Shown here: one piece after another, positions 1-64,000 of the stretch
Position numbering within the stretch: the stretch's first letter is position 1
How the letters are laid out: each line of letters begins with the position of its first letter
Notes under the pieces: model-generated
The model's database searches: none
The model's input: only the letters and a program-made list of their open reading frames with translations
What the model was told of the DNA's origin: nothing
Position numbers and translations under genes: made by a program
NCBI RefSeq assembly: GCF_016786325.1
Contig: NZ_JADWYU010000141.1
Coordinates: 15,599-79,598 of the forward strand
Direction of reading: 5' to 3'
Source: Frankia nepalensis
GTDB lineage: Bacteria > Actinomycetota > Actinomycetes > Frankiales > Frankiaceae
Length of the DNA stretch: 64,000 bases

Positions 1-108
1 CGATCCCGATCCCGGCGGTGGGCCGGACGATCCCGATCCCGGCGGTGGGCCGGACGATCCCGATCCCGGCGGTGGGCCGGACGATCCCGATCCCGGCGGT
101 GGGCGCAG
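1..108. repeat. 27-bp direct repeat, four units
   Basis: Four head-to-tail 27-bp units begin at 1, 28, 55 and 82. The first three are identical; the fourth diverges only in its last few bases. In the reading frame of the following gene each unit encodes nine residues, DPDPGGGPD, giving an acidic, proline- and glycine-rich linker. The unit length is a multiple of three, so gain or loss of units would keep the frame. The array runs to the window edge, so the true copy number is unknown. Confidence 0.95.
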
Positions 109-769
109 TCGCCACATCTTTGAGATCGTCGGTATTTCAATTGCCGCACTTACTCTAATCACGTCATCGATCTTTGGCTGGTTAGCGATTGTTGCGGCGC
201 GAGACTCCGTGGACATCGCAAATGAGGCGCTTCTAGATTCACGGGCCTCCGAAGAAGATGGGCAGCTGTTAAATCTACTGAGGATCAGATTCAACTCAAT
301 CGAGCCGCGATTTGCTTTTGAAATGAGAGATCTTGAGTTCGAGAATAACTCCCCGCGAGGCTTTTATCTGTACCACCTCGAAGTCAACATGTACATCTCT
401 GGTCTCGACGAACGGGCGGCATCTGCTGGCCCCGCGCCCCGCAAAACATCGATACTTCGCATTGAGAAACTACTCAGCCCGTGCACGGTAGTCACCGCTC
501 AAATGTCTGAGGACTCCGCCAATGAACTCTTTGTCTCTGCCCTGCAACGGGCGGTGGAAGTTGAAAAATACCGGGGCTCGGGCGGGGGCTCCGGTCGTAT
601 CTATACGGCGACGACGCTGGTGGTGCGGGATGTTGCTGCTGACACCTACTGGCGGTTGACGCCCGGGCAGCCGCCCGAGCGAGCTGTGCCGCTTTCGAAT
701 CCCGGTCAGAATCTTGATCCGAGAAGAGACGTGCAGATCTCAGGCGAAGGTTCTCTACCTGGTTGTTGA
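2..769 (+). CDS. Membrane protein with Pro/Gly/Asp repeat linker (5' end missing)
   Basis: The reading frame is open from base 2 to a stop at 769, so the gene enters from outside the window; an internal GTG at 209 would be a false start. Visible parts are about 35 residues of DPDPGGGPD repeats, one hydrophobic helix at about 120-195 (residues HIFEIVGISIAAL onward), and a 190-residue polar C-terminal domain. One transmembrane helix with a repeat linker on one side suggests an anchored protein with its C-terminal domain across the membrane or an N-terminal domain upstream. I do not recognise the C-terminal domain. Base composition is clearly less GC-rich than in genes after 2.8 kb, as in the two following genes, which suggests acquisition from elsewhere. 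Confidence 0.75.
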   Translation, partial: DPDPGGGPDDPDPGGGPDDPDPGGGPDDPDPGGGRSRHIFEIVGISIAALTLITSSIFGWLAIVAARDSVDIANEALLDSRASEEDGQLLNLLRIRFNSIEPRFAFEMRDLEFENNSPRGFYLYHLEVNMYISGLDERAASAGPAPRKTSILRIEKLLSPCTVVTAQMSEDSANELFVSALQRAVEVEKYRGSGGGSGRIYTATTLVVRDVAADTYWRLTPGQPPERAVPLSNPGQNLDPRRDVQISGEGSLPGC

Positions 770-1013
770 ACGGTGCGTGCGACGGATCCGCGGCACCTCC
801 GGCCGACCTTCGCGCGATGCGATCCCTGTGCAAAAACCTCATAGATTTGCTGCGACAAAGATCATCTTTCTTCATCAAGATCCGTGGTAGTCCGCTCGCG
901 TTCGCGGGCTTAGCTGTCGCGGTGACTGCCACCTGGAACCGTCCACAGACATCCGCCGTCGACGGTCTCGCGCGACGAGCGAGGTCGAATCTCTACCGAT
1001 ACTGCCTACGACC

Positions 1014-1529
1014 TCAGGTAGGACGGAACCGAAGTATGAACCAGTCCGCAACCTGACATGCTACATCCTTAAGTGCTAGCGCTTTGACGACCCCGATCCC
1101 CTCGTTCAAGCCGTGTGCAATCCTGTTGCGCCGATCGACCAGAAATGCGAGCTCGCGCCGCAACTCCTCGTCGTTTGCGTTCAAGAATTCGCCGAGTTCT
1201 TCCTGCATTCCAGCATCAAAACGACCGGTGAATGTCTCCAGTGCATCCGGAGTCGGGTTGTGTGTTCTCTCTAACCAGCCAAGGGAAAAGGAGCGTACGA
1301 GTCCATAGGATTTATGCCTCGTGTAAGCTCGCGCGGTCTCGGCGACTGTTTGTTCTAGGTATCCGCAGCTGCGAATGACTAGGAGGCGCGCCAGCCATGA
1401 GACGATCTCCTGATCATTCGACGAACGAGCCTGCTCTTCCACTATAGAAGCAAGCTCGGAAAGCCGTTTCAGGATAAATGTTACTTCTGCGGGTGGCCAG
1501 ACGTCTATCGGGCTGCGCGTCGTCGACAT
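1014..1529 (-). CDS. HEPN-domain protein, likely RNase partner of DUF262
   Basis: A 171-residue, mostly helical protein. Near the C-terminus it has RRNRIAHG, matching the Rx4-6H catalytic signature of HEPN domains (R134 and H139). This arrangement is typical of the MAE_28990/RiboL-PSP-HEPN group, many of which are RNases in toxin-antitoxin or phage-defence loci. Its ATG follows the TAG stop of the DUF262 gene with no base between, so the two are almost certainly co-transcribed and translationally coupled. The codon composition is less GC-rich than the rest of the window. HEPN assignment is from the motif and helical character; nuclease activity is inferred. Confidence 0.75.
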   Translation of the reverse strand: MSTTRSPIDVWPPAEVTFILKRLSELASIVEEQARSSNDQEIVSWLARLLVIRSCGYLEQTVAETARAYTRHKSYGLVRSFSLGWLERTHNPTPDALETFTGRFDAGMQEELGEFLNANDEELRRELAFLVDRRNRIAHGLNEGIGVVKALALKDVACQVADWFILRFRPT

Positions 1530-2660
1530 CTATATGCGAGCAAACGCTTTGGTCGCGAGGGCGAGACGCGTTCGAACACTCTCCTCGTCCGCCGTCGCCC
1601 TAGCGGTGACCTGTTCAAGCTCCGGCTCTTCCAGGAGCCTCCGTATCTGCTCGTCGATATCCTCTGGTGTGGGCTCCGTACCCGCATCCAGACGTCGAGC
1701 GATCCCCACGAGAAGCGCCTCCGTCAACGCCGCGTTAAGTTGACTTCCTCTGGCCCTAAGTGCGCGCCTCCCTGCTCGCGCGAGTATAAGCTCAGTTGCT
1801 CGCTCAAACCTCGACTCTAGAATTTCAACCGGAAGGTCTTCCAGGTTCCGATGAGCGCCTACGAAGTCATTGAGATACTTCTTCAAGGGTCGCTTATAGT
1901 TGCCGGGAGACGTGTAGAGTGCGATAAATCTCAGCACGATCTCCTGATCACGCAAACGAGGTGAGGCCGGGCCATACAAAGCCCGCCACGAAGGCTTCTC
2001 ATTCAAGGCTGTCAGGAATTCAATTAGCTCTCCCGCGTACAGAGCCACCCGGATCTCATGGGGCGTGAGTTGAGTGCCACCGGAATTGAGTCTCTCAAAA
2101 ATCTGATACACCGCGTCGAGAGATTCTCGGGTGCCATCCGTCTTCACCACGGTGGCTTGGATGAACGTGTTATCGAGAGTTCGCCGCTGTTCCGGGGTTA
2201 GTGTACGGTACGTCAAGTCTTGAAACCTCGGCGCCACATTCTGTAGCGCAAACTCTCGTCCAGCAAATATCCCATCGTAGAAGGCGCTCATAGTCTTGAT
2301 GCGCTGCTGTCCGTCTAGCACTAGGTACCTGCGGTCCTGCTGCTGGACGAGAAAGATGCCCGGAATCGGATACCCCAACAGTAGTGATTCGATGAAGCGA
2401 TCCATCTGTGGGCGTCGCCAAACGAATCTTCTCTGGAATCCCGCCGTTTCAACGGTAGCGTCATTGTTTCCAAAACTAGGGACTACAATATCGCCTCTAT
2501 TGTGGCGCCTAACGAGACCCTCAATATCAAAGTCGGTGCCGCTGTAGCTGATCTGCGCCGGATCAGGATCCACTTCTCGCAGCTCGTAAACATCGTCGAG
2601 TCCAAGGCCCGGTTCCTCGTCCTCAACGATGGACAACGCTTCATCTGAGGTCTCGCTCAC
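1530..2660 (-). CDS. DUF262 family protein (ParB/Srx-fold, GmrS-like)
   Basis: A 376-residue protein with the DUF262 signature: FQRRFVW at 75-81, the helix ending LLLGYPIP at about 93-100, and LDGQQR at 115-120, the DGQQR box seen in GmrSD-type proteins and other DUF262 defence proteins. DUF262 is a ParB/sulfiredoxin-like fold that hydrolyses nucleotides in type IV modification-dependent systems. The DUF1524 HNH nuclease domain often found with it is absent here; the C-terminal third (after residue 240) is helical. The HEPN gene directly downstream could supply the nuclease. Starts with GTG preceded by AGGTG. A role in phage defence is inferred from family and pairing. Confidence 0.85.
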   Translation of the reverse strand: MSETSDEALSIVEDEEPGLGLDDVYELREVDPDPAQISYSGTDFDIEGLVRRHNRGDIVVPSFGNNDATVETAGFQRRFVWRRPQMDRFIESLLLGYPIPGIFLVQQQDRRYLVLDGQQRIKTMSAFYDGIFAGREFALQNVAPRFQDLTYRTLTPEQRRTLDNTFIQATVVKTDGTRESLDAVYQIFERLNSGGTQLTPHEIRVALYAGELIEFLTALNEKPSWRALYGPASPRLRDQEIVLRFIALYTSPGNYKRPLKKYLNDFVGAHRNLEDLPVEILESRFERATELILARAGRRALRARGSQLNAALTEALLVGIARRLDAGTEPTPEDIDEQIRRLLEEPELEQVTARATADEESVRTRLALATKAFARI

Positions 2661-2842
2661 ACGAGCACCTTACTACTCGAGGCTCGCCGTACGATCAAGA
2701 CCTGGATCCGCGACGGCTCTCGAGCACGGTGCGTCAGCGCCGTGAGCAGTCGTCGCGCGGCGCGATCCTTGCATCGACGCTTCCTTGATCATCGACACAC
2801 GGATTCGGTAACGCCGTGAGTGCTCGCGTTTGACGCTACTTG

Positions 2843-4210
2843 CTACTGGGGTAGGGCGGGCTGCGGCCTGTCTTGCATGAACTGCTCGAGTTCGGTCGTG
2901 AGGTCGCGGATGGCTGTTGTGTTGTGGTAACGGGGTGTGGTCAGGACATCGTGGATGCGCTGGATGTCTGCAAGGAGGCCGTAGACGCGGTGCTGCGGGG
3001 GCAGATGGAGGATCGGTTGTAGGGCCTCGCGCACGCCTTCGACGTTGCCGGCGCGGGCTCTTGCCAACGCGAGTGCTTCGTAGGACCCGTTGGTGTTGCC
3101 GTGACGCGCCTCGGTTGTGGCCTCAAATGAGGCTACGGCTGTGGTGGCGGCGGCTTCGGCTGTGGTTGGGTCGGGCAGGAATGAGTGGGCGTCGGCGGCG
3201 ATGTAGAGGGTGTCGGCGTCGTTGATGGTGAGCCATCCGCCGAGGTCGCTGAGGTCGTCGGGTTGGGCGCGGTCGCGTGCCTCTGCGGCGGCACGTAGGG
3301 CGGCGTGTGCTTGGTCGATGTCGCCGACGGTGGCGTAGGCGCGGGCCTGCAAGTAGGCGTGTTCGACGGCGGCGCTTCCGCGGGTTGTGGTGGCGTCGGC
3401 GTCGGCGAGTTGGGTGTAGCGGAGTGCGTCGTGGTGCCAGCCGGCCCATCGGGCGTTGGATGCCTGGCGGTTGCGGAGCCAGACGCGTAGGGCGGGGCTG
3501 CCGGCGCGGTCGGCGCAGAGTAGTGCTGTGCGGGTTTGGGTCATGGCGGCGTCGAGTTGGCCGGTGTCGCGGGCGGCGTGGGCGAGCATTCCGCTGGCGG
3601 CTGCGGCGAGGAAGTAGACGTCGCGGGCTTGGTTGGGGTCGGTGGGTGCGTCGAGGTGGCGGAAGGCGAAGCGCTGCGCGGCGGCGAGGCCGGGGATCAG
3701 GGTGGGGCCGCCTTCGGTGGGGAAGGCGTGGGCGATGCGGCGTACCTCGTTGGTGAGGAGGGTGACGACGTCGGCGGAGGTGGTGGCGCTGTGGGCGCGG
3801 AGTAGGAAGTTGGCTGCTTCTTCTGCGGCCATGAGTAGCCCTCCTACGGACGGGGAGATGGGACCGTTTCCCGACGCTTCTTCACTGTTGGCCGCGGGTC
3901 GTGTCGCTGGGTGACCCGCTCGGGTGGGTGGGGCGAGTTCGGTCCTGGGCGGTGGTCCCTGGGGTGGGGTCAGGAGGCGGTCTGCGGTGATGCCGAAGAG
4001 TTCTTCGAGGACGCGGCGGGAGGCGGGGACGGGTCGGGTGACTTTTCCGGCTACCCAGCGTTTGGCGGTGCTGTAGTCGATGGTGCGGGTGGTGACGTCG
4101 TCGAGGCGGGCGGCGGTGGTGGCGTATTCGCGGCAGAACTGGTCGACGGTCCAGCGGCGTTGGACCAGGAGCAGGCCGAGCAGGGTGCGCGGGTTCGGGC
4201 TCGGGGGCAT
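2843..4210 (-). CDS. HTH transcriptional regulator with long helical (TPR-like) C-terminus
   Basis: A 455-residue protein. The first 75 residues resemble the degenerate XRE-type HTH of large actinobacterial regulators, with YSTAKRWVAGK as the likely recognition region and FGITADRLL closing the domain. A low-complexity Pro/Thr linker follows at about 80-125, then about 300 residues of alanine-rich paired helices typical of TPR-like sensor domains (for example LRVWLRNRQASNARWAGW). Such regulators often sit beside mobile elements and secondary-metabolism genes in Streptomyces and Frankia. It faces away from the plus-strand element genes starting at 4492, with 281 bases between, and could control them. 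The target is not known. Confidence 0.75.
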   Translation of the reverse strand: MPPSPNPRTLLGLLLVQRRWTVDQFCREYATTAARLDDVTTRTIDYSTAKRWVAGKVTRPVPASRRVLEELFGITADRLLTPPQGPPPRTELAPPTRAGHPATRPAANSEEASGNGPISPSVGGLLMAAEEAANFLLRAHSATTSADVVTLLTNEVRRIAHAFPTEGGPTLIPGLAAAQRFAFRHLDAPTDPNQARDVYFLAAAASGMLAHAARDTGQLDAAMTQTRTALLCADRAGSPALRVWLRNRQASNARWAGWHHDALRYTQLADADATTTRGSAAVEHAYLQARAYATVGDIDQAHAALRAAAEARDRAQPDDLSDLGGWLTINDADTLYIAADAHSFLPDPTTAEAAATTAVASFEATTEARHGNTNGSYEALALARARAGNVEGVREALQPILHLPPQHRVYGLLADIQRIHDVLTTPRYHNTTAIRDLTTELEQFMQDRPQPALPQ

Positions 4211-4478
4211 GGCTTTCCCTTGGGTGTGTGGTGCTGTCCTGTCGGATCGTCGTGCCCGGGGGGCGTGGTGTCAGCGGGGTCGGGGTGGATGAGCCTCAGA
4301 TGCCCCCGGCGATGCGCCTATCGGGTCCGGAGACGCCCCGAAGATTCCCCTCGCGTCGCCACTTACGGAAGCTGATCGGTTGCCGATAGTTGCGGCTACC
4401 GGACCCCGGTCAGCAGGGCGCCATTCCTGGTCAGGGCCGGCTGTAACGGTCCGCGGGTGCGGACGTCGTCGGCTCGAT

Positions 4479-4484
4479 GGAGGT
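4479..4484 (+). promoter_or_regulatory. Ribosome binding site that fixes the start at 4492
   Basis: GGAGGT lies seven bases before GTG 4492. The in-frame ATG at 4477 overlaps this site and so is unlikely to be the start. Confidence 0.75.
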
Positions 4485-4491
4485 AGGAACC

Positions 4492-4983
4492 GTGACTGCG
4501 GTGACGATCATTCTGGGTGAGGTAGGTGGGCCGGTGACGGTCGAGTTGCCGGAGCTACGGGCGTTGAAGGCGGACGGGTTGGTCCTGGGTCGATCGCCGG
4601 GCTCGGATCCGGTCGATGGCGGCGGGTGCGGGTGGGCGACGGTGGAGTACCTGTCTCGGCCGTATCTGGTGCGCTTGGCGTTCGAGTTCGCCCGGCACTA
4701 TCCGGAGGCCGGGCCGGTCGTGCTGTGGCCGCTCGGTGTGGCGGTGGAGTTGACGGCGGTGGCGTGCGCGGTTGGTGGGCTGCTGGTTGGTGTGCGGCCT
4801 GTCGGGTTGGTGGCGCCGGTGGTGTGTGCGGTTCGACCGCCGATGCGTCGTAGCAGGCTGGCGCGTTGTCACGACGTGCGAGCAGATCTCGACGGGTGTG
4901 CCGTTTCGTTGGTGGTGTGGGAACTGGTCGTGCCCGCCCGGGGCGTGTGCCTGTCCGGGGCGATGCGGGCGGTGGCGGCGTGA
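4492..4983 (+). CDS. Unknown protein, first gene of the element operon
   Basis: Not recognised. A 163-residue protein from the GTG at 4492, which has a strong ribosome site (ATG 4477 would overlap it). The N-terminal half is acidic (VTIILGEVGGPVTVELPEL); the middle contains a valine/glycine-rich stretch (VAVELTAVACAVGGLLVGV) that could be a weak membrane helix or buried strands. Its TGA overlaps the GTG of the next gene (GTGA at 4980-4983), so it is coupled to the HTH gene and belongs to the same element operon. Confidence 0.6.
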   Translation: MTAVTIILGEVGGPVTVELPELRALKADGLVLGRSPGSDPVDGGGCGWATVEYLSRPYLVRLAFEFARHYPEAGPVVLWPLGVAVELTAVACAVGGLLVGVRPVGLVAPVVCAVRPPMRRSRLARCHDVRADLDGCAVSLVVWELVVPARGVCLSGAMRAVAA

Positions 4984-5570
4984 GCGGCTCGGTAGTGACG
5001 GGCCAGGACTGGCGGGCGGTCGCGGGGGCGCTCAACGGCCGGATGGCGGCGTGCCTGGTGGGCCAGTCGCGGTTGGCGGCGTTGTCGGGGGTGTCGGTAT
5101 CGACGATCAGGATCGTGCAGCGAGGCGACGGCCGGCGCAACGTCACCGCGGAGACGTTGACGTTGCTGTGTCGGGCGTTGGGCTGGCCGGATGGCCACCT
5201 TGCCCGGGTGCTGCTCGGTCGGGAGGTCGACGACACGGCGGCGCCGATCGGTGGCATTGACGCGGCGCAAGGCCGTCCGCATGACGGGTGCCCGACCTGC
5301 CTGGCGCGGAGTGCGGCAGAGTTCGCGGCCGGCGACGGCGGCGGGGCGAAGGAAGGGAGAACGTCGCTGGCGACGGTGTCGGCGCGTCCGGGAACGGGTG
5401 TCGAACTGCTGGCGGCGCAACTGGCGCAGGTCCCGGCCGGGTACGTGTTCGTGGAGGCCTTCGGGGACGAGAGTCCGGTGTTGGTGTTCGGGCCGGCGTC
5501 GGGTCAGCCGTCGCGACGCGCGCTGCTGTCGGCGGTGGTCGGCTCGCTGGCCCCGGGCTGGGACGGCTGA
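4980..5570 (+). CDS. Small XRE-like HTH protein of the element
   Basis: A 196-residue protein. Residues about 8-70 form an HTH of XRE type, with SRLAALSGVSVSTIRIVQRG as the helix-turn-helix followed by VTAETLTLLCRALGWPDGH, the usual C-terminal helices of the domain. The rest is unassigned and ends in a conserved-looking hydrophobic segment (VPAGYVFVEAFGDESPVLVF). The GTG start overlaps the stop of the previous gene. An upstream in-frame extension to 4866 exists but would overlap that gene heavily, so the overlap start is preferred. In elements of this kind such proteins control the replication gene; here rep follows after 371 bases. Confidence 0.7.
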   Translation: MSGSVVTGQDWRAVAGALNGRMAACLVGQSRLAALSGVSVSTIRIVQRGDGRRNVTAETLTLLCRALGWPDGHLARVLLGREVDDTAAPIGGIDAAQGRPHDGCPTCLARSAAEFAAGDGGGAKEGRTSLATVSARPGTGVELLAAQLAQVPAGYVFVEAFGDESPVLVFGPASGQPSRRALLSAVVGSLAPGWDG

Positions 5571-5941
5571 CCCGACAGGACTAGCAGCGGCGGGTCTTTG
5601 GTCCTTTGCGTTTGTTTGGCTGTGTTTGCTTGCGTTGGCTGGGTATCTTAAGGGGCAAGGTCATCGGGTAGGCGCGTGTCAATATTCCCTACTCTTTCTT
5701 TGTACGGGTGCCGCCATCTATAGGGGAGCTCGCCAGGTGCGGTTCGGCAGGGCTTCGGTGTCACCACCTCCGCGTTTGGAGTGACCCCAACGCCGCTTCG
5801 GCGGTGTCGGGGTATCCCGGGCGCTCCCCGCTTTCGGGCGGGTGGCTATGCAGGTCACGGCCGTAGTCCCTTTTCGCCGTGCCCGCTTTCTGATCTGCGC
5901 CGCTGTCGTCGGCGTGGTCATGGTGGGCACTGCTGTGGGGT
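5571..5941 (+). other. Non-coding region before rep
   Basis: 371 bases with no convincing gene. Composition changes to a T-rich patch around 5590-5715, unusual beside the flanking coding DNA, and then a strong hairpin (5785-5812). This is the natural place for the rep promoter and for regulatory or origin sequences. A short reading frame opening at 5842 overlaps rep in another frame and looks like a shadow. Confidence 0.5.
5785..5812. promoter_or_regulatory. Strong hairpin with TTCG tetraloop upstream of rep
   Basis: Arms CCCCAACGCCGC (5785-5796) and GCGGTGTCGGGG (5801-5812) enclose TTCG. Eleven of 12 positions pair, counting one G-T wobble; one A-C mismatch remains. A TTCG loop makes an exceptionally stable RNA hairpin. 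Two roles are plausible: an attenuator/terminator in the rep leader, or a cruciform in a rolling-circle origin. No run of T follows, which argues against a simple terminator. Confidence 0.7.
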
Positions 5942-7387
5942 GTGGTCGGGCCTGCTGTCCCGGGGTGGAGGCAGCGGTTCCCGATGGTGGACGACGTGGT
6001 GTCGCCGGTCGTGGCGGCGGGTGGCTGTGTACAGCCGATCAGGCTTTCGGGCCGCAGCGATCATGTAGACCTGGCGACCGGTGAGATCCGCGCGACCGCG
6101 GCGCCGCCAACGGTACATGTGCGGTGCAACAACCGGCGGGCCAGCGCGTGTCCGGACTGCTCGAAGCTGTATCAGCGGGATGCGCGGCGGATCGTGGTCG
6201 GCGGGCTGGAGGCCGCGGCCGGTGGCTCGGCCGGGCCGGCGGGGTCTCCGGCATGGTTCATCACGCTGACGGCTCCGAGCTTCGGGGCGGTGCATTCCCG
6301 CCGGGCGGGCACGGGTGCCGATAGTCGGATCTGTCGGCAGCGGCGCGGGACCTGCGAACACGGCCGGGCGTTGTCGTGTCTCCTGCGCCACGCGGCGGAT
6401 GACCGGCGGCTCGGGGAGCCGATCTGCTCGGCGTGTTTCGACTATGGCCGGGCGGTGGTGTGGAACGCGATGGTCTCGGCATTGTGGAAGGCCACCCGCG
6501 ACGCGTTGGAATCGGCCATCGCGGCCGCAGCCGGGCTGACCGTCGCCGGGCTGCGTCGGCAGGTGCGGGTGTCGTTCGTGCGGGTCGCGGAGGTGCAGCG
6601 CCGCGGGTTGGTGCATCTGCATGTCGTGGTGCGGGTCGACGGCCGCGACTCGTCGGGCGGGCTGACCGGCGTACCGGAGTGGGCCGCGGGTGAGCTGGTC
6701 GCGGACTGCCTGCGGGACGTGGTGGCGTCGGTGGCGGTCGCCGCGCCGGATCCTGCGGGGGTGGCGCTGCTCGACGCGTCGAGGGCGCTGCCGGTCGCGG
6801 CGTCGGCCGGCGGGTGGGCGGTGCGCTGGGGCGGGCAGGTCGACATCCGGCGTATTCGGCTCGGGTCGGAGATGGATGCGGCCCGGGTCGGGAACTACCT
6901 GGCGAAGTATCTGACCAAGTCGACGACTGACGGCGGGGCACTCGACGCGCCGGTGCGTTCGCTGCGACAGTTGGCCCGACTTGGGTTGCGTGAGCATGCC
7001 CGGCGGCTGGTCGAGGCGTGCTGGCGGCTGGGCTCGGACACCGCGTTCACGGCGGCGTTGGATGCGGCGGCGGGCCGTCCGCCCGGCCGGGTGCCGGGGC
7101 TGATCCGCTGGTCGCACAGTTTCGGCTTCGGCGGCCACGCGCTGACCAAGTCCCGGGCGTACTCCACGACGTTCTGCGCGCTGCGGACGGTGCGGCGGCG
7201 CTACGCGCGGGTGTTGGCGGCGGCGTTCGCGGGCCGTCCCCTGGGCGTCGATGGCGGTGGGCTGGTGGTCCTCGACGAGTTCGGCCGTCCGGACGGTGAT
7301 CCGGCGACGCTGGTTGTCGGCTCCTGGCGGTATGCCGGACGTGGCCGTGATCCTGTGGCGGGCAACCGTCCCGGGGACTGGCTGTGA
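5942..7387 (+). CDS. repSA-like: RepSA-type rolling-circle replication initiator
   Basis: A 481-residue initiator of the family found in actinobacterial integrative elements and plasmids. Visible marks are a Cys-rich N-terminal segment (GGCVQP, then CNNRRASACPDC at about residues 62-73), WFITLTAPSFGAVH, a second Cys cluster around CEHGRALSCLLRH, an HUH metal motif HLHVVV at about residue 224, and the tyrosine motif NYLAKYLTK at about 318-326, where Tyr would nick DNA. GTG 5942 is chosen because family members have about 25 residues before the GGC box; ATG 5984 with GGAGG 12 bases upstream is an alternative. The stop overlaps the next GTG (7384-7387). Confidence 0.88.
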   Translation: MVGPAVPGWRQRFPMVDDVVSPVVAAGGCVQPIRLSGRSDHVDLATGEIRATAAPPTVHVRCNNRRASACPDCSKLYQRDARRIVVGGLEAAAGGSAGPAGSPAWFITLTAPSFGAVHSRRAGTGADSRICRQRRGTCEHGRALSCLLRHAADDRRLGEPICSACFDYGRAVVWNAMVSALWKATRDALESAIAAAAGLTVAGLRRQVRVSFVRVAEVQRRGLVHLHVVVRVDGRDSSGGLTGVPEWAAGELVADCLRDVVASVAVAAPDPAGVALLDASRALPVAASAGGWAVRWGGQVDIRRIRLGSEMDAARVGNYLAKYLTKSTTDGGALDAPVRSLRQLARLGLREHARRLVEACWRLGSDTAFTAALDAAAGRPPGRVPGLIRWSHSFGFGGHALTKSRAYSTTFCALRTVRRRYARVLAAAFAGRPLGVDGGGLVVLDEFGRPDGDPATLVVGSWRYAGRGRDPVAGNRPGDWL

Positions 7388-7890
7388 GGCGTCGGGGGCC
7401 GGTGCGGTTGGCCGGGGAGATCGCGCTGTTCGACCTTGCCGAGGATGACGCGTCGGGCGGTGCGGACCTTGCGGGGCGGGTGGTCGCCGAAGAAGCGGGC
7501 ACCGAAGGTCCCGACTCGTCTTTCGCCTTGTCTTCTGCTGGTCGGGAGGATTCTGCGGCGGCGTGCCCACCGTTGGCGGGGGTGGGCGGGTGGGACCCCC
7601 GAACGGCACCAGATACCGCTGCGGGCCGCTCGGCTGACGTCGGGCGCGGCGCGTCAGGCGCGGCGGTCGGGCCTGCTCCTGCTGCTGGCCCTGGTGGTCG
7701 GGCTCGTGCGGGTGGGCGGGCGTCGCAGGCGGCTCGGCTGTGTGCGCAGGCGGCGGCGGATGCGTGGATTGACGCGATGGTCGCGGCGGCTCCGCCGCTC
7801 GATGACGCGACCGCGGAACAGATCGTCACCCTGCTCGGCGGCCCGTCGGTAGGTCGGGCCGGGTGGTCAGGCGGCCGACGTGCGGGTTGA
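7384..7890 (+). CDS. Unknown Ala/Gly-rich protein coupled to rep
   Basis: Not recognised. A 168-residue protein whose GTG start overlaps the rep stop as GTGA, so it is translated with Rep. The middle (residues about 30-110) is low-complexity Ala, Gly and Pro. The C-terminal part has a compact helical piece (AARLCAQAAADAWIDAMV) followed by LDDATAEQIVTLLGG, which resembles the helical C-terminal tails of small element-encoded accessory proteins. It overlaps the end of the convergent recombinase gene by 24 bases. Confidence 0.55.
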   Translation: MRRRGPVRLAGEIALFDLAEDDASGGADLAGRVVAEEAGTEGPDSSFALSSAGREDSAAACPPLAGVGGWDPRTAPDTAAGRSADVGRGASGAAVGPAPAAGPGGRARAGGRASQAARLCAQAAADAWIDAMVAAAPPLDDATAEQIVTLLGGPSVGRAGWSGGRRAG

Positions 7891-9417
7891 GTCCTCCTCT
7901 TCCTGCTCGGGCTGGGTCGCGGCCGGGCTCGTCGGGCGGAACTGGCGCCAGCGGACGTCGAGCCGGGTGACGTCGATGGTGCCCGCGGGGCCGTGGCGGC
8001 GTCCGGCGGGCTTGACCTTCACCGACGCGAACAACAGGCGGTACAGCGTGCGGCGGGTCGTGACCGGCAACGCCTCCACCCGGGCACGGATCTCGGACTC
8101 AGAAGGCTGGCCCTCGACCAGGCGCACGACGTACAGCGGCACCGCGACCGTGTCCGCCTCGACCTGCGCCGCCGCGATCTGCGGCAACAACTCCGCCTCG
8201 ACCTCGGCCAGCCCCTGCGGGCTGAGCTTCCCCGTCGCGGCGGCCTTGTAGAACCCGGATAGCCGGGCCTGAAGCTCCCCCACGGTGCGCCGGGCTGCCA
8301 CCGCCCGGGAATCGTCAGGCCGTGATAGCCGTGCCAGGATGTCCGGCCTGGCCAGTCTGCGCACCGTCAACGTGAGCAGGTGCGCGTCGAACTCGACCAA
8401 CATGATCGACACATGGCGGGCCCCCGTCGAACACCAGTAATGCGGCCGACGCGCCCCGCCCGGGTTCACCGACAGTCCAGCACCGCAGACCGCGCAGGCC
8501 GCGATCCCCGACCACTCGTAGCGCTGCCGCCCCGGCCGCGATGCCGCTGCCGGCCGTCCGCCGACGGTCCGCTCGGCCATCGCCCGACCGGCGGCGGCAA
8601 ACGCCAGGTCATCGACCAGCGCGGGCCACGTACCCGGATAGACCCGACCACCATGGGTCCGCCGCGCGACGTACACCTCGGCGGTCGCGATCCGGCGCAC
8701 CGTGCCCGCCGTCCACGTGGCTCCCTTCGGCGACGGGATCCCCTCGGCGTTGAGCGCGGCGACGATCGAACGCAGCGACCGCGCCTCACCCACCTCCTTC
8801 ACGATCCGCCGCACGATCGGCGCCGTGACCGGGTCCGGGTTCTGGACGACCAGCCGCTTCGTCTCCGGGTCGTACTCACGCCGATAGCCGTACGGCACCG
8901 GACCTTGCGGGCGTCCCTTGCGGATGCCCCCGGCCACGCCGCGCCGGACCCGTAGAGAGATCTTTTTCGTCTCGGCTGCCGACCGGATACCCTCCTCGGC
9001 CAACGTCTCCCAGTCACGGGCGTTGGCCATGTCATAGGTCCGGTCATGCGACGCAACCCGGATCAGGATCCCGTGGTCGTGGCAGTAGTCCAAAAGCTGC
9101 GACCACTCCGTCAGCTTCCGGTCCCCACGCGACGCCTCCCACAACCACAGCGCATCACCCCGGCCCGCCTCCAAGTCGGCCAGCAGCCGGGACCACTCCT
9201 CCCGGTCCCGCTTCGCGAACTCCGACGCCGACCGGCCGTTGTCCGTGTAGACATCGGCGACGTCCCACCCGAGCTCGGCGCAGTCCTCTCGGCCCTCGGA
9301 CTCCTGGTCACTGACCGACTTCCCGTCGTCCAACACAGACCGACGCGCGTAGATCAACGCCGAACGGACATCCGCCCGCGTGACGACCAGCCGACCCGCC
9401 TGCCTACGTCCACCCAT
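7867..9417 (-). CDS. Large serine recombinase (integrase)
   Basis: A 516-residue site-specific recombinase. The resolvase-type catalytic domain starts with ALIYARRSVLDD, with Ser27 as the likely nucleophile, followed by DGKSVSDQ and the WLWEASRGDRKL segment that carries active-site arginines. The recombinase domain contains the GVAGGIRKGRPQGPVPYGY boundary and LNAEGIPSPKGATWTAGTVRRI. A zinc ribbon (CAVCGAGL, then WCS and a His) lies at about residues 308-340 and is followed by a helical coiled-coil region. The start at 9417 (MGGRRQ) is used because upstream codons are unlike the family. It would integrate the element into an attB site and needs no tRNA. Confidence 0.93.
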   Translation of the reverse strand: MGGRRQAGRLVVTRADVRSALIYARRSVLDDGKSVSDQESEGREDCAELGWDVADVYTDNGRSASEFAKRDREEWSRLLADLEAGRGDALWLWEASRGDRKLTEWSQLLDYCHDHGILIRVASHDRTYDMANARDWETLAEEGIRSAAETKKISLRVRRGVAGGIRKGRPQGPVPYGYRREYDPETKRLVVQNPDPVTAPIVRRIVKEVGEARSLRSIVAALNAEGIPSPKGATWTAGTVRRIATAEVYVARRTHGGRVYPGTWPALVDDLAFAAAGRAMAERTVGGRPAAASRPGRQRYEWSGIAACAVCGAGLSVNPGGARRPHYWCSTGARHVSIMLVEFDAHLLTLTVRRLARPDILARLSRPDDSRAVAARRTVGELQARLSGFYKAAATGKLSPQGLAEVEAELLPQIAAAQVEADTVAVPLYVVRLVEGQPSESEIRARVEALPVTTRRTLYRLLFASVKVKPAGRRHGPAGTIDVTRLDVRWRQFRPTSPAATQPEQEEEDSTRTSAA

Positions 9418-9680
9418 AGCACCAATTGTAGTGATTAAGAGGCATGACGTCCATGACGCGGAACGTCTGACTGATCTCTCGACGGCCGTTCTGGTGCGGC
9501 GAACGTTGCTGGATAACGGCACTGGGTCGTTTCTGATGGCGCTTGGACGGTGTGGCGGAGCCACGTCTTGATCGCCGCGACGGTGAGGGCGCGATTGAAA
9601 ACGTGTGCCAGGCTGGCCCGCTCCCGCGGGGGCGTCGCGGCTTCTTCTTCGCCCCCGGCCCTTCCCCTAGGGTGCCGGTC

Positions 9681-10052
9681 ATGGCCTGTCGAATTTCCGA
9701 GCTGGTGATCGATTGCCGGGACCCGCGGACCCTGGCGGCGTTCTGGTGCGAGGTACTGGGGTTCAGCGTGCTGGACGACGACGACGGCGTGGTGGAGATC
9801 GGGCCGCCGGAAGGGTTCGGCGGCTTGCAGCCGACCCTGATCTTCAGCCCCAGCACCGAGCCCAAGACGGGCAAGCTGCGGCTGCATATCGACGTCAACG
9901 CCACCGACCGCGACCAGGACGCCGAACTTCAGCGCCTGCTGGCCGTTGGCGCCCGCCCGGTCGACATCGGCCAGAGCGACCAGGTGAGCTGGCATGTCCT
10001 GGCTGACCCCGAGGGCAACGAATTCTGCCTCCTGCGGGCCCGCCTGACCTGA
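9681..10052 (+). CDS. VOC family (glyoxalase-like) protein
   Basis: A 123-residue single-domain vicinal-oxygen-chelate protein. The family pattern is clear: ISELVIDCRDPRTLAAFWCEVLGF at the start, LHIDVNATDRDQD in the middle, and LADPEGNEFCLL at the end, the usual DPEGNEF box. Such small proteins act in drug resistance, dioxygenation or isomerisation; this one gives no substrate clue. Reading can be extended upstream to 9543, but ATG 9681 is where family similarity begins. It lies just outside the integrase end of the element. Confidence 0.85.
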   Translation: MACRISELVIDCRDPRTLAAFWCEVLGFSVLDDDDGVVEIGPPEGFGGLQPTLIFSPSTEPKTGKLRLHIDVNATDRDQDAELQRLLAVGARPVDIGQSDQVSWHVLADPEGNEFCLLRARLT

Positions 10053-10126
10053 GCGCGCCCGCCGCATGGCGGCCCCAATCCCCCGATACGCGCTCAACGC
10101 CGGCCCGAATCCGGCCGGGAACGTCC

Positions 10127-10846
10127 TCAGGCCGAGAGGGACGGGGTGAGGTGGGCGGTGAGCGCAGCGGCGGCCGCGGCGAGCAACGGCACGGCTCGCC
10201 GCGCCGCCGGGACGGATGGCGCTATCACCGAGAGCGCCGCCGCTGGACCGCCGTCGCCTGTCGGACCCACCGGTGCGGCGATCTCGGTCCCGCCCAGGTG
10301 CCTTTCTTCCTTGGCAATCGCGAGCGAGCCGCCGCGAATGTCGGCGAACTGGCGGTGGAGCAGCCCCGGCGCGGTGACGGTATACGGCGTGAGCCGCGTC
10401 AGGTCGCTCAAAACCCGCTGTCGCAGCGCGTCGGGACCGTGGGCCAGAAAGAGTTTGCCCGCGGCCGTCGCGTGCAGCGGCAGGTGCGACCCCCTCGACA
10501 CGGGTGCGTCCAGTTCGTCGATGATGAGCAGGCGATCGCCGTCGAGGGAGGTCAGCGCCACGGCACGGCCTGTCGCCGTGCGCAGTCCGCGCAGGTAGGG
10601 CCGTCCGGCGTCGGCGAGCCGTCGCTGGCACGGAACCTGGCCGCCCAGCACCCACAGCCGGGTTCCCAGCCGGTACGACCCGTCGGCCTGGCGTTCCAGG
10701 CCTCCCCACGCCACGAGTTCCCGCGCGAGCCGCAGCGTCGTAGGCAACGGCAGGCCGCTGCGCGCCGCGATGGTGGTCAACCGCAGGCTGGCCGAGCCGT
10801 CGGAGAACGCGTCCAGGAGGGACAGCGCCCTGCCTACCGTCGACAT
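10127..10846 (-). CDS. IclR family transcriptional regulator
   Basis: A 239-residue regulator. The N-terminal winged HTH reads RALSLLDAFSDGSASLRLTTIAARSGLPLPTT in overlapping segments, with the wing ending SYRLGTRLW. The C-terminal effector domain has LPLHATAAGKLFLAHG and a ligand-pocket region, as usual for IclR proteins (240-260 residues). ATG 10846 (MSTVGRAL) is preferred over an upstream start at 10873. It is transcribed away from the nitroreductase at 11033, and a perfect palindrome lies between them, so it probably controls itself and that gene. It lacks the third of the usual C-terminal cysteine motifs, so an exact effector cannot be proposed. Confidence 0.9.
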   Translation of the reverse strand: MSTVGRALSLLDAFSDGSASLRLTTIAARSGLPLPTTLRLARELVAWGGLERQADGSYRLGTRLWVLGGQVPCQRRLADAGRPYLRGLRTATGRAVALTSLDGDRLLIIDELDAPVSRGSHLPLHATAAGKLFLAHGPDALRQRVLSDLTRLTPYTVTAPGLLHRQFADIRGGSLAIAKEERHLGGTEIAAPVGPTGDGGPAAALSVIAPSVPAARRAVPLLAAAAAALTAHLTPSLSA

Positions 10847-10940
10847 GCCATCGCCTTCCGGACATCGCGCCATCCCAGCCAGCGCATGATCCTGGAAAAT
10901 CCGTGATCACCGCGCCCTGTCCCGCGGTCACCCGCGGCAC

Positions 10941-10955
10941 TTTCACCTGGTGAAA
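10941..10955. promoter_or_regulatory. Palindromic operator between iclR and nitroreductase genes
   Basis: TTTCACCTGGTGAAA, a perfect 7-1-7 palindrome, 95 bases before the IclR start and 78 before the nitroreductase start. IclR proteins bind similar 15-base palindromes, so this is probably the shared operator. Confidence 0.75.
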
Positions 10956-11032
10956 CCGGACGCTACCGCCCTCACGTCCCTGGCCGGCACCCTGTGGTTC
11001 CCCGATCCGTAGAGGCCACGAGAGGCAAGCGC

Positions 11033-11686
11033 ATGCTGCTGGACCTGTCGCCCGACGAGCTGTTGTCCACCACCCGGGCGGTACGCCACCGGTTGGACCT
11101 GACCCGGCCAGTGCCATGGGAGCTCATCCAGGAGTGCGTCGAGCTCGCGGTGCAGGCGCCCACCGGCCGTAACCGGCAGCGGTGGCATTTCGTCGTGGTC
11201 ACCGACCCGGAGCGACGCCACGCGCTCGCGGACGTCTTTCGGCGGGCGGTCGCGGCGGCCGACCCGCACGCCAGCCCGCTGACGCGGCGCGACGCCGAGC
11301 GGATGAACGCCTACCCGTCGTCGTTGTCCAGGATGCGCAGCGGCTTCCAGCACCTGTACGACAACATCCACCGCGTGCCCGCGCTCGTGGTCCCTTGCGT
11401 CGAAGGGCGAACCGACGACGCTTCCGTCCTCGCGCAGTCGATGACCTGGGGCTCGATCCTGCCAGCCGTGTGGAGTTTCATGCTCGCCGCCCGCGCGCGG
11501 GGGTTGGGAACGGTGTGGACGACCGCGCAGGCGCCCCTCGAACGTGAGATGGCCACGCTGCTGGGCGTCCCGGCCGACCGGGTGATGCTGGCCGCCTTCA
11601 TTCCACTCGCCTACACCGTTGGCACCGAATTCCGGCCGGCCCCCAGAGTTCCCCTGGACCAGGTGCTGCACCGCGACCACTGGTAG
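11033..11686 (+). CDS. Nitroreductase family protein
   Basis: A 217-residue flavin (FMN) enzyme. Typical segments are TTRAVRHRLDLTRPVP at the start, APTGRNRQRWHFVVV (the phosphate-binding SxxN/R region), the mid-protein ILPAVWSFMLAARARGLGTVWTT helix pair, and LLGVPADRVMLAAFIPLAY near the end. Related enzymes reduce nitro groups or quinones with NAD(P)H, or act on tyrosine or F420-linked substrates. The start at 11033 has GAGAGG just upstream. Divergent from the IclR gene with an operator between. Confidence 0.87.
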   Translation: MLLDLSPDELLSTTRAVRHRLDLTRPVPWELIQECVELAVQAPTGRNRQRWHFVVVTDPERRHALADVFRRAVAAADPHASPLTRRDAERMNAYPSSLSRMRSGFQHLYDNIHRVPALVVPCVEGRTDDASVLAQSMTWGSILPAVWSFMLAARARGLGTVWTTAQAPLEREMATLLGVPADRVMLAAFIPLAYTVGTEFRPAPRVPLDQVLHRDHW

Positions 11687-11764
11687 CAGACGGGGCGAAA
11701 GCATCGGCGAGTATCACCGTTCCCGGCGCGCGGGGCGGATTCCCCGCTTGCTAGGTTCACGGGG

Positions 11765-12313
11765 GTGACCGGTGGTCGACGGGAGGCCGGGCGGCCGCGG
11801 CTCATCGAGCGGCGAAGCGAGGTGCCCGCCCCGGCGGGGGAGATCTGGGCTCGGGTCAGCCGTATGGACGGCGTGAACGACGAGTTCAGGCCCTGGATGC
11901 GGATGACGGTGCCGCGTGCGCTGCGCGGGGCCAGCCTGGACGACCTGCCGCTGGGCGTCCTGGCCGGGCGGAGCTGGCTGCTGCTGTTCGGCCTTGTTCC
12001 GTTCGACTACGACGACCTCGTCATCGCGGAGCGCGAGCCAGGGCGGCGATTCCTCGAGCGCTCGACGATGCTGTCGATGCGGCGGTGGGAGCACGAGCGA
12101 ATCCTCAAGCCGTGTGACGCCGGTACTGGCACCGGTGGCCGGACCGTGGTCCACGATCGGATCGTCTTTGAGCTACGGCGGCCGCTCGCGCTGGTGCCGG
12201 GCCTTGGCGCCGTGGTGGCGTCGGTCGTGTCGGGGCTGTTCGCGCATCGTCATCGACGTCTCGAGCGCGCCTTCCGGTCCTCGCGCGAGGGCGACGAACG
12301 ACCGTCGAATTGA
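11765..12313 (+). CDS. SRPBCC/START-like protein
   Basis: A 182-residue protein starting with GTG. It has the polyketide-cyclase/SRPBCC arrangement: an opening strand (RLIERRSEVPAPAGEIWARVSRMDGVN), strands in the middle (WLLLFGLVPFDYDDLVIAEREPGRRFLER), then paired strands (RTVVHDRIVFELRRPL) and a long last helix (LFAHRHRRLERAF) that would close the lipid-like pocket. Such proteins bind hydrophobic ligands. No neighbour suggests the ligand. Confidence 0.7.
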   Translation: MTGGRREAGRPRLIERRSEVPAPAGEIWARVSRMDGVNDEFRPWMRMTVPRALRGASLDDLPLGVLAGRSWLLLFGLVPFDYDDLVIAEREPGRRFLERSTMLSMRRWEHERILKPCDAGTGTGGRTVVHDRIVFELRRPLALVPGLGAVVASVVSGLFAHRHRRLERAFRSSREGDERPSN

Positions 12314-12587
12314 CGCCGTAACCCGTCCTGACCGCGACCTGGTGTTCGCCCGCCTCGGCGTCCCTGACGGCGGAGCCACACCCCAAAGGCCGCCCCGGGC
12401 GTGCGCGGCGGCGAACTCCCGGGCGACGGCGAACTCCCCGGGCGACGAGGCCGGGAGCTCAATGTCGAGCACCGCCGCGGACTGCGCGTCTGCCGGCGGC
12501 CGGCTACGGACGCGGCGGGAGGAATTAAACACGCGTAGCGGGAAACAGATCGCCCGGCGGCATGATCGGACCGGAGGGCGGGCGGAT

Positions 12588-13145
12588 ATGCGTTGGAAGA
12601 GGTTGTCGGGCTGGGGCTGGGTCCGGTTGCCGGGTCGGCGTGAGGTGATCGGCGACGCGGTGGTGGCGGCGAAGGCCGTCCGGTCGCCGCTGGTGGGGTT
12701 CCGGCAGTTCATCACCAGGGGAAACGTCGTCGACCTGGCCGTCGCCGTCGTGGTCGGCACCGCGTTCACCGCGGTGGTCCAGTCGCTGGTCAAGAACATC
12801 TTCACGCCGTTGATCGCGGCGATCTTCGGGAAGCCGGACTTCTCCAGCCTTACCTTCCACGTGCACCACAGCGTCTTCCACTACGGCACGTTCCTCAACG
12901 ATGTGATCACCTTCCTGAGTGTGGCCGCGGTGATCTACTTCGTCGTCGTCTTCCCGTTGGCCAGGTTCAACGAACTGCGCCGGCGAGGGCAGACCGACGA
13001 GGTCGAGGCTCCCTCGATCAGCGACGAGGCGCGGCTGCTGACCGAGATCCGTGACCTGCTGGCCGCGGGCGTCGGTGGGGGCCAGCTACCCGCCCAGGCG
13101 GAGACCCGCGCGGGAGCCGACGGCGCTCCGCCGCCGAGCGACTGA
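12588..13145 (+). CDS. mscL: Large-conductance mechanosensitive channel MscL
   Basis: A 185-residue pressure-release channel. It has the MscL signature FRQFITRGNVVDLAVAVVVG (start of TM1) and TAFTAVVQSLVKNIFTPLI, then TM2 around VITFLSVAAVIYFVVVFPL and a polar C-terminal bundle (EARLLTEIRDLLAA). The N-terminus carries about 40 extra residues (WKRLSGWGWVRLPGRREV) compared with E. coli MscL, which is uncommon. ATG 12588 has GGAGGGCGG upstream. The loop between the helices is long and rich in His (FHVHHSVFHYG). Confidence 0.92.
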   Translation: MRWKRLSGWGWVRLPGRREVIGDAVVAAKAVRSPLVGFRQFITRGNVVDLAVAVVVGTAFTAVVQSLVKNIFTPLIAAIFGKPDFSSLTFHVHHSVFHYGTFLNDVITFLSVAAVIYFVVVFPLARFNELRRRGQTDEVEAPSISDEARLLTEIRDLLAAGVGGGQLPAQAETRAGADGAPPPSD

Positions 13146-13324
13146 AAACCTCCTCGAGGCTCACGCGTCCCGTCGCCGACGCCGCCGGCCAGCCCGAGGG
13201 TTCTGACCAGCCCGGCGATCTGGCCAGCGCGGCGTCATCGGCAATGCCGCCATCCGGAATGAATCCCGGTGCCCGGCCCAGGCCAGCGGCGTTATCGCGG
13301 TTGTGCCGGGGTAGATGCGGCGGC

Positions 13325-14368
13325 ATGGTGTCGATCAGGCGGAAGCGCCAGCCCACGGAACTCGCGGTGGGCACGGGCCCGGACGAGGCCGTCCAGGAGG
13401 CCCAGCCGGACCGGCCGGGAGAGCTGCGGCTGGCGTCGTGGTGGGCGGTGCTGCGCAGGACGATCACCGAGTTCAACGACGACGCGCTGTCCGACCGGGC
13501 CGCGGCGCTGACGTACTACTCGATACAGTCGATCTTCCCCGCCCTGCTGGTCCTGGTGTCGCTGCTGGGTGTGATCGGCAGGTCCGCGACCGCGACGATC
13601 CTCGACAACCTCCAGCACCTGACCCCGAGCTCCGCGCGGGACGTGGTGACCAACGCGGTGAACGGCGTCCGCGACAGCGCCGGCGCGGGTGGGGTCATCG
13701 CGATCCTTGGCCTGGCCGGAGCGATGTGGTCGGCGTCGGGCTACGTGGCCGCGTTCATCCGAGCCGCCAACGCGGTGTACGACATTCCGGAGGGCCGACC
13801 GGTCTGGAAGATCGCGCCGTTGCGGATAGCGGTGACCGTCGCGCTGATGCTGCTTCTCGCCCTGAGCGCCGTGATCGTGGTGTTCAGCGGTGGCGTGGCT
13901 CGCCAGGCCGGGGCGGCGCTCGGCTTTGGCCAGACGGCGGTCGAGGTGTGGTCGTACGCAAAATGGCCGGTGCTCGTCGTCCTCGTCATCCTGATGATCG
14001 CGATCCTGTACTGGGCGGCGCCGAACGTTCGGCATCAGGGCTTCCGCTGGCTGACGCCGGGCAGCATCCTCGCGCTGGCGATCTGGATGATCGCCTCCGG
14101 CGCCTTCGCGTTCTACGTGGCCAATTTCGGCTCGTACAACAAGACCTACGGCGCCCTGGCCGGGATCATCATCTTCCTGGTGTGGCTATGGCTGACCAAC
14201 CTCGCGATCCTGCTCGGACTGGAGTTCGACGCGGAGCTGGCCCGTCAGCGGGCCATCGCCGGTGGCTATCCGCCCGGCGCCGAGCCGTACACCCAGCCGC
14301 GCGACACCCGTGGTTTCCCCCGCCGTCCCGTCCGCAGGAAGACGCGGCCGGCGACCCGCGGCACCTGA
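13325..14368 (+). CDS. YihY/BrkB family inner-membrane protein
   Basis: A 347-residue polytopic membrane protein of the YihY/BrkB (formerly RNase BN) family. Landmarks are RAAALTYYSIQSIFPALLVLVSLLGVIG (TM1), GAMWSASGYVAAFIRAANAVYDI and RPVWKIAPLRIAVTVALMLLLALSAV, WPVLVVLVILMIAILYWAAPN, and FYVANFGSYNKTYGALAGII followed by a last helix LVWLWLTNLAILLGLEFDAEL. ATG 13325 is preferred over the longer frame opening at 13244. The basic C-terminal tail is cytoplasmic by prediction. The family's function is still unclear. Confidence 0.9.
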   Translation: MVSIRRKRQPTELAVGTGPDEAVQEAQPDRPGELRLASWWAVLRRTITEFNDDALSDRAAALTYYSIQSIFPALLVLVSLLGVIGRSATATILDNLQHLTPSSARDVVTNAVNGVRDSAGAGGVIAILGLAGAMWSASGYVAAFIRAANAVYDIPEGRPVWKIAPLRIAVTVALMLLLALSAVIVVFSGGVARQAGAALGFGQTAVEVWSYAKWPVLVVLVILMIAILYWAAPNVRHQGFRWLTPGSILALAIWMIASGAFAFYVANFGSYNKTYGALAGIIIFLVWLWLTNLAILLGLEFDAELARQRAIAGGYPPGAEPYTQPRDTRGFPRRPVRRKTRPATRGT

Positions 14369-14607
14369 CGTCTCCGGCGCACCTGGGCACATCTCCGGCA
14401 CACCCGCCGAGCCACGCACCGCCCGGCGGGTACCCGGAGAGCGCTGAGAACACCGGCAGTCCACTACCTGTCAGGTCCGGTCTTCCGCCGTGTTCCGAAA
14501 ATGCGTGATTTGGCGGGACGCGCGGGATTGGATCTGGCAACCCGGGTCTTGGGCCTGGCGACTCGGGGTAGGGCACCGCGTGTTCCAGTAGAGCGAAGGA
14601 GATCGCT

Positions 14608-15678
14608 GTGCTGATGAGGGCGGCCCGGATGTACGGGTACCACCAGCCGCTGCGGCTCGAGGAGATTCCGGTTCCCGCTCCCGGGCCGGACGAGGTCCTG
14701 GTCAAGGTGGCGGCGACCGGGATGTGCCGCAGCGACCACCAGTTGCTCGAGGGCTACTTCCAGCGGGCCGCGCCGATGGAGTTCCCGGCCGTTCCCGGGC
14801 ACGAGGTCGCGGGCCACGTGGCCGGGACCGGCTCCGCCGTACCGCGTTCGGCGGGCCTGGCCGAAGGCGAGCTGGTGCTGGTCAGCGCGGGGTGGGGAGA
14901 CGGCACGTGCCGGCAATGCCATGAGGGCAATGAGCAACTGTGCACCGGGACCGGTGGATGGATCGGATTCGGCCCGCCTGGCGGCTTCGCGGAATACGTG
15001 GCCGTCCCGCATCGGCACCTGGTCCAGGTGCCCGGTGGCGACCAGAAGGCGGAGCACCTCGCGCCGTTGACCGATGCCGGGCTGACTCCCTACCGCGGCG
15101 TGAAGAAGCTGGTAGCAGCCGGAAAGCTTGGACCAGGGCGCACCGTGGTGGTCGTCGGCATCGGCGGACTCGGCAGCTACGCCGTGCAGTACGCAAAGCT
15201 GCTCGGCGGCGGCGCCACCGTGGTCGCGTTCTCCCGCACCGACGAGAAGCTGGCGGTCGCCCGGCAGGGCGGCGCCGATCACACCGTGAACACCCGTGAC
15301 CTGAGCTCCCGCCAGGTACAGGACGAACTGGAGCGGCTCACCGGTCGCCGGACGGTCGACGCGATCCTGGACTGCGCCGGCGCCCCCGCGTCGATCGCGC
15401 TCGACTTCGAGATTCTCGCCGCCGAGGGAGCAGTCGCCTCGGTGGGCCTCATGGGTACCAAGGTCGAGGTGCCGCTGAACGTGATCGTGGGCACCGAGCT
15501 CTCCTACTTCGGCTCGTTCTGGGGAAACCACAACGATCTCACCGAAGTCCTTGCCCTGGCCGCCGCGGGACAGATCAGGCACACCGTCACCACGGTGAAC
15601 TTCGAGGACATCAACGACAACCTCGAAGCGCTCGCCCGCGGCGACGTCGTCGGCCGTCAGGTAATCGTCTTCGACTGA
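14608..15678 (+). CDS. Zinc-dependent alcohol dehydrogenase (MDR family)
   Basis: A 356-residue NAD(P)-dependent dehydrogenase resembling the Rhodococcus ADH-A group. The catalytic zinc ligands are Cys in GMCRSDHQLL and PGHEVAG. The structural zinc site is GDGTCRQCHEGNEQLC, with three cysteines and Asp at the position of the usual first cysteine. The Rossmann dinucleotide loop is VVVVGIGGLGSYAVQYAKLLG, followed by FSRTDEKLAVA. GTG 14608 lies after a GAAGGAGA ribosome site. The substrate is unknown, most likely a primary or secondary alcohol/aldehyde. Confidence 0.92.
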   Translation: MLMRAARMYGYHQPLRLEEIPVPAPGPDEVLVKVAATGMCRSDHQLLEGYFQRAAPMEFPAVPGHEVAGHVAGTGSAVPRSAGLAEGELVLVSAGWGDGTCRQCHEGNEQLCTGTGGWIGFGPPGGFAEYVAVPHRHLVQVPGGDQKAEHLAPLTDAGLTPYRGVKKLVAAGKLGPGRTVVVVGIGGLGSYAVQYAKLLGGGATVVAFSRTDEKLAVARQGGADHTVNTRDLSSRQVQDELERLTGRRTVDAILDCAGAPASIALDFEILAAEGAVASVGLMGTKVEVPLNVIVGTELSYFGSFWGNHNDLTEVLALAAAGQIRHTVTTVNFEDINDNLEALARGDVVGRQVIVFD

Positions 15679-16148
15679 TCCGGTGTCGGCGGCCCCGTCG
15701 AGGAGAGGCACTGAAGCGGCCGCTCACTTGTCAGGATGTCCGTCGGCTGACGCGGATCCGCCTGGACGTGGCCGGTCCGCCGCCGCGGCGAGGTGGTCGG
15801 CGGCGCGGGCATGGACCAACTCCGGTGAGCCGTTGTCCACATATGGCATCCGTCCGCGTATGGCATCCACATACACCGTCCGTGTGGACGAGATGATCGT
15901 CCGAGTCGCGAGTCGCGTCCGGCGGGCGGCTCGCTGGAAACTCGTGATCAACGCCTTGCGATCACTTTCTGTGACCGCCGGCCGTTCGCCGAGACATGCT
16001 GAACCAAATCCCTGGAAACACCGTCCACAAAACAGCCCCGACACTGGCGGACAATCGGTGGTCAACCCTCGCGAGTACGTCGTAACTGGTTGAAGTCGTT
16101 CCTATACTCTGCCCTCATGGATCTGCGCGCCGTCCTGGATCGCCGCCG
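15679..16148. other. 470-base gap, no gene recognised
   Basis: An open frame on the minus strand (15724-16065, TTG start) is possible but lacks family features and a ribosome site, so it is not called. The repeated text TATGGCATCC occurs at about 15842 and 15860. The promoter of the gene at 16149 should lie at the right end. Confidence 0.5.
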
Positions 16149-16790
16149 GTGACCGCCCCAGGGGGCGGGTCCGCCGCCCCCGGCTGGTACCCCGACCCGG
16201 CCGCGCGCTTCGCCCAGCGCTACTTCGACGGCGCCCAATGGACCGACCAGGTCACCAACGGCCGCGGCTGGTACGGCCCTGAATCCGCCGCGCCGCCGCA
16301 ATCGCGGCCTGTCCCGGGTGCCGGCGGCGGGCGGCCGAACCCGTTCGCCGTGGTGACGGTCGTGGTCGGCGCCCTGGCGATGCTGCTCGGCCTGTTCGCC
16401 GTGCCCTGGATATCGGAGGACGGGGTGGAGGTCTCGGCCAACGACATCCGCGAAATCGTCGACTCGTCCATCGGGTGGGAAGGCGACCCACCCGGTTTCG
16501 TCGGTCCCTACTTCGAGTTCGGCCTCTATCTCGCCATTTTCGGCCTTCTTGTCGTCGCGTTGGCCGCCGCGCTGACCCCGAGCCCGACGAGGACGCCGCT
16601 GGCCATCATCGCCGGCGTCGGCGGCGTTGCCGCCGTGATCTGCCATTTTGTGGCATGCAACGATCTTTCCGATGGCGAGCTCGACCTGTTCAGCGCTGGC
16701 CCGTGGGTGGTCGCCGCCGGAATGGTGCTGAGCGTGGTCGGCGCGCTGATTCCGCCCTCCCGGGCGCCACGCCCCGACCCGTTCGGTTAG
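16149..16790 (+). CDS. DUF2510 membrane protein
   Basis: A 213-residue membrane protein. It opens with a DUF2510 domain, GWYPDPAARFAQRYFDGAQW at about residues 12-31, a short actinobacterial motif found at the N-terminus of many envelope and secretion-linked proteins. Hydrophobic helices follow at about 66-87 (FAVVTVVVGALAMLLGLFA), 123-142 (FGLYLAIFGLLVVALAAAL) and 148-166 (PLAIIAGVGGVAAVICHF), with a final helix VVAAGMVLSVVGALI. The role is unknown. Confidence 0.75.
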   Translation: MTAPGGGSAAPGWYPDPAARFAQRYFDGAQWTDQVTNGRGWYGPESAAPPQSRPVPGAGGGRPNPFAVVTVVVGALAMLLGLFAVPWISEDGVEVSANDIREIVDSSIGWEGDPPGFVGPYFEFGLYLAIFGLLVVALAAALTPSPTRTPLAIIAGVGGVAAVICHFVACNDLSDGELDLFSAGPWVVAAGMVLSVVGALIPPSRAPRPDPFG

Positions 16791-16865
16791 CCGTAGGCGG
16801 CCGCCTCGTCGTCGACGCCTACGCCGATCCGGAATCCGAGGCCGAGGAGGCCGGCAGGTCGCTGG

Positions 16866-19800
16866 TCACTCCGGGGACTCGGGCGGGAATGTGTAGTCCC
16901 AGGCAAGCTCCCAGGCGCACAGCCGGGAGTCCATGTCGGCGGTCGCCAGCAGCGTGCCGTCCCGGTTCAGGGTCGCCTGGTAGACCGGTGCCCGGTGGCT
17001 CTCCAACGTGCGCAGGCAGCGCCCGGACGAGACGTCCCACACCCGCACCTGGCGGTCCCAGTCGCCGGTGATCGCGAACGTCCCGTCGGCACTGAGGGCG
17101 AAGGCCTGTGGCGTTTTCGGCAGCCGCAGGGTCTGGCGCGTCTGTCCAGTGTCGGTGGCCCACACCCGCAGCACGTCGTGATCAGGCGTCGCGGCCAGCG
17201 CGCCGTCCGCGCTGAAGGCGATGGCGGGCTCGCCGGGAACATGGGTGCCGCCCGCGCGGTCCACGGAGAAGCGGAGCGCGCCGTCGCCGACGTCCCAGGC
17301 GCCGACCGACCGGCCTCCGGACACGAAGAGGGTCCGGCTGTCGGCGCTGAAGTCGAGGCGCTCGTATCGGGCGCGCGACCCCAGCGCCCACCTGGGACGG
17401 TCCGCGTCGAGCGACCACAGCTTGACGTCGTGGTCGACGAAGGGGTTGCCAGACAGGTCGACGTCCGGGCGGATGCCGCCGAGCGTGGCCGCATGCCGGC
17501 CGTCAGGGCTGAGCGCGACCGTGTGCACCGCGCCGTCGTGTGCCCGCACCTCGCGCAGGATCTCGCCCGTGGTCAGCCGGAGCAGGCGCAGGTCGCCGGA
17601 CTCGTAACCCATCAGGACGCGATCGTCCGTGGGCGTGAGCGCGAACGCGGAGATCGCGCCCAGCTCGGTGGTGAACAAGTACATGTTGCCGTCGGTGAGA
17701 CTCAACAACCGCACCGTGCCCTGAGCGGTCAGGACCACGAGCAGGCGCTCGTCGAGGGCGAACTGGATGTCCTGGGCACCCCCGCCGGTGCCACGGTCGA
17801 AGACATGCAGCCGCTCCCCGGCGGCGAAGTCCCAGACCTCCACCTCGCCGGTCCACCGGCCGGTCGCCGAGACCAGGCCGTCCCCGGTCATGGCCAGGGC
17901 CAACGGCCGCGTGAACACCCCGTTCCCGTCGAACGCGTACAGCGGCCACGCGCCGAGCAGGGCGGACCTGCGGCCGTGCGCGCCGACCCGCGCCCACGCC
18001 GCCCGCAGATCCGGGTGGCGGGCGAAACCCGGCATCTCCTGGGCGGACCGCAGGGCCTCGGCGGCGGCGGAGAGTCGACCCTGTGCCGTCAGGCCATCCA
18101 CCCGGTCCATCAGCTCGCCGAACACGTCCCGCGCCCCGGTGACCTCACGGGCTGACCGCGGCCGCGCGTAGCACCAGGGTGCCTGGTAGTCGGCGGCGGG
18201 CAGTGATCGGACCGCCACGTGGCCGCCGCCGATGCCGAGGACGACGACCTGGCCGTCGGCGCTGACCGTCGCGGTGCGCACCCACCGGCCATGGGATGGC
18301 AGCTGCTGGTCGAGCGTGCGCAGGCAGCGTCCGGTCGTGGCGTCCCACGCCTGAACCGGCACCCCGGCGTCGCCCGCCGTCACGACGGTCGGGCCGACCG
18401 AGCTCACCGCCAGGGACCCCACGGACCGCCAGGTGTGATCGACCTCGCTCACGACAGTGAGTCGGCGCGCGTCCCACAAGGTGAGCGGCCCGCGCCACCA
18501 GGCGACCACGGCGCACCGCGCGTCGGGGGACACCGCCGCGATGTCCATCGGGTACTTGCGCACGGGACTGCCGCCCAGCGTTCCCCTCGGCGGCCCGACC
18601 AGCGTCGCGGTACAGGTCCTGCTGGCCACGTCCCAGGTACGGACGGTTCCGTCGCCGTCTCCCATGAGCCCGCCGAACGACGCCGACAGTGCCCGGCCGC
18701 CGTCGTGGCTCAGCGCCAGCGCGCTGATCGCCCCCGTGTGGCGGTCCACCGTGCCGACGTATCGGGGCGTACCCGACTCCCAGATCCGGATCACGCCGCT
18801 CGCGGACCCCGTCGCGACGTACCGGCCGTCGCCGCTCACCGCCACGGCTGTCACGGCGGTATCCCCGTCGATCTTCTCCAGCTCCCGTCGCCGGCCGCGC
18901 CCGAGGTCCCACACCTCGGCGGCGCCGTCCCGGACGGCGAGCCCGACCGTGCCGGCCGCGTCCATCGCCACGGCCGTGACGGGCTGTCCGCGCTTCGTGA
19001 GGGTGCGCCGCACCCGCCGCCTGCCGCGCGCCGGCGCCCAGAGCAGCAGCCTGCCCCCGCGGTCGCCGGACAGGACGAGGCCGCCGTCGGCGCTGCTCGC
19101 GACGGCCGACACGTCCGCGTCGTGGTCGTCGAGGCCCACGTGGACCCGCGGCGGGCGATGCTCCCACGCGGTGAGCGCCGCGGCGACGTCCGCCGAGTCC
19201 GGGTCGGCGGCGGACGCCTCCCGCAACAGTTCCCCGGCCCGCTCGTCCTCGTGCCGCTCCAGCTGCGCGGCGCCGAGGAGCAGGGCGCCGTGCCCCGCCG
19301 GCCCGCCGCCGTCGGCGGCGAGCGCCGCCTCGACGTCCGTGACGAGCTCCTCGCCGGTCTGCCGGCCCGACCGCCAGCGGTGCAGGCCGAGGTTGTAGAC
19401 CGAGGGAAGGTGGTACGGGTCGGTGTCGAGAGCCCGCGACCACAGCTGTTCGGCCTCCTCGATCAGGCCCAGGTCCAGGAACGACAGGGCCTGGTTCGAC
19501 AGGCCGTCCGCCAGCAGGCGCGCCGGCCTGGGCACGGGCCGTTCGTAGGCGGCGCCGACGAGCTCGGGGTACAGCCCGCACAGCCGTGCCGCCACGTCGG
19601 CGAGGCTCGCGGGGCGGGCGGCCGGGTCGGCGGCGAAGCACTCGCGCAGCAGGACCGCCACGTCCGCGGGCATCGGCGGGATCCGCGGGTCGCGGGCGCC
19701 GCCGTCGCGCCCGAACGCGTCGAGCGCGTCCCCGGCCGCCGGGCCGTGGCGCCACGGCCGGCCGCCCGCGAACATCTCCAGGACGGTCACCGCCCAGGAC

Positions 19801-20465
19801 CACACGTCCGTCGCGGTGGTCAGCCGGACGCTCCGGTCCACGGCGGCGCTGGCCTGTTCCGGCGAGCAGTAGGCGGGCGTCATCCCGCCGAAGCTGACTC
19901 CCACCGGACCGTCCGGTGGCCGGGCGGGGGCGCTCTCGTCGGCGGCCGCCCGCGCCTTGGCCACGCCGAAGTCGGTCACCTTGGCCGTGCCGTCCGGTTC
20001 CAGCATCACGTTGGCGGGTTTGACGTCCATGTGGACGAGCCCGGCCTCGTGCGCGTGGGCGAGGCCCCACGCCATCTGGACGGCCGTGTCGAGAATCCGG
20101 CCGAGAGCGGCCCGCCCGCCGCCCGCGTAAAGGCCCCGGCCGCTCACGGCCTGCGCGAGGCTTCCGCCGTCCACCCACTCGGCGAACACCCGGGGGATGT
20201 CGTCGATGGTGCGGACGTACGCGCAGGCGACCGTGTGCGGGTGCAGCCCGAGTTTCACCCAGGTGGCGGCCTCGGCCTCGAAACGGGCGCGGCCCGTCGG
20301 CGTGCGGACCGTCTTCGAGCGCGGCGTCTTCACGGCCATGTCGACCCGCCAGCCGCGATGACGCACCCGGTGAACGACGCCCATGCCGCCGCTGTGCACC
20401 ACGTCGAGCACCTCGTACAGGCCGAGCACCACGTCGCCCGGTTCCCAGTCCCCAACCCGCGTCAT
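16866..20465 (-). CDS. Ser/Thr protein kinase with WD40 repeats
   Basis: A 1199-residue soluble kinase with a C-terminal repeat platform. The kinase domain covers about 1-280: glycine loop HSGGMGVVH (24-32), VAIK lysine at K46, catalytic loop HMDVKPANVML (145-155) and DFG at 165-167. A TPR-like stretch (SNQALSFLDLGLIEEAEQLWSRAL) follows, then two blocks of WD40-type repeats, for example SADGGLVLSGDRGG, SGDGRYVATGSASGV, SPDARCAVVAW and SADGTFAITGDW. WD40 kinases of Frankia and Streptomyces scaffold signalling complexes. The catalytic loop has HMD instead of HRD, so activation may not need phosphorylation of the loop. Start at 20465 avoids a basic, repeat-derived 66-residue extension. No membrane segment is seen. 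Confidence 0.9.
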   Translation of the reverse strand: MTRVGDWEPGDVVLGLYEVLDVVHSGGMGVVHRVRHRGWRVDMAVKTPRSKTVRTPTGRARFEAEAATWVKLGLHPHTVACAYVRTIDDIPRVFAEWVDGGSLAQAVSGRGLYAGGGRAALGRILDTAVQMAWGLAHAHEAGLVHMDVKPANVMLEPDGTAKVTDFGVAKARAAADESAPARPPDGPVGVSFGGMTPAYCSPEQASAAVDRSVRLTTATDVWSWAVTVLEMFAGGRPWRHGPAAGDALDAFGRDGGARDPRIPPMPADVAVLLRECFAADPAARPASLADVAARLCGLYPELVGAAYERPVPRPARLLADGLSNQALSFLDLGLIEEAEQLWSRALDTDPYHLPSVYNLGLHRWRSGRQTGEELVTDVEAALAADGGGPAGHGALLLGAAQLERHEDERAGELLREASAADPDSADVAAALTAWEHRPPRVHVGLDDHDADVSAVASSADGGLVLSGDRGGRLLLWAPARGRRRVRRTLTKRGQPVTAVAMDAAGTVGLAVRDGAAEVWDLGRGRRRELEKIDGDTAVTAVAVSGDGRYVATGSASGVIRIWESGTPRYVGTVDRHTGAISALALSHDGGRALSASFGGLMGDGDGTVRTWDVASRTCTATLVGPPRGTLGGSPVRKYPMDIAAVSPDARCAVVAWWRGPLTLWDARRLTVVSEVDHTWRSVGSLAVSSVGPTVVTAGDAGVPVQAWDATTGRCLRTLDQQLPSHGRWVRTATVSADGQVVVLGIGGGHVAVRSLPAADYQAPWCYARPRSAREVTGARDVFGELMDRVDGLTAQGRLSAAAEALRSAQEMPGFARHPDLRAAWARVGAHGRRSALLGAWPLYAFDGNGVFTRPLALAMTGDGLVSATGRWTGEVEVWDFAAGERLHVFDRGTGGGAQDIQFALDERLLVVLTAQGTVRLLSLTDGNMYLFTTELGAISAFALTPTDDRVLMGYESGDLRLLRLTTGEILREVRAHDGAVHTVALSPDGRHAATLGGIRPDVDLSGNPFVDHDVKLWSLDADRPRWALGSRARYERLDFSADSRTLFVSGGRSVGAWDVGDGALRFSVDRAGGTHVPGEPAIAFSADGALAATPDHDVLRVWATDTGQTRQTLRLPKTPQAFALSADGTFAITGDWDRQVRVWDVSSGRCLRTLESHRAPVYQATLNRDGTLLATADMDSRLCAWELAWDYTFPPESPE

Positions 20466-20990
20466 GGCTTCAGCCGACCAGCGGGTCGAGAGACCCCGGC
20501 GCGCCGAAGAAACCCTGCGCGGCGAAGAAACCCCGCGCCGAAGAAACCCCGCGTCCGCATGCGGCCCCCGTCGTCTGGCCGAAACATGTCGCAAGAACCA
20601 GACTACTCCTGACGGAAGAGCGTTCAGTACGTGTTCGGGGACCACCACGTCGGGCGAAAACATTCGATCTTGACCACAAATCGTTCATTCCCGAGACCTC
20701 ACGGCGGGCCGGCGGCACCTTTGAGGACGGGCAGCCAGGCGACCGGAACGCCTGATCGTAAGAAACCGCGGTCATGTCCGCTGGCCCTGGCCGACGGAAC
20801 AGACCGACGAGGAGCCGCTGTCTGCCCGCGCCGGCGCCTGCCGCCCGGCGCCGTCCATACAGAAAGCAGGGCATGTTCAGCAACCGGATGAGGCCTCCGC
20901 TCGAGGTCACCATCGGCGGGCACCCGTCCACCCGCGGATCCGCGGCGACCCGCGACCCGAGGCCTGCCTGGTCATCTGGCCGGCGATGGT
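20466..20990. other. 525-base gap between kinase and marR genes
   Basis: No gene recognised. It holds the leader of the kinase gene and a short direct-repeat array (20503-20552). Open frames on the minus strand here owe their length to high GC and translate to Arg/Gly-rich text. An A/T-rich patch at about 20600-20690 is the best candidate for the kinase promoter. Confidence 0.5.
20503..20552. repeat. Three tandem 16-17 bp units upstream of kinase gene
   Basis: Near-identical units GCCGAAGAAACCCCGC at 20503, 20521 and 20537, with a one-base change in the first (CTGC end) and GGCG for GCCG in the second. They lie 38-87 bases upstream of the kinase ATG, so they may fall in its untranslated leader. 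Confidence 0.8.
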
Positions 20991-21563
20991 TCAGTCGTCG
21001 GACCGGTCGCGGCTGCTCCCGCCGCGGTCGGCGTCGCCGTCCCGGTCACCGTCGCGGTCGCGGTCGTCGAGGGCGTCGAGCATCGCGGTGAGCACGCGTA
21101 GGGTCGCGTCGACGTCGGCGCCGGTGATGGTCCCGGCGACCTGGCGCAGCAGGTCGTGCTCGCGCGCGGCCACGGCGCCGATCGCCTGGCCACCGGTGGG
21201 CGTGAGCCGGACGTGGTGGGAACGGCGGTGGGCGGGATTGTCGACGGTCTCGACCCAGCCAGCGGCCCGGGCGTCGTTGACCATCCGCTGCACGAACTGG
21301 CGGCTGAGGTCCTGGTCGCGGGCCAGCTGGGGAACGGTCAGCGTGCCGCGCCGGCGCAACTGGTCCAGCACGGCGCGGACGCCGACGGACATGCCCATCG
21401 CTGGTTGGCTGCGTTCGACCACGCGCAGGACCTTGCGGTACAGCGGGCCGACGACGAGGTAGACCTCGGCCAGTCGGTTCGCCAGGTCGTCGGGCGCGAG
21501 CTGCGCCTCTGGGCTGGGCGCGTCGGGGCCGGGCGAGAGGCGGTTGGGCCGGGAGGAGCTCAC
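20991..21563 (-). CDS. MarR family transcriptional regulator
   Basis: A 190-residue regulator. The winged HTH is at about residues 70-130: LRRRGTLTVPQLARDQDLSRQFVQRMVNDARAAGWVETVDNPAHRRSHHVRLT in overlapping order, including the wing DNPAHRRSHHVRLT. The C-terminus is a run of Asp/Arg/Gly (DRDGDRDGDADRGG). It is divergent from the hydrolase at 21624, with two 17-base operators between, an arrangement typical of MarR autoregulation. Proteins of this type often respond to phenolic or lipophilic ligands. The start is GTG 21563; an overlapping frame from 21570 is a shadow. Confidence 0.9.
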   Translation of the reverse strand: MSSSRPNRLSPGPDAPSPEAQLAPDDLANRLAEVYLVVGPLYRKVLRVVERSQPAMGMSVGVRAVLDQLRRRGTLTVPQLARDQDLSRQFVQRMVNDARAAGWVETVDNPAHRRSHHVRLTPTGGQAIGAVAAREHDLLRQVAGTITGADVDATLRVLTAMLDALDDRDRDGDRDGDADRGGSSRDRSDD

Positions 21564-21575
21564 AGGTCAAGGTTA

Positions 21576-21592
21576 TGACACCTGGGTTGTCA
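21576..21592. promoter_or_regulatory. MarR operator 1
   Basis: TGACACCTGGGTTGTCA, a 17-base near-palindrome (one mismatch in the seven-base arms), 13 bases before the marR start. Confidence 0.8.
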
Positions 21593-21607
21593 ATCCTCGT
21601 TACGGCA

Positions 21608-21624
21608 TGACACCTTGGGTGTCA
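21608..21624. promoter_or_regulatory. MarR operator 2
   Basis: TGACACCTTGGGTGTCA, a perfect 7-3-7 palindrome whose last base is the A of the hydrolase ATG. It starts 32 bases after the first copy, three helical turns, so bound dimers would sit on the same face of DNA. Repressor here would block both promoter and start codon of the hydrolase gene. Confidence 0.85.
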
Positions 21625-22475
21625 TGACCGCGATGCTGGCTCCTCTGCGCACCCTCGACCTCGGCGACCAGCGCATCGCCTATCTGGACCGCGACCTGGG
21701 CGCCGGCGGCATCCCGCTGGTCCTCCTGCACGGCGGCGGGGTCGATCACCGGATGTGGTCCGCCCAGCTCGACGCGTTCCCCGAGCGCCGCGTCCTGGTG
21801 CCGGATGCCCGTGGGCACGGCTGGTCCTCGACGCCGTCGATGCCCTACCGTCTCTGCGACGACGTCGTCGCCCTCCTCGACGCGCTGGAGATCGACCGGG
21901 CAGTCCTGGTGGGCGTGTCGATGGGTGGGGGCACCGCCGTGGACACCGCCCTCGAACACCCCGACCGGGTGGCCGGCCTCGTGGTGAGTGGTACCGGCAC
22001 CAGCGAGCCGGACTTCCAGGAGCCCTGGGTGCTCGACATCCAGGAGACCTGGCGGCGTACGGAGGAAGCCGGCGACCTCGAGGGCTGGATCGAGGCGTTC
22101 ATGCGGTTCGTGCCCGGACCTCGTCGCGGCGCCAACGCCGTCGAGCCCGACGTGACCCGCCTCGTCGACACGATGGTGCGGGGCACGCTGGCCACCCACC
22201 TCCTGCGCGGGCCCGGAGGAGCGCCGGTGCCCCCGCACCCGCCGACCCCGGTCACCGACACGTGGGCGCGCGTGCCGCGGATCGGCGTGCCGGTGCTCGC
22301 GGCGGTCGGGGCGCTGGACGGCGACGACCACCTGCGGATGGGCCGGCGGCTCGCCGACTCCGTCCCGCACGGGAGCCTCGTGACCATCGACGGCACCGCC
22401 CACTACCCGAATATGGAACGCCCGGACGCCTTCAACGCCGCCATCGCCGGCTTTCTCGCGACTCACCACCTCTGA
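21624..22475 (+). CDS. Alpha/beta hydrolase
   Basis: A 283-residue alpha/beta hydrolase. The order is clear: VLLHGGGVDHRMW (oxyanion HGG), DARGHGWSS, then the nucleophile elbow GVSMGGGTAVDTALEHPDRV with Ser in GxSMGG, a cap region, VPVLAAVGALDGDDH with the acid, and HYPNMERPDAFN with the catalytic His. ATG 21624 is used; the upstream TTG at 21615 falls inside the operator. Regulated by the divergent MarR protein. Substrate unknown; lactonase, esterase or C-C hydrolase roles are possible. Confidence 0.88.
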   Translation: MTAMLAPLRTLDLGDQRIAYLDRDLGAGGIPLVLLHGGGVDHRMWSAQLDAFPERRVLVPDARGHGWSSTPSMPYRLCDDVVALLDALEIDRAVLVGVSMGGGTAVDTALEHPDRVAGLVVSGTGTSEPDFQEPWVLDIQETWRRTEEAGDLEGWIEAFMRFVPGPRRGANAVEPDVTRLVDTMVRGTLATHLLRGPGGAPVPPHPPTPVTDTWARVPRIGVPVLAAVGALDGDDHLRMGRRLADSVPHGSLVTIDGTAHYPNMERPDAFNAAIAGFLATHHL

Positions 22476-22546
22476 CCCGCCCCTCCGCCCGAGGCAGACG
22501 GCGGCCGTCAGGACGGCACCAGACCGGCGTTGGCGACGGACAGTTG

Positions 22547-22797
22547 ATGGACCTGTTCGACCTGGCCAGCCGCACCCTTGGCGGCGCCGACCTCCGCGGG
22601 GTCGGCCTCGACGCCGCGGACCCGACCGGTGCCCGGCTGGACCGGGCGGACCTGACCGGTACCGTGCTGGCCAGGGCGAACCCGACCGACGCGCTCGAGC
22701 GGGCGCGGGGCAGGTGGATGTGGCGTTCGGGGACGAGGGGACGCGGCTGCCGGCGGGGCCTTCGCGGCCGGCGTCGTGGCTGCCGGCCACGAGTTGA
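22547..22797 (+). pseudogene. Pentapeptide-repeat protein fragment with frameshift
   Basis: From ATG 22547 the frame gives GGADLRGVGLDAADPTGARL and ADLTGTVLARANPTD, a run of A(D/N)LxG-like pentapeptides. Near 22700 the sense is lost in this frame but continues in the next one as AGQVDVAFGDEGTRLPAG, the usual end of actinobacterial pentapeptide proteins (F.D..T.LPAG), to a TGA at 22795. A one-base shift between about 22690 and 22710 explains this. The fragment has few repeats and its N-terminal half is missing, so it is best read as a decayed copy. Confidence 0.65.
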
Positions 22798-22963
22798 CAG
22801 GGCTGCGCGGGCGGCCGGCCGGACCCGGCGGCGGCCGTCCTCGACGCGGTCGTCGACGTGACCAGCGCGCCCGCGGCCGAGGGAGCCGAAGCCGCTCCAG
22901 CCAGAACGGCGGAAAGTCATGGCTTGGCTACATAGTGTCGCTGACGGCCGTTCCGTGGTTCTG

Positions 22964-22993
22964 TATACGGCATAGGATACGAGGCCGTATACA
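22964..22993. promoter_or_regulatory. Inverted repeat upstream of amidohydrolase-permease genes
   Basis: Perfect 9-base arms GTATACGGC (22964-22972) and GCCGTATAC (22985-22993) with 12 bases between. Each arm carries GTATAC, a core often bound by GntR-type repressors. It stands out from the GC-rich surroundings and lies 276 bases before the next start codon. Confidence 0.7.
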
Positions 22994-23269
22994 TCATTTA
23001 CTGCTGCGTTACACAGCGACACGCGGCCCGAAACCAGGCGGCCCGACAGTCATCGCCAGGCAGCTAGCGCCCGCGGTATCCAGGCCCAAACCCCGACCGA
23101 ATCGCACGTATGAGGTCTCCCGAGTCCGGGTATCCGGCCGGCTTGCCCCTGTCCCGGTCCTCGTCCCCGTACAGCGATCCGAGCAATGAGCCGACGGCCG
23201 TACTGGCCGGTTCGGTACTTCCAGGTCGCCGCATACCGTCCCCGTCTCCGCCGACGACAGGACTCTGGC

Positions 23270-23971
23270 ATGACAAGCGCACCACTCACCCTCCTGGCAC
23301 GTCCATACGACTTCACCTTCGACCCGGCCACGACCGCGCTCGTCGTCATCGACATGCAGCGCGACTTCATGGAGCCGGGCGGTTTCGGTGAAAGCCTCGG
23401 TAACGACGTGTCCCAACTGCGGAGCACCATCGAGCCGCTGGCGGCGGTTCTCGCCGCGGTCCGCGCCGCCGGCCTGACCGTCATCCACACCCGAGAAGGC
23501 CACCTGCCGGACCTCTCGGACCTGCCCCCGGCCAAGCTGAACCGGGGGGACGCGGCCCTGAAGATCGGCGACGTGGGCCCGAAGGGGCGAATTCTCATTC
23601 GCGGCGAATACGGCCAGGACATCATCGACGAACTCGCGCCGGTCGAGGGCGAGATCGTCATCGACAAGCCGGGGAAGGGTGCTTTCTACGCCACCTCGTT
23701 CGGCGACGTCCTGGCGGAGAAGGGCATAAAGAGCCTCGTCGTCACCGGGGTCACGACCGAGGTGTGCGTGCACACGACGGTCCGGGAGGCCAACGACCGC
23801 GGTTACGAGTGCCTGGTCCTTTCCGACTGCGTCGGCAGCTACTTCCCGGAGTTCCAGCGGGTCGCGCTCGAAATGATCGCCGCCCAGGGCGGCATCTTCG
23901 GCTGGGTCGCGCCGTCGGCCGCGTTCATCGACGCGCTCGCGCCCCTCTCGGCGGCGTCGGCCGCCCAGTAA
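23270..23971 (+). CDS. Isochorismatase-like cysteine hydrolase
   Basis: A 233-residue enzyme of the isochorismatase-like cysteine hydrolases that includes RutB, biuret hydrolase and nicotinamidase. The triad is visible: Asp in [10 protein letters not shown], Lys in [12 protein letters not shown], and Cys in [17 protein letters not shown] with the preceding cis-peptide [26 protein letters not shown] fits the ureidoacrylate/biuret amidase branch rather than isochorismatase proper. The start at 23270 is preferred to an upstream frame. It lies 181 bases before an NCS2-type permease on the same strand, so together they probably import and hydrolyse a nitrogen-rich ring or urea derivative. No regulator gene is adjacent. 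Confidence 0.85.
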
Positions 23972-24152
23972 CCGGCGCCCAGGCGCCCAGTAGCGGGCGC
24001 CGAAGCGCCGAGTGACCGCCGGCCGGTGACCGCCGGCGGTGATTCAGGAATCCGGCCGCCGCGCGCCGGGCCGGCCACGACCGGCCCGCGGCCGCGGCGA
24101 GCGCCCGGGCAGCCGCGTCGCGGCTGTGCCCACCGTCATCGAGGAGTCTGTC

Positions 24153-25811
24153 ATGGTGAAGTTCCCAGGGACGGGCGGCACAGCCACCGCCGGTCCGCCG
24201 CTGTGGGTCCGGGGCGACCTCAACGCGTTCTTCGGGCTCGGCATCAACGTGCTGGTCAACGTCCTGGTGCTGACCGGGCTGTGTATCGGCGTCGTCGCCA
24301 TTCCCAAGGGAGACGTGCTCGGCACGATTCTGCCCGCTCTCGGGATCGCACTGATCCTGGGAAACCTGTACTACACCTACCTGGCCCGCCGGCTCGCGGT
24401 GAAAGAGGGCCGGTCGGACGTCACGGCGATGCCCTACGGCCCCAGCGTGCCGCACATGTTCATCGTCACGTTCGTCATCATGCTGCCGATCTACCTCAAG
24501 ACGAAGGACCCGTTCAAGGCGTGGGAAGCCGGCATGGCATGGGCCTTCATCATCGGCGTGATCGTCATGCTCGGCGCGTTCGTCGGGCCCACGATCCGCC
24601 GCTACGCCCCCCGGGCGGCCATGCTGGGCACGCTGGCGGGCATCTCGATCGCCTTCATCTCGATGCGGCCGGCAGGGCAGATGTGGGAGGCGGCCTGGAT
24701 CTCGCTGCCGGTCTTCGCCCTGCTCCTCGTCGGACTGCTCACCGACATCAAGCTCCCCTGGAATCTGCCGATCGGGGCGGTCGCGCTGCTGGTGGGCACC
24801 GCGATCGGCTGGATCGGCGGTTTCATGGACGCCCCGGACGTGAGCTCGGCGGCCAAGGACATCGCGCTGGCGGTACCCGACTTCCGGTTCGACATGCTCT
24901 TCTCGGGGCTGGCGGACCTCTCGCCGCTGCTGGCGACGGCCATCCCGCTCGGCGTCTACAACTTCACCGAGGCCATGACCAACGTGGAGAGCGCCGCGTC
25001 GGCCGGTGACAACTACAACCTGCGCGCGGTCCTGCTCGCCGACGGCTTCGGCGCCGTGGTCGGTTCCTGCCTGGGCTCGCCGTTCCCGCCCGCCGTCTAC
25101 ATCGGCCACCCGGGCTGGAAGGGCGCCGGCGGCCGCACCGGCTATTCGCTGGCCACCGGAGTGATGATCGCGGTCCTGTGCTTCTTTGGCCTGTTCAGTC
25201 TCCTCGGCGCGGTACTCCCGCTGCCGGCGATCGTGCCGATCCTGCTCTACATCGGCCTGCTGATCGGCGCCCAGGCCTTCCAGGTCTCGCCCAGGGCGCA
25301 CGCGGCCGCGGTGGTCGCGGCCCTGTTGCCCAACATCGCCTCGTGGGCGGTCGGGCTGATGGACAACGCGCTGGCGGCCGCCGGCACCACGGCGACCCAG
25401 GTGGGCTACGACAAGATCAATCAGGCTGGGGTCGTCTACGAAGGTCTGATGATCTTTGGTCAGGGGGCGATCCTGGCCGGCCTGGTGCTCGGCTCGATCG
25501 TCGCCTTCATCATCGACAAACGGTTCGTCCCCGCGGCGATCTTCTCGGTGGTCGGCGCGGTGCTGTCGTTCATCGGCCTGATCCATGGCGAGAAGGTCGA
25601 GTGGGACGCCAACGGCCAGGTGGCCCTGGGCTACCTGATCCTGGCCGCGGTCTGCGTCGCCTTCGCCCTGACCAAGCCGGCGCCGCGGGTGCCGGACGCG
25701 GACGAGATCGAGCTGGAGCGCGTCCACGGGGTGCCCCAGCAGCCGAAGAAGCAGGACAAGGACAGCAGCGAGCCCGGCTCCGCGCCGGAGGTGCCGGCCC
25801 CCGCGAGCTGA
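24153..25811 (+). CDS. NCS2-like (purine/pyrimidine-type) permease
   Basis: A 552-residue polytopic membrane protein with about 12-14 hydrophobic helices, for example FFGLGINVLVNVLVLTGL, AFIIGVIVMLGAFVGPTI, PVFALLLVGLLTD, YSLATGVMIAVLCFFGLF and IVAFIIDKRF. The core segments MPYGPSVPHMF near helix 3 and YNFTEAMTNVESAASAGDNY with VGSCLGSPFPP resemble the substrate-binding helices of the NCS2/AzgA superfamily (uracil, xanthine, guanine carriers). ATG 24153 has GAGGAG six bases upstream. The charged C-terminus is cytoplasmic. Coupled with the amidohydrolase upstream; solute not determined. Confidence 0.82.
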   Translation: MVKFPGTGGTATAGPPLWVRGDLNAFFGLGINVLVNVLVLTGLCIGVVAIPKGDVLGTILPALGIALILGNLYYTYLARRLAVKEGRSDVTAMPYGPSVPHMFIVTFVIMLPIYLKTKDPFKAWEAGMAWAFIIGVIVMLGAFVGPTIRRYAPRAAMLGTLAGISIAFISMRPAGQMWEAAWISLPVFALLLVGLLTDIKLPWNLPIGAVALLVGTAIGWIGGFMDAPDVSSAAKDIALAVPDFRFDMLFSGLADLSPLLATAIPLGVYNFTEAMTNVESAASAGDNYNLRAVLLADGFGAVVGSCLGSPFPPAVYIGHPGWKGAGGRTGYSLATGVMIAVLCFFGLFSLLGAVLPLPAIVPILLYIGLLIGAQAFQVSPRAHAAAVVAALLPNIASWAVGLMDNALAAAGTTATQVGYDKINQAGVVYEGLMIFGQGAILAGLVLGSIVAFIIDKRFVPAAIFSVVGAVLSFIGLIHGEKVEWDANGQVALGYLILAAVCVAFALTKPAPRVPDADEIELERVHGVPQQPKKQDKDSSEPGSAPEVPAPAS

Positions 25812-26071
25812 CCAGTCTGACCGCCGTCCGCCGCCGCCGTCCGCCGCCGCCCGCGGCGGCGCCGGGGCCAGGCCCGGCGGCGCGCGCGGTACACCAGTTC
25901 GTCCTGGGCACCCAGTTAGGCGGGGCGCGCGGCGGGCGGGCGCGCCCCGCCGAACACGGCCCTGTCGCGTGCCGCGACCGGAGAACGAAAAGGTTCTCCC
26001 GGCGTCCCCTCTCGGTTACCTGGACGATCCGAGCTCCGTCGAGGAAATACGCGGGAATGTCGGCTCCCAGG

Positions 26072-26563
26072 TCAGCCCGTGATCGTGACCTGTGCCTCCA
26101 TGTAGATTGCCGCCCCGCTGGCCACGTGGACCAGATAATCTCCGGGCATGAGGGGGCCGGAGTTTCCGGTATACGGAATCGTGACCGAGGTGGCGAAGTT
26201 GCCCCTGGAGTCCGGGTCCACGCGCCCGAGCGCGGCCTTGTTCCAGTCGAGCCGCGGGTCGTCGGTGACGAGGCTGATTTCGACGCCCGTCGTCGGCACC
26301 CGCCGGGGGTCGTACTTCGGCTCGAGGTCGCAGAATATGATGGTCAGCACGGCTCCGCGGCTCAGCAGAGAGCTCGAGATTTGGTAGATGTCCTCGCCCG
26401 AGCTTCCGCTGACCTCCTCGAGGAGCGGGCAGGTGGTCGTGTCCGAGGTTCCGCCGAGCGCCGGTCCTCGAGGATTTCCCCTCGCCTGGGCTGTTCCCGC
26501 GACTGCCACGGGAGCGACCATCAGCGCGGCTGCGAGCGCGAGTCCCGAAACCCTGCGACGCAT
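26072..26563 (-). CDS. Secreted protein with signal peptide, unknown
   Basis: A 163-residue protein with a clear Sec signal peptide: MRRRVSGLALAAALMVAPVA, cleavage likely after AGTAQA. The mature part (about 135 residues) has two cysteines (TTCPLLEEV and IIFCDLE) that may form a disulfide, and alternating strands (ATSVTIPYTG, GDYLVHVASG, YMEAQVTITG) that read like a beta-sandwich, as in extracellular Ig-like or carbohydrate-binding folds. No homologue recognised. Confidence 0.7.
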   Translation of the reverse strand: MRRRVSGLALAAALMVAPVAVAGTAQARGNPRGPALGGTSDTTTCPLLEEVSGSSGEDIYQISSSLLSRGAVLTIIFCDLEPKYDPRRVPTTGVEISLVTDDPRLDWNKAALGRVDPDSRGNFATSVTIPYTGNSGPLMPGDYLVHVASGAAIYMEAQVTITG

Positions 26564-27043
26564 GTGGCACCTTCCCCTTCGACCTCGTGAACAGCCCGAA
26601 GCCTGCCTGGTGGAACGTGTCGCCTACGAACCGCGGGGAAAAGAATCACCGGGCTCCCGCGCGCTCTACCTTCCCGGCCTCACGGTGACATAAACGCGCC
26701 CCGTGACCCCGCGTTTGTGGGCGCAAATACCGGACGATGTCGGCCCGTGGCCGCCAGCCGGCCTCCGTCGTCATCCGCCGAACCGGATGACGGCACGGAG
26801 GCATCACTGCCTCGTCGTCTTCGGCCGCGACCGCGACGTCCGGGCTCATCCGCGGGCCTACGACCGGGCCGCCCGCGCAGAGCTGTGGGAGCCCAGTCCC
26901 CACCTGGTCGACCACCCGGGCGTTCCTGAGCCTGGGCGGCCCAGGCCGAGGGTGGCCCTGTCACGGCCTCCCTGCGCCGGGCGCGCCGTTGCACGATGCG
27001 GCACATGGGCAGCGCCATTCGCACACCGACAAATGGTCTGACG
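26564..27043. other. 480-base gap, no gene recognised
   Basis: Open frames on both strands are Arg/Pro/Gly-rich shadows. The promoter and leader of the secreted protein gene (minus strand) lie at the left end, and that of the aldo/keto reductase at the right end. Confidence 0.5.
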
Positions 27044-28036
27044 ATGCGGTACCGGCTCTTCGGCCAGACCGGCCTACGGGTCTCGGAGCTCTTCCTCGGA
27101 ACGATGACCATTCCCGACGCGGCCGCGTGCCGCCGTGTCGTCGAGGCCTATGCCGACGCGGGCGGCAACGTTCTCGACACCGCGTCGGCGTACGGCGAGA
27201 GCGAGACCATGCTCGGCTCGGTCATCGACCGGCGTGACCGCTTTCTCCTCGCCACGAAGTACACGCTGTCGAGGGACGCCGGCGACCCCAACGCCTCGGG
27301 CAACCACCGCAAGAACCTGGTGCTCTCGCTGGAACAGAGCCTGCGCCGGCTGCGCACCGACTACATCGACATCTATTGGGTGCACCTCTGGGACCGGCAC
27401 ACCCCGATCGAGGAGACCATGCGCGCGCTGGACGACATCGTCCGCGCGGGGAAGGTCCTCTACGTCGGCATCTCCGACGCTCCGGCCTGGATCGTCGCCC
27501 GGGCGAACACCCTCGCGCAGTGGCGCGACTGGTCGCCGTTCGCCGGCGTGCAGGTGCCCTACAACCTGCTGACCCGCGACATCGAGCGGGAACTGCTGCC
27601 GATGGCGGAGTCGCTCGGGCTGACCGTGGCCGCCTGGTCGCCGCTCGCCGGCGGCGTGCTCTCCGGTGTCGTCGACGCGCCCGACGGCCCCGGGCGCTCG
27701 GCGCGGGTCGACCCACGGGCGCTCACCGCGCGGGACCGGGCCGCCGCGGCGGCCGTCCGCGCGGTCGCCGAGGAGCTGGGTGCCACCCCCGCCCAGGTGG
27801 CGCTCGCCTGGACGCGTGCCAGATCCGCGGCGGTGCACCCGATCATGGGCATCAACAACACCGAGCAACTCGCCGAGAACCTGGGCGCGCTCGGCCTCGT
27901 TCTGCCGCCGGACGCGATCCGGCGGCTGGAATCCGCCGTCGAGTTCCAGCTCGGCTTCCCCGGCGACTTCATCGCGGAGTGCGAGCCCAGCTCGTTCGTC
28001 TTCGGCGACACCGCGACGAAGGTGGACGGGCGGTAA
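27044..28036 (+). CDS. Aldo/keto reductase
   Basis: A 330-residue NADPH-dependent reductase with the (beta/alpha)8 fold. Tetrad residues are visible: Asp in NVLDTASAYGE with Tyr following, Lys in RFLLATKYTLS and His in DIYWVHLWDRHTPIEETM. NADP-binding segments are WSPLAGGVLSG and HPIMGINNTEQLAENLGAL. ATG 27044 (MRYRLFGQTGLRVSELFLG) is where the family normally begins; ATG 27005 and GTG 26996 upstream are possible but give an unusual extension. Substrate unknown. Confidence 0.87.
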   Translation: MRYRLFGQTGLRVSELFLGTMTIPDAAACRRVVEAYADAGGNVLDTASAYGESETMLGSVIDRRDRFLLATKYTLSRDAGDPNASGNHRKNLVLSLEQSLRRLRTDYIDIYWVHLWDRHTPIEETMRALDDIVRAGKVLYVGISDAPAWIVARANTLAQWRDWSPFAGVQVPYNLLTRDIERELLPMAESLGLTVAAWSPLAGGVLSGVVDAPDGPGRSARVDPRALTARDRAAAAAVRAVAEELGATPAQVALAWTRARSAAVHPIMGINNTEQLAENLGALGLVLPPDAIRRLESAVEFQLGFPGDFIAECEPSSFVFGDTATKVDGR

Positions 28037-28428
28037 CCACCGGCGCGAGCGCGCCCACGCGCCTTCTCTCCGACGCCGAGCAGGAGGCCATCGAGGCGAT
28101 CCCACGGCACGGTCCGCCGCCGCGAGATCCTCGGAGACCAGCAGCACGATCGCCTTGGGCGGGAGGCGGACCTGGCGAGCTTCGAGTCCGGGAGCGGCGG
28201 ACGAGGGCGACAGCAGACCGTCGCCTGACCATGTGCCCAGGCCGGCGCCGCTCCCGGCAACATTCGTCCGACCAGCACGCGTCCGACCGCCGGCATGATC
28301 GCCGAATGCCCGCGGAAACGGCTCGACGGACAACCGGTGTCCTCGCCGTCTCCGCGGGCAACTAACGATCAACCATCTCGCGCGCCGCTTTGGACCGCGG
28401 CGAACCATCGCGGCGCCGGCACCAGACT
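28037..28428. other. 392-base gap between convergent genes
   Basis: Lies between the 3' ends of the aldo/keto reductase and HxlR genes. I see no gene. Reading frames here show only weak codon bias, so this may be decayed DNA. Confidence 0.5.
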
Positions 28429-28800
28429 CTAGATCGCCTCGTCGTAGGCGTGCCGGGCCTGCTCCACCTCGTGCAGGTGTGCCTCTGACCAGTCCACCAG
28501 CGTCTCGAAGACCGGCACCAGGGAGAGCGCGAGCTGCGTCATCTCGTACTCGACCCGGGGCGGGATCTCGGCGTAGTAGGTGCGGGCGACCAGACCGTCC
28601 CGCTCAAGCTGGCGCAGCCGCTGGGTGAGCACCTTGGGGCTGATCGTGGGAAGGCGCCGCTCGATCTCGTTGAACCGCTGTCGGCCGTGGAGCCGCAGCA
28701 CCCACAGGATCGGCGTGGTCCACCGGCTGAAGACCAGGTCCACCACCGGGTTGATCGGACAGGAGTCCAGCGACTGGCTGACGATCGCCCGCTTGGCCAC
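28429..28800 (-). CDS. HxlR family transcriptional regulator
   Basis: A 123-residue HxlR-type winged-helix protein. Family signature CPINPVVDLVFSRWTTPILWVL at residues about 14-35 carries the conserved Cys, followed by RFNEIERRLPTISPKVLTQRLRQLERDGLV and the wing YAEIPPRVEYEMTQLALSL. GTG 28800 is preceded by GGAGGG. It faces away from the DUF5519/EthD genes at 29004. HxlR proteins sense electrophiles through the conserved cysteine, so that pair may be its target. A short palindrome, TAGGAACCTA (28858-28867), with the -10-like TACTAT just after it lies in the shared region. Confidence 0.9.
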   Translation of the reverse strand: MAKRAIVSQSLDSCPINPVVDLVFSRWTTPILWVLRLHGRQRFNEIERRLPTISPKVLTQRLRQLERDGLVARTYYAEIPPRVEYEMTQLALSLVPVFETLVDWSEAHLHEVEQARHAYDEAI

Positions 28801-29003
28801 GACACCCTCCCTCAGGCTTCGCTCTTGATTGGATCCCTCTGGGAAGTCGCTTTCCTTTAGGAACCTACTATACGGCGGGTGTTAGCTTCGTCTGCGTCGT
28901 CGCCAGAAACGGCGGCCTGACCAGGGCAACCGGCCGCCGCGCGGCCGGGCGCGCCGCCACGAGCCACCGCCGGTCGCGTCGGTGGCGGACCTACGGAGCA
29001 CCT

Positions 29004-29486
29004 ATGACCATGCCCGCGCTTCCACCTCGGACGGGCCCACGTCCTCGCACCGGGCCGGCGGTGCCACACGAGCAGTTGACGCAGCCCAGCCCGCCGCACG
29101 TGCGGGAGCAGCTGGTGCGGTGGATGTCCACGCAGCTGCCCGGGACCAGGACCGGCGAGAGCGAGATCTCGCTGCCCGGGGCGGTGGCCGTCTTCCTGGA
29201 CGAGTTCCCCTGCGCCGAGGGTGCCGTGCTGCTGCCGCCGCGGCTGGACGCGGAGCTCGGCCACGTGCATGTCGACGGGAGCCTGCACCTGGCGCTGCCG
29301 TTGGCCGACCAGGCAGAACTGCTGGCCAAGGGATGGGGCGAGCGCCACCCGCTGTATTCGCCGAGTGTCAACGTGGTGATGCTCTACGCCCCTCGGACGG
29401 CCGAGGAGCTCGATGTGGCACATTCCGTGCTCGACGCCTCGTACCGCTACGCGACCGGGCGGGAGCGGGCGCCCGCCCACCCCTGA
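29004..29486 (+). CDS. DUF5519 (luciferase-family) protein
   Basis: A 160-residue protein with the DUF5519 domain at about 45-150: LGHVHVDGSLHLALPLADQAELLAKGWGERHPLY and VVMLYAPRTAEELDVAHSVLDASYRYATG (each shown in part). The E-x-G-H-x-H-x-DGSLHL box is the family hallmark. Function is unknown. It starts with ATG 29004 after GGAGC. Divergent from the HxlR regulator and followed after 117 bases by an EthD-domain gene on the same strand, so probably one unit. Confidence 0.75.
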   Translation: MTMPALPPRTGPRPRTGPAVPHEQLTQPSPPHVREQLVRWMSTQLPGTRTGESEISLPGAVAVFLDEFPCAEGAVLLPPRLDAELGHVHVDGSLHLALPLADQAELLAKGWGERHPLYSPSVNVVMLYAPRTAEELDVAHSVLDASYRYATGRERAPAHP

Positions 29487-29603
29487 CCAGCCGGCCGGTT
29501 CTTCGTCCACGGTCTCCGTGGCCGCCGCCGTGCCGGCGCCAGCTGACCACTCCTCCATAGGTTGTCGTCGGACGACCGACTCAACTGAAGGACGGAACCC
29601 GCC

Positions 29604-29996
29604 ATGATCAAAGTGATCATGCTGTTGAAGCGAAAGCCCGGGCTTTCGCTGGCCGAGTTCGTCGAGCACTACGAGAAGGTTCACGTTCCGCTCGTCGAGA
29701 AGCTCGCGACCAGGGCCAGGCACTACGAGCGGCACTTCCTGCACCCGATGGGGAACATCGTCGACGGTGGGGAACCCCTGGAGCCGGAGTACGACGTCGT
29801 CACGGAGATCTGGTACGACGACCTGGCGGCGTTCACCGACGAGCAGCGGGATGCGCGCCAGCGCCCCGAGCTGGTCGCCGCCGTCATCGCCGACGAGAAG
29901 GTCCTGTTCGACCGGGCGAAGACCCGCGTCGCGTTCGCCGAGGACCGAGTCTCCACTCTCGGAGCCAGCGGTCAGCGCACGACGGATGCCTCGTAA
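29604..29996 (+). CDS. EthD domain protein
   Basis: A 130-residue protein with a dimeric alpha/beta-barrel EthD domain: KVIMLLKRKPGLSLAEFVEHYEKVH at the N-terminus, where the His and Tyr of the HYE-like pattern are typical, then ARHYERHFLHP and VTEIWYDDLAAFTD. EthD was named from ETBE degradation clusters, but most members take part in ring-opening or polyketide oxidation reactions with unknown mechanism. The C-terminus ends just before a perfect hairpin terminator. Confidence 0.85.
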   Translation: MIKVIMLLKRKPGLSLAEFVEHYEKVHVPLVEKLATRARHYERHFLHPMGNIVDGGEPLEPEYDVVTEIWYDDLAAFTDEQRDARQRPELVAAVIADEKVLFDRAKTRVAFAEDRVSTLGASGQRTTDAS

Positions 29997-30012
29997 GTCC
30001 TGGAACCTCTTT

Positions 30013-30032
30013 GACGGTCCGCGAGGACCGTC
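30013..30032. terminator. Bidirectional hairpin terminator
   Basis: GACGGTCC-GCGA-GGACCGTC, a perfect 8-bp stem with a GCGA tetraloop, in the 106-base space between the converging EthD and esterase genes. It is preceded by a T-rich CTCTTT on the minus-strand exit side. Confidence 0.8.
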
Positions 30033-30102
30033 CCCAGCGGGTCAGTGGAACGGCGTCGCGGTTCGGCCTGGGCGGCGGGCAAAGCGGCGAGGTGACTCCT
30101 GG

Positions 30103-31071
30103 TTATCCGGCGGTCGGCCGGGGTGGGGGCGCGGTGGGCGCCAGGGCGCGGCCGACGAAGGCGAGCTGGGCGGGCAGGGCGGCGCGCCAGTACACGGGGT
30201 CGTGCCCGCCCGGGCCGAAGCCCTGCTCGGTGGCCGCGAGCTCGCTGGCGGCCTGGCGGGAGACGGCGTAGAACGGGTCGCTCTGCCCGCAGTCGATCCG
30301 GTAGGTCACGCCCGGGGCCGGCGGCTCGCCCAGGACCTGGTGGGCGGCGAAGTCGGTGGCGGAGTCGAACGCGCCCGGCGCGCTGGCGCCGTAGGCCCGC
30401 CACAGCGCCGGGCTGCTCGCCGCCACGGCGGTGACCAGGTCGGGGTGGCGCTGGGCGAGCAGCAGCGCGCCGTAGCCGCCCATCGACCACCCGATCGCCG
30501 CGAACCGGGTGGTGCGCAGCCCCTGGTCCGCGAGGCGGGGCAGGATCTCCGTGAGGATCATCCGTTCCGGGTCGTCGCCGGACGCGCGGGGATGCCAGTA
30601 GGCCTCGCTGCCGTCGACGGTGACGGCCACGAACGGCGGCGCGGTTCCCGTCCGCGCGGCGTCCGCCAACGCGGTGTCCAGGCCGAGGAGCGTCACGGCG
30701 CGCGGCGCGTCGTCGCCCCGGCCATGCAGGACGAGACACAACGGCAGACCGTCGACGGAGCCCACGACCGGTGAGACGACCACCATCGACACGACCTGAC
30801 CTCGAGCGGCGCTGTGGAACGTCGTCCGCGTCACCGCCGCCGGCCCGTCCGGTACCACCGCCGCGCCGGCGCCCGTCGGCGTCGTGACTCCGCCCGTCGG
30901 GCCGGCCGGTCCGCCGCCCTCGGAAGGGATCGGCGCGGGTGCCGCGGCGTCGCCGGAACCTCTTGCCCACCAGGCGCCACCGATGGCACCGGCCACGGCG
31001 GTCGGAACCGCCAGCAGGATGGTCCGTCGACTCGGCCGCACACCCACGATCGTGCCATTGCCGGACGGCAC
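30103..31071 (-). CDS. Secreted esterase D / antigen 85-like hydrolase
   Basis: A 322-residue alpha/beta hydrolase with a predicted export signal: basic VRPSRRTILLAVPTAVAGAI has an RR-containing start (Tat-like SRRTILL) and hydrophobic core. Catalytic Ser is in GWSMGGYGALLL, the acid probably in DCGQSDPFYA and His in GGHDPVYW, the arrangement of the esterase D/mycolyltransferase branch. The linker at about 35-75 is Pro/Gly/Ala-rich, so the enzyme is likely tethered or extended in the envelope. Several in-frame GTGs exist (31071, 31047, 31041); 31071 is chosen to keep a complete signal, but no strong ribosome site distinguishes them. Confidence 0.83.
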   Translation of the reverse strand: MPSGNGTIVGVRPSRRTILLAVPTAVAGAIGGAWWARGSGDAAAPAPIPSEGGGPAGPTGGVTTPTGAGAAVVPDGPAAVTRTTFHSAARGQVVSMVVVSPVVGSVDGLPLCLVLHGRGDDAPRAVTLLGLDTALADAARTGTAPPFVAVTVDGSEAYWHPRASGDDPERMILTEILPRLADQGLRTTRFAAIGWSMGGYGALLLAQRHPDLVTAVAASSPALWRAYGASAPGAFDSATDFAAHQVLGEPPAPGVTYRIDCGQSDPFYAVSRQAASELAATEQGFGPGGHDPVYWRAALPAQLAFVGRALAPTAPPPRPTAG

Positions 31072-31210
31072 CCCGCGGAGCCGGGAGCCAGCATCAGGAT
31101 GGCCGGCGCTCGGCGGGTGATCTCGAATCCTTCCGGTGACGTCGGTGGACCGCCGAACAGCCGTCACGCGGTCTGATTCCGGCCATGGCCCCAAACGTGG
31201 TGGCCGGTGT

Positions 31211-32053
31211 TTACCGCAACAGGCCGGACTGTCGGGCCACGTGTACGGCCGCGGTCCGGTTGCGCACTCCGAGCTTGCTCCGGATGGTGCGCAGGTATGC
31301 CTTGACGGTCTCCGGGCTGACGAACAGCCGCTCGGCGGCCTCCGCGTTGGAAAGTCCCTCGGCGACCAGACCGAGGACGTCCAGCTCGCGCCGGGTGAGC
31401 GCGTAGGTGGAATCGGCCCTCGACAACGACTCCAGAATGCTGTTTTCGAACAGGTTCTTGATGACGGCGATCCTCGCCCGGGCAATCGGGGTCGTGACCT
31501 CGATTGCCAGCTGTTCCAGCTCGTCGTCGATCTGGCGCAACGCCTGCGCGTCCATGTTCCACCGCTCCAGACCGTCAACCCGGTGGGCCTGCGCGGCACG
31601 GGCGACGAAGGCTTCGAGATTCCGTATGAACGCCAGCGCGGTCCTGGTCGTCGCGCTGGCCATCGACTTGTCCGGCCGTAGCGGCAGGTAATGTACGAAC
31701 AGCACGCGGCCGTCCAGCCGCAGGGGGACGGCGAGCACGGAGTGGATGTCCTCACGGCAGTCGCCGAAGCTCGGCCCGTCGGTACCAGCCCGGACATTCA
31801 GGCTGCCGCGCTCGACGACCACGTGCCGTCCGCGCGCCACCGCCCTGCCTCCGATATTCTGCGCCGGGGCCGCGGTCGCTCCCATGATCTGTTCATTCTC
31901 CACGCCGTCGGCGCATCGAATGGTCACCACCCTGGTACGCGGATGCACCCAGCCACCGAGCGCGAAATCGGTGCCGGTACGTTCCCGAAGCCTGGACGTG
32001 GTCTTGGCGAGGAACTCGTCGACCCCGGGGTCGCAGGGAAACTCTGGTAGCAT
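31211..32053 (-). CDS. LuxR family regulator with GAF-like domain
   Basis: A 280-residue regulator. The C-terminal HTH (about 215-275) reads LTRRELDVLGLVAEGLSNAEAAERLFVSPETVKAYLRTI, the LuxR/NarL pattern with SPETVKAYL as recognition helix. The N-terminal two-thirds fits a GAF-type sensor: ALGGWVHPRTRVVTIRCADG, DCREDIHSVLAVPLRLDGRVLFVHYLP. No receiver aspartate set is seen, so it would respond to a ligand, not a kinase. AGGAGG precedes ATG 32053. Its stop is 139 bases from the esterase start on the same strand, so it might control that gene. Confidence 0.88.
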   Translation of the reverse strand: MLPEFPCDPGVDEFLAKTTSRLRERTGTDFALGGWVHPRTRVVTIRCADGVENEQIMGATAAPAQNIGGRAVARGRHVVVERGSLNVRAGTDGPSFGDCREDIHSVLAVPLRLDGRVLFVHYLPLRPDKSMASATTRTALAFIRNLEAFVARAAQAHRVDGLERWNMDAQALRQIDDELEQLAIEVTTPIARARIAVIKNLFENSILESLSRADSTYALTRRELDVLGLVAEGLSNAEAAERLFVSPETVKAYLRTIRSKLGVRNRTAAVHVARQSGLLR

Positions 32054-32608
32054 TCTTCCTCCTCGAAGATCCCCCCACCATCGGTCCGCGGGACGCGGAC
32101 AGAAGAGCCGCCGAACAGGACTGGCCGGAGCGTTCCAGCGGACGTGGCCGAACTATTGGAGTCGTGCCCGCACCAGCTGGTACCCAACGCGAAGCGGCGG
32201 AAAATCGCCGGTTCGACAACTGGTTGGCACGATCGGGTCTCACCGCCGCGCGGCAGGTGCCCGGCTGGCCGCCGACGAGGTCCGCGAGATCCCCGGGCGT
32301 CGTCTCCACCCACCCGGACGGACGGTCACCAGGAGCTTGTCCATTTCGGGAGACTGATCGATCCGCCATTCCGGCACAATACGGCCGGCGTCTCGTCCGA
32401 GACAAGTCCACGAACGGAGAGGGCCGTCCTGGATTGAGACGTTCTCCCAATACCGATGTCGCGGTCGCCCTCCACAGCCGCGCCAGCGTCAAGCTTCCGC
32501 GGGACAACGACCGCGCGAAGCGCGCCGGCCGGGACCGGTTGGTATTCCAACGGCCTGGGGCGGTGTTGACACCCTATTTCGGGGGTGTTTGGCTGACGGG
32601 ATATTGAA
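32054..32608. other. 555-base gap, no gene recognised
   Basis: No family features in any frame. The longest open frame (32164-32607, plus) has no ribosome site and poor codon bias. It holds the leader of the LuxR gene at the left, with composition less GC-rich near 32560-32610. Confidence 0.5.
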
Positions 32609-32641
32609 TAAAAGGATCCTGTCGCCTCCTCCGGGGAGGCC
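32609..32641 (-). terminator. Terminator after the first tetR gene
   Basis: On the minus strand, GCCTCC (32641-32636), loop and GGAGGC (32630-32625) are followed by GACAGGATCCTTTTATTC, ending in a T-rich run. It lies 17 bases past the TetR stop at 32658. The same stem on the plus strand has no T run. Confidence 0.7.
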
Positions 32642-32657
32642 AGTGAGGCCCGCGCTT

Positions 32658-33452
32658 TCAGGTCTGCGCGGAGTTCGACGCCCTGGCGAGGCGGCGCAGG
32701 ATCGAGCGTCCGTCGCCAGACAGCTCGAGGCGTTCGTTCACCTGCTGGTGCCACTCGCGTGGGCGGTGGGCGCCGAGGCCGCCCAGGCAGAACACCGAGA
32801 GATCGACCGCGTCGGGTGAGCGGACCCCGTACTCGTTTCCGATGGTCATCGAGGTCAGCAGCGACGTTCGTGCGGAGACCACGAAGTAGGTCGCCGGCTC
32901 GATGTCGAGGGCGGTCAGCGAGGCGTCGGCCGTGGCCGCCTCGATCAGCTCGCGGTACAGCGACATCACCGGCACCTGGGAGCGCGCGATGAGGTCGGGA
33001 TCGGCCTGGCTGAGCTGCCGGCGCAGGTGCACGAGGCCGCGGTCGACGCCGGCCTTGTTGTGCATGGCGGGAAGATGCGCGGCCGCGAGGATCGCGCCGG
33101 CCAGCCGTTCGAGCGGGTCGTCCAGGCCGGCGATCGCGGCCCGGATGATCCGCGCGTTCGTGTGCATCGCCTCCTCGAACACCGCGAGCAGCAGATCGTC
33201 CTTGCTCGCGAAGTACTGGTAGAGGGTCCGCAGCGACTGGCCGGCCTCGTCGGCCACTTCCTGGACGGTCAGCGACTCGCCGTTCGAGCGCTCGAGCACC
33301 TTCGCCGCGGCGCGGATGAAGCGGTTCCCCCGGTCGATCGAGCGTCGCTGGGCCTCCTGCAGCGACCGCGTGACCACGCGTCGTTGCCAGTCCGCTGTGG
33401 CGTCGTCGTCGGTCTGGGCACGCTCGCCGACAGCGTCTACATCCATTGCCAT
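32658..33452 (-). CDS. TetR family regulator (paralogue 1)
   Basis: A 264-residue TetR protein. The HTH region at about 43-92 reads RFIRAAAKVLERSNGESLTVQEVADEAGQSLRTLYQYFASKDDLLLAVFEEA in pieces, with the YQYFxSKxDLL recognition box. The remaining helices match the second copy at 60015-60794 along their whole length (for example VDLSVFCLGGLG, GNEYGVR, GRSILRRLA). Twin copies at the two ends of the catabolic region suggest one duplicated regulator. The promoter contains AAGTCACACT, one of five related palindromes found near these genes, so autoregulation is likely. Confidence 0.9.
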   Translation of the reverse strand: MAMDVDAVGERAQTDDDATADWQRRVVTRSLQEAQRRSIDRGNRFIRAAAKVLERSNGESLTVQEVADEAGQSLRTLYQYFASKDDLLLAVFEEAMHTNARIIRAAIAGLDDPLERLAGAILAAAHLPAMHNKAGVDRGLVHLRRQLSQADPDLIARSQVPVMSLYRELIEAATADASLTALDIEPATYFVVSARTSLLTSMTIGNEYGVRSPDAVDLSVFCLGGLGAHRPREWHQQVNERLELSGDGRSILRRLARASNSAQT

Positions 33453-33468
33453 GACGTTACCGGATCGT

Positions 33469-33482
33469 GCAAGTCACACTGG
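33469..33482. promoter_or_regulatory. TetR-type operator site 1 (AAGT-N3-ACT)
   Basis: GCAAGTCACACTGG, matching the AAGT-N3-ACTT element seen at 57398, 59833, 60834 and (weaker) 44779. It lies 17 bases before the tetR start. Confidence 0.6.
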
Positions 33483-33538
33483 ACCGCCACGTGGGCGTGG
33501 TCGCGGCACGGGTCTCCGGAGTTGCGGGAGCCCGTTCC

Positions 33539-33703
33539 TCAGTAGTCGTGGCGCAGCAGACCGATGACGGTCTTCGCGCGCCGCGCGAGCATGACCCGCC
33601 CGACGATCCGCGTGTGCTCCGCCCAGTGCGTCTCCGCCGCCGCCGCGTCGCCCTGCTCGATGAGTGTGGCCAGCCGCGCCCGCGAACGTAGGCCGCGCGG
33701 CCG
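33539..33703 (-). pseudogene. Remnant of a GntR/FadR (FCD) regulator C-terminus
   Basis: The minus strand reads RPRGLRSRARLATLIEQGD and AAAAETHWAEHTRIVGRVML to LLRHDY and a TGA stop. This is the end of an FCD regulator; the intact protein at 43462-44220 has the matching RRGVRSQRRLVELIEAGD, AAEAHWRSHMILIGKLVLGD and LTERY. The rest of the gene is missing: upstream the frame runs into the 3' end of the dehydrogenase gene at 33722. About 55 codons remain. Confidence 0.75.
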
Positions 33704-33721
33704 AGTCGAGCTGGCGTCCTT

Positions 33722-36115
33722 TCAGCTGGCGGCCTCGCCGCCTGTTGTGGTCGCGGATCGGGTTCCCCGGCGGGTCTTGGGGAGGCCGAGGCGTTGTTCG
33801 GCGACGAGGTTGCGGGCGATCTCGGTGGTGCCGCCCTGGATGGTCACGACGCAGGAGTGGCGGGCGGCGCGCTCGATCTCGCCGTCGGCGGCCGGCGGGA
33901 CCATGCCCTCGCCGGCCGGGGCGCGCAGGATGCCGCCGAGGCCGGCGGCGTCCTGGAGCTCGCGGCTGGCGCGCTGGTAGGCGGTGGAGGCGAACAGTTT
34001 CGCGATGGTGCCCGCGACCGCCGCGGGCTGACCGGAGATATTCAGCCAGGCGGTCTGTTGGGTGAGCAGGAAGGCGGCCTCGGCGTCGGCCCGGGCTCGG
34101 GCGATCGCCGTCAGTACGGCCGGGTCGTCGGCGGGGCGTTCCCCGTCGGGCCAGTGCCCCGCGGGCCCGGGCACCCGTGCCCAGGCCGTGACGGCGGCGA
34201 GCAGCGGTTCGAGCATCGCGGTGCTGCCCATGACGCCGCGTTCCAGGCTTAGTCCGATCGCCATGACCCGCCAGCCCTCGTTCACCTCGCCGACGCGGCA
34301 GGAGTCCGGGACGATCACGTCGTCGTAGAAGACGATGTTGGTCCGCTCGTCGGCGATCGTGTGGATGGGCTGGATGGTGATCCCCGGGGTGTCCATCGGC
34401 ACCAGGAACATCGTCAGGCCGCGGTGCTTGGGCAGGTCGGGGTCCGTGCGGGTCAGCAGCAGGCAGTGCGCGGCGGTGTGGGCCAGGGTGGTCCACATCT
34501 TCTGGCCGTTGATCCGCCAGGCGGTGTGCGCGTCGTCGGTGGGAGTGGCCCGGGTGCGCGCGGCCGCGACGTCGGAGCCCGCGCCCGGCTCGGAGTAGCC
34601 GAGCACCGCGGTCGCCTCGCCGGCCAGCAGCCGCGGCAGCACCTCGGTCCGCAGCTTCGGGCCGCCGATCTGGTCGAGCACCCCGGCGACGATCATGGTC
34701 GTGCCGATGCCGTGGTAGGGGGCGTCGGCGAGCTCCAGCTCGCGAAACAGCGCGGCCAGCTCGTACGGGTCGCGGGCGGCGCGCCCGCCGGGCGCCGAGG
34801 CGGCGAGCCAGCCCTGTTCGGCCAGGGCCCGGTGCAGCGCGGGCACGTGCACGGTGCCCGTCCAGCGCGCCTCGTGGCGGACCTCGTCGGTCAGCCAGGA
34901 CCGGACGAACGTCCGCACCTCGGCGGCGAACGCGCCGACCGGCTGGCTGTAGGCGAAGTCCGTCCCGCTGGCGGCGTCCGCTTCGTCGGTGGCGTCCGCG
35001 CCGGGCTGGGGTGGCCCGCCGGCCGCCGGGGCCTGGCGACCGGTGGGGTCGGTGGGGTCAACAGCGCCGGCAGGGGGGACGGCCGGGCTGTCGACGAGGT
35101 CGCGGCCGAGCTCGCGGGCCAGGGCGCGGGGGGCGCCGGCGAGCGCGGGATAGGCGCGGGCGCGGCGGAAGAACAGCTGCGCGTCGTGCTCGACGGCGAC
35201 CCCGAGGCCGCCGTGGTACTGGACGGCGCGGTCCGCCGCCGCCCGGGCGGCGTCCGCGGCGAACAGGGCGGCCATCGCCGCGAGCTGGCCACCGTCGGCC
35301 CCGGTGACCGACCGCCGCCCGGTGTCCAGGCTCCAGGCCGCCTCCCGCGCCAGCAGCGTGGACGCGTCCACCAGTCCTGGCAGGTCCGCCAGGCCGTGCT
35401 GCACCCCCTGGAACGAGCCGATCGGCACGCCGAACTGGACGCGTTCCTTCACCCACCGGGTCGCGAGCGTCAGCGCGCCGTCGGCCAGCCCGGCGAGCCA
35501 GCCCGCGACCAGTGTCAGCCACTCCGCCCGCGCCCGCGCGAACGCGGCCACCGCCGCCGAGCCGCCCAGCGCCGCCGAACCGCCCAGTACCGCGGCGCCG
35601 CGCAGGTCGCGGTCGGCGACCGGCAGGTCGCCCTGGTTGGCCGTGGCGGAGGCGGGCGGAGCTGACCGGGCCGCGACCAGCTCGCCGTCGACGACCGCCA
35701 GCACCAGACCGGCCACGGCCCCCGCGGGCACGGCGACGCCGGTGGCGGCGCGCACCCGGGGCGCCAGCGTCGCGACGAGCTCGCCGGCGACGACGGCGGG
35801 CAGGTCGGGGTGCTCCGGCGCGACGGCGGCGAGCAGCCGCGCGGCCGCGACGTGCTCGGCGAACGGCACCGGCGCGAGCACCCGGCCGAGCTCGACCGCC
35901 GCGACGACCGGCGCGTGCAGCCCGGTACCGCCGCCCCCGTGTTCCTCGGCGACGGCGAGCCCCGGCAGCCCGGCCGCGCACAGCGCCGCCCACAGGGCCG
36001 GATCGTGCCCCAGCGGCTCCGCCGACCGCGCCGCCGAAAGCCCGGGGTTGCGAGCGAGCACCGCCAGCGCCAGCTCCCGCGTCGCCCGTGACACCTCGTC
36101 CAACGACAGGTCCAT
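33722..36115 (-). CDS. Fused two-domain acyl-CoA dehydrogenase (small+large subunits)
   Basis: A 797-residue protein with two acyl-CoA dehydrogenase regions in series. Residues about 1-350 match the small-subunit type (RVQFGVPIGSFQGVQHGLADL, then AVQYHGGLGVAVEHDAQLFFRRA). An Asp/Pro/Ala linker (about 355-400) leads to the large-subunit type (SEPGAGSDVAAARTRA, INGQKMWTTLAHTA, KHRGLTMFLVPMDTPGI, and the end IQGGTTEIARNLVAEQRLGLP). In Mycobacterium and relatives such pairs form alpha2beta2 flavoenzymes for unusual acyl-CoA chains such as sterol side chains. ATG 36115 has GGGGAGA upstream; the longer frame to 36274 crosses the promoter. The substrate is unknown. Confidence 0.88.
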   Translation of the reverse strand: MDLSLDEVSRATRELALAVLARNPGLSAARSAEPLGHDPALWAALCAAGLPGLAVAEEHGGGGTGLHAPVVAAVELGRVLAPVPFAEHVAAARLLAAVAPEHPDLPAVVAGELVATLAPRVRAATGVAVPAGAVAGLVLAVVDGELVAARSAPPASATANQGDLPVADRDLRGAAVLGGSAALGGSAAVAAFARARAEWLTLVAGWLAGLADGALTLATRWVKERVQFGVPIGSFQGVQHGLADLPGLVDASTLLAREAAWSLDTGRRSVTGADGGQLAAMAALFAADAARAAADRAVQYHGGLGVAVEHDAQLFFRRARAYPALAGAPRALARELGRDLVDSPAVPPAGAVDPTDPTGRQAPAAGGPPQPGADATDEADAASGTDFAYSQPVGAFAAEVRTFVRSWLTDEVRHEARWTGTVHVPALHRALAEQGWLAASAPGGRAARDPYELAALFRELELADAPYHGIGTTMIVAGVLDQIGGPKLRTEVLPRLLAGEATAVLGYSEPGAGSDVAAARTRATPTDDAHTAWRINGQKMWTTLAHTAAHCLLLTRTDPDLPKHRGLTMFLVPMDTPGITIQPIHTIADERTNIVFYDDVIVPDSCRVGEVNEGWRVMAIGLSLERGVMGSTAMLEPLLAAVTAWARVPGPAGHWPDGERPADDPAVLTAIARARADAEAAFLLTQQTAWLNISGQPAAVAGTIAKLFASTAYQRASRELQDAAGLGGILRAPAGEGMVPPAADGEIERAARHSCVVTIQGGTTEIARNLVAEQRLGLPKTRRGTRSATTTGGEAAS

Positions 36116-36343
36116 CCACGTCTCCCCGGGGCTCGACCGCTGTTCGGCTGGGACGGCGGAGGCCGTCTGGCCCACCGCCGTCCTTCGATATATATATATT
36201 ATTCGGCGTCGGTATCCCGTCTTCCGTGACCCGTCCGAGCAGCCAACGCACCGGTGCCAGCCCGGGGGACCCACCCAGACCGCGTGCCCGGCCGCCGGCC
36301 GTGGCCACCCACCACCCTTGCCGCCACTTCGACCTGGCCCTGG

Positions 36344-36359
36344 ATAAATCTAGAGCTTT
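36344..36359 (+). promoter_or_regulatory. AT-rich element A before Rieske gene
   Basis: ATAAATCTAGAGCTTT, a member of the AWANATMTAGAKNTWT family seen seven times. It ends 15 bases before the start codon. A second AT-rich run, CGATATATATATATTATTCG (36186-36205), lies nearer the divergent dehydrogenase gene. Confidence 0.65.
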
Positions 36360-36374
36360 AGCGAGGGACGTCAC

Positions 36375-37370
36375 ATGAAGGTTCCGTTCACCTGGAAGCC
36401 CACCGGCTGGTTCATGATCGGCTGGTCGCTCGACTTCCCCACCGGCCAGGTGCGCTCGCTGCGGTACTTCGGCGAGGACCTCGTCGCCTACCGCGACGAC
36501 AACGGCGAACTCCACGTCCTGGCGGCCCACTGCCGCCACCTCGGCGCGCACCTCGGCCACGGCGGCAAGGTCAACGGCGACTGCATCGAGTGCCCGTTCC
36601 ACGGCTGGGGCTGGGGCCCCGACGGCCGCAACCGCTACATCCCGTACCAGGACCAGCCCAACCGCGGCGCCCAGCTACGCGTCTGGCCCGTGCGCGAGCA
36701 GCACGGCTGCGTGTTCGTCTGGCACCAGCCCCACGGCGAGGAGCCCCGCTGGGAGATGCCCGACATCTTCACGGTGTTCCCGCAGTTCGAGACCGACCCG
36801 GCCGCCTACTACCCGCCCTCGCCGGCCATGTCCCGCAAGCAGGAACGCGAGCCGGTGCACCCGCAGATCCCGGGCGAGAACGCCGCCGACAGCATGCACT
36901 TCCAGTACGTCCACCACGCCAGCGTCACCCCGGTCCTGCTCAACTGGGAGCACGACGACCACGGATGGCTGTTCGAGACCGGCTGGCCCAACAGGCGCAG
37001 CACCGAACCGGACGCGATGGCGCTGCGGATCTACAGCTACCTGTTCGGCCTCGGCGGCGCGATCAGTGCCTTCGACGGCGTCGACAACTACCGTCTCATC
37101 TTCGCGACCACGCCGGTCGAGGACGGCTGCTCGGACATGTTCTACTCGATCTGGTGGCCCCGCCTGCCCGGCGACACCTCCGACACCCCGCCGCCGGACG
37201 TCCTGGAACGCATCGAGAAGGAGTTCCTCTCCACGCTCGAGGACGACCTCGAGATCTGGCGGTACCAGGCCTACATCGACCAGCCCAAACTGGCCACCCA
37301 GGACGCCAAGCCCTACATGGCCTACCGTCGCTGGGCCACCCAGTTCTACGAGATCCCACCTGGCCAGTAG
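36375..37370 (+). CDS. Rieske non-haem iron oxygenase, terminal component
   Basis: A 331-residue oxygenase of the KshA-like group. The Rieske [2Fe-2S] site is C53-R-H55 and C73-x2-H76 (CRHLGAHLGHGG and CPFHGWGWGP). The mononuclear iron site is in NAADSMHFQYVHH (D172, H175, H180), the spacing known for ring-hydroxylating oxygenases that form alpha3 trimers. Reductase genes are absent from the window, so electron supply must come from elsewhere. GAGGGA precedes ATG 36375. Probably hydroxylates a polycyclic or cyclic substrate before beta-oxidation, but the substrate is not shown by sequence. Confidence 0.9.
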   Translation: MKVPFTWKPTGWFMIGWSLDFPTGQVRSLRYFGEDLVAYRDDNGELHVLAAHCRHLGAHLGHGGKVNGDCIECPFHGWGWGPDGRNRYIPYQDQPNRGAQLRVWPVREQHGCVFVWHQPHGEEPRWEMPDIFTVFPQFETDPAAYYPPSPAMSRKQEREPVHPQIPGENAADSMHFQYVHHASVTPVLLNWEHDDHGWLFETGWPNRRSTEPDAMALRIYSYLFGLGGAISAFDGVDNYRLIFATTPVEDGCSDMFYSIWWPRLPGDTSDTPPPDVLERIEKEFLSTLEDDLEIWRYQAYIDQPKLATQDAKPYMAYRRWATQFYEIPPGQ

Positions 37371-37400
37371 CCACCACAGGCACCAGCCGCCGGTGGGCTG

Positions 37401-37434
37401 ACGCCGTCGAGGGCGCGGCCGCCCTCGACGGCGT
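37401..37434. terminator. Perfect 15-bp bidirectional hairpin
   Basis: ACGCCGTCGAGGGCG (37401-37415) and CGCCCTCGACGGCGT (37420-37434) with the loop CGGC. It lies between the ends of the converging Rieske (37370) and SDR (37450) genes. Confidence 0.85.
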
Positions 37435-37449
37435 CGAGCCTGCCGTTGA

Positions 37450-38322
37450 TCAGCGAGCGCCGCCTGGGCCTCGGTCCTCCAGGGAGGCCTGCGTCGCGGG
37501 CGCGGGGGCGGGGGCGGGGATCGCCGGGATGGAGATCGGGACGGCGACGGGCGCGGCCGCGGTACCGGCTGACGTCGCGGGAATGCGCGGCACGAGCGTC
37601 AAGGACGGGATCGAGCTGCTCGCCCCGCAGTGAAGGGTGGCCGCCGTGATATCGACCAGGTGGTCGACGTCGATGAAGTGACCGGTCAGGTAGCCAAGCC
37701 GCTGCCACTCGGTGACCGCCTGGCCGATGTGCTCGGGGTCGTTGCCGGCGAGCGAGCCGGTGGCCGAGTCACCCTCGCCGCCGAGGCAGTCGCCCATCGC
37801 GAGGCGCGTGAAGCCGACGTGGGGGTGCTCGACGCGCCAGGCCTCGATGAGCTTGTCGAGCGCCGCCTTGCTCGCGGCGTACCCGCCGACGAACGGCCAC
37901 GGCGGGCCCTGCGACGCGCTGATCGACGACAGGTAGACGGCGGAGCCGCCCGCGCGGGCCAGGTGAGGCAGGGCGGCCGCGGTGACCAGCGCGGCGCCGG
38001 TGACGTTGGTCGCGAACAACTGGGCCCACTTGGCCGCGCTGATCTGCTCGAGCGGCATGATCGTGATGAGGCCGGTGGAGTACACGAGGCCGTCGATGCC
38101 GCCGAGCGCGGCGGCGGCCTCGGCCACCGCGTCGTGGCAGGACGTCTCGTCGGTGACGTCGCAGGTGACCGCGACGGCCCCGCCACCGGCCTCCCGAGCC
38201 GCCGCGTCGAGACGCTCACGGCGGCGGGCGAGCATCGCCACCTGCTTTCCCTGCCTGGCGAGGCCGAGCGCGATGCTGCGCCCCAGGCCGCTCGAAGCCC
38301 CGACCACGACGACGCGCTTCAC
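37450..38322 (-). CDS. Short-chain dehydrogenase/reductase (paralogue 1)
   Basis: A 290-residue NAD(P)-dependent SDR. The Rossmann motif is VVVVGASSGLGRSIALGLA at residues 3-21 and the active site contains SSISASQGPPWPFVGGYAASK, with the YxxxK catalytic pair in GGYAASKAALDKL. CDVTDETSCHDAV fits an NADP- or NAD-dependent arm. It is about 65-70% identical by eye over the whole length to 46126-46884, apart from an extra 45-residue Ala/Pro/Ile tail (PVAVPISIPAIPAPAP). The GTG start overlaps the stop of the small upstream frame (38319-38519). Substrate unknown. Confidence 0.88.
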   Translation of the reverse strand: MKRVVVVGASSGLGRSIALGLARQGKQVAMLARRRERLDAAAREAGGGAVAVTCDVTDETSCHDAVAEAAAALGGIDGLVYSTGLITIMPLEQISAAKWAQLFATNVTGAALVTAAALPHLARAGGSAVYLSSISASQGPPWPFVGGYAASKAALDKLIEAWRVEHPHVGFTRLAMGDCLGGEGDSATGSLAGNDPEHIGQAVTEWQRLGYLTGHFIDVDHLVDITAATLHCGASSSIPSLTLVPRIPATSAGTAAAPVAVPISIPAIPAPAPAPATQASLEDRGPGGAR

Positions 38323-38519
38323 GCGGCGGCCCCAGCGCGCACGCCGCCGGCCCCGAACCCGCTGCCGGCCTCGAACCCGCCGCCGGCGTCGCATCCGCTG
38401 CCGGCCTCGAACCCGCTGCCGTTACCGGACGATCGCCCGCCGCCGGCGCGGGGCGTCGGCGACGGCCCGCCGCCGTCCGTCCGCGCCAGATCCCTGTCGG
38501 TCAGCCTCGGCCAGGTCAT
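38319..38519 (-). CDS. Small repeat protein, possibly coupled to SDR (uncertain)
   Basis: A possible 66-residue protein. The second half is made of six-residue Gly/Ala/Ser repeats (GSGFEA, GSGCDA, GGGFEA, GSGFGA) from the 18-bp DNA repeat at 38356-38421. Its TGA overlaps the GTG of the SDR gene as GTGA, the same coupling seen at other operons here. No family is recognisable, and high GC alone can keep such a frame open, so this is a weak call. Confidence 0.3.
   Translation of the reverse strand: MTWPRLTDRDLARTDGGGPSPTPRAGGGRSSGNGSGFEAGSGCDAGGGFEAGSGFGAGGVRAGAAA
38356..38421. repeat. 18-bp tandem repeat, three and two-thirds units
   Basis: Units AACCCGCTGCCGGCCTCG start at 38356, 38374, 38392 and 38410, the last incomplete; units 2 and 3 carry two or three base changes. 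The unit is a multiple of three. Confidence 0.85.
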
Positions 38520-38686
38520 CGTGAACCACCGTCCTTCGCGTCTAAGAAGGCCGTCGACCGCGCCTGTCGAGGCCGATCTCCGTGCCCGCGGGGAAAGCGC
38601 ATCGCCACACCTCCGACTCGGGGGAGCCCGTCGGCCCGCCGGCCCGACACGGCTCCGCGCTCCTGCCCTGGCGCCTCGCCAAAGGC

Positions 38687-38706
38687 ATCTATACATATAG
38701 ATCTTC
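38687..38706 (-). promoter_or_regulatory. AT-rich element A, perfect palindrome
   Basis: ATCTATACATATAGAT (38687-38702) is a perfect 7-2-7 palindrome. The shared 16-mer reads ATACATATAGATCTTC on the plus strand (38691-38706). It lies 168 bases upstream of the small frame that precedes the SDR gene, in the 350 bases between it and the VOC gene. Confidence 0.75.
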
Positions 38707-38870
38707 TGATGGCCAGGTACCAGGCTGCCGTCCCGCGGCCAGGCTCCTTTGCCGAGCGCCCCGGCGGCGGCACAGGCATCGGCGAGCCCGGCGAGACGTC
38801 GGCGCTCGTCACCTGGCGACGACGCTGCCCGATACCTGCCGCTGCCCGATACCTGGACGACGCCGTCCGG

Positions 38871-39287
38871 TCAGTCGGGCAGGTTGGTCGCCAGCAGCGT
38901 CACCGCCATGCCGCACACCGGCTCGAGGTCGGCCTCGTCGACCACCACGTCGCCCACCTCCCGGTGCTGTTGGTAGCGGACCCGGGCGCCGTGCCGGGCG
39001 GCGACCGAGATGGGGCCCTCGACGTCGGCGGCGCGGACCACCACCGAGTAGACGCCCTCGGCCCGCTCGTCGAGGAACGCCCGGAAGCGAGCCGTCTCCG
39101 TGCCCGCGGGCTCGGCGGGCGAGACGATCTCGACGCCGGCGGACCAGTCGAGGAGCACCCGGATGCCTTCCTCGGCCAGCGGCACCTCGTGGAACGTCAG
39201 CCCGAGATCGCGCCAGAAGTCGGCGGCCCGCTCCTGGTTCTCGGGCTGGACGCAGTAGACGACATGGTGGAGTCTTGCGCTCGTCAC
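38871..39287 (-). CDS. VOC family protein
   Basis: A 138-residue vicinal-oxygen-chelate protein: RLHHVVYCVQPENQERAADFWRDLGLTF opens the fold (in the usual H-V-x-Y pattern), followed by VEIVSPAEPAGTET, YSVVVRAADVEG and a last strand VCGMAVTLL. It resembles VOC proteins in catabolic clusters rather than resistance proteins. Start GTG 39287. An AT-rich element A site (39293-39308) lies six bases before the start codon. The mirror-image site at 39414 serves the divergent gene. Confidence 0.8.
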   Translation of the reverse strand: MTSARLHHVVYCVQPENQERAADFWRDLGLTFHEVPLAEEGIRVLLDWSAGVEIVSPAEPAGTETARFRAFLDERAEGVYSVVVRAADVEGPISVAARHGARVRYQQHREVGDVVVDEADLEPVCGMAVTLLATNLPD

Positions 39288-39292
39288 GTCCG

Positions 39293-39310
39293 AAACATAT
39301 AGAGCTATGT
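39293..39310 (-). promoter_or_regulatory. AT-rich element A before VOC gene
   Basis: AAACATATAGAGCTAT at 39293-39308 on the plus strand, with outer arms ACATA and TATGT (39295-39310). Six bases upstream of the VOC start codon. Confidence 0.65.
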
Positions 39311-39413
39311 GGGATCTGTATAGCGGGCGGGGCGCCGGTCGCCGGACCTCCGCCCCGCCCCACCGCGCCGCGCGGGCGCGGGGCCGGTGCCCAGGCCACG
39401 GCCCCAGCGCCCG

Positions 39414-39429
39414 AAACGTCTAGAGACTA
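39414..39429 (+). promoter_or_regulatory. AT-rich element A before DapB-like gene
   Basis: AAACGTCTAGAGACTA, containing the short palindrome GTCT-AG-AGAC. It ends 12 bases before ATG 39441, next to the ribosome site. Confidence 0.6.
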
Positions 39430-39440
39430 GGAGCTCGACC

Positions 39441-40523
39441 ATGGCGACCTCACCACCGCTGCGGGTCATCCAGTGGGCGATGGGCAGCATCGGGCAGATC
39501 GCGGTCCGGCACCTGGTCGACAACCCCGCGTTCGAGGTGGTCGGCTGTTACGTCACGTCGGACGAGAAGGACGGCAGGGACGTCGGCGAGCTCGCCGGGA
39601 TCGACCCGATCGGCGTGCTCGCGACGCGCGACGCCGAGGCGCTGCTGGCGCTGGACGCCGACTGCGTCAACTACGCGCCGCTGTACGTGGACGTCGACGA
39701 GATCGTCCGGATCCTGCGCGGCGGCAAGAACCTGGTGACGCCGTCCGGCTTCACGTTCCCCGAGGCGCTGAACGCCGACCTGCGGGAGCGGCTCGAGGCG
39801 GCGTGCCAGGAGGGTGGGGTGTCGCTGTTCGGTTCCGGGATTCATCCGGGGTTCGCCGGCGACCTGCTGCCGCTGACGTTCGCCCGGCTGACGTCGCGCA
39901 TCGACGAGCTCGTCGTGCAGGAGGTCGGCGACTTCCGCAACCATCCCTCGGCGGCGATGATGTTCGACGGCCTCGGCTTCGGCCGCGGTCCCGCGGACCT
40001 GAAGGCCAACCCGCCGCGGATGTTCGCCACCATGGACCGGACCTTCAAGGAGTCGATCTACCTGCTCGCCGCGGGCCTGGGTATCGAGGTCGAGGACTAC
40101 GACTTCGTGTGGGACACGGCGGTCGCGGTCCGGGACGTCACCGTGCGGGCCGGCTCGATCAAGAAGGGGCATGTCGCCGGGATGCGCCTCGAATGGCGTG
40201 TCTGGAACGGCGGCAAGCCAGTGGTGATCTTCCGGTCCTACTGGCGGATGGACGACACCACCGACCCCGACTGGGGGTACGAGAACGCCAAGTACGCCCT
40301 GTACTTCACCGGGCTGCCCTCGTTCCGGGTGAACTACGAGCCGACCGAGCCCGGGCCGGACGGCGACATCGGTTACTGGGGCCGGATCTGGACGGCGATG
40401 GCGGTGGTCAACGCGATCCCCGCCGTCGTCGCCGCGCCGCCCGGCCTTCGGACCCACCTGGACCTGCCGGTGATTCAGCCGCCGCACCTGCACCGCTCCG
40501 CGGAGGCATTCGGACCGCGGTGA
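39441..40523 (+). CDS. DapB-like NAD(P)H-dependent reductase
   Basis: A 360-residue protein with a dihydrodipicolinate-reductase-like N-terminal domain: VIQWAMGSIGQIAVRHLVDNPAFEVVGCYV with GSIG as the dinucleotide loop, then DADCVNYAPLYVDVDEIVRIL and LVTPSGFTFPEAL. Relatives in actinobacterial catabolic clusters include amine dehydrogenase-like proteins of unknown substrate. ATG 39441 has GGAG ten bases upstream. Element A lies directly before this ribosome site. The divergent VOC gene shares the control region. Confidence 0.83.
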   Translation: MATSPPLRVIQWAMGSIGQIAVRHLVDNPAFEVVGCYVTSDEKDGRDVGELAGIDPIGVLATRDAEALLALDADCVNYAPLYVDVDEIVRILRGGKNLVTPSGFTFPEALNADLRERLEAACQEGGVSLFGSGIHPGFAGDLLPLTFARLTSRIDELVVQEVGDFRNHPSAAMMFDGLGFGRGPADLKANPPRMFATMDRTFKESIYLLAAGLGIEVEDYDFVWDTAVAVRDVTVRAGSIKKGHVAGMRLEWRVWNGGKPVVIFRSYWRMDDTTDPDWGYENAKYALYFTGLPSFRVNYEPTEPGPDGDIGYWGRIWTAMAVVNAIPAVVAAPPGLRTHLDLPVIQPPHLHRSAEAFGPR

Positions 40524-40580
40524 CTCTGGCGGGTACTCCATATGCCGAGGTGGACAGGTCAGCATGTCGAGCCGGACAGG

Positions 40581-41603
40581 TCAGGCGCCGTCCTCCGTCA
40601 GGAAGAGCCGGCCGAACTCCTCGAGCCAGGCGATGGACTCGTCGGGCGAGCTGACGTCGCCACCGACACGCAGCTGCGTCACGCCGGCCGCCGCGTACCT
40701 GCGCAGTTCGGCGCGCACCTCGCCGGGGTCGCCGCGCAGAACGTCGCGGGCCTCCGAACGCAGCCGGGCGGTGGACGCCCAGGCCACCAGCCGCAGCGCC
40801 TCGAGATCTCGGCCGTGACGTTCGCACGCCCGGGCTATGTCCTCACGAAGGCGGGTGAAGCGTTCCGGGGAGATCCGGGCGGTGACCCATCCGTCGCCCA
40901 GGCGGGCGACACGGTCGAGGGCGGCGGGGCTGTAACCGCCGATCAGCACCGGGATCGTGCCGCGCGGCGGGAGCGGCCGGGGGTCCATGGCGGGAATGGC
41001 CCAGAAATCGCCGTCGAAATCGACGCTCCGGCCGTCGGCCGACCAGATTCTCCGAAGAATGCGGACGTGTTCCTCCGCCTGGGCGCCGCGCCGCCGCCAG
41101 TCGGCGCCCATGGTCTCGCCCTCCTCGCGGAGCCAGCCGACCCCGACACCGTAGACGAGCCGTCCGCCCGCGAACAGGTCGATCGTGGCGAGCTGTCGGG
41201 CATTCAGTACCGGGTGCCGGTTGGTCACCACGGAGACCGCGGTGCCGAGCTCAATGGTCGACGTCACCGCCGCGGCGACCGCGAGGACGGTGTTCTGCTC
41301 CAGGTTCGCGCCCATGGTGTCGCGCATCGCGTCACCCGACACCACCTGCGGCGTTGCCGCGAGCGGGTATCTGGACTCCACCCGGTCGGGCACGACCAGG
41401 TGATCGACGGTCCACACCGCGGTGAACCCGGCGGCCTCCGCCGCCTGACAGTAGTCCCGGACGAAACCCGGCGCCGCGAAATCACCCGTGTGTGGTACCT
41501 GAACCGCGACGTCCAAACCGACCTCCGGATGCTTCGCGGTGCGCTGATTTATATGGCGTGTGATGATCCGACGCCATTCTACCGAGTGGGTGCCCTGGTT
41601 CAT
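40581..41603 (-). CDS. LLM class F420-dependent oxidoreductase
   Basis: A 340-residue luciferase-like (TIM barrel) oxidoreductase. Features are LDVAVQVPHTGDF at the first strand, AAEAAGFTAVWTVDHLVVP, IELGTAVSVVTNRHPVLNARQLATIDLFAGGRLVYGVGVGW (the core F420/FMN phosphate region in shorter pieces) and VLIGGYSPAALDRVARLGDGWV. Mycobacterial and Frankia members use F420. ATG 41603 is used; a TTG at 41609 gives two extra residues. Convergent with the DapB-like gene and divergent from the SnoaL gene. Confidence 0.87.
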   Translation of the reverse strand: MNQGTHSVEWRRIITRHINQRTAKHPEVGLDVAVQVPHTGDFAAPGFVRDYCQAAEAAGFTAVWTVDHLVVPDRVESRYPLAATPQVVSGDAMRDTMGANLEQNTVLAVAAAVTSTIELGTAVSVVTNRHPVLNARQLATIDLFAGGRLVYGVGVGWLREEGETMGADWRRRGAQAEEHVRILRRIWSADGRSVDFDGDFWAIPAMDPRPLPPRGTIPVLIGGYSPAALDRVARLGDGWVTARISPERFTRLREDIARACERHGRDLEALRLVAWASTARLRSEARDVLRGDPGEVRAELRRYAAAGVTQLRVGGDVSSPDESIAWLEEFGRLFLTEDGA

Positions 41604-41640
41604 GACCAAGCCGATGGAACGCGGATCTGGAGGCCAGTGA

Positions 41641-42243
41641 ATGCGGTATGACGAGAGCTGGCTGCCTGAGTCGCTCGATCAGCGGATCGACCGACTCGAA
41701 TCCCTCGACCAGATCCGCCAGTTGGCGTTCCGCTACGCGTCCGGGGTCGACTCGCGCAACCTCGACGACCTCGTCGAGCTCTTCGTGGACGACGTACGGG
41801 TCGGCCGGGACCGGCGCGGCCGCGCCGCGCTGCGCGACTGGTTCGCCCAGACGTTCTCCCGGTTCGGCGACAGCATCCACCTCGTCGGCAACCACGTCAT
41901 CGACCTGGACGGACCGGACACGGCGCGCGGGGTCGTCTACTGCCGTGACGAGCTCGAGAAGGGCGAACGATGGCAGGTCGGCATGCTCCAGTACTGGGAC
42001 GTGTATGTCCGTCGGAGCGGCCGCTGGTACTTCAGGGAACGCCGGGTGCAGCGGTGGTACGCCGTCGACGCGGCGGAGACACCCTGGCACGGGGCGGGGG
42101 TGCCGGGCGACGACCGCGGCCTGGCCATCGGCCAGCTCCCGGACGTCTGGCCGAGCTGGTCGCGGTTCTGGCGGGAGCGAAACGAGGCCCCTCGCCCTGG
42201 GCGACCGCGGCCGGGTGACGCGTCCCAGCGGCCTCCCACCTGA
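41641..42243 (+). CDS. SnoaL-like (NTF2-fold) protein
   Basis: A 200-residue protein with a SnoaL/NTF2-like domain: LDQIRQLAFRYASGVDSRNLDDLVELFVDDVRVG (given here in part) is the usual helix-strand start, followed by LRDWFAQTFSRFGDSIHLVGNHVI and WQVGMLQYWDVYVRRSGRWYFRERRV. The C-terminal 50 residues (WPSWSRFWRERNEAP) are extra. Such proteins act as isomerases, hydratases or cyclases in catabolic routes. No catalytic residue is evident. Confidence 0.8.
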   Translation: MRYDESWLPESLDQRIDRLESLDQIRQLAFRYASGVDSRNLDDLVELFVDDVRVGRDRRGRAALRDWFAQTFSRFGDSIHLVGNHVIDLDGPDTARGVVYCRDELEKGERWQVGMLQYWDVYVRRSGRWYFRERRVQRWYAVDAAETPWHGAGVPGDDRGLAIGQLPDVWPSWSRFWRERNEAPRPGRPRPGDASQRPPT

Positions 42244-42313
42244 CGCGCCGCGGCGCTTGGGGCGTCGCCGGCGTGCGCGGCCCGATCGAGGTGATCACGA
42301 GTGGATCGTAGCT

Positions 42314-42360
42314 AAAAATCTAGATGTATCAACTCGCGGCGCCGATAGATCTAGAGGTAT
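42314..42360 (+). promoter_or_regulatory. Two AT-rich element A sites before crotonase
   Basis: AAAAATCTAGATGTAT (42314-42329) and ATAGATCTAGAGGTAT (42345-42360) lie 31 bases apart, three helical turns, and 87 bases before the start codon. Each has six of eight arm positions paired. Confidence 0.7.
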
Positions 42361-42447
42361 AAGAAGGGAGCGGGTCGGCGACGCCGCACCCGCCGCGAGC
42401 CCGCGAGGCCGGGCACGCGGCGTCGGGAACGCTGAAGGAGCGAGCTG

Positions 42448-43209
42448 GTGAGTGTCCTCGTCGAACGGCAGGGCGCCGTGGTGGTCGTCACGCTGAACCG
42501 TCCCGAGCAGCGCAACGCGTTGGACGGCGCGACGATGTCCGGCGTTGGCCGGGCGCTGGCCGACGCCGAGCGGGACGACTCGGTCGCGGTGGTCGTGCTG
42601 ACCGGCGCCGGCGAGGTCTTCTGCGCCGGCATGGACCTGAAGGCGTTCGCGTCGAGTGGCACGCAGTTCGCGCAGGACGGCCCGGGGCTGGAGGTCTTCA
42701 CTCAGCGGCTGTACCCGAAGCCGATCATCGGCGCGGCCAACGGCTCCGCCGTCGCCGGTGGCTTCGAGCTGCTGCTGGCCTGTGACCTGGTGGTGGCCGC
42801 GGAGGGCGCCCGGTTCGGGCTGCCGGAGGTGAAGCGCGGCCTGGTCGCCGCCGGCGGGGGCATCCTGAACCTGCCGCGGCGCCTGCCGCTCGCGCTCGCC
42901 CTCGAGCTGGGGCTGACCGGGGACCCGGTCGACGCGGCACGCGCCCACGCGCTCGGGCTGGTCAACCGGGTCGTGCCGGCGTCCGAGGTGCGCGCCGAGG
43001 CGCTGCGCCTGGCCGAGCGGATCGCCGCCAACGCTCCGCTCGCGGTCCGGTTCACCAAGGAGCAGATGCGCGCGGTGGCCGGGGGCACCGACGCCGACGA
43101 GCTGGGCCGGTTCAACAAGTCGATCGGGCCGATCTTCCAGAGCGCGGACGCGCGAGAGGGCGCGATCGCGTTCGCCGAGCGGCGACCGCCGGTCTGGACC
43201 GGCCGGTAG
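42448..43209 (+). CDS. Enoyl-CoA hydratase/isomerase (crotonase) 1
   Basis: A 253-residue crotonase. Oxyanion loops are visible at GAGEVFCAGMDLKAF and ANGSAVAGGFELLLACDL. A Glu follows the second loop (GGFE), and LPEVKRGLVAAGG gives the other conserved acid, so hydratase chemistry is plausible. The end (AREGAIAFAERRPPVW) matches the short-chain hydratase group. GTG start with GGAG upstream. Faces the GntR gene 250 bases downstream. Confidence 0.88.
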   Translation: MSVLVERQGAVVVVTLNRPEQRNALDGATMSGVGRALADAERDDSVAVVVLTGAGEVFCAGMDLKAFASSGTQFAQDGPGLEVFTQRLYPKPIIGAANGSAVAGGFELLLACDLVVAAEGARFGLPEVKRGLVAAGGGILNLPRRLPLALALELGLTGDPVDAARAHALGLVNRVVPASEVRAEALRLAERIAANAPLAVRFTKEQMRAVAGGTDADELGRFNKSIGPIFQSADAREGAIAFAERRPPVWTGR

Positions 43210-43461
43210 GCGAAGCCCGGACGAGCGGGTCCGGGGGCGCCACCCCGCCCCGCCGCGCGAGCACCCGCGGCGCCACGACGCGGCCGAGGCCCCGGCCGAA
43301 CCCGCGGCTTCCCTCACGACTCGACCCCGTGCCCTACCGGGTGTGGCGCCGGCCACCGCGGGTCGCGGCGGCCGGCGCGCGCCCAGCCCGCGGCGTGCCA
43401 CGATGTAGACGGAACAGGGGCACGGTCGACTCACGGACCGTGCGCGTAGCCGGGAGGGTCA

Positions 43462-44220
43462 GTGGTCGCGAGGAAGGGTGCGCGCCCGCCCCGGGAGAAA
43501 CCGCAGCAGATCGCCGACGAGATCCGCACGCTCATCGTCGAGGGGCGGCTCGCCGACGGCGACCTGCTCGGCCGCGAGCTGGAGCTGGTGGAGCGGTTCG
43601 GCGTGTCCCGGCCTTCGCTGCGGGAGGCACTGCGCATCCTCGAGGTCCAGGGGCTGATCTCGGTGGAGCGCGGCGTCCTCGGCGGCGTCTTCGTTCGGCA
43701 CCCTGACGAGCGGCTCGCCGCGCACACCGCGGCGCTGGTGCTCCAGGCGCGCAACGTGGCGCTGTCGGATGTCCATGTCGCGCGCAGCCATCTCGAGCCG
43801 TTGGCGGCCCGCCGGGTCGCCGAGTCGCCCACCCGGCGGGCCGCCGCCGCCGAGCTTGCCGCGATTGTCGACGAGCAGGAGGAGTCGATAGCCGACCCGG
43901 AGGCGTTCACCCTGGCCAACGCCGAGTTCCATCAGCGGCTGCTGGCATTGGCGGAGAACCAGACGCTCGTGATCGTCGCCGAGATGCTGGCGGAGATCGT
44001 GGCCAGGGCGGTCGCCGCGGCGAGCCAGGACGAGGCGATCCTCGGTCCGCTTCCGAACCGTCGCCGCGGCGTCCGGTCCCAGCGCAGGCTGGTCGAGCTC
44101 ATCGAGGCCGGCGACGGCCCGGCGGCCGAGGCACACTGGCGCTCGCACATGATCCTCATCGGCAAGCTCGTGCTCGGTGACCGCGCCGACGCCGTGGTGG
44201 ACCTGACCGAGCGCTACTGA
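43462..44220 (+). CDS. GntR/FadR family regulator (FCD)
   Basis: A 252-residue regulator. The winged HTH at about 15-75 reads IADEIRTLIVEGRLADGDLL and FGVSRPSLREALRILEVQGLI with wing VERGVLGGVFV. The C-terminal FCD ligand domain (about 95-245) has the metal-binding pattern with His and Asp in FTLANAEFHQRLLALAENQ and EAHWRSHMILIGKLV. GGGAGGG precedes the GTG start. A remnant of a similar gene survives at 33539-33703. It may be the regulator acting at the AT-rich element A sites, but no direct evidence links it. Confidence 0.9.
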   Translation: MVARKGARPPREKPQQIADEIRTLIVEGRLADGDLLGRELELVERFGVSRPSLREALRILEVQGLISVERGVLGGVFVRHPDERLAAHTAALVLQARNVALSDVHVARSHLEPLAARRVAESPTRRAAAAELAAIVDEQEESIADPEAFTLANAEFHQRLLALAENQTLVIVAEMLAEIVARAVAAASQDEAILGPLPNRRRGVRSQRRLVELIEAGDGPAAEAHWRSHMILIGKLVLGDRADAVVDLTERY

Positions 44221-44420
44221 TCGACGAACGGGTCGAGGCCCTCTCCTGGGTGTCGACCGAGGACCGACCCCGGGGTGGCGACCACCTCGATGGTCGGGTT
44301 CGCGATGAACTCGGTCCGTAGGTTGCGCGCGACCAGCTTCCTGCGGCCGGTCAGCTCGATGGATCGGAAGAGATCCTCGTGCCGTTTCGGCAGGTGCCTG
44401 GTGAATGCCTCATCCCTCTC
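44214..44420 (-). pseudogene. Remnant of an amidohydrolase N-terminus
   Basis: On the minus strand the text DEAFTRHLPKRHEDLF, RSIELTGRRKLVARNL and RTEFIANPTIEVVATPGSVL matches residues about 14-62 of the intact amidohydrolase at 44819 (DAFTRHLDRAFKERGV, EGRRTHLLIGGKVNRFI, NPTFDPIIVPG). An in-frame TAG sits upstream (44421-44423) and the frame ends at TAG 44214. Only about 65 codons remain, on the strand opposite the intact gene. Confidence 0.7.
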
Positions 44421-44778
44421 CTAGGGAGGGTGATCAGCGTTGAAAGCAGGAAGTCAAGTCTTCTTGCCGTCATTGTGATTCGCCTCGCATGGGTTTCGGT
44501 GAAACCAAGGCTAGCGGAGGATGAAAGGCTCCCTCCGCGCCACCGGCGGCGTGGCCGGGAGGGCTGTGATCACTGTCACGTGCCGGCCGTGACAGCGCCA
44601 GCCGAGCAGGTCGGGCCGATGCGAGTCGTGTGACGGGTCGCATCCCGGCGACCACGTCAGATGGCGGATCCTGGGCGCCGGCCGCCGCGCCGCGCGGATC
44701 GCCGGCGCGGCCCGGCTGGCTGGCCGATCGACAAGCCGACCTCCACGCCCTTCTGTGGAGAGCTGTACTATCGCCTGT
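44421..44778. other. Gap between amidohydrolase remnant and intact gene
   Basis: No gene seen. Reading frames on the minus strand (44470-44853) are shadows and cross the start of the next gene. The right end holds the promoter of the amidohydrolase, with TACTAT at 44766-44771 as a possible -10 box just before the operator. Confidence 0.5.
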
Positions 44779-44795
44779 GTAAAGCGAGACTTTAC
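44779..44795. promoter_or_regulatory. TetR-type operator before amidohydrolase
   Basis: GTAAAGCGAGACTTTAC, a 17-base palindrome (6-5-6). It aligns with AAAGTATGACTTT at 57398, with C in place of T in one arm. It lies 24 bases before the start codon and 8 bases after a TACTAT box, so a bound repressor would block transcription. Confidence 0.7.
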
Positions 44796-44818
44796 CTCGA
44801 CTGACGCGGGGAGATGCG

Positions 44819-46003
44819 ATGGAGTTCGATTTCGAGCCGATCGATGCGGACAACCACTACTACGAGCCACTCGACGCGTTCACCCGGCATCTTGACCGTG
44901 CGTTCAAGGAGCGGGGTGTGAAGGTGGTCACCGAGGGCAGGCGTACGCATCTGCTGATCGGTGGGAAGGTCAACCGGTTCATTCCGAACCCGACGTTCGA
45001 TCCGATCATCGTGCCGGGCTGCCTTGACTCGCTGTTTCGTGGTCAGATCCCCGACGGTGTCGACCCGCGGTCGCTGATGGCGGTCGAGCCGCTGAGGTCG
45101 GAGTACCAGAACCGCGACGACCGCGCCGCGCTGGCCGAGCGTCAGGGTCTCGACGCGATCCTGCTGTTCCCCACGCTGGGCTGCGGCGTGGAGGAGGCGC
45201 TCAAGCACGACGTCGACGCGACGATGGCGAGCCTGTCGGCCTTCAACAAGTGGCTGGAAGACGACTGGGGCTACGTCTACCGGCACCGCCTCGTCTCCGC
45301 GCCGATGATCTCGCTGGCCGACCCGGCGGCGGCGGTCGCCGAGATCGACCGCGTCCTGGACCGTGGTGCCCGGATCGTGCATGTGCGGCCCGCGCCGGTT
45401 CCCGGCGAGCACGGGACGTCCCGTTCGCTGGGCGACCGGGCGCACGACCCGGTCTGGGCCCGGCTCGCGGAGGCCTCGATCCCGGTGGCCTTCCACCTGG
45501 GGGACAGCGGCTACAACGCCTTCACCGCGGCCTGGGGCGGCACCTCGACCTTCCAGGGTTTTGGCAAGGTCAGCTCGTTGAGCAAGATCCTGGTATCTGA
45601 CCGGGCGATCCACGACACTGTCGCCTCGCTGGTGGTGGACGGTGTGTTCACTCGTTTCCCGGGCCTGCGGGTGGCGAGTATCGAGAACGGTTCGGACTGG
45701 GTGTCGCTGCTGGTCAGGCGGCTGCGTAAGCAGGCGAACCAGACGCCGTGGGACTTCCCGGAGGACCCGCTGGAGGTGGTGCGGCGCAACGTCTGGGTCA
45801 CGCCGTACTACGAGGAGGACATCCAGGCCCTGGCCGAGCTGGTCGGTGTCGAGCGGATCCTGTTCGGCTCCGACTGGCCGCACGGTGAAGGGCTCGCCGA
45901 GCCGACCGACTTCGTCAAGGAGCTGCACGGCTTCGACGACGCCGCCGTCCGCCGGATCATGCGCGACAACGCCCTCGAACTACTCGGCGTCGAGTCGCTC
46001 TGA
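44819..46003 (+). CDS. Amidohydrolase family enzyme (metal-dependent decarboxylase/hydrolase)
   Basis: A 394-residue protein of the amidohydrolase-2 branch. Metal-site pieces are DADNHYYEP near the start (DxH-like), AFHLGDSGYNAFTAAWGG in the middle, and FGSDWPHGEGLAEP close to the end (the DWP box of ACMSD-type decarboxylases). GGGGAG precedes ATG 44819. Many actinobacterial catabolic clusters hold such enzymes acting on aromatic or ring-cleaved acids. A partial copy of its N-terminus lies immediately upstream on the other strand. Confidence 0.88.
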   Translation: MEFDFEPIDADNHYYEPLDAFTRHLDRAFKERGVKVVTEGRRTHLLIGGKVNRFIPNPTFDPIIVPGCLDSLFRGQIPDGVDPRSLMAVEPLRSEYQNRDDRAALAERQGLDAILLFPTLGCGVEEALKHDVDATMASLSAFNKWLEDDWGYVYRHRLVSAPMISLADPAAAVAEIDRVLDRGARIVHVRPAPVPGEHGTSRSLGDRAHDPVWARLAEASIPVAFHLGDSGYNAFTAAWGGTSTFQGFGKVSSLSKILVSDRAIHDTVASLVVDGVFTRFPGLRVASIENGSDWVSLLVRRLRKQANQTPWDFPEDPLEVVRRNVWVTPYYEEDIQALAELVGVERILFGSDWPHGEGLAEPTDFVKELHGFDDAAVRRIMRDNALELLGVESL

Positions 46004-46019
46004 ACACCGGCCCGACGAA

Positions 46020-46061
46020 CAGGGGCCGGGCGACGCGGATGACCACGCCGCCCGGCCCCTG
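46020..46061. terminator. Perfect 13-bp bidirectional terminator
   Basis: CAGGGGCCGGGCG (46020-46032) and CGCCCGGCCCCTG (46049-46061) in the 122 bases between the ends of the converging amidohydrolase and SDR genes. Confidence 0.85.
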
Positions 46062-46125
46062 CTCGCGTCACAGGGATCTGACTGGTGGACAGAGAAGTAC
46101 GCGGCGGAGGCGGCGTGCTCGGCGA

Positions 46126-46884
46126 TCAGCTGGCGTGAGTCGCCAAGACGCGCGGTACAAGCGTGATGGACGGGATCGAGCTGCTCTTCCCGCAGCGCAG
46201 CACCGATGACGTCACCTCGACGAGGTGCTCGACGTCGATGAAATTCCCTGTGAAGTAGCCAAGCCGGGTCCACTCCTTGACGGCCTGGCCGAGCACCTCC
46301 TGGTCGGCGCCGGCGATGATGCCTGTCGCGGAGTGGCCGTCGCCGCCGAGGCAGTCCCCGATCGAGAGCCGGGTGAAGCCGACGGCGGGATGCTCGGTCC
46401 GCCAGGCCTCGACCAGCTTGTCCAGCGCCGCCTTGCTCGTCGCGTACGCGCCGATCAGCGGCCATGGCGGGCCCATCGACGCGCTGACCGACGACAGATA
46501 GACGGCGGCGCCCCCGGCCTTGGCCAGGTGCGGCAGCGCCGCGGCGGTGACCAGCGCGGCGCCGGTGACGTTGGTCGCGAACAGCCGAGCCCAGGTGTCG
46601 GCGTCGGTCTGCTCGATCGGCGCGGCCGTCCAGGTAGCGGAGGCGTAGACGAGGCCGTCGATGCCTCCAAGCGCATCGGCCGCCGCGGCGACCGCGGCCT
46701 GGCAGGAGGCCGGGTCGGTGACATCGCAGACGATCGGCACGGCATGCTCGCCGGCCTCCGCCGCGGCCTTCTCCAGCCGCTCGCGGCGGCGGGCGAGCAA
46801 CGCCACCCGCGCTCCCTGCCCGGCCAGCGCCAGTCCGATACTGCGTCCCAGGCCGCTGGACGCTCCCACCACGACGACGCGCAT
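46126..46884 (-). CDS. Short-chain dehydrogenase/reductase (paralogue 2)
   Basis: A 252-residue SDR and the shorter paralogue of 37450-38322. Rossmann loop VVVVGASSGLGRSIGLALAG, CDVTDPASCQAAV, ASATWTAAPIEQTD, and catalytic GAYATSKAALDKLVEAWRTEH. It lacks the long Pro/Ala tail of the other copy. ATG 46884 has no clear ribosome site. An AT-rich element A is 305 bases upstream (47189-47204). Confidence 0.88.
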   Translation of the reverse strand: MRVVVVGASSGLGRSIGLALAGQGARVALLARRRERLEKAAAEAGEHAVPIVCDVTDPASCQAAVAAAADALGGIDGLVYASATWTAAPIEQTDADTWARLFATNVTGAALVTAAALPHLAKAGGAAVYLSSVSASMGPPWPLIGAYATSKAALDKLVEAWRTEHPAVGFTRLSIGDCLGGDGHSATGIIAGADQEVLGQAVKEWTRLGYFTGNFIDVEHLVEVTSSVLRCGKSSSIPSITLVPRVLATHAS

Positions 46885-47188
46885 CAGCCGGATACCGCCG
46901 CCGCGAGGACGCCGCGGCCGGAGACGGCAGCGTCTGTCGCGAACTCGGCCGGCTCCGATGCGCGATGGGTGGGCACCTCGAAGGAGAGCCGCAAGGGCAT
47001 GTGACCGCCCCCTTCAGCTTGAGATCGACAGGGCTTCTTGGGATCAGGACACACGTCAGGCACGAGCGCGGTGGGCCGCTCTCGTCCGGCATGCGGAGTG
47101 CCGGAGCTGGCTGGTCCGCTCCCGGAGGCCGGCGTTCCCGCCGGACTCGACGCGGCATCCCCGACCAGGTTCTACCTGATGCGAGCCA

Positions 47189-47204
47189 AGATATCTACAT
47201 GTAT
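47189..47204 (-). promoter_or_regulatory. AT-rich element A in the gap before SDR 2
   Basis: On the minus strand ATACATGTAGATATCT fits the same 16-mer. It lies in the 458-base gap (46885-47342) between SDR 2 and gcvH, where I find no other gene. The distance to the SDR start (305 bases) is long, so a leader or an unseen start could lie between. Confidence 0.45.
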
Positions 47205-47342
47205 TGGTGATCGATTGCAACAGATTGTGGATCTTTCGGACGGCAGGTGACCCGGGCGACCGCCACGGTCAACGCGGCAACCAACGACATCGGGCCGGCC
47301 TACCCGAACAGGGGACCACCATGGCGCGGGCAGCGCGCCCTC

Positions 47343-47729
47343 TCATCCGTCGGTGGCGGGCCCCGTGGTGAGCGCGGCGTAGCCGGCGGCGTCGAGCAGG
47401 TCCGGGGATCCAACGACTCGCATCCGGAACAGCCAGCCGGAGCCGAACGGGTCCGCGTTGAGCAGACCGGGGTCGGCCAGGACGGCCTCGTTGCGCTCCA
47501 GGACCTCCCCGTCGGCGGGCGCGTACAGGTCGCTCACCGACTTCGTCGACTCCACCTCGCCGCAGGGCGCTCCCGCGGCGAGCATGGCGCCGGCTTCGGG
47601 CAGCTCGACGAAGACGATGTCACCGAGGGCGTCCGTGGCGTACGCGGTGATCCCGACCCGGGCGAGGTCGCCGTCGATCTCCAGCCACTCATGCTCGGCG
47701 GTGTATCCGAGGTGGTCGGGCACGTTCAT
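47343..47729 (-). CDS. gcvH: Glycine cleavage system H protein
   Basis: A 128-residue lipoyl-carrier protein. The lipoyl hammerhead contains GEVESTKSVSDLYAP, with K63 as the lipoylation site, after HEWLEIDGDLARVGITAYATDALGDIVFVELPEAG in parts. It carries the aminomethyl group between the GcvP and GcvT enzymes. The other gcv genes are not in the window. It follows sdaA (stop 47808) by 78 bases on the same strand, so the two may form a serine/glycine operon. No glycine riboswitch is visible in front. Confidence 0.95.
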   Translation of the reverse strand: MNVPDHLGYTAEHEWLEIDGDLARVGITAYATDALGDIVFVELPEAGAMLAAGAPCGEVESTKSVSDLYAPADGEVLERNEAVLADPGLLNADPFGSGWLFRMRVVGSPDLLDAAGYAALTTGPATDG

Positions 47730-47807
47730 GCCGCTCCTTGCTCGTCGCGACGTTCATCCGGCGAGTCCCGGTGCCGCGGTCGGTGACCGGTCAGGGGGTT
47801 GGGTCGG

Positions 47808-49292
47808 TCAGCATTCGGCGACAGCGACCGACAGGCCGCCCCGGGCGGTCTCCCGGTACTCGGCCTTCATGTCGAGGCCGGTCGCGCGCATCGTCGCGAC
47901 GACCTGGTCGAAGGACACCCGGTGGCGGCCGTCGCCGGCGAGCGCGAGGCGCGCCGCGGCGATCGCCTTGGTCGTCCCGATGGCGTTGCGCTCGATGCAC
48001 GGAACCTGTACCAGGCCGCCGACCGGGTCGCAGGTCAGGCCGAGGTTGTGCTCCATCGCGATCTCGGCGGCGTTCTCGACCTGCTCCGGTGTGCCGCCGA
48101 GCACCTCGCACAGGCCGGCCGCCGCCATCGCGCAGGCCGAGCCGATCTCGCCCTGGCAGCCGACCTCCGCGCCCGACAGGGACGCGGCGCGCCGGATCAC
48201 CAGCCCGAAGGCGCCGGCGGTCAGCAGGAAGCGGACGGTGTCGGCGTCGGCGCGCGGCCCGTCGCCGCCGGCGACGAAGCGGCGGTGGTAGTAGAGCACC
48301 GCGGGGACGATGCCGGCCGCCCCGTTGGTCGGCGCGGTGACCACCCGTCCGCCCGCCGCGTTCTCCTCGTTGACGGCGAGCGCGGCGGCCGCGGCCCAGT
48401 CGAGCGCGCGCAGCGCGTCCCGTCCGCCCGCCGCGACCGCGGCGCCGGCCAGGGAGTCGCGCAGCTGGCGGGCTCGCCGCCGTACCCGCAGCCCGCCTGG
48501 CAGTGTCCCGTCGGCGCGCCAGCCGCGTTCGATGCAGTCGGCCATCACCCGCCAGCGGGCCAGCAGCCCGGCGCGGACCTGCCGGACGCCGTGGCGGGCG
48601 GCCTCGTTGACCAGCATGACGTCGCTGATCCGCAGTTCGTGCTCCGCGCACCGGGCGAGCAGGTCGGCCGCTGACGAGAAGGAGTACGGCCCGTCTCCGC
48701 GAGCTGCTCGCTCGCCGGCGCCGGCGCCGTCCCGGTCCGGTCCGGCGGCCTCGCCGCCCGGCGCCGCGTCGTCGACGATGGCGCCGCCGCCAACCGAGTA
48801 GTACGTCCGTGTGAGGAGCACCGCGCCGGAGGTGGCGTAGGCGGTGAACCGCAGCGCGTTGGGGTGCCGGGGCAGTGGGTCCGGCTCGCGGCGCAGGTCG
48901 TGGTCGAGGTCGAAGGCCACCTCGTGGACGCCGAGCAGGCGCACCCGGCGGTGGGCGCGGACCGCGAGAGCGCGCGCCGGCACGTCGTCCGGGTCGCAGT
49001 CGTGCGGGCGCAGCCCTTCGAGACCGGCGAGGACCGCGGCGTCCGTGCCGTGGCCGGTACCGGTGAGGGCGAGCGACCCGTAGAGCGTCACCTCGATCCG
49101 GGCCGCGGCACGAACCTCGCCAGCATCCGCGCCGACGAGCTCGACGGCGTTCGCGCCGACCTCCTCGGCGAGGTGCTCGGCGAAGCGGCGCGCCGCGCGC
49201 ATGGGCCCCACGGTGTGCGAGCTCGACGGGCCGAGCCCGATCGAGAACAGGTCGAGAACGCTGGGCGTGCCCAGCGCGGTCCCAGGTGGCAT
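47808..49292 (-). CDS. sdaA: L-serine ammonia-lyase (single-chain SdaA)
   Basis: A 494-residue iron-sulfur enzyme that converts serine to pyruvate and ammonia. Both domains are fused: the beta part opens [24 protein letters not shown], and the alpha part carries the [4Fe-4S] cysteines in [31 protein letters not shown] and nearby. [11 protein letters not shown] and [23 protein letters not shown] are typical of this family. A Gly/Asp/Ala insert at about 180-205 ([20 protein letters not shown]) is extra. Overlapping longer frame from 49329 is a shadow. Confidence 0.95.
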
Positions 49293-49377
49293 GCGGCCGA
49301 GTGTGCGCCGGCGGCGGGCCAGCAGGCAAGCCCTCCGAGACCCGAAAATTCGCGGTGATCGCTTGTAACGCCCGCTC

Positions 49378-49398
49378 TACATGGGGAAACGCAATGTA
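49378..49398. promoter_or_regulatory. Weak inverted repeat in sdaA/ABC divergent region
   Basis: Arms TACAT (49378-49382) and ATGTA (49394-49398) in the 190 bases between sdaA and the ABC operon. The 5-base arms and 11-base spacer make this only a possible operator, for instance for the TetR at 55264. Confidence 0.35.
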
Positions 49399-49482
49399 AA
49401 ACGATACGTAGCGTCTTGACAGGCGTCATGGCTGGGGTGTCCCATGCGAGGTGTCGAACCCCCGCCACGTCCGGGATGGCCT

Positions 49483-50427
49483 ATGACTCGCGCCCTGGCG
49501 CACAAGCTTCTCCAGCTCCTACCGGTGCTCGTCCTGGTCACCGTGGCTACGACCGCGCTCGTCGACCTGATGCCGGGATCCCCGGGGCGCGCCATCCTCG
49601 GGCCCGACGCGAGCCCGGAGGCGGTCGCCGCCCTCGACGCCCAGCACGGCTTCGACGACCCGCTGCCCCAGCGCTACCTGTCCTGGCTCGGCCACGCGCT
49701 CACCGGCGACCTCGGCAGCTCGGTCAGCAACCGCCAGCCGGTCACCGACCTGATCGGCGAGCGCCTTCCGGTCACCTTCGAGATCGCGCTGCTCGCGCTG
49801 CTGCTCTCGGTGGCGGTGGCGGTGCCGCTCGCGCTGTGGGTCGCCGCGCGGCCCGGGGGACTGGCCGACCGGGTGGTGTCCGCGCTGACGTCGGCGACGC
49901 TGTCGATCCCTTCGTTCGCGGTCGCGCTGGTGCTCGCCTACCTGCTGGCGGTCAATACGCACGTGTTCCCGGTGTCCGGATGGGTGCCCTTCGAGGACAG
50001 TCCGGCCGACAACCTGCGCCACGTGGCGCTGCCCGTGTTCTCGCTGGCGCTCGCCGAGATCCCGATCTTCGTCCGCATCCTGCGTGGCGACCTGCTGACG
50101 GTGCTGCGCCAGGACTTCATCCTCACCGCGCGGACGAAGGGCTTCTCGACGCCCCACGTGCTCCTGCGGCACGCGCTGCGACCGGCGTCGCCGTCGCTCG
50201 TCACCCTCGCGGGCCTGGCCGCCGGGCGGCTGATCGGCGGAACTGTGATCATCGAATCGCTGTTCGCCCTGCCCGGCCTCGGCAACCTGGCGACCCAGGC
50301 GATCTACGGCAAGGACCTGCCGGTGATCCAGGGCGTGGTGCTCGTCGTGGCGCTCAGCTATGTCGCCGTGAACGCGCTGGTGGACCTGCTCAACTCCGCG
50401 ATCGACCCGAGGACGCGTACCGCGTGA
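49483..50427 (+). CDS. Peptide-type ABC transporter permease (DppB-like)
   Basis: A 314-residue permease, first gene of the importer operon. Six helices are visible, from LLPVLVLVTVATTALVDLM to VVLVVALSYVAVNAL. The EAA-like loop is DFILTARTKGFSTPHVLLRHALRPASPSLVTL (given in part). The C-terminus matches the DppB/OppB group (LFALPGLGNLATQAIYGKDLPVIQG). ATG 49483 is preferred to 49444. The TGA overlaps the next GTG as GTGA. Confidence 0.9.
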   Translation: MTRALAHKLLQLLPVLVLVTVATTALVDLMPGSPGRAILGPDASPEAVAALDAQHGFDDPLPQRYLSWLGHALTGDLGSSVSNRQPVTDLIGERLPVTFEIALLALLLSVAVAVPLALWVAARPGGLADRVVSALTSATLSIPSFAVALVLAYLLAVNTHVFPVSGWVPFEDSPADNLRHVALPVFSLALAEIPIFVRILRGDLLTVLRQDFILTARTKGFSTPHVLLRHALRPASPSLVTLAGLAAGRLIGGTVIIESLFALPGLGNLATQAIYGKDLPVIQGVVLVVALSYVAVNALVDLLNSAIDPRTRTA

Positions 50428-51380
50428 GCGACCAGAGCACCATGGCCTCCGCCGTCTCGGCCGCGCTCGCCGCCCCGGCTGACCTCGCTGGCACGGCCGT
50501 CCCGGACGACTCGGCCGGCGCCGCGGCGAGTGTGGTGACGAAAGGCCGGCGGACCCGGGCGGGCCGGCGTATCGGCGTCGGCGGCTGTCTGGCGGTCGGA
50601 TGGCTGGGGCTGCTGGTGGTCGCGGCGGTGACCGCACAGTGGCTGCCCCTCGACGACTACGACACGCTGGTCGGCGATCCCGGCGTCGCGCCGTTCGCGG
50701 ACTGGTCGCACCCGTTGGGAACCGACGGCATCGGCCGCGACGCGCTGTCCCGGCTGGTGTACGGCGCGCGGGCCTCCCTCGTGGTCAGCGTCGGCGCGGC
50801 CGCGCTCGGGCTCCTGGTAGGCGGGCTCATCGGGGTGCTCGCCGGCTACCTGCGCGGCTGGGTCGAGGCGGTCGTGGACGTGCTGGCGAACACCCTGCTC
50901 GCCTTCCCGCCTCTGATCATGCTGCTGGCGCTCGCCAGCGTCGTGTCGCCCACCCTGTGGACGCTGGCCGCGGGCCTCGCCCTGCTCGCGGTACCGCCGA
51001 GCGTCCGGCTGGCCAAGGCGAACGTGGCCAGCGCGGCCCGCCGGGAGTATGTGCTGGTCGCCGAGGCGCTGGGGGCGCGCCGGCGGCGCGTCGTGGCGCG
51101 CGAGCTGATCCCGAACGTGGTGCCGCCGCTGGTCTCGTTCGCGTTCGTGGGCATGGCCGCGCTGATCGTCGCCGAGGGCTCGCTGAGCTTCCTGGGGCTC
51201 GGGATCCCCCCGCCGAGCCCCAGCTGGGGAGGCATGATCGCGGCAGGCAAGGACGATCTCGCCGACCATCCGGCGTTCGTGTTCGTCCCGTGCGCGGCGA
51301 TGTTCCTCACCGTTCTGGCTCTCAACACGATGGCCGATCTTCTGGGGCGCCGTCTGGACGTGCGGGAGTCGATGTTGTGA
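50424..51380 (+). CDS. Peptide-type ABC transporter permease (DppC-like)
   Basis: A 318-residue permease. DppC features: HPLGTDGIGRDALSRLVYGARASLVVSVGAAALG, the EAA-like loop EYVLVAEALGARRRRVVARELIPNVVPPL (in part) and GSLSFLGLGIPPPSPSWGGMIAAG. It has an N-terminal Ala/Ser-rich lead of about 45 residues before the first helix. The GTG start overlaps the previous stop. Confidence 0.9.
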   Translation: MSDQSTMASAVSAALAAPADLAGTAVPDDSAGAAASVVTKGRRTRAGRRIGVGGCLAVGWLGLLVVAAVTAQWLPLDDYDTLVGDPGVAPFADWSHPLGTDGIGRDALSRLVYGARASLVVSVGAAALGLLVGGLIGVLAGYLRGWVEAVVDVLANTLLAFPPLIMLLALASVVSPTLWTLAAGLALLAVPPSVRLAKANVASAARREYVLVAEALGARRRRVVARELIPNVVPPLVSFAFVGMAALIVAEGSLSFLGLGIPPPSPSWGGMIAAGKDDLADHPAFVFVPCAAMFLTVLALNTMADLLGRRLDVRESML

Positions 51381-51528
51381 CACCGCGCCACGCGGCAGCG
51401 CATTCATAGGGCAGCGCATTCGCGGGACCGCGTAGCCGCCGGGACCGTGCAGCCGAGAGACCGCGACATCTTCGGTCCTCGTCCCGACCGTGGCTCACCG
51501 AGCCCAGATCCGATGTGAAGAGGTTTCC

Positions 51529-53100
51529 GTGAAACGTCGTGCCGCCGCGGTGCTCGCGGCCGTTGTCGTCTGTCTGGCCGCCGTGTCCCTCACCGCCTGC
51601 GGCGGGTCCGGCGGCTCGTCGTCCGGGTCGGGCTCGTCGTCCGTGAAGCCCGGGCGGGGTGGCTCGCTCACCGTCTCGCTGGCCACCGAGGCGCGTGGCC
51701 TCGACCCCTTCGTGGCAAGCCCGCAGGGCGCGGCGGACGGCAACCGCCTGATGGCGATCTACGATGTACTGCTGCGTTTCGACCCGAAGGCCGGGAAGAT
51801 CGAGCCGGGACTCGCGACCGGCGCCACCAGCGAGGACAACCTGACGTGGACGCTTAAGCTGCGCGAAGGCGTCACGTTCAGCGACGGGACGCCGTTCGAC
51901 GCCGAGGCCGTGAAGTACACCTGGGAGCAGCACGGCGTCCCCGAGAACGGGTCGCTGCAGAGCGCCGCGCTCAAGGGTGACTCGTTCACTGTGGTCGACC
52001 CGCTGACCCTGCGGATCACGCTGCCCGAGCCGAACGCGCACTTTGACAAGCTGATCGCCCGGAGCGTGCCCTACATCGGCTCTCCCACCGCGATGCGCAA
52101 GGGTCTCGCGGAGTTCTCGAAGAATCCGGTGGGTGCCGGGCCGTTCGTCGTCGAGGAATGGGTGCGCGACGACCATCTCACCCTGCGGCGAAACCCGACC
52201 TACTGGAACGCTCCGGCGCCGAATCTCGACGAGCTGACCTTCGTCGTCAACACCGACGAGCAGCAGCGTTACAACGCCTTCGTCGCCGGCCAGACGGACC
52301 TCATGCTGACCCAGACGGCCGAGACGATCGAGCGAGCCAACGCGGCCGGCACCGTCGTGGACCTCCATGAGCTCAACGGAGGGGACGCGCTCCTGTTCAA
52401 CAACGATCGGGCGCCCTTCGACGATGTCCGGGCTCGCCAGGCAGTCGCGGCGGCGCTGTCCCGGGAACGGCTCGACCAGGTGGTGTTCGGCGGGAAGGGA
52501 CTGCCAGGCGGCGACCTGTTCCGCGAGAACTCGCCGTTCCACGTCCCGGGTCTCGCCGCGGTGGACGGTGACACCGCCCGGGCGCAGCGGCTGCTGGACG
52601 AGCTCGCCGCGGACGGCAAGCCGTTGCGGTTCGACATCCTGATCCCGTCGTCGCCGCTGGCGCGGGCGTTGGGGGAGTACCTCCAGGCGGCGCTTGGCGG
52701 GCTGCGCAACATCGAGGTCGGGCTCAAGACGGTCGACTTCGTCAGCTACCAGGTCAAGGTGCTGTTCAACCGGGACTACGACCTGAGCTTCCTGACCATC
52801 CGGTTCGACGACCCGGAGCCCGTCCTGTGGAACCGGCTCCACTCCGACCGGACCGACAACTACGTCGGGTACCACAGCCCGGCGATGGACGCCGCGCTCG
52901 ACAGGGAACGCGCCACCGCGGACGGCCCCGAACGCCTCGCGGCCCTGACCGAGGTCCAGACGGTGTTCAGCCGGGACGTGCCGTTCTGGCTCTACCAGCA
53001 GTCGGTGGTCGGCGCGATCCACGGCGACGACGTCGCGGGCGTCGAGTTCTTCAACGAGGGCACGATGCGCGTCGACGCGCTCGGCCGGACCGACGGCTAG
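51529..53100 (+). CDS. ABC transporter substrate-binding lipoprotein (family 5)
   Basis: A 523-residue extracytoplasmic binding protein. The signal is MKRRAAAVLAAVVVCLAAVS followed by the lipobox LTAC, with lipidated C24. After a Gly/Ser linker the family-5 (DppA/OppA) pattern follows: YDVLLRFDPKAGKIEPGLAT, TWTLKLREGVTFSDGTPFDAEAVKYTW (in part) and FDIDILIPSS-type text later. GTG 51529 has GAAGAGG upstream; a longer frame from 51490 is not used because the signal begins here. It would deliver its ligand to the two permeases. Confidence 0.9.
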   Translation: MKRRAAAVLAAVVVCLAAVSLTACGGSGGSSSGSGSSSVKPGRGGSLTVSLATEARGLDPFVASPQGAADGNRLMAIYDVLLRFDPKAGKIEPGLATGATSEDNLTWTLKLREGVTFSDGTPFDAEAVKYTWEQHGVPENGSLQSAALKGDSFTVVDPLTLRITLPEPNAHFDKLIARSVPYIGSPTAMRKGLAEFSKNPVGAGPFVVEEWVRDDHLTLRRNPTYWNAPAPNLDELTFVVNTDEQQRYNAFVAGQTDLMLTQTAETIERANAAGTVVDLHELNGGDALLFNNDRAPFDDVRARQAVAAALSRERLDQVVFGGKGLPGGDLFRENSPFHVPGLAAVDGDTARAQRLLDELAADGKPLRFDILIPSSPLARALGEYLQAALGGLRNIEVGLKTVDFVSYQVKVLFNRDYDLSFLTIRFDDPEPVLWNRLHSDRTDNYVGYHSPAMDAALDRERATADGPERLAALTEVQTVFSRDVPFWLYQQSVVGAIHGDDVAGVEFFNEGTMRVDALGRTDG

Positions 53101-53102
53101 CC

Positions 53103-54140
53103 GTGGCCGCCCTCGCGGACACCGCGGTGGTCGGCGCCTCCGCGCCGCCTGGTGAGCCGCTGCTGCGGGTGTCGGGGCTGACCGTCGACATCCCCACGCC
53201 GCGCGGCCCGCTGCGGGCGCTGGACGACGTGTCCTTCGAGCTGGCCCCGCACCGGACGCTCGGGCTGGTCGGCGAGTCCGGGTCGGGCAAGTCGATGCTG
53301 GTCCGCACGATCATGGGAATCTCCCCGGCCCGGTCGACGGTCACCGGCTCGGTCCGGTTCGACGGCGTGGAGCTGACCAGCCTTCCGCGCCGCGCCGCGC
53401 GGTCGTACTGGGGCCGGCGGATCGCGATGGTGTTCCAGGACCCGACCACCTCGCTCAACCCGGTGCTCACCGTCGGTCGCCAGCTGACCGAGGCGACGCG
53501 GGCCCATCTGGGTCTCGGCCGCGCGCGGGCCACAGAGCGCGCCGTCGAGCTGCTCGACCTGGTCAGCATTCCGGAGCCGCGGCGACGGCTGCGCCAGTAC
53601 CCGCACGAGCTGTCCGGCGGGATGCGCCAGCGGGTCACCATCGCGATGGCGCTGGCCTGCGATCCCGACCTGCTCATCGCCGACGAGGCGACCACCGCGC
53701 TGGACGTCACGGTGCAGAAGCAGATCCTCGACCTGATCGCCGGGATCCAGCGGGAACGGGGCCTGGCGCTGATCCTGGTGAGCCACGACCTCGGCGTCGT
53801 CGCGGGCCGCACCGACGACATCGCCGTGCTCTACGGCGGCCGCGTCGCCGAGCGCGCCAGCACCCGGGTGCTGTTCGCCGGCCACCGCCATCCCTACAGC
53901 CAGGCGCTGCTCGCCGCGGTGCCGCGGCTGGACCGCCCCGCGGGCGCGGCCCCGCGGACGATCCCCGGCACGCCACCGGACCTCGTCCTCGCGCCGCCGG
54001 GCTGCCGGTTCGCCCCGCGCTGCCCGTCGGCCGAGGACGACTGCCACCGCGCCGCGCCCGCGCCGCGGCCGGGAGCCGACCCGACCCACGCGTACGCGTG
54101 CCTGCATCCGATCCCCACGACCAAGGCGGAGCGGCGGTGA
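53103..54140 (+). CDS. ABC transporter ATPase (DppD-like)
   Basis: A 345-residue ATPase. Walker A GESGSGKSM, signature LSGGMRQRVTIAM and Walker B LLIADEATTALDV are intact, with the switch His in LVSHDLGVV. The C-terminal oligopeptide/dipeptide extension with the Cys cluster is present (CRFAPRCPSAEDDC and CLHP), typical of DppD and possibly binding an iron-sulfur cluster. The GTG start (53103) lies two bases after the lipoprotein stop; its own TGA overlaps the next GTG. Confidence 0.92.
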   Translation: MAALADTAVVGASAPPGEPLLRVSGLTVDIPTPRGPLRALDDVSFELAPHRTLGLVGESGSGKSMLVRTIMGISPARSTVTGSVRFDGVELTSLPRRAARSYWGRRIAMVFQDPTTSLNPVLTVGRQLTEATRAHLGLGRARATERAVELLDLVSIPEPRRRLRQYPHELSGGMRQRVTIAMALACDPDLLIADEATTALDVTVQKQILDLIAGIQRERGLALILVSHDLGVVAGRTDDIAVLYGGRVAERASTRVLFAGHRHPYSQALLAAVPRLDRPAGAAPRTIPGTPPDLVLAPPGCRFAPRCPSAEDDCHRAAPAPRPGADPTHAYACLHPIPTTKAERR

Positions 54141-55267
54141 CCCAGACGACGACGGCACACGCGGCGGTGACACAGCCGGCGGTGACGCAACCGGCCATGG
54201 CACAGGCCCCGGCGCGCCCCGGCGCGCTGCTGCGCGTGGAGCATCTCGTGCAGCGCTACCGCGCCAGGGGCGCGGTCGTGCACGCGGTCTCCGACGTGAG
54301 CTTCGACCTGCTGCCCGGCGAGTGCCTCGGCCTGGTCGGCGAGTCCGGGTGCGGGAAGTCGACGACGGGGCGCGCGATCCTCCAGCTGCCCCGACCCACC
54401 GCCGGGCGGGTCGTCCTCGACGGCGAGGACCTCTGCGCCCTGGACCGGCGGCGGCTGCGGCACCGGCGGCACCGCCTTCAGATGATCTTCCAGGATCCGG
54501 TGGCCGCGCTCAACCCGCGGCGCAGGGTGCGCGACCTGGTCGTCGAGGGTCTCGACATCCAGCGTCAGCTGCCCGGCGGTGAGCGCGCTGCCCGGGCAGA
54601 CGCGCTGCTGCGCGACGTGGGCCTCGACCCCGAACTGGTCGGCGACCGGCGCCCGCACGAGCTGTCCGGCGGCCAGTGCCAGCGGGTAGCGATCGCGCGC
54701 GCCCTGGCCGTCGGCCCGGACGTGCTCGTCTGCGACGAGCCGGTGGCCTCGCTCGATGTCTCGGTGCAGGCCCAGGTCCTCACCCTGCTGGCCCGGCTGC
54801 GCGCCGAGCACCGCTTGGCCCTGCTCTTCGTCGCCCACGACCTCGCCGTCGTGCGCGCCGTCGTCGACCGCGTCGCGGTGATGTACCTGGGCACCATCGC
54901 CGAGATCGGTCCGGTCGACGCGGTGTACGACACCCCGGCCCATCCATACACCCGCGCGCTGCTCGACGCCGTGCCGGTCCCCGACCCGGCGGTCGACCCG
55001 GAGCAGGCGCCGTCGCTGACCGGCGAGCTGCCGTCGCCACTCGCCCCGCCGTCGGGCTGCCCTTTCCGGACGCGCTGCCCGCGGGCCGCCGACCGGTGCG
55101 CCGCCGAGCGTCCGCTGCCGCGGGCGGTCGGCCCCGACCACCACGTCGCCTGCCACTTCCCGCTCGTCGATCCGCTTCCCGACAGCACCTCCGGGGATGG
55201 CTCCCACGAGGACGGCTTCGGGCGGCCCGCGGGCGCGGGGGAGCGGGCCGGGCGCGACCGTGCATGA
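54137..55267 (+). CDS. ABC transporter ATPase (DppF-like)
   Basis: A 376-residue ATPase. Walker A GESGCGKSTTG, signature LSGGQCQRVAIARAL, Walker B VLVCDEPVASLDV, and the His switch LFVAHDLAVV. C-terminal Cys pattern CPFRTRCPRAADRCAAERP is present. The N-terminus has three VTQPA-like repeats. GTG 54137 overlaps the previous stop; the gene's own TGA overlaps the next ATG, keeping the operon tightly coupled. Confidence 0.92.
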   Translation: MTQTTTAHAAVTQPAVTQPAMAQAPARPGALLRVEHLVQRYRARGAVVHAVSDVSFDLLPGECLGLVGESGCGKSTTGRAILQLPRPTAGRVVLDGEDLCALDRRRLRHRRHRLQMIFQDPVAALNPRRRVRDLVVEGLDIQRQLPGGERAARADALLRDVGLDPELVGDRRPHELSGGQCQRVAIARALAVGPDVLVCDEPVASLDVSVQAQVLTLLARLRAEHRLALLFVAHDLAVVRAVVDRVAVMYLGTIAEIGPVDAVYDTPAHPYTRALLDAVPVPDPAVDPEQAPSLTGELPSPLAPPSGCPFRTRCPRAADRCAAERPLPRAVGPDHHVACHFPLVDPLPDSTSGDGSHEDGFGRPAGAGERAGRDRA

Positions 55268-56064
55268 GCATCGCCGACAACGCGGCGGCCGTCGTCGCGT
55301 CGCCCAGCACAGTCGCGTCGCCCAGCACAATGGCGCTCGTGACCGCCGACGCCCCACCTTCGGAACCGTCCCGCCCCCGCCGCGGCCGCAACCGCGACGC
55401 CGCCGCCCACCAGGCGATCCTCGACGCGACGGAGGCGCTCGTGCTCGAGCGCGGCTACCCGGCGCTGACGATCGAGGAGATCGCCGCCCGGGCGGGCGTC
55501 GGCAAGTCGACCGTCTACCGCTGGTGGCCGTCGCGGGCGCACCTGGCGGTCGAGCTGCTCGTCGACCGCTGGTTCGAGTGGGGAGAGGTCCCCGACACCG
55601 GCGACACCCGGCGCGACCTCGCCGAGTTCAGCGCGGTGAACTTCCGCAACCAGGCCAGCGCCGCCGGCCGGGTGATGCAGCAGCTCGCCGCCGACAGCCC
55701 GGCCGCGATGGCCCAGCTGCACGAACGCTTCGTGGTGCCACGCCGCCAGATGGGCCGCGCGATCCTCGAACGCGCGGTCCGCCGCGGCGACCTGCCGCCC
55801 AACGCGGACACCGAACTGATTCTCGACATCTTCGCCGGCGTGCCGGCCTACCAGATCTATTCCACCGGACGAATCCGGGACCTGCGCGACGTCGACCAGC
55901 TCGTCGACCTGGTGCTGCGCGGCACCACACCCACGCGCCAGCGCGGCCGGCCACGGACCGGTGCGGCGAGTACCCCACGCCGGACGAGCGCCCGCGGCGC
56001 GCCGACGCGCCCGATGCCCGCGACGGCGTCCCCGCCGAATGAGCCTCCCGAGGAGCCACCATGA
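55264..56064 (+). CDS. TetR regulator of the importer operon
   Basis: A 266-residue TetR protein. The HTH reads AILDATEALVLERGYPALTIEEIAARAGVGKSTVYRWWPSRAHLAVEL in segments, with the YRWWPSR recognition box. The ligand domain has RVMQQLAADSPAAMAQLHERFVVPRRQ. An unusual Pro/Arg/Thr-rich tail (residues about 225-266) follows. It starts ATG 55264 in overlap with the DppF stop and ends in overlap with the next ATG at 56061, so it is made with the transporter. Not closely related to the TetR pair at 32658 and 60015. Confidence 0.88.
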   Translation: MSIADNAAAVVASPSTVASPSTMALVTADAPPSEPSRPRRGRNRDAAAHQAILDATEALVLERGYPALTIEEIAARAGVGKSTVYRWWPSRAHLAVELLVDRWFEWGEVPDTGDTRRDLAEFSAVNFRNQASAAGRVMQQLAADSPAAMAQLHERFVVPRRQMGRAILERAVRRGDLPPNADTELILDIFAGVPAYQIYSTGRIRDLRDVDQLVDLVLRGTTPTRQRGRPRTGAASTPRRTSARGAPTRPMPATASPPNEPPEEPP

Positions 56065-57296
56065 GCGACACGACGGACCTGCCCGCCGCGACGACGGACC
56101 TGGACCTGCCCAAGTCCGCCGCCGGAGCGGCGATCCGCCGGGCCGACGCACGACTGCGCAGGCTCAGCCACGACGTGCACGCCAATCCTGAGACCCGCTT
56201 CACCGAGCTCAAGGCGACCGCCTGGGCCTCCGAGCTGCTCGAACGCCACGGCTTCGCCATCGAGCGCGGGGTGGCCGACCTGGAAACCGCCTTCGTGGCA
56301 AGCTACGGAACCGGCCCGCTCGTGCTCGGCATCTGCGCCGAGTACGACGCGCTCCCCACCATCGGACACGCCTGCGGACACAACATCATCTGCGCCTCGA
56401 GTGTCGGCGCCGGGCTCGGACTGGCCACCGTCGCCGACGACCTCGGCCTCACCGTCAAGGTGATCGGCACGCCTGCGGAGGAAGGCGGCGGTGGAAAGAT
56501 CATCATGCTGGACGCCGGGGTGTTCGACGGCGTGCACGCGGCGATGATGACGCACCCCTTCCCGGGGGACGCCGACATCCTCGACATGACGAACACGATG
56601 CTGGCCTCGGTGCAGTTCGAGGTCGAGTTCCGGGGCCGGGCCTCCCACGCCGCCGGCGGCCCGAGCCTCGGCATCAACGCGCTCGACGCGGTCACCGTCG
56701 CGCAGACCGCCATCGGCTTGCTGCGTCAGCAGCTCCCGATCGGCGACCTCGTTCACGGCATCGTCACCCACGGCGGCGACGCCCCGAACATCATTCCCGA
56801 GCGGACGGTGCTGAGCTACTACGTCCGATCCCTGACGATCGACCGGGCCGAGGCGCTGGACGCGAAGATCCGGCGCTGCTTCGAGGCAGGCGCGCTCGCG
56901 ACCGGCTGCGAGGTGGAGATCCGCTCCACCTCGCGCACCTATTCGCACATGGAGGCCGACGTCGACCTCACCCGGTTCTACGGGCGCAACGCCGCGGCGC
57001 TGGGCCGCGACGTCCTCGAGGTCCCGTCGAGCGCGCGGACGAGCGCCGGCGCGTCCACCGACATGGCGAACGTGTCACTCGCCCTGCCGGCCATCCACCC
57101 CGGCGTCGGCATCGCCCACGCGCGGGGCTTCCCGCACCACGCCGACTTCACCCGCGCCTGCGCCACCTCCGACGCCGACGCCACCCTCCTCCACGCCGCC
57201 ACGGCCCTGGCCTGGACCGCCATCGACGCCGCGGGCGACGCCGACGTCCGGGAGCGGCTGCTGCGCGGCGAGCGCAGGACCGAACCGGCCGGCTGA
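56061..57296 (+). CDS. M20 family amidohydrolase (AbgB-like)
   Basis: A 411-residue M20 metallohydrolase. Metal ligands appear in GHACGHNII (His and neighbouring Asp DAL region), TPAEEGGGGKI with the catalytic Glu pair, and THPFPGD and FPHHADF near the C-terminus. GRASHAAGGPSLGINALDAV is the dimerisation region. The relatives AbgB and peptidase-like hydrolases split p-aminobenzoyl-glutamate or N-acyl amino acids. It is the last gene of the ABC operon (ATGA overlap with tetR), so its substrate is probably the imported compound. Confidence 0.9.
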   Translation: MSDTTDLPAATTDLDLPKSAAGAAIRRADARLRRLSHDVHANPETRFTELKATAWASELLERHGFAIERGVADLETAFVASYGTGPLVLGICAEYDALPTIGHACGHNIICASSVGAGLGLATVADDLGLTVKVIGTPAEEGGGGKIIMLDAGVFDGVHAAMMTHPFPGDADILDMTNTMLASVQFEVEFRGRASHAAGGPSLGINALDAVTVAQTAIGLLRQQLPIGDLVHGIVTHGGDAPNIIPERTVLSYYVRSLTIDRAEALDAKIRRCFEAGALATGCEVEIRSTSRTYSHMEADVDLTRFYGRNAAALGRDVLEVPSSARTSAGASTDMANVSLALPAIHPGVGIAHARGFPHHADFTRACATSDADATLLHAATALAWTAIDAAGDADVRERLLRGERRTEPAG

Positions 57297-57397
57297 CCGG
57301 CGGCGATCACCACCGCACCCATGGCCCGTCCCGGCATTGGTCGTCGCCCGGCGGTCCCGCCACGCCGGGCGACGACCAGCCGCGGGCACCGAACTGG

Positions 57398-57410
57398 AAA
57401 GTATGACTTT
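57398..57410. promoter_or_regulatory. TetR-type operator before fused dehydrogenase 2
   Basis: AAAGT-ATG-ACTTT, a perfect 5-3-5 palindrome, 114 bases before the start codon at 57524. It is preceded by GG and followed by TTCC. Confidence 0.75.
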
Positions 57411-57523
57411 TTCCATCGTAGAGTTCTGTTCTCGCAGGCAGAGGACTGGGCGGCGCCCTGGCCGCCCGTGACGCGTCGTCGGACACGGTCGCCGCACCCG
57501 TCGGCGAGGCAGAGGGAGGCGTC

Positions 57524-59683
57524 ATGACGATCGCCATCGGCGAGGAACACCAGGAGGTCGCCCGGACCACCCGGGCGTTCCTGGATGGCCACCAGGCGCG
57601 GGCCGCGGGGCGCGAGCTGCTGGCCGCGCCGCCGACGGCGGTGCCGCAGTTCTGGAAGGAGCTCGCCGAGCTCGGCCTGCTCGGTCTGCACCTGCCGGAG
57701 GAGTTCGGGGGCGGTGGCGGCGGGTTGCCGGAGCTCGTCGTCGTGGTCGAGGAGCTTGGCCGGGCGGTCGCGCCGGGCCCGTTCCTGCCGACGATGGCGG
57801 CCTCGGCCGTGATCGCGGCTCAGGGTGGTCCGGACCTACGCGCGCGGCTGCTGCCTGGTCTCGCCGGCGGCGTGACGGTGGCCGCGCTCGGGCTTGGCGG
57901 GGCGTTGGCCCGTGACGGCGACACGCTGTCCGGTGACGCGGGTGCCGTGCTCGGCGGCGCTCTCGCCGAGGTCGTGCTGCTCGCCGTCGGCGACGACGTG
58001 GTGGTGGTGTCGACCGCGGCGCCGGGCGTCGCGATCGAGGTGCCGTCGTCGAACCTGGACCGGTCGCGGCCCTCGGCGCGGCTGCGTCTCGACGGCGTCC
58101 CGGTGACCCCTGACGCCATCCTTGTCGGTGCCCGTTCCTATGCCGAGGCGGTCCTGCGCACGCTGGTCGCGGCCGAGGCGGTCGGCGGTGCCCATGAGTG
58201 CGTGACGGCGGCGACCGAGTACGCGAAGGTCCGGGAGCAGTTCGGCCGCACGATCGGCAGCTTCCAGGCGGTCAAGCACCACCTGGCGAACATGCTGGTC
58301 GCGGCCGAGCTCGGTACCGCCGCGGCCTGGGACGCCGCGCGGGCTGCCGCGGGGCCCCGGGACGAGTTCGCGCTGGCCGCCGCGGTCGCGGCGGCGCTCG
58401 CCGTGCCGGCGTTCGTCGACAACGCCGAGCGCAACATCCAGTTGCACGGCGGCATCGGGTTCACCTGGGAGCACGACGCGCACCTGTTGCAGCGGCGGTC
58501 GCTGGCGCTGAAGGCGTTGTTTCCTCCGTTCGCGGCGGCGGCTGACGTCACCCGGCTCGGCCTGGCCGGGGTGGCGCGCACGACCGCTCTCGATCTGCCT
58601 CCGGAGGCTGAGGCGGCGCGCCCGGCCGTCCGGGAGCTGGCCGCGCAGCTTTCCGCGCTTCCCGTGGCCGAGCAGCGCCGGCGGCTGATCGAGACCGGCT
58701 ATGTGCAGCCGCACTGGCCCAAGCCGTGGGGGATCGAGGCGCCCGCCGGGCTTCAGCTGGTGATCGAGGAGGAGTTCCGGGCTGCCGGGGTCGGGCGGGT
58801 GAACCTGTCGATCACCGGTTGGGTGATCCTCACCTTGGTCCAGCACGGCAGCGCGGGCCAGGTGGATCGTTGGGTCCGGCCCGCGCTGGCCGGTGAGGAG
58901 ATCTGGTGCCAGCTGTTCAGCGAGCCCGGTGCCGGCTCCGACGCCGCGGCCGTGCGGACGTCGGCCACCCGGGCCGATGGCGGCTGGGTGGTGAGTGGTC
59001 AGAAGGTCTGGACCTCTGACGCGCACCTGTCTCGTTGGGGCCTGGCCACGGTTCGCACGGACCCGGCGGCCGGGAAGCATGACGGCATCACCACGATGGT
59101 GATCGACATGTCCGCGCCCGGTGTGGAGGTCCGCCCGCTGCGCCAGAGCACGGGGGACAGCATGTTCAACGAGGTGTTCCTTACCGACGTCTTCGTCCCG
59201 GACGCGGACGTCGTGGGGGCGCCCGGGGCGGGCTGGGCGGTGGCCCGCGCGACGCTCGGCAACGAGCGGGTGAGCCTCGGTGGAAGCGTCGACATGATGG
59301 GCTCGGTCGACCTTTTCGGGATGTACCGGGAGCACGGCCATCGGCTGCCCGGCGCCGAGGCCCGGATCGGTGCGCACCTGGCCGAGAATCTCGCGCTGCG
59401 CCAGCTCAACCTGCGCCGCGCCGAGCGGGCCGTCGCGGGCGGCGGGCCAGGGCCGGAGGGCAACATCACCAAGCTGGTGGTGGCCGAGCACGCGCAGCGC
59501 ACCGCCACCCTGGCCAGTGAGCTCGCGGGCGAACAGACCGCCTTCACCGACACCCTCGGTGGCGTCGGCTGGCGCCTGCTGATCTCCCGGGCGGCCACGA
59601 TCGCTGGCGGCACCTCGGAGATCGCCCGCAACCAGATCGCGGAACGCATCCTCGGTCTGCCCCGCGACCCACTGGCGCGCTGA
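57524..59683 (+). CDS. Fused two-domain acyl-CoA dehydrogenase 2
   Basis: A 719-residue protein of small+large acyl-CoA dehydrogenase type. The first half (1-350) has REQFGRTIGSFQAVKHHLANML and NIQLHGGIGFTWEHDAHLLQRR; the second half (about 390-719) has SEPGAGSDAAAVRTSATRAD, VSGQKVWTSDAHLSRWG and ISRAATIAGGTSEIARNQIA. It is shorter than the first fused copy (797) because the linker is short and less acidic. GGCGAGG upstream of ATG 57524. Its operator suggests TetR control. Probably acts on an unusual branched or cyclic acyl-CoA. Confidence 0.9.
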   Translation: MTIAIGEEHQEVARTTRAFLDGHQARAAGRELLAAPPTAVPQFWKELAELGLLGLHLPEEFGGGGGGLPELVVVVEELGRAVAPGPFLPTMAASAVIAAQGGPDLRARLLPGLAGGVTVAALGLGGALARDGDTLSGDAGAVLGGALAEVVLLAVGDDVVVVSTAAPGVAIEVPSSNLDRSRPSARLRLDGVPVTPDAILVGARSYAEAVLRTLVAAEAVGGAHECVTAATEYAKVREQFGRTIGSFQAVKHHLANMLVAAELGTAAAWDAARAAAGPRDEFALAAAVAAALAVPAFVDNAERNIQLHGGIGFTWEHDAHLLQRRSLALKALFPPFAAAADVTRLGLAGVARTTALDLPPEAEAARPAVRELAAQLSALPVAEQRRRLIETGYVQPHWPKPWGIEAPAGLQLVIEEEFRAAGVGRVNLSITGWVILTLVQHGSAGQVDRWVRPALAGEEIWCQLFSEPGAGSDAAAVRTSATRADGGWVVSGQKVWTSDAHLSRWGLATVRTDPAAGKHDGITTMVIDMSAPGVEVRPLRQSTGDSMFNEVFLTDVFVPDADVVGAPGAGWAVARATLGNERVSLGGSVDMMGSVDLFGMYREHGHRLPGAEARIGAHLAENLALRQLNLRRAERAVAGGGPGPEGNITKLVVAEHAQRTATLASELAGEQTAFTDTLGGVGWRLLISRAATIAGGTSEIARNQIAERILGLPRDPLAR

Positions 59684-59832
59684 CCCCTTCGCCGGGTCGG
59701 CGACCCACCCGCACCGGCCCGGCGTCGGCGTTGACGCTCGCCGCCGGCCGGCGGTCAGCGGCTTTGCCGCCGAGATCGGCCATGATCGTTACGTGATGTC
59801 GGTCGTGTGTGATTTCGGACTGTCGGTAATGG

Positions 59833-59845
59833 AAAGTCTGACTGT
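59833..59845. promoter_or_regulatory. TetR-type operator before tetR paralogue 2
   Basis: AAAGT-CTG-ACTGT, five of the last arm's bases matching except one, 169 bases before the tetR start at 60015, in the 331-base gap after the dehydrogenase. No other feature is seen in that gap. Confidence 0.65.
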
Positions 59846-60014
59846 ACGATGACGGCATGTCGGGTAGTTCTTGGGTGCGCGCATCCTCGTCCGAACAGCG
59901 CGTCGCGGCCGAGACCAGGCGAGTTCGTCGAGGCGCCGAGGACCGAGGGACGCGAGGTTCCGCTGACGCGTCCTGTCGAGGGCTCGCCCCGATCCGGGCG
60001 GTGGCGTGCACGCG

Positions 60015-60794
60015 ATGACGGGTGAACCGGCCGAGTGGGGCCAGGGGGACCTGGGGGCGGACTGGCAGCGGCGGGTGGTCGGGCGGTCGTTGCGTGGTGC
60101 CCAGCGTCGGTCGATTGATCAAGGTGGCCGGCTGGTCCGGGCCGCGGCGGTCGTGCTCGAGCGCTCGAATGGCCAGTCGCTCACGGTGCAGGAGGTGGCT
60201 GATGAGGCCGGCCAGTCTCTGCGGACGCTGTACCAGTACTTCTCGAGCAAAGAGGACCTGCTCCTGGCCGTGTTCGAGGAGGCGGTCCGGCTCTACGTAC
60301 AGCTGATCAGGACGGCGGTCGAAGGCTTCGACGATCCGGTTGAGCGGCTGGCCGGCACCCTCATCGCGGCGGCCCGGGTACCGGCGCTGCACGACCGCTC
60401 GGGTTTCGACCGGGGCCTGTCGCAGCTGCGGCTACAGCTCGGCCAGGCCGACCCTGAGTTGCTCGCGCGTGCCCAGGCGCCTGTGACGTCGCTGCTCGGT
60501 GAACTGGTCGAGGACGCCATGGCCGCGGCGCCGGAGCGCACGCTCGATACTGAGGCGGCCACTTTCTTCCTGGCCGCGGCGCGGACGTCGTTCGTGATGT
60601 CGAGCACGCTCGGGAACGAGTACGGGGTCCGGGTGTCCGACGTGATCGACCTGTCCGTGTTCTGTCTCGGTGGGCTCGGCCTGGGTCGGTCGCGGGAGTG
60701 GCACGAGTGGGTCGACGAGCGTCTCGCCCTGTCGGGGGAGGGGCGTTCCATCCTGCGGCGCCTGGCAAAGGGATCCAGCCTGGCCCGGCAGTAG
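60015..60794 (+). CDS. TetR family regulator (paralogue 2)
   Basis: A 259-residue TetR protein. HTH pieces LTVQEVADEAGQSLRTLYQYFSSKEDLLLAVFEEAV, with the same order of residues as paralogue 1 at 32658. Differences concentrate in the ligand-binding helices (DNA for IAGLDDP, for example), so the two may sense related compounds. ATG 60015 is used; GTG 60006 is possible. An operator lies 169 bases upstream. It probably controls the crotonase-dehydrogenase operon directly downstream. Confidence 0.9.
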   Translation: MTGEPAEWGQGDLGADWQRRVVGRSLRGAQRRSIDQGGRLVRAAAVVLERSNGQSLTVQEVADEAGQSLRTLYQYFSSKEDLLLAVFEEAVRLYVQLIRTAVEGFDDPVERLAGTLIAAARVPALHDRSGFDRGLSQLRLQLGQADPELLARAQAPVTSLLGELVEDAMAAAPERTLDTEAATFFLAAARTSFVMSSTLGNEYGVRVSDVIDLSVFCLGGLGLGRSREWHEWVDERLALSGEGRSILRRLAKGSSLARQ

Positions 60795-60833
60795 GGGTAG
60801 GCATCCGCCTGGGCCAGGTCGCGGCCCGGGCGA

Positions 60834-60848
60834 ACAAGTACGACTTGT
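60834..60848. promoter_or_regulatory. TetR-type operator before crotonase 2 operon
   Basis: ACAAGT-ACG-ACTTGT, a perfect 15-base palindrome and the best of the five related sites. It lies 181 bases before the start codon at 61030. Two CAGATCTG palindromes follow at about 60851 and 60973. Confidence 0.8.
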
Positions 60849-61029
60849 CAGATCTGTAACGTCTCGTCGCCTTGCCCTGGCGGGTACCCGCGTCTCCGAG
60901 GAGTCCAGCGGTGCCCTCACTCCGATGCCCCACCCGACTGAGGCCCTCGACAACCTGGTCAGGGCAGCAGGCCGGTCGGATCTTCAGATCTGGTAGCTGT
61001 GGCGACGCCCTCGGTCCGGAAGGGAACTC

Positions 61030-61827
61030 GTGATGGATTCAACTCTCGTCGAACGAAGTGACGGCCTGGTCACGGTCGTCTTCAATCGTCCTGAGCGGAA
61101 GAACGCGTTGAACGCGGCCAGCTGGGCCGCGCTCGACCGGATCCTGGCTGAGGTCGCGGTCAACCCCGCCGACCGCGCCCTGCTGCTCATCGGCGCTGGC
61201 GGGAACTTCTCGTCGGGGGCCGACCTGGCCGGCGGCGGCGACGAGAACAGCGGGCTGACGGGGCATGGCCGGCAGTCGATCCTGAACGAGATGCGGGTCG
61301 TCGGTGACCTGATTAACAGGCTGCACCGGCTCCCGAAGCCGACGATCGCGGCTGTCGACGGGGTCGCTGTCGGCGTCGCGCTCGGGCTCGCCCTCGCCTG
61401 TGACCTCATCGTCGCCAGCGACCGCGCCCGGTTCAACGAGGTGTTCGTCCGGCGCGGCCTGAGCCTCGACGGCGGAACCTCGTGGAGTCTGCCCCACCAG
61501 GTCGGGCTGCGCCGGGCGAAGCAGATGGCCTTCTTCGGTGACTGGGTCGGCGCCCAGGAGGCGCTGGCCTGGGGTCTGGTCAACGAGGTGGTGCCGGCCG
61601 AGGATCTGCCGAAGGTCGCGACCGCGTGGGGGCGCCGGCTCGCTGGCGGCCCCACGACCGCGCTCAGCATGATCAAGCGGCTGCTCGACGAGAGCGGATC
61701 GAGCACGTTCGAGCAGGCGGTCGAGGACGAGGCGCGGACACAGCACATCGCCTACACGACCAAGGACATGGCGGAGGGGATCCGGTCGTTCCTCGAGCGC
61801 CGCGACCCCGAGTTCACGGGCATATGA
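61030..61827 (+). CDS. Enoyl-CoA hydratase/isomerase (crotonase) 2
   Basis: A 265-residue crotonase. Oxyanion loops GAGGNFSSGADLAGGG and GVAVGVALGLALACDLIV are visible. The usual first catalytic Glu is replaced in this loop (GVALGL), and the second acid falls as Asp in LSLDGGTSW, so it may be a double-bond isomerase or dehydratase rather than a standard hydratase. GTG 61030 follows GGAAGGGA; ATG 61033 is also possible. The TGA overlaps the next ATG as ATGA. First gene of a three-gene operon with the two dehydrogenase genes. Confidence 0.88.
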   Translation: MMDSTLVERSDGLVTVVFNRPERKNALNAASWAALDRILAEVAVNPADRALLLIGAGGNFSSGADLAGGGDENSGLTGHGRQSILNEMRVVGDLINRLHRLPKPTIAAVDGVAVGVALGLALACDLIVASDRARFNEVFVRRGLSLDGGTSWSLPHQVGLRRAKQMAFFGDWVGAQEALAWGLVNEVVPAEDLPKVATAWGRRLAGGPTTALSMIKRLLDESGSSTFEQAVEDEARTQHIAYTTKDMAEGIRSFLERRDPEFTGI

Positions 61828-62960
61828 GCGTGAAGCTGCTGGCGTTCGCGACGCCCGAGCAGGAGATGCTCGTCGACACCACCGCGCGCTTCATCGAGAA
61901 GACGCTTCCCCTGGCGAAGGTCCGGGAGCTGGCCGAGAGCGCGGGCAACCCCGATACGGACTACGTCCAGACCGCCAGCTCCCTTGGCTGGTTCGGCCTG
62001 CTCGTCGACGAGGCCCATGGCGGTGGGAGCGCGTCGGGCAACGGCCTGCTGGACGCGGCCGCGGTCGGCGCCGAGCGCGGCGCGGTTCTGCAGCCAGGCC
62101 CGTTCGTCGGGCTGAACGTCGTCGCCCACGCGCTGTCCGCCGACGGCCCGCGCCACGGCGCGCTGCTCGAGCGCCTGGTCGCCGGACAGACGCGGGCCAC
62201 CTGGGTGGCCGGCACTGTCGGCGGGCTGACGCCGGGGCCAGGCGAGATCGTCGCCCGGTCCGATGGTGACGGCTACGTCGTCGACGGCGAGGTCCGGCTC
62301 GTGCATGACGTGGCGGGCTGCGAGACGCTGCTGGTGAGCGCGCTCGGCCCAGGCGGGCCGGTGCAGGTTCTGATAGGCGCCGATGCCGCCGGCGTCGAGG
62401 TGCGCGCGCTTTCAGGCCTGGACGTCACCCGACGCGTGTGCGCCGTGCGGCTGCGCGGCGTCCAGGCACGAGCGGACGCGGTGGTCGGCGTCCCGGGAGC
62501 GCCCACCGAGGCGCGTCTGCGTCAGCAACTGGCGGTGGCCGCCGTGCTCTGCGCGGCCGAGTCGGCCGGGGCGATGCACACCGAGTTCGAGACGGCGCTC
62601 GAGTACGCGAAGGCCCGCATCGCCTTCGGGCGGCCGATCGGCTCCTTTCAGGCGATCAAGCATCTGCTCGCGGACACCAGCCTGTCGCTCGAGATGGCGA
62701 AGGGCCTCGTGGCCGCCGCCGCCGAGGCGCTGGGAGAGGGCAGACCAGACGGGATCGAGCTCGCGCACGCCGCGAAGGCGTTCGTCGCCGAGCGCGGCGT
62801 GGAGCTCGCGCACGCGTGCTTCCAGGTGTTCGGCGGGATCGGCTACACCTGGGAGCACGACCACCACCTGTTCATGAGACGGCTCGCGGCGGACGCGGTG
62901 GCGTTCGGGTCGGCGGACTGGCACCGCGGCCGGCTGGCCGAGCAGATCGGAGCCGACTGA
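61824..62960 (+). CDS. Acyl-CoA dehydrogenase, small-subunit type
   Basis: A 378-residue acyl-CoA dehydrogenase-like protein. It has IAFGRPIGSFQAIKHLLADTSL and ACFQVFGGIGYTWEHDHHLFMRRL, matching the first half of the fused proteins at 33722 and 57524. The ATG overlaps the crotonase stop. Its TGA shares one base with the ATG of the next gene (TGATG), so the two subunits are made in equal amounts, as in alpha2beta2 FadE pairs. The large-subunit motifs (SEPGAGSD, GGTTEI) are absent, as expected. Confidence 0.88.
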   Translation: MSVKLLAFATPEQEMLVDTTARFIEKTLPLAKVRELAESAGNPDTDYVQTASSLGWFGLLVDEAHGGGSASGNGLLDAAAVGAERGAVLQPGPFVGLNVVAHALSADGPRHGALLERLVAGQTRATWVAGTVGGLTPGPGEIVARSDGDGYVVDGEVRLVHDVAGCETLLVSALGPGGPVQVLIGADAAGVEVRALSGLDVTRRVCAVRLRGVQARADAVVGVPGAPTEARLRQQLAVAAVLCAAESAGAMHTEFETALEYAKARIAFGRPIGSFQAIKHLLADTSLSLEMAKGLVAAAAEALGEGRPDGIELAHAAKAFVAERGVELAHACFQVFGGIGYTWEHDHHLFMRRLAADAVAFGSADWHRGRLAEQIGAD

Positions 62961-64000
62961 TGACAGATCCGTCGACAGATCCGTCGCCCGCCGGGCACGT
63001 CGATGCACCGCCACTCGACGACTACCGCGCGCGGGCGCGGGCCTGGGTCGAGGCGAATCTCGAACGAGCCCCCCAGACCAGGCCGGCCAGGGGCGGGGAC
63101 ATGACCCCGCAGGCCGTGACGGAGGCGCGTGCTCTGCAGCGGCGGCTGTACGACGCCGGCTACGTGGGGATCACCGTGGCGCGTGCGTACGGCGGCCAGG
63201 GGCTGGGCCCGGAGTATGAGCGGGCCTTCCACGAGGAGGCCCGCGGCTACCGGCTGCCCGACTTCGGCATCGCCGGCGGTACGACCTTCGGGGTCGTCGT
63301 CCCGACCATGCTCGCGCACGCGGCGCCGGCGTTCCTGCGTCGGCACATCCCGAAGATCCTGGCCGGCGAGGAGCTGTTCGTCGAGTTCTTCTCCGAGCCG
63401 GACGCCGGCTCGGACCTTGCCGGTGTCCGCTCGCAGGCCGTCCGCGACGGCGAGCGCTGGGTGCTGTCCGGGTCGAAGATCTGGAGCAGCGGCGCCTACT
63501 ACGCCGACTGGGGCATGTGCCTGGCCCGCACCAACTGGGACGTCCCCAAACACCGCGGCCTGACCTGGTTCGCCGTCCCGATCGCCGCCAAGGGGGTGAC
63601 GGTCCAGCGGATCCGGCAGATCACCGGCGATGCCGAGTTCTGCCAGGAGTTCTTCGACGACGTCGAGCTCACCGACGACGACATCATCGGCGGCGTGGGC
63701 GACGGCTGGACGGTCACCCAGACCATGCTGATCTACGAGCGCGGTGGCGGGTTCGGCCACGGCGGCCCCGCCCGCCAGGCGCCGAAGGGCATCGCGCCGG
63801 ACCTCGTCGAGCTCGCCAGGTCCGTCGGCCGCCTGGACGACCCGACCGCGCGCGACCTGATCGCGCGGGCACACGTCGACGACGTCGCGCGCCGGGCGCT
63901 GCTGGCCCGGCTCGGTGGGCGGATGCGGGCCGAACCCGGTCAGGCGATGCACCTGGCGTCCTACGCCAAGCTCGCCTCGGGGGTCTTCGACCCGCCGCGC
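62960..64000 (+). CDS. Acyl-CoA dehydrogenase, large-subunit type (3' end missing)
   Basis: The frame is open from ATG 62960 to the window end, giving 347 residues without stop; it was easily missed because no stop lies in the window. It has SEPDAGSDLAGVRSQAVRDG, VLSGSKIWSSGAYYADWG, KHRGLTWFAVPIAAKGV and GGGFGHGGPARQAP, the large-subunit pattern matching the second half of the fused proteins. The start shares one base with the stop of the small-subunit gene (TGATG), so they are translationally coupled. The C-terminal GGTTEI-type end lies beyond 64000. Confidence 0.88.
   Translation, partial: MTDPSTDPSPAGHVDAPPLDDYRARARAWVEANLERAPQTRPARGGDMTPQAVTEARALQRRLYDAGYVGITVARAYGGQGLGPEYERAFHEEARGYRLPDFGIAGGTTFGVVVPTMLAHAAPAFLRRHIPKILAGEELFVEFFSEPDAGSDLAGVRSQAVRDGERWVLSGSKIWSSGAYYADWGMCLARTNWDVPKHRGLTWFAVPIAAKGVTVQRIRQITGDAEFCQEFFDDVELTDDDIIGGVGDGWTVTQTMLIYERGGGFGHGGPARQAPKGIAPDLVELARSVGRLDDPTARDLIARAHVDDVARRALLARLGGRMRAEPGQAMHLASYAKLASGVFDPPR

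Follow-up and report, generated by a model that had tools for sequence, protein, structure and literature searches.

The marR–hydrolase locus and its predicted operator pair

The window, that is, the whole stretch of 64,000 nucleotides of Frankia nepalensis DNA analysed here, carries a divergent pair formed by a regulator gene and a hydrolase gene. The regulator gene, marR, is found on the minus strand (20991..21563), begins with GTG and encodes a winged-helix protein of 190 amino acids, which was assigned on the basis of its translation, its orthologs and its match to PF12802 (MarR_2) at 39.4 bits (cutoff 27). Proteins of this family bind palindromes of 16–20 bp as dimers and are released by a ligand, and predicted operator palindromes are present and conserved at the marR loci. 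Solved MarR proteins (3bj6, 3vb2 and 4jba) share the winged-helix core, with E-values between 2.2e-15 and 0.008. The operators and targets of E. coli MarR and of other solved MarR proteins differ from those of the window. The N-terminal sensing cysteine of peroxide sensors of the OhrR/EstR type is missing, and since the window MarR has no cysteine anywhere, an EstR-type thiol switch is excluded for this copy. In the alignment column of its T154, near the C-terminus, a cysteine was found in 83 of 95 relatives and a threonine in the window protein and 11 others, mostly its nearest relatives; this C-terminal cysteine may mark a redox-sensing branch.

The hydrolase gene (21624..22475, plus strand) encodes an alpha/beta-fold protein of 283 amino acids that matches PF00561 with 93.7 bits (cutoff of 25.8) and PF12697 with 84.2 bits. 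Its Ser-Asp-His triad is conserved among 92 aligned proteins, S99 being kept in 88, D232 in 82 and H260 in 91, in agreement with an alpha/beta-fold hydrolase. Against the PcaD 3-oxoadipate enol-lactonase profile (TIGR02427) the protein reached 118.1 bits versus an equivalog cutoff of 255.85, and it remained below the cutoff of every NCBIfam profile among the matches listed; among solved structures it resembles esterases and enol-lactonases. The phenols and lactones suggested as ligands in the preliminary description have the below-cutoff likeness of the hydrolase to enol-lactonases as their sole support. Further features were noted around the pair. A 16-bp tandem repeat (20500-20553; 3.2 copies of CGCGCCGAAGAAACCC) overlaps the upstream part of a long minus-strand open reading frame, and a 30-bp repeat of 2.4 copies is located at 22616-22688, whose translation resembles a fragment of a pentapeptide-repeat protein. 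Additionally, the region 23186-25811 comprises a gene for an isochorismatase-fold protein, nearest to the biuret amidohydrolase BiuH (283.6 bits, below the cutoff of 370), followed by a permease-like frame of 590 amino acids with no Pfam match at 1e-3.

Between the two genes lie two palindromes of the type TGACACC-N3-GGTGTCA, neither assigned to a strand: operator 1, TGACACCTGGGTTGTCA (21576..21592), with one mismatch, and operator 2, TGACACCTTGGGTGTCA (21608..21624), with none. They have the same orientation, their starts are 32 bp apart, and the final base of operator 2 is the A of the hydrolase ATG (21624-21626). All of these features, namely the twin sites, one exact and one with a single mismatch, their distance and the overlap with the start codon at 21624, had been reported in a preliminary description of the locus and were confirmed. 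The exact palindrome occurs once in the 10.7 Mb genome, as operator 2, and one-mismatch versions occur three times, one being operator 1 and the other two lying on other contigs (L002 and L004). According to rough independent-base estimates, about 1.5e-4 exact sites would be expected in the window from its base composition, and about 2e-9 combinations of an exact and a near site within 60 bp. With up to three mismatches allowed, the window holds six matches versus 2.7 expected, so that only the two strong sites are meaningful. The family consensus is TGACACCTTGGTTGTCA, read the same way round in both copies. Therefore, although the match counts of the preliminary description were correct, the roles of the two copies are reversed against this consensus: operator 1 fits it and is the typical copy, whereas the "perfect" operator 2 deviates from it at position 12, with a G found in 6 of 95 rows, the window's included.

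Conservation of the layout and scope of the regulon

In a scan of named genomes, five marR orthologs with 66–80% identity were found, in two Phytoactinopolyspora, Aeromicrobium phragmitis, Brevibacterium jeotgali and a MAG of the Actinomycetes. In a wider survey at E <= 1e-20, matches came from 20 of the 393 genomes searched in the class, from 67 of 297 in one family, and from 4 of 22, 23 of 200 and 5 of 100 in the remaining draws; the five draws overlap, and every match from them was taken. In the window's own family, 32 of 35 genomes gave a match at E <= 0.001, which, the window's own aside, were nearly all only 24–42% identical, and the relative from one genome (G007) alone was carried on. 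After three duplicates (L040, L041 and L045) were dropped, 107 loci were examined, among which L006 and L142 are the same place and L037 and L105 have an identical control region. A pair was scored when two TGACA-N7-TGTCA sites, each with at most two mismatches in the ten core positions, were found just upstream of marR. The conservation of these positions is partly built in, because the search limited mismatches there; as positions 1-5 and 13-17 were fixed, only positions 6-12 provide free evidence. Moreover, raw counts overstate independence because the sequences are related.

The pair was present in 96 of the 107 loci, at spacings of 31 bp (84 loci), 32 bp (9) and 30, 33 and 34 bp (one each), which indicates that the twin-site arrangement around marR relatives, as read from their sequences, is not due to chance. 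Twin sites, divergent hydrolase and shared ATG are kept in relatives with 49–80% MarR identity. As the sites were first paired, the hydrolase-proximal one ends on the ATG in 92 of 96 loci. The four exceptions are L078, L079 and L082, in which a third operator ends on the ATG, and L100, which has ATA and only a remnant of the hydrolase; thus, 95 of the 96 loci have their last operator ending on the hydrolase ATG. The 11 loci without a pair comprise remote relatives (L006/L142 and L107, 42–44% identical; L137, L139, L140 and L141, 43–47%), partial marR genes (L058, L059 and L134) and L116, with one site and no hydrolase.

Some of these loci present other arrangements. In the remote sister group formed by L137, L139, L140 and L141, TGACA-N7-TGTCA-like sites are found 20 bp apart, and the hydrolase lies downstream of marR on the same strand instead of divergently. 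In L006, which belongs to the family of the window genome, the perfect palindrome TGACAACAATGTTGTCA occurs just upstream of a remote marR (42%) that has no accompanying hydrolase. In five loci marR and the operators remain though the hydrolase is truncated, interrupted or without a match: it is decayed or truncated in L047, L049, L100 and L108, and no hydrolase match was obtained in L125, whose operators are intact. This suggests that the hydrolase has been lost repeatedly among marR loci.

The exact operator-plus-ATG pattern was matched 10 times in the 393 genomes of the class, in all 10 cases beside this marR, and a reversed control pattern did not occur in the same genomes. A wider regulon was looked for and not found: in these 393 genomes the pattern lies beside this marR only, and the regulator thus appears to serve just its own pair of genes. 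In the genome of the window itself, the family-consensus pattern, counted by sequence only, recovers the two known sites and further matches.

Predicted promoter elements divided between the operator copies

The two operators appear to contain the hydrolase promoter. Positions 12-17 of the penultimate site read TTGnCA or TTGnCG in 95 of 96 loci, and in the window they form a predicted -35 element, TTGTCA, within operator 1 (21587..21592, plus strand). In all 96 loci the last site reads CAnnnT at positions 4-9, directly after TGn, which corresponds in the window to a predicted extended -10 element, TGA-CACCTT, within operator 2 (21608..21616, plus strand). The spacer between the two elements, taken over the last two sites, is 17 bp in 85 loci, 18 bp in 10 and 16 bp in one, and is 18 bp in the window (21593-21610). 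The predicted -10 is weak and would depend on its TGn extension, because the hexamer begins with C and not with the T of TAnnnT. At the place of the TAnnnT-like box of leaderless genes, all 96 loci have CAnnnT, with C instead of T. Seven nucleotides separate this box from the ATG (21624..21626, plus strand), so that the A is the eighth base past the hexamer, where transcription would normally start; since this A is the predicted +1, the hydrolase mRNA is predicted to be leaderless.

Position 9 did not belong to the half-site core used for site finding. All 96 last sites have T there, whereas the penultimate sites have T in 27, G in 30, C in 24 and A in 15. On a tree of 95 marR proteins, parsimony placed 46 changes at this position in site 1 and two in site 2 as first paired, and both of the latter correspond to middle sites of triple-operator loci. 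T12 alone is weak evidence because last sites, which need no -35, also have it (89 of 95 site 2 rows). An alternative -10, TATGAC, which straddles the left boundary of site 2, was discarded: the spacer would then be 12 bp, T9 would have no explanation, and the base two positions ahead of the site varies (position -1: A28, C12, G34, T21).

On the opposite strand, the marR -10 is predicted at the outer edge of operator 1 (21570..21577, minus strand), as CATAAC (21577-21572) or the overlapping TAACCT (21575-21570), the latter 6 nt before the marR GTG. Of the 96 loci, 86 have A2 and T6 in the marR-strand hexamer beside the outer half-site, which is mostly CATnAT with TGT preceding; the window is an exception, departing from the family CATnnT. 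The marR start codon is found 9–15 nt beyond site 1 in 79 of 96 loci, most commonly at 10, and the marR mRNA is probably leaderless too, a weaker proposal than that for the hydrolase.

The loci with a third operator (L078, L079 and L082) arose by three separate origins according to parsimony on the marR tree. In all three, T9, T12 and the ATG arrangement belong to the last two sites, and this promoter-bearing pair is 32, 31 and 31 bp apart. The marR-side copy thus freed has G12 in three of three, a base found in only one of 96 penultimate sites. Although these cases are few, they distinguish promoter geometry from helical phasing more clearly than the spacing can by itself.

From these observations we hold it probable that marR and the divergent hydrolase form a self-contained two-gene module controlled from two operators that would simultaneously serve as the hydrolase promoter. 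Operator 1 would supply the -35 and operator 2 the extended -10, transcription would start at the A of the ATG to give an mRNA without leader, and the marR -10 would lie directly against operator 1 on its outer side. Bound at either site, a MarR dimer would then cover contacts of RNA polymerase and switch both genes off, until a small molecule releases it; repression is likely because MarR sites overlapping promoters are a known principle. The generalized version, which we favour somewhat less firmly, is a modular design in which neighbouring copies of one MarR operator provide different parts of a sigma-70-type promoter: the penultimate copy contributes the -35, and the last contributes the extended -10 as well as the start point and the initial A of the ATG of a leaderless gene, while the outer half-site of the first copy provides the -10 of a leaderless repressor gene. 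In the three cases seen, further operators would have been gained next to the repressor gene, the promoter duties staying with the last pair.

The preliminary description had proposed cooperative double repression of the hydrolase together with autoregulation of marR. Control of both genes from a local operator by an autoregulating MarR is the reading that best accounts for the data, and it is well supported indirectly by the conserved layout and by the 10 of 10 pattern matches found beside marR. None of these comparisons shows cooperativity, however, and the promoter accounts for the spacing equally well or better, since promoter geometry alone gives 31–32 bp. That the two operators stand three turns apart on one face of the helix for cooperative MarR dimers, with the promoter elsewhere or incidental, is possible but rather doubtful. 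It would account for the spacing of 30–32 bp in 94 of 96 loci, for the common orientation of the copies and for the distance of 20 bp, about two turns, in the remote sister group; it gives no account of a position 9 fixed only in the gene-proximal copy, nor of that copy always ending on the ATG, and it does not sit well with the promoter-free pairs of the triple loci, in which the extra marR-side copy lies 31, 34 and 33 bp from the next site. Cooperative binding and an embedded promoter are compatible and not mutually exclusive.

Two other explanations concern the start codon itself. The last palindrome might act as an RNA hairpin in a leadered transcript, hiding the hydrolase AUG and regulating translation, and the window's TGACACCTTGGGTGTCATG has a predicted folding energy of -9 kcal/mol, the 47-nt region folding better than 200 of 200 shuffles. 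The family consensus, in contrast, reaches only -3.1 kcal/mol, no better than shuffles, and the mismatch of C6 and T12 persists in most last sites, whereas a hairpin would restore the pairing; moreover, the identical type of palindrome lies upstream as site 1, and no equally conserved promoter-like element was found for a transcript starting before site 2. Given the weak consensus fold and the kept mismatch, this possibility was rejected as very improbable. It is extremely unlikely, too, that the true hydrolase start is the TTG inside site 2 (21615), with the ATG overlap being incidental: this codon is in the same frame as the ATG, but positions 8-10 of the last sites are TTG in only 74 of 96 (CTG, TTA or CTA in 21 and ATG in one), whereas 95 of 96 loci retain the ATG. 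Such variability beside a conserved ATG led to the rejection of the TTG start.

If the promoter is indeed embedded in the operators, one short DNA word would serve as repressor site, promoter element and gene start, giving high-GC actinobacteria a highly compact repressor switch that could be used as a part for synthetic control. A common inference would be corrected as well, in that sites three turns apart need not imply cooperative binding where RNA polymerase sets the spacing, and the natural two- and three-site variants allow direct testing.

Comparison with known systems

No published account of this gene pair or motif was found in the open-licence literature, although its absence is not proven; the TGACACC printed in PMC3317779 was rejected as a motif report, as the sequence given there belongs to cloning primers. 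The overlap of MarR sites with promoters is already known, and what is new here is that the start codon is fused to an operator and that the promoter elements appear to be shared out between operator copies.

Studies in actinobacteria offer precedents for the predicted elements. In the promoter description for Corynebacterium glutamicum, the -35 consensus is quoted as TTGnCA (PMC5401885). In Streptomyces coelicolor, 21% of primary starts were reported as leaderless, with a -10 motif TAnnnT (PMC4895711), and leaderless genes were described as being marked by TA-like boxes some 12 bp ahead of the start codon (PMC3160421). Together, these reports (PMC4895711, PMC3160421) describe about 20% of actinobacterial genes as leaderless, with a TAnnnT box roughly 12 bp in front of the start codon and no Shine-Dalgarno leader, whereas the window box is CAnnnT, has its first base 13 bp from the A of the ATG, and is made of an operator half-site.

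Among regulators, CrtR of C. glutamicum resembles the window MarR in being an actinobacterial PF12802 protein, divergently encoded and autoregulated with a small regulon, and also in the reported leaderless crtR transcript and a binding site over promoter elements (PMC5401885). As described in that report, it differs in its TTAA motif, in needing one site, in the 114-nt leader of its target and in its ligands, which are isoprenoid pyrophosphates (PMC5401885). The closest studied case for a two-operator layout over both promoters is EstR/estC of Agrobacterium tumefaciens, in which, according to the authors' account of the control region, the repressor binds the two operators separately (PMC5201249). 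However, EstR senses organic hydroperoxide via Cys16, while the window MarR has no cysteine, and mapping placed the EstR/estC starts 14 and 34 nt before the ATGs, which gives leadered transcripts (PMC5201249), in contrast to the hydrolase of the window, which is predicted to be leaderless.
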